From a virus, in the IMG/VR virus record IMGVR_UViG_3300034073_003351, positions 1 through 26,729 of that record: a stretch of 26,729 bases of DNA. One strand, written 5' to 3'. The position numbers were made by a program, and so were the translations under genes. How positions within the stretch are numbered: the first letter of the stretch is position 1; each line of letters begins with the position of its first letter. Positions 1-26,729 of this stretch are shown here, one piece after another. The notes beneath the pieces are model-generated. The model was not told where the DNA came from and ran no database searches. It saw only the letters and a program-made list of their open reading frames with translations.

Positions 1-75
1 GGCACCTACGGTGCCGGCCGGAAGGACCCGACCCCTCCGTCCGGAGTGCTCCGACCCCTCTACGCGGAGGGGAGC
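1..75. terminator. Hairpin cluster beyond ruvC; possible end of the early operon
   Basis: Three perfect inverted repeats lie in 75 bases: GGCACC/GGTGCC at 1-15 (3-base loop), CTCCG/CGGAG at 35-46, and CCCCTC/GAGGGG at 55-72 (6-base loop). The decamer CCGACCCCTC occurs twice, at 28-37 and 51-60. The cluster is just downstream of the ruvC stop on the minus strand. No T-run follows any stem, so a classic intrinsic terminator is not shown. The role is inferred from position only. Confidence 0.3.
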
Positions 76-106
76 AAAACGCAACACCTCAGAAAACCGC
101 TGCTTT

Positions 107-640
107 TCAGGCACTTTCGTGCATGACATGCGTTTTGTCCTTGTTTTCTTGTGGTTTCAGTGTGCCGCTCCTGACGTACCAGTGCGCGATCAGGGCCGCG
201 TCCGCTCGTCCGTCGTCCTTCGCCCTGGAGAACAGACGACGAATCGACGCCTGCGGATACAGCCTCATGGCGGCGCGACGGTGCTCGCCCTTGTCACGGC
301 TGACGCCGAGGTCGCGCGTCCACACCTGTGGGCGTACCAACGTGTACGGCAGCCCGAGACCAGCCAGCACGCCCTCGATGATTCCAAAGCCGCGCCCGAA
401 CGCGAAGCTCGACGTCGCCCCCGCGCCCTGAACTCCTTGAACGTGCTCGACGACGACATGCTCGATCGGGGCCATGATCTCCCCAAGCCGAAACAGCTCG
501 GCAGCGAGCCCGTGAGCATCTACAAGCCGCTTGCCGCGAACTTCAACCGTCGGCATATCGGTGACGCTTACTGACCTGTCGATCACCACGGCGATGGCTC
601 CGCTGACGCCCGGATCGATACCGACAATGCACGAGTTCAC
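107..640 (-). CDS. ruvC: RuvC-like Holliday junction resolvase
   Basis: This 177-aa protein has an RNase H-like fold typical of RuvC, which resolves branched DNA in recombination and before packaging. The first strand carries GIDPG with D9, the next acidic residue is E65 in VVVEHVQG, and the C-terminal pair is D143/D147 in DDGRADAAL. A glycine-rich stretch follows E65, as in phage and bacterial RuvC. I place the start at the GTG at 640: its TGA-overlapping GTGA links it to the upstream gene and AGGAG lies ten bases before it. A longer in-frame extension to 958 is Arg/Gly-rich and overlaps the upstream gene, so I reject it. It is the last recognised gene of the leftward recombination/replication operon. 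Family assignment is strong; the cellular substrate is inferred. Confidence 0.88.
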   Translation of the reverse strand: MNSCIVGIDPGVSGAIAVVIDRSVSVTDMPTVEVRGKRLVDAHGLAAELFRLGEIMAPIEHVVVEHVQGVQGAGATSSFAFGRGFGIIEGVLAGLGLPYTLVRPQVWTRDLGVSRDKGEHRRAAMRLYPQASIRRLFSRAKDDGRADAALIAHWYVRSGTLKPQENKDKTHVMHESA

Positions 641-1533
641 GGCTGCTCCTTCAACATCCGTAGCGACTCTAGCGCTCGCCGCCGCGCAGTATCGACGTCG
701 TCTACCACGTCGACTTCTGCCGCCGCCCGCCTGGCCTTGGCCTCTAGGTACTCCCGGCGGCGCTGGGCGGCCTCTGGGTCGATGGCAGCACGCTGCCACT
801 CCGCAGCGGCCTCGGCCGCCGACCGGCGATCGTCGGTAGGCCGCGCCGCGGCCGGCTTTTGATCGTTCACAGAGTCGTAGCGGCCCTGCAAAACCCGCCG
901 TACAAACCGGGGACCGCAAAACTGGGGAAGCCCAACGGCCGTCCTGAAGTATTTGCATGCCCGTAGGCGGGCGATCGCGTTCAGGGCTTCATCCAGCCAG
1001 CCTTCCTCGGAAAGCCGCTCTAGGGCCTCGTCTGGTGGCTCAGAGGGGGTCCAGCGCTCCCCCGCACCGGCGTTCCATGCCGTCCGAAGGATTTCCCACC
1101 GCTCCGCCGGAACCTCGCGCACGCACGCGGGCGGAGGAGGAGGAATTTCTTCTCTTCTCTTCTCTGGTAACGCTTCTGTAACGCTCGCAGCGTTACGGAA
1201 GCGTTTCACTCTCGCTTTCGTCAACGCCCGAGCTTTTGCGGTGTCGCTGCAATGCCGGTCAAACCGGGGAAACGATAGCCCTTGGCTCGTTTCCTCCAGC
1301 CATCCAACCCGCACCATTTCGACCGCAAACCCTGGGCACCGAACCGTCCGGTCAACCCAATCCATCCCCAAGCCGTCCGCCTGCCCTTCCGTGGTGTGCC
1401 TGTCCACCCACGACCAAATCCGGTGCAATTTTCCGACGACACTGTCTTCGTCAATCCGACAAGCCGCGGCAATCCGGATTACTGCCGGATCGTCCCCTAG
1501 GTCGTGCCTCATCTTCAGCCAATCACCGGCCAT
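637..1533 (-). CDS. Phage replication initiator-like protein (replisome organiser type)
   Basis: This 298-aa protein has the layout of phage replication proteins (lambda O / DnaD-like replisome organisers). The N-terminal 110 residues look like a winged-helix domain with the recurring pattern W-L-K-M-R-x-D-L-x-D-D-P near residue 5 and V-V-G-K-L-x-R-I-W near residue 32. A Lys/Arg-rich linker and a poly-proline stretch follow, then a C-terminal region with KYFRTAVGLPQF and a charged helical tail. It would bind the origin and recruit host helicase; this is inference from family layout. The start at ATG 1533 is preceded by AAGGAGG; a longer start at 1596 would run far into the neighbour. It overlaps its upstream gene by 11 bp and ruvC by 4 bp. 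The linker DNA contains a large palindrome, described separately. Confidence 0.68.
   Translation of the reverse strand: MAGDWLKMRHDLGDDPAVIRIAAACRIDEDSVVGKLHRIWSWVDRHTTEGQADGLGMDWVDRTVRCPGFAVEMVRVGWLEETSQGLSFPRFDRHCSDTAKARALTKARVKRFRNAASVTEALPEKRREEIPPPPPACVREVPAERWEILRTAWNAGAGERWTPSEPPDEALERLSEEGWLDEALNAIARLRACKYFRTAVGLPQFCGPRFVRRVLQGRYDSVNDQKPAAARPTDDRRSAAEAAAEWQRAAIDPEAAQRRREYLEAKARRAAAEVDVVDDVDTARRRALESLRMLKEQP
1141..1205. repeat. Iteron-like palindrome and polypyrimidine tract; candidate replication origin
   Basis: Two 17-base arms at 1169-1185 and 1189-1205 are reverse complements with one mismatch, separated by CGC. Each arm contains AACGC twice, as AACGCTTC and GTAACGCT or their complements. 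Beside it, 1147-1166 is almost pure pyrimidine on the plus strand, with TTCTC repeated three times. All of this lies in the linker part of the replication-initiator-like gene, the same arrangement as the lambda origin inside gene O. The origin role is inferred. Confidence 0.5.
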
Positions 1534-1840
1534 CCTTGGCCTCCTTGATGCAATATTCGGATTCCCCGCCAGCCACCTCGCGCCCCGTCCGCTCAACGAG
1601 CCCTTCGCGGCGCAGGTCTGGCAAGCGCTTCGAAACCGCGGCCACGGTCAGCCCGGCGCGCTTGGCGATTTCCGTCTGCCCGGCCGGTCCGGCCGACAAG
1701 GCCTCGAGCACCTTGGCAGAGTGTCCAGCAACCGGAGCCCGCTTCGCTGCCGCGTGCGAGGTAGGGGGATCGCTCGCCCGGGCCTGTGGCTGGGCAAACA
1801 ACGGCCCGTAATCAACCGTCTGTGGCCAGTAGTCGCTCAC
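1523..1840 (-). CDS. Small winged-helix DNA-binding protein
   Basis: This 105-aa protein has a MarR-like winged-helix core at residues 40-90: a helix around VLEALSAGP, T-E-I-A-K-R-A-G-L as the helix-turn part, V-S-K-R-L-P-D-L-R-R-E-G-L-V as the recognition helix, then ERTG as the wing. The N-terminal S-D-P-P-T-S-H-A-A-A stretch is common in phage proteins of this size. The GTG start at 1840 overlaps the stop of the preceding gene as GTGA and has GGGAGG upstream. It probably regulates transcription or helps load replication proteins; the target is unknown. It sits directly upstream of, and overlaps, the replication-initiator-like gene. Confidence 0.66.
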   Translation of the reverse strand: MSDYWPQTVDYGPLFAQPQARASDPPTSHAAAKRAPVAGHSAKVLEALSAGPAGQTEIAKRAGLTVAAVSKRLPDLRREGLVERTGREVAGGESEYCIKEAKDGR

Positions 1841-2049
1841 GACTGCGCCCTCCCGGCCTCGGCCAACAACCGCGCGTCCAGGTCTTTGTTGACGTCCCGC
1901 AACGCCCGCACGAGCATCATCGTGTGGGCGTTTTCGTCGACCAAATTCCTGACTGCTGCCGTGAGCCGCGCGTTTTCTTGGCGGAGCCCCCTCATTTCCC
2001 TGCGAACGTCATCCAGCGTCCGCCACCGTTGTGCGATCCATCGCAACAT
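1837..2049 (-). CDS. Small coiled-coil protein of unknown function
   Basis: This 70-aa protein starts MLRWIAQRWRTL and continues with heptad-like Leu/Val/Ala spacing (MRGLRQENARLTAAV, then LVRALRDVNKDLDARL), so a short coiled coil spanning most of its length is likely. No catalytic motif is visible. The ATG at 2049 has AAGGAG seven bases upstream; an in-frame start at 2127 would add an Arg/Gly-rich tract and is less likely. It lies between two other small early genes and overlaps the winged-helix gene by 4 bp. I do not recognise the family. Confidence 0.6.
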   Translation of the reverse strand: MLRWIAQRWRTLDDVRREMRGLRQENARLTAAVRNLVDENAHTMMLVRALRDVNKDLDARLLAEAGRAQS

Positions 2050-2051
2050 GG

Positions 2052-2153
2052 TCAAGCTCCTTCGTGTACCAGCTCCTCGATCACGTCGGCCCCGACGTCC
2101 ACCACGAACGTCGCCGGCCATCCGCACACCACGAACACCTGCGGCTCATCCAT
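2052..2153 (-). CDS. 33-aa early peptide, hypothetical
   Basis: A short frame encodes MDEPQVFVVCGWPATF followed by an acidic, hydrophobic second half ending HEGA. It fills the gap between two better supported genes: it overlaps the upstream one by 8 bp and ends 2 bases before the next ATG. A GGGAGGGAGG tract lies 8-10 bases before its ATG. A competing start at 2149 gives an Arg/Trp-rich 22-aa peptide, which looks less protein-like. Expression is unproven. Confidence 0.42.
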   Translation of the reverse strand: MDEPQVFVVCGWPATFVVDVGADVIEELVHEGA

Positions 2154-2355
2154 TGGTGACGACCTCCCTCCCAAACATCTCGTTGGTCAGCGTTTTGGCA
2201 CGCTCCGCCACGAGCACGCTCAGTTCCGCAGACTCCACGCGTTGCAGTTGGGTTGTCAGACGAACGCCGTCCCAATGCACTAGCTCGCCGAGCGACTGGG
2301 ACGTGCAAATGTGCCTCTCGATCCGTTCAAACGCCTTCGATTTCGCCTTTGCCAC
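2146..2355 (-). CDS. Small early protein of unknown function
   Basis: This 69-aa protein begins MAKAKSKAFERIERHIC, a basic helix, and continues as mostly helical sequence (ELSVLVAERAKTLTNEMFG). No known motif is seen. The start is GTG at 2355 with GAGGTG seven bases upstream. It follows the SSB-like gene by 9 bases in the same direction and overlaps the next small frame, so it belongs to the early operon. The basic start could suit nucleic-acid contact, but this is only a guess. Confidence 0.55.
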   Translation of the reverse strand: MAKAKSKAFERIERHICTSQSLGELVHWDGVRLTTQLQRVESAELSVLVAERAKTLTNEMFGREVVTNG

Positions 2356-2364
2356 GATTGCACC

Positions 2365-2898
2365 TCAGAAGGGGATGTCGTCGGGAGCCAGATCCACCGG
2401 CTTGGTTGCCTTCGCCGCGCCGCGCGGCTTGCTTGCTTTGGTCGCCGCCGGCGGGAGGCCCGGCGGGTCGACGTCAACCGATCCAGGCGGCAGCCACAGC
2501 TTCACGATCGGGAACACTTTGTCGCTCCCTTCGGGCCGGTAGTGCTCCACCTCGACCTCGACCGTGCGATCTACCAACTGCCGCTCGTCAATCCGCTCGC
2601 CGGCCAACGGTGCGGCCAGCCCGGCCGACTCAAAGGCCTTGGCGATCACCTTGGCCCGGTGTGCCGGGATGTTGGCCGTGAACGGCACGCGGTGCTCGCC
2701 CACAATGGCCTGGAGCTTCACCGACAGCTCCCAACCGTTTGGGTTCTCCGGCCACTTTCCAGCCTTGTACTGGTTTTTGCGCCGGCCGGCCTCGACTACC
2801 ATGCACAGGTTTTTGCCGGCCGGCGGGATTGCAGGGCATTCCGATTCCGCGGCCGCGGATGCTGTGCCGGTCGCCAACTCGTCAAACTCGTCGATCAT
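2365..2898 (-). CDS. SSB-like / DUF669-type single-strand DNA-binding protein
   Basis: This 177-aa protein ends in A-P-D-D-I-P-F, the acidic tip by which bacterial and phage SSB proteins dock partner enzymes. A compact beta-rich core (about 25-145) contains GKNLCMVVEAGRRKNQYKAG and WELSVKLQAIVGEHR, followed by a Pro/Ala/Lys-rich disordered linker. Proteins of this kind (DUF669-like) usually follow Sak4/RecA-like ATPases in phage recombination operons, as here with one small gene between. It probably coats single-stranded DNA during annealing or replication. The ATG at 2898 overlaps the previous stop as ATGA and has GGAGGAG upstream. The tip motif and context are seen; DNA binding is inferred. 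Confidence 0.65.
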   Translation of the reverse strand: MIDEFDELATGTASAAAESECPAIPPAGKNLCMVVEAGRRKNQYKAGKWPENPNGWELSVKLQAIVGEHRVPFTANIPAHRAKVIAKAFESAGLAAPLAGERIDERQLVDRTVEVEVEHYRPEGSDKVFPIVKLWLPPGSVDVDPPGLPPAATKASKPRGAAKATKPVDLAPDDIPF

Positions 2899-3137
2899 CG
2901 CTCCTCCATTGCTGTTTGCATGTCTGGGACGTGCGGGGTTCCGACCCGCACGATCGCGTCCGCTCCGCCGCGGGCCACGTCCTCGATTTCGTCCAACGCC
3001 TTTGAGATGCTCACTTGGCCACGCCTCGCCTGAGTGACCAAAGACTCGATTCGATCGAGCCGGTCATACACGGCCTTTTGCCGTGCCTGCTCAATGCGGC
3101 GCTTCGCCGCCCACGGTGTTTCATCGTGCCACGGCAT
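2895..3137 (-). CDS. Small helical protein between Sak4-like ATPase and SSB-like protein
   Basis: This 80-aa protein starts MPWHDETPWAAKRRIEQ and is rich in charged residues with Leu/Ile spacing (YDRLDRIESLVTQARRG, SKALDEIEDVA), suggesting two helices or a short coiled coil. The ATG at 3137 is preceded by GAGGAGGT; a longer frame from 3353 would be Arg/Ser-rich and lies inside the ATPase gene. It overlaps the ATPase end by 17 bp and the SSB-like start by 4 bp, so it is coupled to both. An accessory role in recombination is possible but unsupported by any motif. Confidence 0.58.
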   Translation of the reverse strand: MPWHDETPWAAKRRIEQARQKAVYDRLDRIESLVTQARRGQVSISKALDEIEDVARGGADAIVRVGTPHVPDMQTAMEER

Positions 3138-4098
3138 CGCCCACCTCCTCGCTTGCCCACGGCTCGCCGGCAACCGGCGGTTCGATTTCGTTGTGACGCG
3201 ACTGCACCGCGGACCGTAGGCGTTCCGCCTGGTCCGTCGTGAGCTGCTGATCCGACTCATAGGCGTCGATCTTGTCGCCCATCTTGCCCAGCGTGCGGAG
3301 GTCCTTCGCGCTTGCGATGAACGCTGCCATGCGTTCGTGGAGCGGCTCCTCATGCTCTTCCACCTCGACCGCTACGGCGTCGACCGCCTGGAACACCGGG
3401 AGCAACGGCTTGATCGCCAGCGGCATCGTCTCCGGCAGCCCAAACCTGTTTTTCGCGTCCCACGCGGCGCACCGCTGAGCGTGCATCGCTCGCTCCTTGC
3501 CGCCGCGCCCCTTGGTCCGGCCGTCCTCGCCCTCGACCAAGGCCGTTCGGTAGTTCAGGAACAGGAGCAAGTCGGCCCATTCCTTGAACAACGGGGACAC
3601 CGCCTTCGAGAGCTTCAGCTCCCACCGGTCGTACCCGTCGGTTTCGTCCGGCGGGCTCACCCGCACGACCTTCGCGTGAGCCACCCACACGACGTTCAGC
3701 CCGCGGTCGATCAACTGGTCGCACAGCGTGAGCAGGGCAGCCATCCGCTCGCCGAGCATGACGTGCCCCTTGCCGAACCCGTACGCCTCGATCGAGTCCT
3801 TCTTGTCCTTCCGCAGCATTGAGTCGATCGCGAACCGCTCAGCCCAGTCGGCCGAGTCGATCACGATCGTCTGGTAACCTTCGGCATCCCTCGACAGCGA
3901 CAGGATCGCCCCCTCGAGGTCGGCCAGGCTCTTGCAATGCACGCGATCGCACTCGATCCGTTTGCTGCCGCGCTCCGTGTCCAAAATCAGCGGCTTCGGT
4001 GCCTGTGTCGCCAGGGTGGTTTTCCCGATGCCCTCCGGCCCGTACATCACCGCCTTGACAGGTGCCCGCTCCTGCCCCTTCACGATCTTCAGTCCCAT
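3121..4098 (-). CDS. Sak4/RecA-like phage recombination ATPase
   Basis: This 325-aa protein belongs to the phage P-loop proteins related to RecA/Rad51 (Sak4 type). The Walker A motif GPEGIGKTT is at residues 20-28 and Walker B TIVIDSADW at 77-85. A core strand VVWVAHAKVV near 135-144 resembles the region after Walker B in RecA folds. The C-terminal third (after about 240) is acidic and helical, with no extra domain I recognise. Such ATPases promote single-strand annealing together with an SSB, which fits the SSB-like gene just downstream. The ATG at 4098 has GGAGG upstream and overlaps the preceding gene by 10 bp. Family-level call is confident; assignment as Sak4 rather than another P-loop subfamily is from layout and neighbours. 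Confidence 0.8.
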   Translation of the reverse strand: MGLKIVKGQERAPVKAVMYGPEGIGKTTLATQAPKPLILDTERGSKRIECDRVHCKSLADLEGAILSLSRDAEGYQTIVIDSADWAERFAIDSMLRKDKKDSIEAYGFGKGHVMLGERMAALLTLCDQLIDRGLNVVWVAHAKVVRVSPPDETDGYDRWELKLSKAVSPLFKEWADLLLFLNYRTALVEGEDGRTKGRGGKERAMHAQRCAAWDAKNRFGLPETMPLAIKPLLPVFQAVDAVAVEVEEHEEPLHERMAAFIASAKDLRTLGKMGDKIDAYESDQQLTTDQAERLRSAVQSRHNEIEPPVAGEPWASEEVGDAVAR

Positions 4099-4301
4099 TG
4101 TGAACCTCCAGTTCCATCCGCAAACCGCCCCACCTGGGCCGCTGCACTCCGCAGGGCCAACCAGTCAGCCGGGTCGATCCGATACAGTCCTCGATCCACT
4201 CGGTCCGCAGTGCCCAGCACGTGTCGCACGATCGTGAGTAGCCGCTGCATGCGGGCCTGCTGCACAACCTTCGACGGTGCCGGTATGTCAGCCGTTGGCA
4301 T
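4089..4301 (-). CDS. Small early protein of unknown function
   Basis: This 70-aa protein starts MPTADIPAPSKVVQQARM and contains a helical run LLTIVRHVLGTADRV followed by YRIDPADWLALRSAAAQVG. No recognised motif. ATG 4301 is favoured over GTG 4307 because GAGGAGG stands at a normal distance from the ATG but touches the GTG. It is sandwiched between csrA (14 bp overlap) and the Sak4-like gene (10 bp overlap), so it is translated as part of that block. Confidence 0.55.
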   Translation of the reverse strand: MPTADIPAPSKVVQQARMQRLLTIVRHVLGTADRVDRGLYRIDPADWLALRSAAAQVGRFADGTGGSQWD

Positions 4302-4491
4302 CGCCACCCTCCTCGCCTTCTGTCAGCCGCAGCCGTCTCGCCAGCTCGTCCCGCACCACGATCGTGCTCTGCGGGGCGTCCACGCCGATCCGTACCTTGT
4401 CGCCGCGAATGGCGACCACCGCGACGGTGATGCACTCGCGGCCCGTCTCCAGCACGAGCGACTCCCCGGCCTTCCGCGTCAAGACAAGCAT
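4288..4491 (-). CDS. csrA: CsrA-family RNA-binding regulator encoded by the phage
   Basis: This 67-aa protein matches the CsrA/RsmA family over its whole length: MLVLTRKAGESLVL at the N-terminus, ITVAVVAIRGDKVRIGVDAP in the middle (positions 21-40) and IVVRDELARRL at 44-54. R6 and R47 correspond to the conserved RNA-contacting arginines. CsrA dimers bind GGA motifs in mRNA leaders and change translation or stability. The ATG at 4491 has AGGAAA upstream; the frame extends upstream to 4608 but that part is unlike CsrA. It overlaps the zinc-type gene by 13 bp and the next small gene by 14 bp, so it is a true member of the early operon. Its targets, host or phage, are not known. Confidence 0.9.
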   Translation of the reverse strand: MLVLTRKAGESLVLETGRECITVAVVAIRGDKVRIGVDAPQSTIVVRDELARRLRLTEGEEGGDANG

Positions 4492-4907
4492 GGTGTTTCC
4501 TGAGCCAGCTGGCCCGCCGTGGCTCGCTGGCGTTGCTCCTTCCGAACGCCGCTCCGTCGCGGCTCCGTTCCGCTGCGATCCGTCGCCGCGGCCTCCTTGT
4601 CGGTCCACGTGCCGTTCAGCAGCACAGCCCTCTCGCCGAATCGCTCCTTGGCCTCCCGGGCAACTGACAGCCGCAGCAATGTGCTCGCGTCTTCCGTCAT
4701 GGCCTCGGACAACGCCTCGCGGATTCCGGCAATCTCGATTGCTAACTCAGAGAGGACAGCATCGGCCGCCAGCCGGTCGCGCGCCGCGATCCGGCGATCG
4801 AGGCTCAACAGTTCGACGGCATCCACCGGCAGACACCGGCCACAGGCCTCGCATTTCCGCAGCCTGTCGGCAGCCCGCTGGCAGGCCTTGCCGGCCGCCC
4901 GAATCAA
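4479..4907 (-). CDS. Helical protein with CxxCxxC cluster, unknown function
   Basis: About 142 aa if it starts at TTG 4907, which overlaps the previous stop as TTGA. Three cysteines in CEACGRC (residues 19-25) could bind zinc, perhaps with C9 as a fourth ligand. The rest is a long acidic/basic helix-rich region (LSELAIEIAGIREALSEAM, then LLRLSVAREAKERFG) ending in a Thr/Arg/Gln-rich tail. No good ribosome site precedes the TTG, so the start is uncertain; earlier GTG codons near 4970 are also possible. It lies between the operon's first gene and csrA. Function unknown. Confidence 0.5.
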   Translation of the reverse strand: MIRAAGKACQRAADRLRKCEACGRCLPVDAVELLSLDRRIAARDRLAADAVLSELAIEIAGIREALSEAMTEDASTLLRLSVAREAKERFGERAVLLNGTWTDKEAAATDRSGTEPRRSGVRKEQRQRATAGQLAQETPCLS

Positions 4908-5119
4908 CGCTCGGCGAGCAGATCCTGTAGCAGCGGCGGACAGTGCGGGGCCTGCCACCGCCACCGCGTCATGCCGCGTCGCGCCCGCTCCTCGCGCGGC
5001 GACCACCGCATCCGCAGAGCCGATGCCATGAGTTGAATGGTCTCGGGCGTCGGATCGGCAGCCCGCTCTTGGCTTCCGTGCTCGCGGTATGGCTCGCCGC
5101 CGGTCAGTCGGTAGTACAT
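4904..5119 (-). CDS. First gene of the early operon, small protein of unknown function
   Basis: This 71-aa protein begins MYYRLTGGEPYREHGSQ and has PETIQLMASALRMRWSPREERARRG in its middle (residues 25-50, partly quoted by pattern), followed by a Trp/Pro-rich end. ATG 5119 is preceded by AGGAGGAG, one of the strongest ribosome sites in the window, and lies about 110 bases after the predicted promoter. As the first gene of the leftward operon it should be strongly expressed early. I do not recognise the family; the M-R-W-S-P-R-E-E patch suggests a short helix for protein or nucleic-acid contact, without proof. Confidence 0.58.
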   Translation of the reverse strand: MYYRLTGGEPYREHGSQERAADPTPETIQLMASALRMRWSPREERARRGMTRWRWQAPHCPPLLQDLLAER

Positions 5120-5201
5120 CGGCTCCTCCTGTGGTTGCGGAGGGGCCGCTGGCGTGCTTCCGTGCTCGCGTTGTCATTCGGCGGTCCCTCGCCTGTGCTC
5201 C

Positions 5202-5220
5202 GCTGACCGCGGTGGTCAGC
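5202..5220. repeat. Perfect 7-bp inverted repeat in the early leader
   Basis: GCTGACC and GGTCAGC form a perfect inverted repeat with a 5-base loop, between the predicted promoter and the first early gene. In RNA it makes a stable leader hairpin; in DNA it could be a protein binding site. No T-run follows on either strand. Confidence 0.5.
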
Positions 5221-5230
5221 GTTGGGGGAG

Positions 5231-5259
5231 AGAGTACGCATCCGTAATAACTCGGTCAA
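5231..5259 (-). promoter_or_regulatory. Predicted leftward early promoter
   Basis: On the minus strand TTGACC (5259-5254, five of six matches to the -35 consensus) is followed after 17 bases by TACTCT (5236-5231, a weak -10). It points at the operon starting at 5119. The -35 box lies inside the spacer of the inverted repeat at 5243-5273, so a bound repressor would block it. Confidence 0.55.
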
Positions 5260-5286
5260 GCCCAGTTATTACGCGGCAGAAATAAC
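5243..5286. promoter_or_regulatory. Operator-like inverted repeat with a third half-site
   Basis: CGTAATAACT (5243-5252) and AGTTATTACG (5264-5273) are perfect 10-bp complements separated by 11 bases. A third AATAAC core stands at 5281-5286. The set surrounds the -35 box of the leftward promoter and lies next to the HTH regulator gene, whose product is the natural candidate to bind it. Symmetry is seen; binding is inferred. Confidence 0.6.
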
Positions 5287-5299
5287 AGTGAAACTCCGG

Positions 5300-5548
5300 C
5301 TACGGGACGAGCTTTTCGAGCTTGACACCCAGTGCCTTTGCGATGGCTTGGACCGTTTCGAGGCGAGGAGAGGCGATGCGGCCCGTAAGAATGCGGTTGA
5401 GCGTCGGGAACTTGATGCCGGCCGCGTCGGCCACTTCGTCCAGGTGAAGGCCGCGGGCGTCGGCAAGCCGCTCGATGCGCTGCCCAATCGGAGTCCTCGG
5501 CAAACGCTTTGGCCTGCCTCCCGCGTGTCTGTCGCCAACTGTGGCCAT
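5300..5548 (-). CDS. XRE/Cro-CI family phage regulator
   Basis: This 82-aa protein has a basic lead (RHAGGRPKRLPRTP) and an XRE-type helix-turn-helix from about 22 to 80: IGQRIERLADARGLHLDEVAD, then the turn and recognition helix AAGIKFPTLNRILTGR, and a final helix pair TVQAIAKALGVKLEKL. It is the size of a Cro-like or truncated CI-like repressor with no protease or dimer domain. I choose ATG 5548, with GGAGG eight bases upstream; earlier in-frame ATGs at 5563, 5569 and 5587 lack such a site. It sits between the integrase and the early operon, beside operator-like repeats, as expected of the lysis-lysogeny switch regulator. Direction of control (repressor or Cro-like) is not shown. Confidence 0.78.
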   Translation of the reverse strand: MATVGDRHAGGRPKRLPRTPIGQRIERLADARGLHLDEVADAAGIKFPTLNRILTGRIASPRLETVQAIAKALGVKLEKLVP

Positions 5549-5613
5549 TTTCGACGCCTCCATGGTCATCGTTTGACTTCGGCTCATCCCAAGGCAAAGG
5601 TCGAAGTAGAGAT

Positions 5614-5687
5614 CCGCCCGGCGGCACTCCACAGAGTGCCGACCGGGCGGTCGAATGGCGGGGGTAGGATTCGGGGGTATGACCCCC
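5614..5687. repeat. 16-bp stem hairpin and GGGGGTA repeats between regulator and integrase
   Basis: CCGCCCGG CGGCACTC (5614-5629) pairs with GAGTGCCG and CCGGGCGG (5634-5641 and 5643-5650): a 16-bp stem with a single bulged A and loop CACA. Next, GGGGGTA occurs at 5660-5666 and 5673-5679, and the second copy forms GGGGGT/ACCCCC around ATG (5673-5687). No T-run follows. It may be a terminator, a leader structure, or protein sites (integrase arm or regulator). The rest of the 223-base gap between the genes shows no convincing promoter. Confidence 0.5.
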
Positions 5688-5771
5688 AGACCCCGCAAAA
5701 CCGGACCGCGGAGCAGACCGGCAAGACATGGCACGGAAGCGTGAGCTATCCCTTTGGTGGAGGTACACGCG

Positions 5772-6647
5772 ATGACACTTACAGAGTTTTTTGACGGCTT
5801 CTATCGGCCCTTGAAGTTGCGAGGAAAGTCGGCAAACACGTTCCGGCTTTACGGATGCACCATCCGGGCCTTCGGGAAATTCCTGGGCCGGACGCCGCTC
5901 CTGGAGGACATTGCCGACGAGATTACCCTCGCTCGGTACATGGATCACCGGCAGGAACGTGTTTCGCCATATACGGCCGAGAAGGAGCGGTCGCAGATAA
6001 TGGCGATGGCGCGGCTGGCAAACGACCGCAGAATGATCCCGTCGCTACCGTCCTGCGAGCCGTCACCGCTGCCCGACCGCGTGCCAGTTGCGTGGTCGGA
6101 AGACGAGTTGCGGCGACTGTTTGCCGCAGCGTCCACGACGCCCGGGTTCGTTGGGCTCGTGCCGGCCAGTGAATATTTCACAGCTCTCATCACGGTCTGC
6201 TTCGAGACCACCGAACGGATCGGGGCGCTGTTGGATGTCGAGCTGGCACACTACTCGAGGCCGTGGCTCACGGTTCCGGGGGAAATCCGCAAGGGCGGCC
6301 GGCGAGCCCGGGTCTACGAGTTGTCCGACCACGCCTGTGACCGGATCGAGCGGCTGTTGCTGGTCAACAAAGATCGGATCTTTGCATGGAAACAGGCGAA
6401 GACGTACCTCTGGGACAGGCTGCGCAAGATCCTCGACCGGGCCAAGCTCGCGGGGAAGCGGCTGGCGTTTCAGCAAGTGCGGCGATCGGCAATCAGCCAC
6501 ATGGCCAGGGCCGCGAACGACGCCGCCGCGGTGGCGTTTGCCGGTCACGCTCAGGCCGCCACGACGCGGCGCTGGTACATCGACCCGAGGTACGCGAGTC
6601 GCGGCCCAAAGCCCGGCGACATGCTGCCGCGATTGGACGCCGGTTGA
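5772..6647 (+). CDS. int: Tyrosine-family phage integrase
   Basis: This 291-aa protein is the only confident plus-strand gene. An N-terminal SAM-like DNA-binding domain (about 1-85, starting LTEFFDGFYRPLKLRGKSAN) is followed by the catalytic domain. Catalytic residues visible: R149 in ETTERIGALL, K174 in EIRKGGRR, R237 in QQVRRSAIS, H259 in AGHAQ and Y269 in RRWYIDP. The usual His of the HxxR box is Gln here. It would recombine attP with a host attB to insert or excise the phage. ATG 5772 is used because GGTGGAGG stands just before it; a TTG at 5754 would bury that site. A tRNA lies 129 bases beyond its end on the other strand, a frequent attachment-site position. The tag 'int' is a family name, not an orthologue claim. 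Confidence 0.9.
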   Translation: MTLTEFFDGFYRPLKLRGKSANTFRLYGCTIRAFGKFLGRTPLLEDIADEITLARYMDHRQERVSPYTAEKERSQIMAMARLANDRRMIPSLPSCEPSPLPDRVPVAWSEDELRRLFAAASTTPGFVGLVPASEYFTALITVCFETTERIGALLDVELAHYSRPWLTVPGEIRKGGRRARVYELSDHACDRIERLLLVNKDRIFAWKQAKTYLWDRLRKILDRAKLAGKRLAFQQVRRSAISHMARAANDAAAVAFAGHAQAATTRRWYIDPRYASRGPKPGDMLPRLDAG

Positions 6648-6775
6648 GTGAAGCCACTGGGCCGCCCCACCCGTCGCCAGGCCGTTGTCGGGCTGCGGTA
6701 CGTGTCGGCCCTGCCTTCCGGACGAGCAAGCCACTTACGGGGCGGTGGTGGTCCGCCACCCGTCCGGGAAGCAAA

Positions 6776-6850
6776 TTGCAGCGGCCGGACTTGAACCGGC
6801 GATCTCCGGGTTATGAGCCCGGCGAGGACTCCACGCTCCTCCACGCTGCT
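6776..6850 (-). tRNA. tRNA with CAT anticodon, initiator (fMet)-like
   Basis: A complete 75-nt cloverleaf folds on the minus strand. Acceptor arms are GCAGCG/CGCTGC with positions 1 and 72 A-A mismatched; D-stem GAGG/CCTC; anticodon stem CCGGG/CCCGG with loop CTCATAA; T-stem GCCGG/CCGGC with loop TTCAAGT; discriminator A; no encoded CCA. Three G-C pairs at the base of the anticodon stem, a purine 11-pyrimidine 24 pair (A-T) and an unpaired 1-72 end are the hallmarks of bacterial initiator tRNA. It begins four bases after the ParB-like stop, so it is probably cotranscribed with it. It could be a working phage tRNA or host tRNA sequence kept for integration. Confidence 0.8.
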
Positions 6851-6854
6851 CCAT

Positions 6855-7682
6855 TCATTCTACCCGCTCAGTGTTTTCTTCGATCAGCCTGCGAAGCATA
6901 GCGTTCAAGGCATCGACCGATTCCGGACACTGCATCATGAACGACTTCGCGTAGAACCGGATCGCCTTCAGGCAATCCGCCGGCGATGCCGGCACAAGCC
7001 AACTCTGTCCGGCCCGAACTTCTTGGCGTGGCTTGCCTCTTGACCGGCGAATTGCCGCGGCGACAGCCTCGCGTGGAGGATTCTCCGGAAGGGTTTTGGC
7101 AGCCGCCACAAGCCCAGGAATCGAGACGCGAAGGCGGCCCGTCGCGATCTCGCGCTCCACACCCAACTTCTCGGCGGCGGCTTGAAATGCGCCGGCACGA
7201 TCGACCGTTCTCGGGTCGACCGCGTACTCACTGGCGAGCCGCTCGCGCGTGCGTTCTGGCGATCCGCCGGCCGGCGGACGCCCGCCCACGGGGCGCTTTG
7301 TCCGGTTGTACAACCTCCCCAGCAAGAGCGTGAAATCCGACCGGGTCAGGTTCCGCCTGCCGAGTTGATTCCGCTCCATCCACTTGGCGGCATCGTCCCG
7401 GCCACGAAAACGGATCCCCTTCACAGAGTACGGCAACCCGACCCGCCGGCAGATCGCGAGCCGGTTGTGGCCGTCGAGCAGGATCGGCGGCTCCTCTTCT
7501 CGGTCCCACACGATCAGCGGATCGCGGGCACCGCCGTGCTCGACCAGGCTCGCCTCCAGTTCCCGAAGCTCGTCGGCAGACAGCGGCGGGATCAACGACG
7601 CAAACTCGCCGTCAACCACCACGTCGACAGAGTCGTCGACATCAATGAGCTCCAGGTCGCTTTCCAGCGATACAGCATTCAT
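6855..7682 (-). CDS. ParB/Spo0J-like nuclease-fold protein
   Basis: This 275-aa protein carries a ParB N-terminal-type domain at residues 28-120: helix SADELRELEASLVEHG, strand DPLIVW, then LLDGHNRLAICRRVGLPY with the D-G-H-N-R signature at 70-74. A central helical region (FTLLLGRLYNRTKR) with a Gly/Pro loop follows, then a helix-turn-helix-like stretch around residue 150 and a helical end. Phage ParB-like proteins can bind DNA, act as CTP switches, or be nucleases; which applies is not visible. ATG 7682 overlaps the previous stop as ATGA but has a weak ribosome site, so translation probably depends on coupling. No parA partner or centromere-like repeats are seen, so plasmid-type partition is unlikely from this window. 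Confidence 0.72.
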   Translation of the reverse strand: MNAVSLESDLELIDVDDSVDVVVDGEFASLIPPLSADELRELEASLVEHGGARDPLIVWDREEEPPILLDGHNRLAICRRVGLPYSVKGIRFRGRDDAAKWMERNQLGRRNLTRSDFTLLLGRLYNRTKRPVGGRPPAGGSPERTRERLASEYAVDPRTVDRAGAFQAAAEKLGVEREIATGRLRVSIPGLVAAAKTLPENPPREAVAAAIRRSRGKPRQEVRAGQSWLVPASPADCLKAIRFYAKSFMMQCPESVDALNAMLRRLIEENTERVE

Positions 7683-8077
7683 TCGACAGGCTCACGCTCG
7701 CCAGCATATCGGGCCAGTTCGCACAGGGCATCCTGCCAGCGCTGGTCAGACCACCACAGTTCGAGGAGTATTTCGCACACTTGCCGGACCGTGCCGCCCA
7801 ACACCATCTCCCACAGCGGCCCGACCCCTTGCCGAGCCTCCCACTGCTCATGCACTTGGGCATAGAGCAATGCCATCGCGTGGGCGTTGTCCGCGTGGTT
7901 TTTGCCTCCGGCCGACGAAACCGACCGCAAGTGCAGGCAGGGCCAATGCCGCACGACCAGCCTCGTCAACTCGGCGCAGCGCCACGGCCGGGCGTGCTCC
8001 ACGCGGGCAGGCTGGATCCGCTTCTGGACGTAGGCCACAAGGTGGTCGATCGCCGATGCCGCCTGGTCTCGATGCAC
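7679..8077 (-). CDS. Phage protein of unknown function (132 aa)
   Basis: The protein starts MHRDQAASAIDHLVAYVQKR and is helical throughout, with Trp-rich patches (RPWRCAELTRLVVRHWPCLHL; LLELWWSDQRWQDALCELAR). There is a hydrophobic run near VRQVCEILLELWW but no clear membrane segment or catalytic motif. GTG 8077 has GAGGTGA six bases upstream. It overlaps the ParB-like gene by 4 bp, so the two may act together, but I cannot name a function. Confidence 0.55.
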   Translation of the reverse strand: MHRDQAASAIDHLVAYVQKRIQPARVEHARPWRCAELTRLVVRHWPCLHLRSVSSAGGKNHADNAHAMALLYAQVHEQWEARQGVGPLWEMVLGGTVRQVCEILLELWWSDQRWQDALCELARYAGEREPVE

Positions 8078-8080
8078 TGG

Positions 8081-8377
8081 TCACCTCGTGCCGCTGTCGC
8101 CGCTCATTGATTCGCGGATTTGCCGCTGGGCTGTCGCCAGCTCCTCGAGCGTCTCAGCCTGTCGCTCTTGGCTGCGGCCAAGCGTCTGAAGAGTTTCGGT
8201 TGTTTGCCTCAGAAACGCAGTGTGGCTCTCCACGACCGGAACGAGCACGGTTTGATGCACGGCGATCGCCGCCTCTCTGGCACAAAACATGACCACAACC
8301 AACATCACCACCGGAAACCCGAACTCACGGGCGATCCGGATGCCAACGTCGATCATGTCGCTCGTTTGCTGGGTCAT
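8081..8377 (-). CDS. Single-pass membrane protein with coiled coil; holin candidate
   Basis: This 98-aa protein has an N-terminal lead (MTQQTSDMIDVGIRIAREFG), one membrane segment FPVVMLVVVMFCA around residues 21-33, and a long hydrophilic coiled coil (LRQTTETLQTLGRSQERQAETLEELATAQRQI). The layout resembles small phage holins of the BhlA/UviB type. ATG 8377 has GAGGAG upstream and overlaps the previous stop as ATGA; an upstream extension to 8533 is Arg/Asp-rich and lies in the neighbouring gene. It is adjacent to another membrane protein and a secreted protease, which supports a lysis role. Holin activity is inferred. Confidence 0.6.
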   Translation of the reverse strand: MTQQTSDMIDVGIRIAREFGFPVVMLVVVMFCAREAAIAVHQTVLVPVVESHTAFLRQTTETLQTLGRSQERQAETLEELATAQRQIRESMSGDSGTR

Positions 8378-8688
8378 GGCTGCTCCTCGTGTCGCTCGGT
8401 CCACCATCGGATCACGATCACCTGCGCGATCGACGAAATCGCCCACAGCACGATCATGGCGGTGAACGAAAACCCGCAGCTGTCGCGGTATTTGGCACGT
8501 ACCCGCCGCTCCACAGCCCGGCGGAGGATCCACGGCGTTTTGAACTCATCGGCCGCAACTGCCGTTTCCCGGTCGAGGGCGGCGACCGTCTCGGCCGCGA
8601 TCGCATCGCACCGCTCCCGGCCAAGCATGGCCCGGCGGACGGGGTGGGCCGCCAACTCGCGCCAGACGTGATCGCGAAAATCGCTCAC
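8374..8688 (-). CDS. Small membrane protein of the lysis/export cassette
   Basis: This 104-aa protein has a soluble helical N-terminal two-thirds (VSDFRDHVWRELAAHPVRRAM, then a basic RRAVERRVRAKYRDSCG) and one C-terminal membrane helix FSFTAMIVLWAISSIAQVIVI near 71-91, followed by RWWTERHEEQP. The basic stretch before the helix suggests the N-terminus stays inside. GTG 8688 overlaps the protease stop as GTGA and has AAGGTGG upstream. It could be a second holin or a spanin-like helper; no lipobox or spanin motif is visible. Confidence 0.55.
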   Translation of the reverse strand: MSDFRDHVWRELAAHPVRRAMLGRERCDAIAAETVAALDRETAVAADEFKTPWILRRAVERRVRAKYRDSCGFSFTAMIVLWAISSIAQVIVIRWWTERHEEQP

Positions 8689-9482
8689 TTGGCCACCTTG
8701 CACTTCCCGTCCGGGCACGGGGAGCCGGCGGCCACCTGTCGCGGCAGCTTGACGCCGGCCAGGAACGCCCGGACCCGGGTGGAGCACGGGCCGACCGTCG
8801 CGTTGGGTCGGGCTCCAAACAGCACGCCGGCCAATTCTCCATCGGCGTTGAAGATTGGTCCGCCGGAATCGCCCTGCCGGGCCGTCGCCCGCAGCTCAAC
8901 GAGCTCGCGGGGGTGTGAGCCCGTGGGCGACAGGAACTCGACGCATGCCCCCGACTCCTCGCGGTACTTGTAGGGGGCCGCGCCGTAGCCTGCGATCGTA
9001 AGCATGTCTCCCAGCCGGGGAGCCCGGGCCGCGATCGTGACGGGCAACGCGGTCGGAGTGTCGACCACGATCGCAGCGAGATCCCACGCGTCGTCCCACT
9101 TCACCACGCGGCCGCCGGATCGAGAGCCGTCCGGCCAATGGACAATGATGCCATCACGGTGGCTTCGGACGACGTGCCAGTTCGTGAGGACCAGGCCGTG
9201 AGATTCCGACGCGGCCACGAGCACGCCGGACCCGGAAGCCCGGCTCGGGCCATCGGACGTCTCGACGCGGGCCACCACTGGCCGGGGCTCGCCGGGCCGG
9301 GCGGCGGCCATCGGCCCGGAAGGGTCGGGCGTCTCGCCGGTGCCCTCGCACTCCGGGCAGACGTAGCGGATCGGACCCGTGCCGACCGTGCGGCGACCGT
9401 CGCACGTGTCGCACGTGGCGGCATCGGCCGCGGTGGAAGCGATCAGCAGCACGAGCACGGTGGAAAGTCGAAGGCCGTTCAT
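8685..9482 (-). CDS. Exported trypsin-like serine protease with N-terminal DnaJ-type Cys motif
   Basis: This 265-aa protein has a signal peptide (about 1-21, hydrophobic LSTVLVLLIASTAADAA). A short zinc-ribbon-like module follows with CDTCDG (24-29) and CPECEG (42-47), repeats of the CxxCxG type seen in DnaJ. The remainder is a chymotrypsin-fold protease with triad H103 (LTNWHVV), D134 (AWDLAAI) and S206 (QGDSGGP). It would cleave proteins after export to the periplasm or cell surface. ATG 9482 overlaps the preceding stop as ATGA. Longer readings to 10217 are an Arg/Pro-rich shadow of the papain-like gene. It follows a papain-like protease and precedes two membrane proteins. Activity is strongly supported by the triad; the target, possibly the cell envelope, is inferred. 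Confidence 0.85.
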   Translation of the reverse strand: MNGLRLSTVLVLLIASTAADAATCDTCDGRRTVGTGPIRYVCPECEGTGETPDPSGPMAAARPGEPRPVVARVETSDGPSRASGSGVLVAASESHGLVLTNWHVVRSHRDGIIVHWPDGSRSGGRVVKWDDAWDLAAIVVDTPTALPVTIAARAPRLGDMLTIAGYGAAPYKYREESGACVEFLSPTGSHPRELVELRATARQGDSGGPIFNADGELAGVLFGARPNATVGPCSTRVRAFLAGVKLPRQVAAGSPCPDGKCKVAK

Positions 9483-10366
9483 CCTGCTGGCTGGCTCCAG
9501 TCGTCGGGGATGGTCATTGACGCGATGGCAAACGACCCCTTCCACGCCGACCGGGCGGTCCGCTCGGAGTCGTAGCGGGTCACGTCGTAGCTGTCCGGGT
9601 AGGCCATCGCCCGCTCGCCGGCCATCCACTTGGCCCACGGCACCGCGTGACCGTTGCGGCCGACGCTCACGACCAGGCCGTGGAGAACACAACACACCGC
9701 CTGCTCGTAGCTGGCCGGAAAGATCACTTCCAGCGGCCGAAACCACTGGGCCGTTTCCTGCCAGCCCTCCGGAAACTCTTTCAGCGGCACCCATCGGCCA
9801 CGCGACTGATTCAGTCCGCCGGCCCCGGTCGTGCCGACGAGCGAATGCTTGAAGCGGTAGTCGCGCGGCTGGGTCTTCTCGGGCAGCATCCCGCGACGGG
9901 CGGCGATTTCGAGCACTTGGCGGACGTTCGCGCCGCCCCATTTGTTGGGGTTTGCCTCGGCGTACACCGACAGCGGCGACAGCCATACGGAGCCGACGTC
10001 GCCCGATTCCTGGTAGCGGAAATCCTTCCGCGGACCGTCGGGATAGACCACGCCGCGCGCCCGGTTGCGGGCCGCCTCGGCGTTGGTCCGCAGCGAGTGG
10101 CACGTGCATTCGTGGGTCGGGGTTTGGTTCGTGTAGCGGTCGATGAAGTTGATCGGCCACGCGTTGGCGCGGTCGTTTTCCCGGGCCTTGTCGGCCCAGT
10201 CTCGCGGCTCGATCCACAGCGATTCCGGGAAATCGCGGGCGGCCGCGCCGCAGGCGTCTCGGAGAGCGTCGGTCGTGTCCTCGGCGGCCAAGTGGTCCGG
10301 GTAGCCGTCGTGCTCAGCCGGGAAGACGTCGATCAGGCTCGGGTCGATCGGATCGAAACTGGTCAT
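9479..10366 (-). CDS. Papain-like (C1 fold) cysteine protease
   Basis: This 295-aa protein shows papain features in order: oxyanion Gln Q81 and nucleophile C87 in NQTPTHECTCHS, a middle WLSPLSVYAEANP-KWGGANVRQVLEIAARRGMLPE corresponding to the papain LSxQ...GG...G-I region, general base H240 in GRNGHAVPW, and D258 with S259-Y260 at the place of papain's Asn-Ser-Trp. No signal peptide is seen, unlike its two neighbours. It would hydrolyse peptide bonds. ATG 10366 has GGAGG upstream and overlaps the stop before it as ATGA. Placement next to an exported protease suggests lysis or capsid/tail maturation; which is not shown. The C1 call rests on ordered motifs, not an alignment. Confidence 0.68.
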   Translation of the reverse strand: MTSFDPIDPSLIDVFPAEHDGYPDHLAAEDTTDALRDACGAAARDFPESLWIEPRDWADKARENDRANAWPINFIDRYTNQTPTHECTCHSLRTNAEAARNRARGVVYPDGPRKDFRYQESGDVGSVWLSPLSVYAEANPNKWGGANVRQVLEIAARRGMLPEKTQPRDYRFKHSLVGTTGAGGLNQSRGRWVPLKEFPEGWQETAQWFRPLEVIFPASYEQAVCCVLHGLVVSVGRNGHAVPWAKWMAGERAMAYPDSYDVTRYDSERTARSAWKGSFAIASMTIPDDWSQPAG

Positions 10367-10755
10367 GGCACGGCCTCCACGATGGCGGCCTCGGTGGCCG
10401 GCGCGGGCACGACGCCGATCGCGCTCGTGCCCGACAGCACGACGAGTGCCGGGAGCCCCGCATGGCGGGCCGCATCCAGGGCGGAGCGATACTGCTCCGG
10501 CACGTCGCCAGTGCCGTCGGTGGTGTCGGCCTCGAACAACGTCGCCACGATTCGCCGCTCCCGGTTGAGCCGGTTGATGCCGACGGTCACGTAGGTGGGG
10601 ATCGCGTGGTCGTCCTTCTCGTAGACGTAGACCGCGGCCGTGGCCTTGGCGGGCTCATTCACAACAGGCTTCTGCCATGACCAGCCGGACCCGGCCGGCA
10701 ACGCCAGCCCGGTCAACAGCACGCCTCCGGTGATCAGGGCGAGAAGCGGCCTCAC
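10363..10755 (-). CDS. Exported small protein of unknown function
   Basis: This 130-aa protein has a clear signal peptide (MRPLLALITGGVLLTGLALPAG) and a mature part with alternating strands and helices (AAVYVYEKDDHAIPTYVTVGI, RNRERRIVATLFEADTTDG pattern, then AARHAGLPALVVLSG), reminiscent of a thioredoxin-like alpha/beta fold without a CxxC. GTG 10755 overlaps the previous stop as GTGA with GGAGG upstream. It immediately precedes the papain-like protease and could be an inhibitor, chaperone or envelope factor. No catalytic motif is seen. Confidence 0.58.
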   Translation of the reverse strand: MRPLLALITGGVLLTGLALPAGSGWSWQKPVVNEPAKATAAVYVYEKDDHAIPTYVTVGINRLNRERRIVATLFEADTTDGTGDVPEQYRSALDAARHAGLPALVVLSGTSAIGVVPAPATEAAIVEAVP

Positions 10756-10997
10756 TTGGTCGCCTCCGGCTTCAGCAGCTCGTCAAGAAGTTGCTGGCAG
10801 ACGGTCACGGCCTGTGACTTGCCGGCATCGCGGAGCCTCGCCGCCAGGTCGATCACGAGACGCAGATCGTCCACCGGTGCCCGAGGGGTCTGCTTCGGCC
10901 ACGATACCCGACCGGCCACTTTCCGCACGATGGCCACGACGGCATATCCAACGAGGCCGATCCCGACGATGGCCTGTACCCACTGAAACCAAGACAT
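10752..10997 (-). CDS. Small single-pass membrane protein
   Basis: This 81-aa protein starts MSWFQWVQAIVGIGLVGYAVVAIVRK, one N-terminal membrane helix, followed by a soluble helical tail (DDLRLVIDLAARLRDAGKSQAVTVCQQLLDELL). ATG 10997 has GGAGG at a normal distance; GTG 11000 one codon before is nearly as good. It overlaps its upstream neighbour by one base. Size and topology fit a small holin-like or envelope protein; function unknown. Confidence 0.6.
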   Translation of the reverse strand: MSWFQWVQAIVGIGLVGYAVVAIVRKVAGRVSWPKQTPRAPVDDLRLVIDLAARLRDAGKSQAVTVCQQLLDELLKPEATK

Positions 10998-11254
10998 CAC
11001 AACCCCTCCGCTTTGGACGCAAGGAACCGGACGAGGGCCTCGCCCTCAGACGTTTTCAAAATCGCGACCAGGTGGGCGACCAGCTGGTCGTCGAGCCGCG
11101 TGTCGGTCTTGGCCGCCATCCATGCCAGAGCATCGCCGGCGACCAGCGACTTCGCGCTCGGATCCGGCTCGGCCAGATAGCGCTGGCAATACCGCAGGAA
11201 CGGTGCCCATTCAGCCAGGAGCCGCGCTTGCTCGATGATGCTTGGACGGGGCAT
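10997..11254 (-). CDS. Small helical protein of unknown function
   Basis: This 85-aa protein starts MPRPSIIEQARLLAEWAPFLRYCQ and is helical with no membrane segment; it has an acidic middle (LDDQLVAHLVAILKTSEGEALV). ATG 11254 has GAGGAAG upstream and lies one base after the preceding stop. It belongs to the membrane/protease cassette by position only. Confidence 0.55.
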   Translation of the reverse strand: MPRPSIIEQARLLAEWAPFLRYCQRYLAEPDPSAKSLVAGDALAWMAAKTDTRLDDQLVAHLVAILKTSEGEALVRFLASKAEGL

Positions 11255-11255
11255 T

Positions 11256-11627
11256 TCACTTCCTCACGAGCGGGAGCATCGACTCGATCGAGCCGGCGGC
11301 GATCGCCAGCACGAGCGACCGCACCGACGGCCGTACGAGGATCCACAGCGGCCACGCCGCGAGCGGAACCGCCTTGTCGGCGACGGCGTCGAACAGGCTG
11401 CCGACGGCCGTGAGGGCGAGCGACTTTTTCTCCGCCCCGCTCATCGTGCTCACGGAGTCGAGGAACGTCACGACCAGCCGAAGCAGGGCGACCATGAGCT
11501 CGCCAAACTCCGACCAGGTCAGACCATCGGCCGCCGTCGACTTGGCGGCGGCAACGAACGCGGCGACCTTGGAGAGCAGGCCGCCCTCGAGGGATTCGGC
11601 AGCGGCGGAAGGGGCATCGGCAATCAT
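11256..11627 (-). CDS. Amphipathic/hydrophobic protein of unknown function
   Basis: This 123-aa protein begins MIADAPSAAAESLEGGLLSK and contains several hydrophobic helices: ELMVALLRLVVTFLDSV (about 43-59), AVPLAAWPLWILV (86-98) and SLVLAIAAGSIESMLPLV (104-121). The last two could insert in a membrane. ATG 11627 has GAGGAT upstream; an upstream extension to 11996 is Arg/His-rich shadow sequence. A membrane role, perhaps an additional holin-type protein, is possible but not shown. Confidence 0.55.
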   Translation of the reverse strand: MIADAPSAAAESLEGGLLSKVAAFVAAAKSTAADGLTWSEFGELMVALLRLVVTFLDSVSTMSGAEKKSLALTAVGSLFDAVADKAVPLAAWPLWILVRPSVRSLVLAIAAGSIESMLPLVRK

Positions 11628-11635
11628 GGGAATCC

Positions 11636-12145
11636 TCACGTGTCGGAGTAGGTGCCGACGCCCACGAGCAACATGTCGAGCTCGACGGCACCGGGGGAGG
11701 GGTTGGCGACGTAGACGATGTTGTTCACGCCGGCGGTGATCGTGCGGCCGTCGGCGTAGTCGGCCGTGCGGTACTCGCCACCGCGGCCGAGATAGGCCAC
11801 GTAGGAGGTGGTGTCGCTCGGAGAAATGACGCCCCACAGCGCGTAGCGGCCGGCGGTCGCGGTGTTGTTGACCACCATGACCTCCTTCAGCTTGGTCATG
11901 GTGACGCGGCCAGCGAACCCGAAGACGGTGGCCCCCAGGTTCGTGAGATCGAGCGAATACGCCTGCCCGGCCGGAATCGTCACGCGGTTTCGCCACGCGA
12001 CGTTGGCCTGGTTCTCGCCGGTGCCGTTTTCGATCGCCCGGGTGGTCCGCAGCTCGGCCGATTCGCTCACCGACCCGATCACCGGGCTCTCCGTCAGCGA
12101 GTAGGAAACGCGGCTGTTGCCGGTAACGGTCAGCGTGGTGGCCAT
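11636..12145 (-). CDS. Beta-rich phage protein, possible virion or surface protein
   Basis: This 169-aa protein is rich in Thr, Val, Gly and Ser with alternating hydrophobic pattern (TLTVTGNSRVSYSLTESPVIG, then YSLDLTNLGATVFGFAGRVTM, NNIVYVANPSPGAVELDMLLV), typical of all-beta virion proteins. No signal peptide or motif is seen. ATG 12145 has AAGGTGA six bases upstream. It follows a small gene by one base. A decoration or tail-accessory role is a guess from composition and from lying between tail and lysis genes. Confidence 0.58.
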   Translation of the reverse strand: MATTLTVTGNSRVSYSLTESPVIGSVSESAELRTTRAIENGTGENQANVAWRNRVTIPAGQAYSLDLTNLGATVFGFAGRVTMTKLKEVMVVNNTATAGRYALWGVISPSDTTSYVAYLGRGGEYRTADYADGRTITAGVNNIVYVANPSPGAVELDMLLVGVGTYSDT

Positions 12146-12146
12146 G

Positions 12147-12398
12147 TTATTTCACCTTGTCTGCCAGATGGAGCCGCCGCGCGGTGGCCACGTCGACCCC
12201 CAGCCGGATCGCGAGCATCTCGTAGAACGTCAGCGGTTTCGGCTTGCCCGCTGGACGGCTCGTGATGCAGCCGACGCCGACGCGCTTCATTGACTGGTAA
12301 TGAACGTGCGATCCGCCCTCATTCGGCGTCGCCAGCGGCTCGCGACCGCGGGCCGTTTGGCGAAAGAGCGCGTCCTGAATGCGGTTGTGATGGATCAC
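12147..12398 (-). CDS. Small protein of unknown function
   Basis: This 83-aa protein starts MIHHNRIQDALFRQTARG and ends LRLHLADKVK-like basic/helical sequence with PLTFYEMLAIRLGVDVATARRL, which could be a short helix-turn-helix. GTG 12398 has AGGAG upstream. It stands alone after the 82-base gap that separates it from the next gene rightward, so it could begin a transcription unit. Function not recognised. Confidence 0.5.
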   Translation of the reverse strand: MIHHNRIQDALFRQTARGREPLATPNEGGSHVHYQSMKRVGVGCITSRPAGKPKPLTFYEMLAIRLGVDVATARRLHLADKVK

Positions 12399-12480
12399 GC
12401 GAAACTCCTACAGTCATTGTACATGCGTTCAGTCTGCTTTAGGGGTGTTGACTGCCGGCAGAAGTCCGCCGGAGCGACTA
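12399..12480. other. Intergenic gap with possible -10 box and small hairpin
   Basis: This is one of the few real gaps in the late region. On the minus strand TACAAT (12421-12416) is a good -10 match, but no convincing -35 lies 16-18 bases upstream. CCGGC (12455-12459) and GCCGG (12468-12472) form a 5-bp stem just after the stop of the gene to the right. No T-run follows. It could hold a terminator or a weak promoter; neither is proven. Confidence 0.3.
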
Positions 12481-13053
12481 CTAGGCCTTTTTGCGTGAAG
12501 CGTGGAGCGTGCGAAGCTGGGCCACCAGCGGCGTCAACTCGGTCGCGAGCGACCGGTAGCCGCCTGCTGCCGGGCGGTCGTCGATCAGCGTTCCGGCCGC
12601 CTTCGCATCAACGATGATCGCGAGGCTGGCCAACATGCTGGCCAGATGCGGAACACCCTCCTCGTCGGCTTCCTCGCCGTCCAGCCACGCGGCCATGTGC
12701 CTCTGGCACGCGGCCAGATAGACCGTCGCCTTGACCGGGATCCTCCGCCAGTTGGCCCGGCCGTATTTCAGGGCACCGTTGAGCATCGCCACGCTGGCCA
12801 TCGTCGTGGCGGTCAGCGGCCACAGGTCGAGCGGCAGCCGGTCGCAAGCCACGCGGTCTTTCGGGTTCTCGGTGGCCGGCGGCGCGGCCAGTTCCGTGGC
12901 CGTGTAGGCCGTGGTCGAGATTGGCGGGGAGGCCTCCGGGTTGGCAAGGCGGCGCAGCATGTCGGATTGACGGGCCTGGACGGCCTGCCACGCGGCAGCC
13001 ATGGCCGATTCGCTCATCCCGCCCACGCATGTCGGATCCTGCGATTCGCTCAC
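12481..13053 (-). CDS. dATP/dGTP diphosphohydrolase-like (DUF5664/MazG-related) protein
   Basis: This 190-aa protein has the DUF5664 pattern (dATP/dGTP diphosphohydrolase, N-terminal) in its second half: NPKDRVACDRLPLDLWPL near residue 63, then LNGALKYGRANWRRIPVKATVYLAA, RHMAAWLDGEEADEE and HLASMLASLAIIVDAKAAGTLIDDRP. The acidic E-E/D-E cluster with downstream DD fits a metal-dependent all-alpha NTP pyrophosphatase. Such enzymes trim dATP or dGTP pools; in some phages (MazZ) they serve base-modified genomes. GTG 13053 overlaps the previous stop as GTGA; ATG 13017 is an alternative. Directly next to a metallophosphoesterase. Family is a strong call, specificity unknown. Confidence 0.72.
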   Translation of the reverse strand: MSESQDPTCVGGMSESAMAAAWQAVQARQSDMLRRLANPEASPPISTTAYTATELAAPPATENPKDRVACDRLPLDLWPLTATTMASVAMLNGALKYGRANWRRIPVKATVYLAACQRHMAAWLDGEEADEEGVPHLASMLASLAIIVDAKAAGTLIDDRPAAGGYRSLATELTPLVAQLRTLHASRKKA

Positions 13054-14057
13054 GACGCACGAACCTTTCCTGCCTTGGTAATCCGGAAGTTGTTCACATC
13101 AAACTCACCGTCCGCGTCGACCGTTACGCTTGCAAATCCCCAGTTGAATTTGTTGATTCGTGCATATTCCGGATGGAGGTCACACAGGCAGCCCGTTGAC
13201 CAGCAAAACACCTCGCGGCCCCACATGTCGGGCTCACAGTGCCCGCTCGTGCGGTGACCATGGCCCTCGAGGACGGTGTGGTGGAGCCGGAGGAACGCCC
13301 CGCGGGCCTGGTTGACCGGGGCCGAGATGCCCTTGCCCTTCTCGTGGCCGTGGAGGATCGGCAGCTGCCCAGCGAGGATGGGCCGCTGATCGTCCACGAG
13401 CGTGATGCCGTGCCTCGGCATGTGGAGCCAGTTGTCGAGCCCCATGATCGGCTCGTCAGAGATTTCGGGCGCGTGCTGAAACAGCCAGTGGTTCCAGCGC
13501 TCTTCATGGTTGCCAGCCTTGAAGACAATCGGGATTTTCGGAAACTGCCCGCGAATCCATGCCAGCATGTCGCGGGCCGCGGCCACCTCACTGCGGAAGT
13601 TTCGCAGCCGCGGGTTTTTGATGTAGCGGCTGATCGCGTAGAAATCGCACGTGTCGCCGTTCAAGACCAGGGCGTCGATCTTGTCGCCCCGCAACTGGTC
13701 GACGGCCGCTTTCAGGGCCACTTCGGAGTGGTACGGCACGTGGATGTCGGAGAGTACGCCAACCAGCCCCGTCACCCCCAGCTCATGCGGTCCCCATGGC
13801 TCCGCCTTGGACGGTGGCGGAGGCGGCACCGCCCCGGCCTTCCGCGGCTTGCGGCGCAAACCGCTGTCGCGGCCCTCGTTGCGATGCAGTTTGCCGTTCA
13901 CGCCAAACATGGCCATGATCCTTTTTCGGGCCTGCTCAACCGTGACGGCCCCGTTGGTTTCGGAGACGACCCGCTTGGCGAGCGTTCGGGCCGGGGCATC
14001 GGGGTGCAACCGGCATAGGTTTTCGACAACGTCCGTGATCGCATCTCGTGCGGGCAT
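13050..14057 (-). CDS. Calcineurin-like metallophosphoesterase
   Basis: This 335-aa protein shows all metal-binding blocks of the metallophosphoesterase fold: LSDIHVPYH with D104 and H106, LNGDTCDF with D135, AGNHEERW with N183 and H184, LHGHEKG with H236/H238, and EGHGHRT with H266/H268. Residues 1-90 form an extra, basic and proline-rich N-terminal part including a possible helix-turn-helix (EQARKRIMAMFGV). It would hydrolyse phosphomonoesters or nucleotides/DNA. ATG 14057 is preferred to GTG 14060 because of the spacing to GGAGG. It overlaps the diphosphohydrolase-like gene by 4 bp. Substrate not visible. Similar enzymes are frequent in phages of aquatic bacteria. Confidence 0.82.
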   Translation of the reverse strand: MPARDAITDVVENLCRLHPDAPARTLAKRVVSETNGAVTVEQARKRIMAMFGVNGKLHRNEGRDSGLRRKPRKAGAVPPPPPSKAEPWGPHELGVTGLVGVLSDIHVPYHSEVALKAAVDQLRGDKIDALVLNGDTCDFYAISRYIKNPRLRNFRSEVAAARDMLAWIRGQFPKIPIVFKAGNHEERWNHWLFQHAPEISDEPIMGLDNWLHMPRHGITLVDDQRPILAGQLPILHGHEKGKGISAPVNQARGAFLRLHHTVLEGHGHRTSGHCEPDMWGREVFCWSTGCLCDLHPEYARINKFNWGFASVTVDADGEFDVNNFRITKAGKVRAS

Positions 14058-14102
14058 CACTGTCCTCCGTGAGTCTTCAAAATGGCGTGTCAGGAATGAC
14101 CG

Positions 14103-14564
14103 TCAATCCCGGTTTTTGCGTTTGCTGTCGCCTTGCCCCCACTTGCCAACTGGGCACTCTTGGTCCGCCCATGACAGCTTGCTGACGTAGCCAAACGTCC
14201 TCGACACCGGGCATCCGCACTGGGAGCACGCGTTGTCGGTGAGAAACTCACACGTCAGGCAGATGTTATGCCGGCGAATGATTTCGTCGTCGCTGCACAT
14301 CGGTAGCCCGGCAGCGACATGGCCAGCGGCGGCCACGGCAAAGTTTTTGACTTTTGTGAGAAAGCCTGGAGCGTCGGCCTGGTCTCGCGACAGGTCTGGC
14401 ATCTGCGCCGCAGCTGGCTTTGGCGTCTTGGGGTATGCTGAGTGGCTTATGTCGATCGTCCACTGGTCGCCGTCCTGAGCGACAACGCATGGCATCACCT
14501 CGTCGAGCGTGTAGCCACGCTCGCGGCAACGGAATTCAAGGAAGGATCGGTGACAGGTGGTCAT
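14103..14564 (-). CDS. Cys-rich (zinc-type) phage protein
   Basis: This 153-aa protein ends in a metal-type cluster: ICLTCEFL with C102/C105, NACSQCGCPV with C113/C116/C118, and ECPVGKW with C137. The N-terminal segment has CHRSFLEFRC (C4, C13) as possible further ligands and a helical middle FLTKVKNFAVAAAGHVAAG. The C..C...CxxCGCP...CP-G-K-W pattern recurs in small phage proteins of unknown function. ATG 14564 overlaps the previous stop as ATGA and lacks a ribosome site, so it should rely on coupling. It lies between a tail-region gene and the metallophosphoesterase. Role unknown. Confidence 0.65.
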   Translation of the reverse strand: MTTCHRSFLEFRCRERGYTLDEVMPCVVAQDGDQWTIDISHSAYPKTPKPAAAQMPDLSRDQADAPGFLTKVKNFAVAAAGHVAAGLPMCSDDEIIRRHNICLTCEFLTDNACSQCGCPVSRTFGYVSKLSWADQECPVGKWGQGDSKRKNRD

Positions 14565-15553
14565 GGGAGGGGGTTGGCGTCTGTCGGCGAGTAGACGCCG
14601 ATTTGTCCGATTTCTTGAACATCGGCTAAGGCATTGACAAATGGGATAGCTCTGCCAATAAACACTGGGCCAAACATTTCAGGATCGCTTTGCGACCCAA
14701 CAATCCCCGCACGAAAGTCGGGCCGCTGTGTGCTGTTATTAGTTGCATAAATCACATTTGATAAGTCTTGGACAGGAAGCTGTGTTCTCATTTTGCGAGT
14801 TTGACCGTCGCCGGAAAAAGACACGCCAACGCGAACGCTTACGGGGTAGCTTCCGTTTGTGGCAAAGTCATACCGCAGGTCTAGGGCTGCCCAGACGGTG
14901 GTGTATGTTTGCCCCGCGACCGTTTTGGAAACTTGATAGTTCCCGTAGTAGTCAAAGTCGACCCGCATTTCCTCAAACCAAGGGAAGTTTTCGAAACCAG
15001 AAGGAAGCGCTGGCATCTTAAAAACAATCGGCAGCCCGCCAGCGCACGGCGCAGCGCGGCACGGTTCGTTGCTCCAAGGAGCAAGCAAGGCAGAACCAGG
15101 CGGCCCAGGCTGCCGCACAAACTTTGCGGCGTGTTCGCTTAGTGCAAAGCCTTGCTCTGTCCAGATTTCAAAGTTTCCAAAATTGCCATACCCCTGAGCA
15201 AAAAAGTTGCTTTGAAAATCTCCGACAAAAGATGCTATGAGATCACCGCTTGCACTTACCACGCTGACATCCACGCCTCCTGGCCCAACTCTTAGCGAGG
15301 CTCCCATCCGAGTAGTCGGCAGACTTATGCCGTATTGCCAAACGTTGAACTCGGAAGAGTGCCAATAATACTCCACAAAATATCTACACTGCCTTGGCGG
15401 CAAATAGAGATAGTCCACGTACAGCGGGACGCGAAAAAAAAGATCTTCATGGTTTCTGCCAAACCACTGATCGGTTTGGACGGAAGTATCAAGCCGGAAC
15501 ACAAGTGATTGCGGACATGAGACACAACAGGGCGAACAGCTTCCTCCTAGCAT
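14561..15553 (-). CDS. Unrecognised tail-region protein, AT-richer than its neighbours
   Basis: This 330-aa protein is rich in aromatic residues and beta pattern (SLVFRLDTSVQTDQWFG, YVDYLYLPPRQCRYFVEYYWH, MRVDFDYYGNYQVSKTVAGQ) with a Cys-rich start (GGSCSPCCVSCPQS). No known domain is recognised. ATG 15553 is used, with GGAG eight bases upstream; GTG codons up to 15583 are alternatives. Base content is clearly lower in G+C than nearby genes (26 of 60 at 15361-15420), so it may have been acquired separately. It lies immediately after tail-tip candidates, and a distal-tail or receptor-binding role is plausible. Confidence 0.55.
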   Translation of the reverse strand: MLGGSCSPCCVSCPQSLVFRLDTSVQTDQWFGRNHEDLFFRVPLYVDYLYLPPRQCRYFVEYYWHSSEFNVWQYGISLPTTRMGASLRVGPGGVDVSVVSASGDLIASFVGDFQSNFFAQGYGNFGNFEIWTEQGFALSEHAAKFVRQPGPPGSALLAPWSNEPCRAAPCAGGLPIVFKMPALPSGFENFPWFEEMRVDFDYYGNYQVSKTVAGQTYTTVWAALDLRYDFATNGSYPVSVRVGVSFSGDGQTRKMRTQLPVQDLSNVIYATNNSTQRPDFRAGIVGSQSDPEMFGPVFIGRAIPFVNALADVQEIGQIGVYSPTDANPLP

Positions 15554-16299
15554 CACAGGCACTCCGCTGCGATCAGGATCCACGTGCCGTCAACCTGCGC
15601 ACATGCAACGCGGTAGGTGCTGGACACGACGATGTTGGAAAAATAGTTTTTGGCCATAAAAGTCACGGCCGGGCTCTTGGCCGTGCCGTCGCCGTTTTGC
15701 TCCGTGACGGTCACGGTCTCGCCCTTGACCCACGTGGTCGACACCGTGCCCAGCCGGACGCCGCCTGATCCGCCACCGATCCTGACCAACGCCCATTTGC
15801 CCGTGCCGGTGCCCGTCTGCTTCCAGAGAATCATTCCCTGGCCGCTGCCGCCGGTCTTCAGCTCCGACGCCGACGCTTTGCACGCCACAAACGTGTCTGC
15901 CGTGGTGGCGATCTCGACCTTGCACTGAACCACGCCGTCGACCGCCACCCGGCCAATCGTGCCGGCCGGGATCGGATCCACCGCGATGCACCATGCGACC
16001 GTCGAGGTGGTGGGCGCGGTGCCAGTCAGGATCGGCAGTTCTTGGAACTGTCGCGTGGCAGGCGTGTCGGTGGATCCCGGCACCGACTCGAGGCCGGTGA
16101 TCGCGAGCACGCCCCACCGCGGAAGATCCTGGCCGGTCGTATTCTTCGCCCACACCCACGTATACGGAGCCACAAACGGCCCGCCGCCGTCTCCGGTAAT
16201 GCCGGGAGCCGTCGAGAGCCCTTCCATGAGCTGGTTCCACGCCCGAGCCGGGATCGTCAGCTTCTCGCCCGGCCGGGCCTTGCGGTAGGGGTCGCTCAT
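15553..16299 (-). CDS. Tail-region protein, probable virion component
   Basis: This 248-aa protein starts MSDPYRKARPGEKLTIPARAWNQL and is otherwise dominated by Thr/Ser/Gly/Val beta sequence (FVAPYTWVWAKNTTGQDLPRW, VKGETVTVTEQNGDG, VTFMAKNYFSN). No enzymatic motif. ATG 16299 overlaps the stop of the preceding gene as ATGA; a longer frame to 16710 is shadow of that gene. Position after the tape measure and one more gene suggests a tail-tip or fibre-associated protein. Confidence 0.58.
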   Translation of the reverse strand: MSDPYRKARPGEKLTIPARAWNQLMEGLSTAPGITGDGGGPFVAPYTWVWAKNTTGQDLPRWGVLAITGLESVPGSTDTPATRQFQELPILTGTAPTTSTVAWCIAVDPIPAGTIGRVAVDGVVQCKVEIATTADTFVACKASASELKTGGSGQGMILWKQTGTGTGKWALVRIGGGSGGVRLGTVSTTWVKGETVTVTEQNGDGTAKSPAVTFMAKNYFSNIVVSSTYRVACAQVDGTWILIAAECL

Positions 16300-17240
16300 G
16301 CTGCTCGCCTGAAGCTCGTGCGCGGCTGGTAGACGCCGGGAAACCTCGTGCCGATCGCAAGCCTGGAAAAGTCGCCAAGCTCGTAGACCTGATTGATGTG
16401 GACCGACAAGGGCCGCTGGACCGCGTAGCCGTTGTCTGTGCTCGATCCGTAGCGGATCCACATGTAGTCCCAGCCGCGCTTCTCCGTGACGGTGATCGGG
16501 CCGACCGTGAAGTTTCGGCGGGTGGGCCGCGCCGCAAACTGGTAGGAGACGCTTGCCAATGTCGCGCCCCGCTGCATTTCGCAGCGGGCTCCGAGAAACA
16601 GGCACTCGCCCTGGCCGAAGACGCGGAACGGCTTCGCGTTCATCGTGCCCGTGAGGGCGTACAGGCTGGCAACATACGTGTCGAGGATCCACGCGGCCGG
16701 CATCACCCACGTCTCGGTGAACTGAAACTGCGGCACCACGATATCGACGCCGTGAACGGTGCCACCCGAGACGTTGATCAGCCCTTGGTGGTAGACGCGG
16801 TCATCGCCGCTGCCGCTGTCGTAGACCTCCTCGCCCATGTTGCCGAAGGCCAGAGCCCCTTCGAGGTTGAGGGCCGTCGTGATGTGCTCCGTTGCGCCGG
16901 TCGTGTCGAACGCCACTGTATGGGCGACCGGGTCACCGGCACTGCCGTCGCCGCCGCCGTTGTTGTTGTCGCCCGAATCGCCCTGAATAGCGCTGTTGGT
17001 ATAGGCGGCGTCGACCTCCCACCACTGGTTGCCGAGCGGCCGGCAGTTGAGCGTCTTCCGGCGGTGGCCTTGGTAATACTCCGGGGCCTGGTTCAGCCCC
17101 CATTCCTCAGCCTCAAGGTAGCCCGGCTTTCCGCTGACGAGCCATTTCAGGGTGACGTCGCGGGTCATCGTGCCGTTGTCGTTGGCTGACAGCGACCCGG
17201 AACCAGAGTCGAACAGTTCGATGTATTCGGGATAGGCCAT
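16296..17240 (-). CDS. Tail-region protein, probable distal tail component
   Basis: This 314-aa protein follows the tape measure gene directly, where siphoviruses place the distal tail (Dit-like) or baseplate protein. It starts MAYPEYIELFDSGSGSLSAND and carries an acidic Asn/Gly run (DSGDNNNGGGDGSAG) at about 88-102, then beta sequence (FNVSGGTVHGVDIVV pattern, RRNFTVGPITVTEKRGWDY). No family motif recognised. ATG 17240 overlaps the tape measure stop as TGATG, with no good ribosome site, so it is coupled. Role inferred from order. Confidence 0.55.
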   Translation of the reverse strand: MAYPEYIELFDSGSGSLSANDNGTMTRDVTLKWLVSGKPGYLEAEEWGLNQAPEYYQGHRRKTLNCRPLGNQWWEVDAAYTNSAIQGDSGDNNNGGGDGSAGDPVAHTVAFDTTGATEHITTALNLEGALAFGNMGEEVYDSGSGDDRVYHQGLINVSGGTVHGVDIVVPQFQFTETWVMPAAWILDTYVASLYALTGTMNAKPFRVFGQGECLFLGARCEMQRGATLASVSYQFAARPTRRNFTVGPITVTEKRGWDYMWIRYGSSTDNGYAVQRPLSVHINQVYELGDFSRLAIGTRFPGVYQPRTSFRRAA

Positions 17241-19672
17241 CAGGCAAAGGCGAGTCCGCCCCTCTCCGCGTGTTCCACGAGCTTCCGGAGGTGCTCGACC
17301 ATCTGCGCCGCGAGGCTGGCTTGTCGCTCCGCCACCGTGAGCAGCTCCTTGTCGCCGGCGACCGGCAGCTGGGCCGCTGCCGGCATCGCCGCCGCGGCGG
17401 CGCGGTTTACGATCCCGGGGTCGAACGGCGCGGCAGCGGCCGCCCCCAGCCCGCCGCCCAACGCCCCGGCCTCGTTTGCCACCCCCAGCGGATTGCCAAG
17501 CCCGTCGACGTTGCCGACGCCGTCCGGATTGCCGAGGCCGTTTTGGGCGGCGACGAGAGCATCAACGCCGTCGGCCGTCCGCTCAGCGGCAGACGCCGTC
17601 CGCTCGGCAACCGTGAGGCTCGGCCCAAGAGCCAGCCGGCCGCCCAAATCTCCCGAGAACGTGCCGACCGTGCTCGATGCTTCTGTTTCCTGAGCGGGAG
17701 CCGGTGGCAACGCGGCCGGGGGCGGCAGCTGGCCAGCCGGCCCACTCACGCCGGCCTTTTGCGGTTGGCCAGATTCAGCCGCCGCCGGCGTCACTCCATT
17801 GGCCCGGTCGCGTGCCCGGGAAAGATCGTCGCGCAGCGTCTTGATCGTTTGTTCGTATCCGGCATTGCGGGCGTCATCGGCCGCCTGCCTCGTGTCTGCC
17901 TCGTCCTGCCGATCCATGGCCCGCTGTTCCGCCCTGGCGTCGGCGGTGGGGGCCTGGCCGCGCTCGCGAGCCACCCGGTCGTCGACTTCCTTCAAGGCAG
18001 CCCGTAGGCCGTTGACGGCGAACGTCCAGTCGAAAGCGGCTTTGAAATACAGTCCAAGTTTTTCGAGCCCCGCCTGGAGCGTGAGGATGTCGGCCCCGAA
18101 GAGCGACATAAAACGATCGAGCCCTTCTGTGAGCTTGTCGCCGATGAACGCCGCCGTTGCGGCGACGGTGTTTTTGACGGCGGCCCAAGCGTTCTCAAAC
18201 ATCTGGGCCATCTGGGTCAAGGCGATGGCCAGATTGAGATTCATCACTTCCCACGCCGCCTTGAAGTCGAGCCGGCCGAGTGCAGTCAGAATCGCGTCTG
18301 CCTCCGTTTTGAACGCGGGCGAGAGCTGGTAGGCGGCAACAAGAATCGCGGCGATGCCGCCAACGATTGCCAAGGTTGCAAGACCCGTTGTAGTGGCCAG
18401 TGCAGCGACGACTTTTGACAGCACTGCCACGCCGCCAGCCATCACTTTGAGTGCAAAGCCACCCGCTATTGCTGCGACACCCAAGCCGAAAAAGCCGGCC
18501 ACCACGCCGGCAGCCAACTGCGATACGATCGGAAATTGGGCAACCAGCGACCTGATTGCATTCGCAGCAACAGTTGCGGAGAACGCCAGCGCTTGGGCAG
18601 CCGGAGCAATGGCGTCGCCGAATGCTAGCGCGACACCTTCGGTCGCACTGAGCAGGATCCGCATCGACCCGCCGAGGCCGGCGTCCATTTCTTTGGCAGT
18701 TTGCCTGGCCGTGCCAGTCGCGTTTACAAGGTCCTGCTTCAGCTGCCTGGTGTCTGCCGCCACCTTTCCAATCGCACTAGCCCCCGTGATCCCAAGCAGG
18801 CCAAAAGCATCCGAGAATTTCTTTGCGCGTTCGGCTGTCGGAAGATTATTCGTCGCCTGCGCGACTTCACCCAAAACATCCACCAGCGGGCGAGCGTTCC
18901 CAGCGGCGTCCTTGAATGCCACGCCAAAAATCTGCTGAAGCTTATCACCCTCGGCGGCCGTAATCACTCCGAGCCGGCGGAGAGTCGTGCCTGCCATTGA
19001 TCCTTGAATGCCAACATTGCCGAGCGTGCCTAGGATTGCCGCTGTGTCTTCCAGAGACATGCCAAGATCGGCAGCTACAGGGCCGGCGTATTTCATTGCT
19101 TCGCCAAGCATCTCGACATTGTTGAAGGTCTTGTTTGCCGCCAGCGTCAACACGTCGGCAACTCGCGTCGCCTCTCCTGCCCCCATCCCAAATTGCCGCA
19201 GCGTTGCTGCCATGATTCCGGCAGAAAGAGTGGCGTCCGTGCCGGTAGCTCGTGCAAGGTCGAGCACCGCCAGTGTCATTTCGTTGATCTCGTCTGGACT
19301 GAATCCAGCGCGGCCCAGTTCAGTCATGAGATTTGCCACCTGGGTGGCAGTGAAAGACGTCGTTGCCCCCAGCTCTCTGGCTTTGTCGTTCATGCGGCCA
19401 AATGCCGCCTCGCCAGCCTCCCCCAAGGATCCGGTGACGGCCCTCGCGGCGCGGATGGCATCGTCGTACTGAGTAAACTGCCGCAGCGCGAGCAGCATCG
19501 GCGCGCCGACCGCCCCGGCCCCGAGCGCGAGCCCCGTGCCGAACTGCTGGAGATTTTTGCCAGCTTGCCGGAGCCGGTTCTGTACCCGGGTCATGGCCTG
19601 CTGAAACGCGCCGTCCTTGGCGAAGATCTCGACGAACGCGCCGCCCGCTCGGATGTTGCCTGCACTGGCCAT
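17240..19672 (-). CDS. Tail tape measure protein
   Basis: This 810-aa protein is the largest in the window and the scaffold for the tail tube. The N-terminal half carries the phage tape measure repeat pattern (AFVEIFAKDGAFQQAMTRVQ, then ARELGATTSFTATQVANLM, LRQFGMGAGEATRVADVL). A hydrophobic block of several helices spans roughly residues 375-450 (QLAAGVVAGFFGLGVAAIAGG, ALATTTGLATLAIVGGIAAIL). The C-terminal third is low-complexity Ala/Pro/Gly-rich with GN-G-D-G-L-G-N repeats near 700. At about 1.5 angstrom per residue it predicts a tail near 120 nm, a family rule of thumb. It sits right after the chaperone frames, the standard place. ATG 19672 has GGTGAG upstream. Confidence 0.86.
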   Translation of the reverse strand: MASAGNIRAGGAFVEIFAKDGAFQQAMTRVQNRLRQAGKNLQQFGTGLALGAGAVGAPMLLALRQFTQYDDAIRAARAVTGSLGEAGEAAFGRMNDKARELGATTSFTATQVANLMTELGRAGFSPDEINEMTLAVLDLARATGTDATLSAGIMAATLRQFGMGAGEATRVADVLTLAANKTFNNVEMLGEAMKYAGPVAADLGMSLEDTAAILGTLGNVGIQGSMAGTTLRRLGVITAAEGDKLQQIFGVAFKDAAGNARPLVDVLGEVAQATNNLPTAERAKKFSDAFGLLGITGASAIGKVAADTRQLKQDLVNATGTARQTAKEMDAGLGGSMRILLSATEGVALAFGDAIAPAAQALAFSATVAANAIRSLVAQFPIVSQLAAGVVAGFFGLGVAAIAGGFALKVMAGGVAVLSKVVAALATTTGLATLAIVGGIAAILVAAYQLSPAFKTEADAILTALGRLDFKAAWEVMNLNLAIALTQMAQMFENAWAAVKNTVAATAAFIGDKLTEGLDRFMSLFGADILTLQAGLEKLGLYFKAAFDWTFAVNGLRAALKEVDDRVARERGQAPTADARAEQRAMDRQDEADTRQAADDARNAGYEQTIKTLRDDLSRARDRANGVTPAAAESGQPQKAGVSGPAGQLPPPAALPPAPAQETEASSTVGTFSGDLGGRLALGPSLTVAERTASAAERTADGVDALVAAQNGLGNPDGVGNVDGLGNPLGVANEAGALGGGLGAAAAAPFDPGIVNRAAAAAMPAAAQLPVAGDKELLTVAERQASLAAQMVEHLRKLVEHAERGGLAFA

Positions 19673-19675
19673 GCG

Positions 19676-20089
19676 TCACTCACCAAAGATTTCGCGGTAC
19701 TCGTCGGGCGTGATCGTGCGTCTGGTTTGCCGGATGCGTTTGCGGTAGGGGTTGAACTCGATCGGACGGAAGGGCCGCGACCGCTTCTTCGGGTCGCGGT
19801 GAAAGTCGGCCTGCTGAGCCATCAGCTGGCTCTGCCTTGCCCACCTCTCTTTTTGCGATCCTTCGGCAGCCCAGAGGAGATGCCGGAGGGTCCACCGGGC
19901 TGGCTCGACACCGATGATTCCGGCGAGCTCGTAGCAGAGCCGATAGGGATCGCCATGCGATCCAATTCGGCATCCATCATCTGCCCAATCCGCGGCAGAT
20001 TCGTCGTCATCCTCTCCACCGCCCTCCGGTCCGCCGCCTTCGCCTTCTCGAACGCCATCGTCAGCGCCGGGCGCAGGTCTTTCCGGCAA
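19676..20089 (-). CDS. Tail chaperone second frame (T-like), probably made by -1 frameshift
   Basis: In the frame -1 to the chaperone gene, sequence from about 19951 on looks like real protein: DPYRLCYELAGIIGVEPARW, LRHLLWAAEGSQKERWA, HRDPKKRSRPFRPIEFNPYR, ending EYREIFGE. Its frame has no good start of its own: only a TTG at 20089, and otherwise an ATG at MAQQ near the end. The region 20089-19952 in this frame is acidic low complexity and overlaps 268 bases of the upstream frame. It lies directly before the tape measure, as in the lambda G/GT pair. I give the open-frame limits; the true N-terminus is inferred to come from the neighbouring frame. Confidence 0.5.
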   Translation of the reverse strand: MPERPAPGADDGVREGEGGGPEGGGEDDDESAADWADDGCRIGSHGDPYRLCYELAGIIGVEPARWTLRHLLWAAEGSQKERWARQSQLMAQQADFHRDPKKRSRPFRPIEFNPYRKRIRQTRRTITPDEYREIFGE

Positions 20090-20376
20090 AAAAAAATCGT
20101 TTCCCCGACCAGGGCGTCGGTCGCCTCGGTGAGGGCGTCGGCATTGAACGCCCCGGCAAACGCCTCCGGCGACACGCCGCGCCGCTCACACTGCTCCGCG
20201 CAGGCCTCGTACAGCACGCGGCCGAGCGTGTAGGGATCCTGAATCTGCTTCAGGCACTCTTGCGTCGTCGGCAGCGTCAGCATGTCGACGCCGCAGTTGG
20301 AGCGGATCCGCTGAAACGTCAGTAGGGATCCTGCGATCTCCCACTCGCGGCCGGTCGCATCCTTGAACGATCGCAT
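19822..20376 (-). CDS. Tail assembly chaperone (G-like)
   Basis: This 184-aa protein precedes the tape measure and has the usual phage chaperone style: MRSFKDATGREWEIAGSLLTF at the start, then helical segments (DPYTLGRVLYEACAEQCERRG; LTMAFEKAKAADRRAVERM). It would hold the tape measure during tail assembly. ATG 20376 has GGGAGGT upstream. The last 45 residues (GSATSSPESSVSSQPG, DRKKRGGQG) are low complexity and may simply be the overlap of the T-like frame. A run of nine T on the coding strand lies at residues 94-97. The call rests on position, size and the -1 partner frame. Confidence 0.62.
   Translation of the reverse strand: MRSFKDATGREWEIAGSLLTFQRIRSNCGVDMLTLPTTQECLKQIQDPYTLGRVLYEACAEQCERRGVSPEAFAGAFNADALTEATDALVGETIFFCRKDLRPALTMAFEKAKAADRRAVERMTTNLPRIGQMMDAELDRMAIPIGSATSSPESSVSSQPGGPSGISSGLPKDRKKRGGQGRAS
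20088..20096 (-). promoter_or_regulatory. T9 slippery run, candidate -1 frameshift site
   Basis: Nine consecutive T on the coding strand include T TTT TTT in register with the chaperone frame (codons ATT TTT TTT TGC). A -1 slip leads directly into the T-like frame. A second, weaker candidate is C AAA AAG at 19855-19849, ten codons before the chaperone stop, the more usual location for such sites. Which is used, if either, is not known. Confidence 0.4.
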
Positions 20377-20377
20377 G

Positions 20378-20749
20378 CTACCTCCCGTGTGCCCACTGCT
20401 TCAGCGTGAACACTGCCAGCACGGCTTCGTCCAGCGGCTCCGACGCCGTGCATTCGCACACCATGAAGTCCGCATTGACGTTGCGGAGCCCGTTCGATGT
20501 TTGCACGGTCACGAGGCCGTCAGAGTTTTCTGCCCGCCGCAGCCGCTCGACGTCGGCGGGCTTCACCACCTCGATCTCCAGCTCCCAGGTGCGATGGGTA
20601 ACGATCGTCGATTCGCTCGTGTGCCCATACCCGGTTGCCTCAATGGTGCGGACCGACCTCTTGGGCGTGACGGTCCGCACCCCCGACAGCACGACGCCGT
20701 CGACCATGACGACACATTCACGCCCCAGGCGGAACTTTTCAGTCGGCAT
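20378..20749 (-). CDS. Tail protein, tube-like or tube-associated
   Basis: This 123-aa protein begins MPTEKFRLGRECVVMVDGVVL and is beta-rich with a mid-region HRTWELEIEVVKPADVERLRR and GLVTVQTSNGLRNVNADFMV. It resembles small tail tube/neck proteins in size and fold pattern, but has no diagnostic motif. ATG 20749 has AGGAG upstream. It sits between the tail tube candidate and the chaperone, consistent with a tail function. Confidence 0.55.
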   Translation of the reverse strand: MPTEKFRLGRECVVMVDGVVLSGVRTVTPKRSVRTIEATGYGHTSESTIVTHRTWELEIEVVKPADVERLRRAENSDGLVTVQTSNGLRNVNADFMVCECTASEPLDEAVLAVFTLKQWAHGR

Positions 20750-20765
20750 TGGTCACTCCTGCGGA

Positions 20766-21128
20766 TCAGGCAGGAACGCGACGGAACGTCAGCGTGGTCA
20801 CGATCTTGTCGTCGAGCGGCTGCGGATCGGAAATGCTCCGCACCTGCCACACACCCGTCGTCGGGTAGAGCGGGCCGGAGGGGTTGGCGGCGCAGACGAT
20901 CGTGCCGGTGCCGCCCTGGACGGCGGTGTGGTTCGTGACCTGCACTTCGTACTGCACATTCTTCCGAACGAGCACGGTCTCCTGAAGGTCGCCCGAAGCG
21001 CGGGTCGTCACATCGGCCTCCGCGGCCGCGTCCTGAGTGACGTTGACCTCGAGGACGTCGTCGTTCGAGACGCCGGCCGAGAACGTGAACGTGGCGTCCT
21101 TGCCGAGGAAGAACTTGCGGGCGGCCAT
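20766..21128 (-). CDS. Major tail tube protein candidate
   Basis: This 120-aa protein starts MAARKFFLGKDATFTFSAG and has a tail-tube-like beta layout (DDVLEVNVTQDAAAEADVTTR, ETVLVRKNVQYEVQVTNH, KIVTTLTFRRVPA). ATG 21128 has AGGAG nine bases upstream and an extended -10 promoter candidate in the preceding gap, which fits an abundant structural protein. A frame extension to 21473 is shadow sequence. The order completion proteins, tube, chaperone, tape measure supports the call. Confidence 0.62.
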   Translation of the reverse strand: MAARKFFLGKDATFTFSAGVSNDDVLEVNVTQDAAAEADVTTRASGDLQETVLVRKNVQYEVQVTNHTAVQGGTGTIVCAANPSGPLYPTTGVWQVRSISDPQPLDDKIVTTLTFRRVPA

Positions 21129-21177
21129 AAAAAGCTCCTGAAGGCTGGGTGCGGCGGCGATCGCTCGCCTGAACGTC

Positions 21178-21186
21178 AGTATACCA
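21178..21186 (-). promoter_or_regulatory. Extended -10 promoter candidate before the tail tube gene
   Basis: In the 68-base gap the minus strand reads TGGTATACT: TATACT (21183-21178) with TG one base before it, an extended -10. No clear -35 is present. It could lift expression of the tail tube gene. Confidence 0.35.
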
Positions 21187-21196
21187 GCCAAACGCC

Positions 21197-21931
21197 TTAC
21201 CCCAGCCCGCCGACGCGAAACATGTTGCGAAACTCCTTGGGAATTGCCCCGGTCGCGATCGCCTTGTGCATGGCCGGCCGCATGTACGGCCGGGCGGGGT
21301 AATGAAACGTCTCGCGGAAGCTGGTCGGCTCCCACCGGTTGCGGTTTCGCGGGGCAGCCCCGACTCGCTTCCAGGCCAGGATTCCGTAGTTCATCGTCCG
21401 GTGAAACTCCGGCACGTAGGCCCACGCCTGCATCTGCACCGATCCGCTGAACTCGTGCAGGCTGGCCAGCCACGCGCCGCCCCGCATGAAGGAGCCGATC
21501 ACCACCGACTCCGTCGTGAAGTCGTAGGCGAAGACGATGTCGCGCCGCATGTTGCCGAAGTGGGTGTGCGGCGGCGTTCCGGCGGGGCTGGCCGGGCGGA
21601 ACTTGATCTCGAAGATCCGGTCGCGGATCTGGTTTTTCGTCCGCTCGCGGATGTCCGGCCGGCGGAGCAGTTGGGCCATCGAGACGCCCGGATTCTGCTG
21701 CATGACCTTGAGCTTCGGCTTGGCGAAGCCGTGCTTTTTGATGCTCCGCCGGGCCATCTGCATGACCTTGTAGCCAACCGACCGCAGCCGCTTGGCCTTC
21801 GCCTTGCCAATCCGCTGGATCACGTCCTCGCGGTCGAGGAAGTAGTCGAAGTTGATCCGCGCCGGGATGCCGGGCATCTTCGTCGAGATGCCTGACAGCA
21901 ACGGGTTGCGGCCGACCGGCAGGAACGTCAT
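21197..21931 (-). CDS. HK97 gp10-like tail completion protein candidate
   Basis: This 244-aa protein has a basic helical centre (RIGKAKAKRLRSVGYKVMQMARRSIKK) and a C-terminal part with HTHFGNMRRDIVFAYDF, LASLHEFSG and RPYMRPAMHKAI, where H-E-F-S-G and P-x-x-F/M-R-P-A are typical of HK97 gp10-type proteins that join or complete the tail. It is longer than usual (about 150). ATG 21931 has GGGAGCC upstream. Next to it are a tail terminator candidate and the tail tube, the normal order. Family call is moderate. Confidence 0.62.
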   Translation of the reverse strand: MTFLPVGRNPLLSGISTKMPGIPARINFDYFLDREDVIQRIGKAKAKRLRSVGYKVMQMARRSIKKHGFAKPKLKVMQQNPGVSMAQLLRRPDIRERTKNQIRDRIFEIKFRPASPAGTPPHTHFGNMRRDIVFAYDFTTESVVIGSFMRGGAWLASLHEFSGSVQMQAWAYVPEFHRTMNYGILAWKRVGAAPRNRNRWEPTSFRETFHYPARPYMRPAMHKAIATGAIPKEFRNMFRVGGLG

Positions 21932-21934
21932 GGG

Positions 21935-22447
21935 CTAGGCTCCCGTGGGGCCGGTGCCGCCGCTGGGGATCGCCAGCGGCTCGAGCCGACTGCGAAACAG
22001 CCGGTGCTCGACAGCGATGCTCGCAAGCATCACGCGGCGGTCCGACAGGGCATCGCGGTCGAAGGCGGTCTGCGTGTAGGACCGGACGAAATACGTGCCC
22101 TCGGGCAGGCCGTTGATCTGCATAAGGTTGCTGCGGATTCCATCGACCATCTCTTGCCGCAGCCGGCGAAGGTTGTCGATGTCGGTCTGGCTCGTGACAT
22201 GCTTCGCGATCACGATCGTGGTCGTGTAGGCGAACACGTCGCCGCCGCGGGCCTGCTCCATTTCCTCGCTCGGGCAGACCACCGACACCTGGAGCGTCTT
22301 CAGTTCTTGACCTTCGTAATCAGGCACGTCGCGCCGCACGGCCGTGACCTGCGCGTAGGGCGACGTGAACGTGTAGCTGTTGATGCCGGCGACGATCGCG
22401 TCGGCGATCTGCACCTCGACGGCGGGGGGGGGAGAGAGCGTCGGCAT
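21935..22447 (-). CDS. Tail terminator / head-tail joining protein candidate
   Basis: This 170-aa protein starts MPTLSPPPAVEVQIADAIVAGIN and contains AQVTAVRRDVPDYEGQELKTL, VSVVCPSEEMEQARGGDVFAYTT and a long amphipathic helix IDNLRRLRQEMVDGIRSNLM, the pattern of small phage tail terminator/minor tail proteins of about this size. ATG 22447 has only a weak upstream GGA. It is the first gene of the tail block after the glycosyltransferase, followed after 3 bases by the gp10-like gene. Role inferred from order and pattern. Confidence 0.55.
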   Translation of the reverse strand: MPTLSPPPAVEVQIADAIVAGINSYTFTSPYAQVTAVRRDVPDYEGQELKTLQVSVVCPSEEMEQARGGDVFAYTTTIVIAKHVTSQTDIDNLRRLRQEMVDGIRSNLMQINGLPEGTYFVRSYTQTAFDRDALSDRRVMLASIAVEHRLFRSRLEPLAIPSGGTGPTGA

Positions 22448-22450
22448 CGT

Positions 22451-23506
22451 CTATCCGGCTCGCGGGCCGGCCTCCGTGGTGATCCGTTCCAGGTAGGCGA
22501 GGTTGCCGGCAATCTGCCGGTCGGTCGGTGCCCGGCGGGCCGCCTCGCGGGCGTGCTCGACGGCCTCCGTGAGGAGCCCCAGCTCCCACGCGCATTCGTA
22601 GGCCAGCTGCGGCGCGGCCGGCCCGTAGGCTCGCGGGTCGCTGGCGTGCGTCTGCGACCCGGCCGGGCACAGGGCCGCCTGCCGGGCGTAGTGGAGGGCC
22701 GCGACCGTGTCGCCCAGCCCGCGGGCACGCTCCGCACACTCCAAAAACGCCTCTGGCTCTTGCTCCGATTCCAGCTGGGCCGCGACCAAGTGCTTCGGTG
22801 CCATGTCGGGCTGCCGCCGCGCGAGCGTTCGCCGCGCGTAGGCCCGCTCGGCCGGCCGGCCCCCGGGCAGGGCAAGGTATTCCTCGAAGGCCGTCGTCGC
22901 CCGCTCGTCGCCGGCGTAGTCAAGCTCACGGGCCAGATACCACCGCATCCGGACGTCGCCGGGGTTCTCGCGGGCCGCCTGCTCGAGCAGGGCGAGGTCG
23001 GTCGTGTGCCGCTTGGCCGGATCCCGCTTCTGTCGGATCTCAAAGCCCTCGGCAAACACCTCGACGTCGCTCCCGTGCCAACACACGAGCCCTTCGTGGG
23101 TCGCCCCCTGCCAGCGGTAGCCGGCCCGGGCGTGGACGCGATCGGCCTGCCACCGCACCGATTCGCTCCAGGAGTACCAGTACCGCATCCGGCCGACGCC
23201 AGGCCGCCAAGCAGCCTCCAATGCGTCACGCCAGCCGGGCACGAGCACCTCGTCGAGGTCGAGCCTGATGCACACGTCGACGGTGGCCGGCAGATGCGAG
23301 AGCGACAGGTTGTGGGCGTCGTCCCACCGCCACGGCACAGGAGCCCCGCGGGAAACGTCCACGTCGGCCGCCCTGAGCAGCTGTACGGTGTCATCGGTCG
23401 AGCCGGTGTCTGTGACCACCCGCACGTCGGCATCGCGGCCGGACGCCTCCCACGCGGCCACGTTGGCCGACTCGTTCTTCGCCAGCGCGTAGATCCCCAC
23501 GATCAT
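22451..23506 (-). CDS. GT-A (family 2-like) glycosyltransferase with TPR repeats
   Basis: This 351-aa protein has a GT-A fold start: MIVGIYALAKNES at 1-13, DTGSTDDT at 33-40 and the metal motif LDLDE with D83/D85, all typical of family 2 glycosyltransferases. After about residue 170 it becomes helical repeats of TPR style (ALLEQAARENPGDVRMRWYLA, ALHYARQAALCP, LTEAVEHAREAARRAPTDRQI). It would transfer a sugar from a nucleotide sugar to an unknown acceptor. ATG 23506 overlaps the stop of the propeller gene as ATGA with GGAG upstream, so the two are a unit. It lies inside the tail block, unusual for a glycosylation gene, which suggests modification of virion or host-surface glycan. Confidence 0.78.
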   Translation of the reverse strand: MIVGIYALAKNESANVAAWEASGRDADVRVVTDTGSTDDTVQLLRAADVDVSRGAPVPWRWDDAHNLSLSHLPATVDVCIRLDLDEVLVPGWRDALEAAWRPGVGRMRYWYSWSESVRWQADRVHARAGYRWQGATHEGLVCWHGSDVEVFAEGFEIRQKRDPAKRHTTDLALLEQAARENPGDVRMRWYLARELDYAGDERATTAFEEYLALPGGRPAERAYARRTLARRQPDMAPKHLVAAQLESEQEPEAFLECAERARGLGDTVAALHYARQAALCPAGSQTHASDPRAYGPAAPQLAYECAWELGLLTEAVEHAREAARRAPTDRQIAGNLAYLERITTEAGPRAG

Positions 23507-24603
23507 CGCGGGCTCTCCATGATCGCCATCACATCCGGCAGCGCCATCTGGACCATCCACGCCTCCGCGTCTCTCACACCGAAACTCGCGACCAGCCGCA
23601 TCCCGCGGAGGGCCAGGCCGGCCGCAAACTCGATCGCCCGCGTTTCGCGAAACGCGAACGGCGGCGACACCTTCTCGATGGCCCAGTGATCCCGCTCGTT
23701 GAACAGCACAAACCGATGTTCGTAGACCCGCCAGTCGCCGCCCTCGGCCACCTCATGCACGATCGCCAGCCACCGGCCGTCGCCCACAGGCACGGCCTGC
23801 GACCCGCCCCGGAACTGCGCCGCCACGGGCGGGCTTTCGGCCTGCGACGTCACCCACCACACGCCCGGCCCGGTGCCGGTGGCCGTCCAGACGAGCCCAT
23901 CATGGGAGCAGGAGTAGATCCATCCCATTCGGCCCGTGATCGGCATCCAGTTTTTTTCGTGGCGGCCGGGCGTGCTCTCCGGGCACTCGACGGCCCGGCA
24001 GGATCGCGTGGCCCGGTCGATCTCGACGGTCGCCATCCGCGCGGTGCCGTCCGGCGGGCCGAGATCCCGCACGGTGGCCGACGCCAGGAGCGTGTCGCCG
24101 ATTTGGTTGAGCCGCAGATCTTCGAGGCCTTGGACGCGGAACCCGTTGGAGCGGTAGGCGATCGGCAGCTCGAAGGCGTCGATCAGGTCGAGGTCGTCCG
24201 ACAGGTGGGCGAGGTAGGTCGTGGTGCGGATCGTCTCGCCATCCTCCGGAGCGATCACGTACCGGCCGCCTACGATCCGGTAGTTGCTCGAGCGGATGGT
24301 CGTGAGGAACCCGTCGGCCGTCCCGCGCCACTGGCTCGCCACGATCGACGGGTTAAACGCCGACCAGCCGGGCCGGATGCCAAGCCGGTCGCGAGTGGCC
24401 TCGTCGTCAAGCCGGCGAAAGCTGGTCATCGGCAGCAGCTCGTCGAGCCGCCGCGTGTACCACGTGCGGTTTGAACGCGTCAGCCGGTCGACGGCCTCGG
24501 GCAGGCTCGGCATCCGCAAGATCCTTTCGCACGCGTCCCGGCCAGCTTCGCGATGGCCGCAGTAATACGCGTGGGCGGCGATGGCTTGGAGGTGGTGGAG
24601 CAC
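23503..24603 (-). CDS. GH130-like five-bladed propeller glycosidase/phosphorylase-type protein
   Basis: This 366-aa protein has an N-terminal helical segment (about 1-60, LHHLQAIAAHAYYCGHREAGR) and a beta-propeller recognisable by FNPSI (83-87), a strand set around RVQGLEDLRL (157-165) and HEKNWMPI (215-222). These motifs recur in GH130 and related glycoside phosphorylase/hydrolase families and their glycan-acting relatives. No certain catalytic Asp is named here. GTG 24603 has GAGG five bases upstream; further upstream is an in-frame stop, so the start is near there. Directly followed by the glycosyltransferase (ATGA overlap). Together they probably act on one glycan. Function inferred. Confidence 0.62.
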   Translation of the reverse strand: MLHHLQAIAAHAYYCGHREAGRDACERILRMPSLPEAVDRLTRSNRTWYTRRLDELLPMTSFRRLDDEATRDRLGIRPGWSAFNPSIVASQWRGTADGFLTTIRSSNYRIVGGRYVIAPEDGETIRTTTYLAHLSDDLDLIDAFELPIAYRSNGFRVQGLEDLRLNQIGDTLLASATVRDLGPPDGTARMATVEIDRATRSCRAVECPESTPGRHEKNWMPITGRMGWIYSCSHDGLVWTATGTGPGVWWVTSQAESPPVAAQFRGGSQAVPVGDGRWLAIVHEVAEGGDWRVYEHRFVLFNERDHWAIEKVSPPFAFRETRAIEFAAGLALRGMRLVASFGVRDAEAWMVQMALPDVMAIMESPR

Positions 24604-24669
24604 GCGGGCCTCGGAGTGGACACTGGTACACCGGATTCTTGGGGCTGCTGCATGGCTGTCAATCCCGGT

Positions 24670-25260
24670 TCAGCCGGTGAGGTCGAGCGGGTCGCCGTTC
24701 CACGCCCCGCCCGCTTTCGGGCCGTACATGAGCCGCGCGTCACGGTCGATGTACCAATCGCCATCGCTGCCGTAGCTGGCCAGCGGCGCACCGCTGCCGG
24801 CAAGGATCGTCGCACCGCGCGGGCCGGTCGGGCCGGGGGTTGTCGACACGGGGCCTGTCGGTCCCGGCACGGTCGATGCCGCGCCGGCCGGCCCCGTGGG
24901 GCCGGGGGTCGTGCTCACCGCGCCCGCCGGACCCGTGGGGCCGGCCGGTCCCGATTGCAGTTGGAGCGGCGATCCCCACAGGCCGTCGGCCTTGGGGCCG
25001 TAGAGCCCGCCGTTGGTGGTGTCGAGCCAGTAGTCTCCGCTGACGCCGAAGCCCGTGGCCGGAGCCCCGGATCCTCCGTACAGCCTGGAGCCGTCGTCAC
25101 CGCGCGGCCCGGCGGGGCCGGTGACGCCGGAGCCTGGCACCCACGCGGAGCCGTTCCACGCAAGGATCGACCCGGTGGTCGGGGCGGTCGAGCCGACGGC
25201 GCGGCCCTGGAGCTGGGTGGCGTTTCCAGACGATGGCGAGGACAGTGTGAAGAACGGCAT
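24670..25260 (-). CDS. Collagen-like tail fibre or adhesin protein
   Basis: This 196-aa protein has a beta N-terminal part (MPFFTLSSPSSGNATQLQG, then ILAWNGSAWVPG) and collagen-like G-x-y runs (GPAGPRGDDG; GPAGPTGPAG; GPTGPAGAAS) in two blocks around residues 48-60 and 105-150. Between and after are copies of a D-Y/W-Y-I/L-D module (GVSGDYWLDTTNGGLYGPK and GSDGDWYIDRDARLMYGPK). Collagen-like trimers are common in phage tail fibres. ATG 25260 is reasonable but GGAG lies about 14 bases before it. It stands before the 66-base gap and the glycan pair. Confidence 0.68.
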   Translation of the reverse strand: MPFFTLSSPSSGNATQLQGRAVGSTAPTTGSILAWNGSAWVPGSGVTGPAGPRGDDGSRLYGGSGAPATGFGVSGDYWLDTTNGGLYGPKADGLWGSPLQLQSGPAGPTGPAGAVSTTPGPTGPAGAASTVPGPTGPVSTTPGPTGPRGATILAGSGAPLASYGSDGDWYIDRDARLMYGPKAGGAWNGDPLDLTG

Positions 25261-25293
25261 GATTTATCTTTTATCTCCGGCGGAAATGCTGCT

Positions 25294-25416
25294 TCACCAC
25301 ACAAACAACGGCACCGCGATCAGATTGCGTGCCACCCACACGCCGAGAATCCCCCCCGCAACGCCTGCGGGGATGGCGGCGACGAGGAGCAGCGTGGCGA
25401 AGGCGTCGTTAGACAT
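25294..25416 (-). CDS. 40-aa single-pass membrane peptide
   Basis: The frame encodes MSNDAFATLLLVAAIPAGVAGG, then a hydrophobic ILGVWVARNLIAVPLFVW end: essentially one or two short membrane segments. It overlaps the end of the tail protein gene by 8 bp, and GGAG lies nine bases before its ATG. The larger frame through it up to 25689 is a shadow. Size and place suggest a small membrane gene missed by length cut-offs; function unknown. Confidence 0.5.
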   Translation of the reverse strand: MSNDAFATLLLVAAIPAGVAGGILGVWVARNLIAVPLFVW

Positions 25417-25765
25417 GCACCCACGCTCCGGCATCCTCGTCCCAGCGGTAGACGCGGCCGTCGTCGGGCATCGGAACGGGCGGCACCCAGTTGCAAGTCG
25501 ACTCGTCCAGCGTCCACGACGCGAACGGCTGCGGCGGTATAAAGGCGTCCCGCACGCTGTCGTAGGCAAACCCAAGGCCAGCGTAATTGCGGCGGAAGTT
25601 GGCGTTGTAGGAGGTCTGCTTCCAGTTGCGATGGCCGCACAAAGCCTCCAGGAAGGCGATCCCCTTGGCCTCGCTTTCCAGATCGCCATCCATCAACTCG
25701 GCATTGGCGACCACGATCACCTGCGTGACGATATTGTCTGAATCCAACTCTGCGAAATGTGCCAT
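25409..25765 (-). CDS. Tail protein of the type common in cyanophages
   Basis: This 118-aa protein starts MAHFAELDSDNIVTQVIVV and carries NWKQTSYNANFRRNYAGLGF, DSVRDAFIPPQPFASWTLDE and W-x-P-P-V-P-M-P-D-D-G-R-V-Y-R-W-D-E-D. I recognise this as a small protein pattern recurrent in T4-like cyanophages and other marine/freshwater phages, of unknown exact role, likely a virion/tail accessory. ATG 25765 overlaps the stop of the glycine-rich gene by one base. Recognition is from memory, not a search. Confidence 0.65.
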   Translation of the reverse strand: MAHFAELDSDNIVTQVIVVANAELMDGDLESEAKGIAFLEALCGHRNWKQTSYNANFRRNYAGLGFAYDSVRDAFIPPQPFASWTLDESTCNWVPPVPMPDDGRVYRWDEDAGAWVHV

Positions 25766-26729
25766 TAGAACGTAATGCTCCCGCTTCCTGTGAACGTGTA
25801 GACAGTATCGCTCCCGACCGTTGTGACGGTTGGCGAGCCGGTGGTGGATGCTGCGGCCACCGGCGAGCGAATAATGACAACGCCAGAGCCGCCGTTGCCG
25901 CCGCTGGTGTTTTGGTTGCCGCCTGCCCCGCCACCTCCGACATTTGCCGCAGCACCGCGCCCAGAACTGGATCCGCCTCCGATTCCAGCGGTGCTTTCGC
26001 TAGCGCCCCCGCCGCCCTGGGCGTAGGTAACAGCGGAACCAGTAATTGACGATGACGATCCAGCTCCGCGAGCGCCGCCAGTTGCGGACGCACCATTTCC
26101 GCCCGCGCCTCCAGCGCCGCCTCCGCCGCCACCAGACGAGTTTGCAGCGCCTTCAAAACCTGCTCCGCCGTTATTGCCTTGACCAGATGTTCCGGTGCCT
26201 GCGGATTCTGAGCCAACCAAGTTATTTCCGCCACCGCCACCGCTGCCGCCGTTTTTGCCTGGGGTAATCCCCGTCAGCGGATCGCGCGCGCCGCCGCCGC
26301 CGCCGCCAGTTGTTGATACAGAAAACGCAGACGAAGTGCTCCCGTTAGCCCCCTGCGTGCCGCCCGCACCGTTATATATGCCAGCAGTCCCGCCGCCACC
26401 GACAGTTACCGTGTATGCAGTGCCCGCCGTCGCCGTTGTGTAGCCCGTCAGTAATCCACCCGAGCCGCCGCCACCAGCGTAATGGCCGCCACCACCGCCG
26501 CCGCCCGCGATGACGAGGTATTGCACTTGCACAGCGTCTGCCGGCGTCCCATTCGCTGTCGCACTCCACGCCCCCTGCCCAACGCCATTCACGGCCGCCA
26601 CACGGAACGCGTACGCCGTGCCGTTGGTGAGGCCGGTCACGGTCGCCGCCGCCGTCGTGCTGGTGCTATCACTAAACGTCGTCCACGTCGAACCGCTGTT
26701 GCTGGAATACTGGACGACATAATCCGTGA
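25765..26729 (-). CDS. FN3 and glycine-rich adhesin (5' end outside window)
   Basis: The frame is open to the right edge, so only the last 320 residues are seen. The edge part is a fibronectin type III domain (DYVVQYSSNSGSTWTTF, then LTNGTAYAFRVAAVNGVGQG), followed by VQVQYLVIAGGGGGGG and a long glycine-rich domain with GGGG loops (to about 60 residues from the end), and a C-terminal S/T/G strand (DTVYTFTGSGSITF). Glycine-rich polypeptide-II type adhesins tip some phage tail fibres, and FN3 modules are common in tails. A GTG at 26640 is an internal codon, not the start. It likely binds the host surface; inference. Confidence 0.7.
   Translation of the reverse strand, partial: TDYVVQYSSNSGSTWTTFSDSTSTTAAATVTGLTNGTAYAFRVAAVNGVGQGAWSATANGTPADAVQVQYLVIAGGGGGGGHYAGGGGSGGLLTGYTTATAGTAYTVTVGGGGTAGIYNGAGGTQGANGSTSSAFSVSTTGGGGGGARDPLTGITPGKNGGSGGGGGNNLVGSESAGTGTSGQGNNGGAGFEGAANSSGGGGGGAGGAGGNGASATGGARGAGSSSSITGSAVTYAQGGGGASESTAGIGGGSSSGRGAAANVGGGGAGGNQNTSGGNGGSGVVIIRSPVAAASTTGSPTVTTVGSDTVYTFTGSGSITF

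Follow-up and report, generated by a model that had tools for sequence, protein, structure and literature searches.

How might a phage leave its host if its candidate lysis genes encode proteases and no recognisable peptidoglycan hydrolase? This question is raised by a gene block in the IMG/VR virus record IMGVR_UViG_3300034073_003351, which we analysed as one stretch of 26,729 nucleotides (the window) and for which a protease-based lysis or envelope cassette had been proposed. Read along the minus strand from 11254 to 8081, the genes g85, TMc82, EXP130, PAP, TRYP, TMb104 and TMa98 form a seven-gene, translationally coupled block (Table 1). Adjacent genes overlap by 4 bp (8374-8377, 8685-8688, 9479-9482, 10363-10366 and 10752-10755); at the junction of g85 and TMc82 (10997-11000), the overlap is 4 bp with a GTG start and 1 bp with an ATG start. 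A codon-usage gene caller, a simple one of our own making, returned the identical gene set. The limits of the block should be extended from 11000 to 11254, and probably also to 11630 to include g124. The coupling, the exported small protein and the three small membrane proteins (four if g124 is counted) named in the original prediction are thus all present. The window integrase gene (5772-6647, plus strand) lies near a tRNA-Met gene (6776-6850, minus strand), a possible attachment site. Terminase, portal and capsid genes were not seen in the window, which therefore represents an incomplete phage; its own missing endolysin is weak evidence, and complete relatives serve as the test.

Table 1 Genes of the coupled block and the gene directly preceding it.
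Gene	Product	Position	Strand	Basis
g124	Hydrophobic/amphipathic small protein, directly before the block	11256..11630	-	Hydropathy, position
g85	Small soluble protein, opens the coupled block	10997..11254	-	Conservation
TMc82	N-terminal membrane helix and conserved soluble tail	10752..11000	-	Hydropathy, conservation
EXP130	Exported protein	10363..10755	-	Conservation beside PAP, profile-profile match
PAP	Papain-family (C1A-like) cysteine protease, 295 aa	9479..10366	-	Motif and predicted fold
TRYP	Exported S1/HtrA-like serine protease, 265 aa	8685..9482	-	Pfam, PDB, conserved triad
TMb104	Small, C-terminal membrane helix (about residues 71-95)	8374..8688	-	Hydropathy, conservation
TMa98	N-terminal membrane helix (about residues 13-41)	8081..8377	-	Hydropathy, conservation

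PAP of the window had no match in Pfam and no noteworthy one in PHROGs, profile searches of PDB sequences returned chance matches only, and no relatives occurred among 50,697 annotated phage records. Among viral contigs, 132 relatives were found; as these loci encode the 295-aa protein and its neighbour genes recur beside it, the block is not a chance arrangement. In an alignment of 44 viral PAP sequences, Gln81, Cys87 and His240 were among nine invariant positions. An earlier AF2 model from 21 close relatives only had reached a pLDDT of 50.7 and no structural match, which was fixed by the distant viral relatives: with the 44-relative alignment, the model (pLDDT 90.8, pTM 0.91) adopted a papain/cathepsin fold. 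In Foldseek, its best PDB match was xylellain, along with procathepsins (prob 1.00, E 3e-5); cathepsins K, L and B, papain and papain-type proteins of uncultured phages were matched as well. The predicted catalytic residues are Gln81-Cys87-His240-Asp258. At the position of the papain Asn, the window lineage has Asp258 (DSY), whereas the relatives L165, L182 and L188 have NSWG; this textbook motif was found in distant PAP relatives of planctomycete genomes. One distant relative, L188, scores above the Pfam cut-off for Peptidase_C1 (PF00112; 38.6 bits versus 20.7), while PAP of the window shares the fold and the Gln-Cys-His order of family C1A (PF00112) and stays below that cut-off. Taken together, the invariant Gln, Cys and His, the model, the Foldseek matches, the NSWG-bearing relatives and the Pfam match of L188 indicate that PAP is a papain-type protease with Asp for Asn in the window lineage. 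The papain-like protease originally proposed from the sequence was therefore upheld by motif and by the structure prediction carried out on the PAP part of 8685-10366. Compared to xylellain and the cathepsins, with which it shares predicted fold and Gln-Cys-His order, PAP differs by its low identity (8-14%), the Asp for Asn in the window lineage, its phage operon and a Pfam score that misses the cut-off. Phage endolysins of the CHAP and NlpC/P60 types are also cysteine enzymes of the papain-like superfamily that serve lysis; neither Pfam nor Foldseek matched PAP to these families, and its best structural matches are C1A enzymes instead.

The second protease, TRYP, starts with the ATG at 9482; a longer open reading frame from 10217 is an artefact. 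TRYP matched Trypsin_2 in Pfam (E=1.5e-17) and DegS/DegQ in the PDB (about 4e-9), and the His, Asp and Ser of its triad are kept in aligned relatives, in agreement with the predicted exported, trypsin-like protease with a full triad. With a signal peptide (assessed, as throughout this study, by eye and hydropathy) and the His-Asp-Ser triad, TRYP resembles HtrA/DegP-type S1C proteases; a PDZ domain was not found, as Pfam gave trypsin-type domains only and the C-terminus follows shortly after the protease domain. Residues 24-51 hold a DnaJ-like CxxC...CxxC motif where the mature protease begins, and the N-terminal part matches PHROG 3931 at 5e-7. A C-terminal C-x-x-G-x-C motif (variants CPDGKC, CEKGTCP, CPTGQCP, CRDGSC and CQSGTCP) recurs in TRYP of the window (about 8688-8720) and in exported proteins of L182, L185, L188, L189, G001 and G002.

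EXP130 adjoins PAP in all relatives whose neighbouring stretch was available for comparison, and it matched EXP of distant phages in a profile-profile comparison (96%). An exported or EXP-like protein is encoded upstream of PAP in L179-L182, L184, L185, L187, L188 and L192-L194, with a small membrane protein after PAP in several of these distant phages. No signal peptide was seen by eye and hydropathy in PAP of the window lineage. In L189 (9191-11233), EXP and PAP are fused into one 680-aa protein with a signal peptide, which indicates that PAP acts outside the cytoplasm at least in this phage; the papain domain of the fusion is interrupted by an intein at its catalytic cysteine. The N-terminal membrane anchor of a second papain-like protease, PAP2 (see below), likewise points to action outside the cytoplasm. 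In L165, L166, L178 and L190, an exported CxxC thioredoxin occupies the place of TRYP (truncated in L178 as the gene was called). EXP itself was suspected of a thioredoxin fold from its strand order, but this was not supported (profile match 2%).

TMc82, TMb104 and TMa98 each have one strongly hydrophobic segment, which in TMa98 is followed by a long hydrophilic and probably coiled segment. By its topology, TMa98 may be spanin- or holin-like, and position and hydropathy make g124 a holin candidate. None of the cassette proteins matched known holin or spanin families in Pfam or PHROGs.

Among 25 sequence sets (the window is one of them, and a few overlap), EXP and PAP were present in every one, TMc and g85 were found in 23, and TRYP, TMb and TMa in 22; the tape measure protein of the window occurred in 8. 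The block is better conserved than the tail genes. One relative, G002, has just EXP and PAP out of the seven block genes. The location varies. In the window, G008 and G012 the block follows the tail genes; in G004 and G005 it separates a tail-terminator-like gene from the tape measure gene; in G006, G007 and L099 it lies between prohead-protease-like and capsid genes, and distant relatives have it ahead of the terminase genes. The block thus travels as one piece among head and tail modules that are not related. The place between tail genes and integrase, earlier taken as that of a lysis cassette, is therefore not general.

The same slot can also hold a different cassette. On contig G001, the second phage (L070) carries the flanking genes of the window around a membrane protein, a 381-aa N-anchored protease (PAP2) with the motifs GPHGSC, NHC and NSWG, and three small exported or membrane proteins. 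The 77-kb contig (IMGVR_UViG_3300042453_002958) holds two related phages, with PAP and PAP2 cassettes, and represents either tandem prophages or a chimeric assembly. PAP2 gave no Pfam match; the family is papain-like, with invariant Q100, C106, H272 and N304 and an N-terminal membrane anchor, and very common (590 viral loci; 24 of 337 genomes, all of the same order). No PAP2 gene occurred in 126 PAP loci, and no PAP, EXP, TRYP or TM gene in 80 PAP2 loci; these loci are stretches, not whole genomes, and some contigs count twice among the 126. Both kinds of loci have g124 and phage backbones in common, and g124 precedes the cassette in 98 of the 126 PAP loci and in 70 of the 80 PAP2 loci. This supports an exchange of two papain-type cassettes in one slot, which would fit the behaviour of a lysis module.

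Five complete relatives were available for a search for a classical endolysin: G002, G006, G007 and G011, taken as circular and complete on end repeats of 123-127 bp, and a prophage (G026:C154), which lies with host genes beyond it on a 40-kb contig of a Planctomycetaceae MAG, encodes a PAP relative and is bounded by 55-bp direct repeats (218-272 and 34446-34500), the right copy inside a tRNA-Arg gene. Pfam revealed no peptidoglycan hydrolase (amidase, muramidase, transglycosylase or peptidoglycan endopeptidase) in the five, nor in the 37-kb G004, a long relative that is of the same type as the window; the same scans of the complete relatives did find terminase, portal, capsid, integrase and recombination families. 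They covered all prophage proteins except PAP, TRYP and the prohead protease, and, for G006, G007, G011, G002 (at E<=1e-5) and G004, the further protein clusters unlike those of the prophage, very short genes excepted; the match lists were complete in every case. In 26 further long records, neither Amidase_2 nor Phage_lysozyme was found, and 25 records showed no NlpC/P60. Correspondingly, the Pfam-scanned proteins of the window, itself a fragment, include no peptidoglycan hydrolase and no Amidase_2, as had been stated from the sequence. A search of 377 genomes with Phage_lysozyme, aimed at endolysin-bearing planctomycete prophages, gave five matches, three of them on contigs (G687, G520 and G489) whose G+C content of 33-45% points to possible binning contaminants; no PAP-like gene was found on the Phage_lysozyme-bearing contigs, which with such contaminants among them do not provide a clean test of anti-correlation.

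We consider it fairly probable that the block is a host-exit (lysis) module of temperate planctomycete phages, with the papain-type PAP in the place of the classical endolysin. The conserved block and the lack of a recognisable wall-digesting enzyme in five complete relatives suggest that these phages may exit their hosts by proteases instead of an endolysin. In such a module, the small membrane proteins would permeabilise or span the inner membrane, across which PAP would be released or exported together with EXP. PAP, joined by TRYP in the window lineage, would then cleave, in the periplasm, proteins or peptides by which the envelope is held together, while the exported thioredoxin of other lineages would probably keep the cysteine protease reduced or open disulfides. 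The proteases may attack protein layers while PAP itself or enzymes of the host open the peptidoglycan. Sequence or prediction provides the gene content, the folds and motifs of the proteases, the conservation, the exchange in the slot and the absence of known endolysin families; from late expression through the export route of PAP in the window lineage, the identity of the holin and the substrate to lysis itself, the steps are ones that we infer. Of the lysis-cassette reading as first proposed, the coupled proteases and membrane proteins and the lack of a classical endolysin in relatives stood, whereas the protein-dominated envelope and the general position between tail genes and integrase did not.

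Planctomycetes were earlier described as having an SDS-resistant protein wall (PMC3422733), whereas peptidoglycan has since been shown biochemically, in sacculi sensitive to lysozyme (PMC4432640). Among ten planctomycete genomes with PAP-family matches, eight encode at least three proteins with a Mur-ligase domain, a family that also covers folate synthases. A wall without peptidoglycan is therefore unlikely, and the premise of a protein-dominated envelope is unsupported as stated. Since the hosts apparently produce peptidoglycan, this layer still has to be opened, which counts against lysis by proteases, and C1A enzymes are not known to degrade peptidoglycan. The lack of a visible signal peptide in PAP of the window lineage, the lack of matches to holin or spanin families and the restriction of the block to EXP and PAP in G002 also speak against the lysis reading. 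Lysis genes beside capsid genes, as seen for the block in some phages, are unusual, and an endolysin of an undescribed family, to which family searches are blind, could be among the many unassigned proteins. A hydrolase of this kind encoded elsewhere might lyse the cell, with the cassette as a second step that strips outer-membrane or surface protein layers. The Mur-ligase-domain proteins, the lysozyme-sensitive sacculi (PMC4432640) and the many proteins of the complete genomes that belong to no family speak for this explanation; we nevertheless regard it as unlikely, as five complete genomes of very different make-up, all with at least EXP and PAP, hold no hydrolase family.

It is quite improbable that the cassette instead shields the infected or lysogenic cell, its exported proteases and membrane proteins remodelling receptors to exclude other phages. 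Such a function would suit the protein types, the exchange of gene sets and the temperate lifestyle (integrase, att sites). However, exclusion genes are usually patchy in distribution, while at least the block core is present in every complete genome, integrase-less phage-like clusters retain the cassette, and the block lies within the structural-gene run on the same strand, in a slot occupied by alternative sets. A role in particle maturation or entry, as structural or tail-associated enzymes, is very improbable: the position between prohead protease and capsid genes in some phages would fit, but the cassette carries signal peptides and membrane helices, its position is independent of head and tail genes, and, where identified by sequence and adjacent head-gene matches, a separate prohead-protease-like gene (c29) or head fusion (c39) lies among the head genes, so that the maturation role once offered as an alternative is not borne out.

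As a host-exit module, the block would resemble the holin-endolysin-spanin cassettes of tailed phages in being compact, in combining a candidate lytic enzyme with small membrane proteins, in lying among structural genes and in being swapped as a unit. It differs from them by papain-type and HtrA-like proteases, no peptidoglycan hydrolase and no known holin or spanin family. The pseudomurein endoisopeptidases PeiW and PeiP of methanogen phages lyse an unusual wall via peptide (isopeptide) bonds, not glycan (PMC4592898, PMC2989375). They resemble the role proposed for PAP by description, as phage enzymes for an unusual wall, although the hosts differ. Both belong to MEROPS C71, a protease family other than that of PAP. 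The literature searched contained nothing relevant on lysis by planctomycete phages, and the way in which phages open planctomycete cells is not described there.

More tentatively, lysis without endolysin may extend across planctomycete phages and gene-transfer-agent-like elements, with an exported papain-type protease, a thiol reductase or HtrA-like protease and membrane proteins destroying load-bearing envelope proteins, and with two unrelated module versions swapping at one locus. If proteases do open planctomycete cells, dsDNA phages have an exit route for which no peptidoglycan hydrolase is needed, and protein links must be essential to the planctomycete envelope, a point of relevance to the long-standing debate on a protein wall. 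The proteins would be candidate tools for opening these hard-to-handle bacteria, and the cassette a marker for recognising planctomycete phages and possible gene transfer agents.

In several species, phage-like clusters at one chromosomal place keep a cassette of the PAP or PAP2 kind together with an exported CxxC thioredoxin, which also speaks for the proposed host-exit role. A syntenic cluster was observed in G231:C35 (about 201.9-228.8 kb), G353:C11 and G509:C1 (about 2.917-2.939 Mb; L165-L170, L296-L299), comprising the PAP cassette, terminase, portal, protease, capsid and tail genes without an integrase. The same host genes lie on either side of it in different species, indicating vertical inheritance, and the cluster may be a domesticated prophage or a gene transfer agent. 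At 91-93% identity, PAP is as well conserved here as the capsid-like protein. Related clusters (L306, L307, L308 and L310 in genomes G359, G147, G505 and G496) have, at the same location ahead of the terminase genes, the PAP2 cassette along with a thioredoxin (WCPYC or WCPHC).
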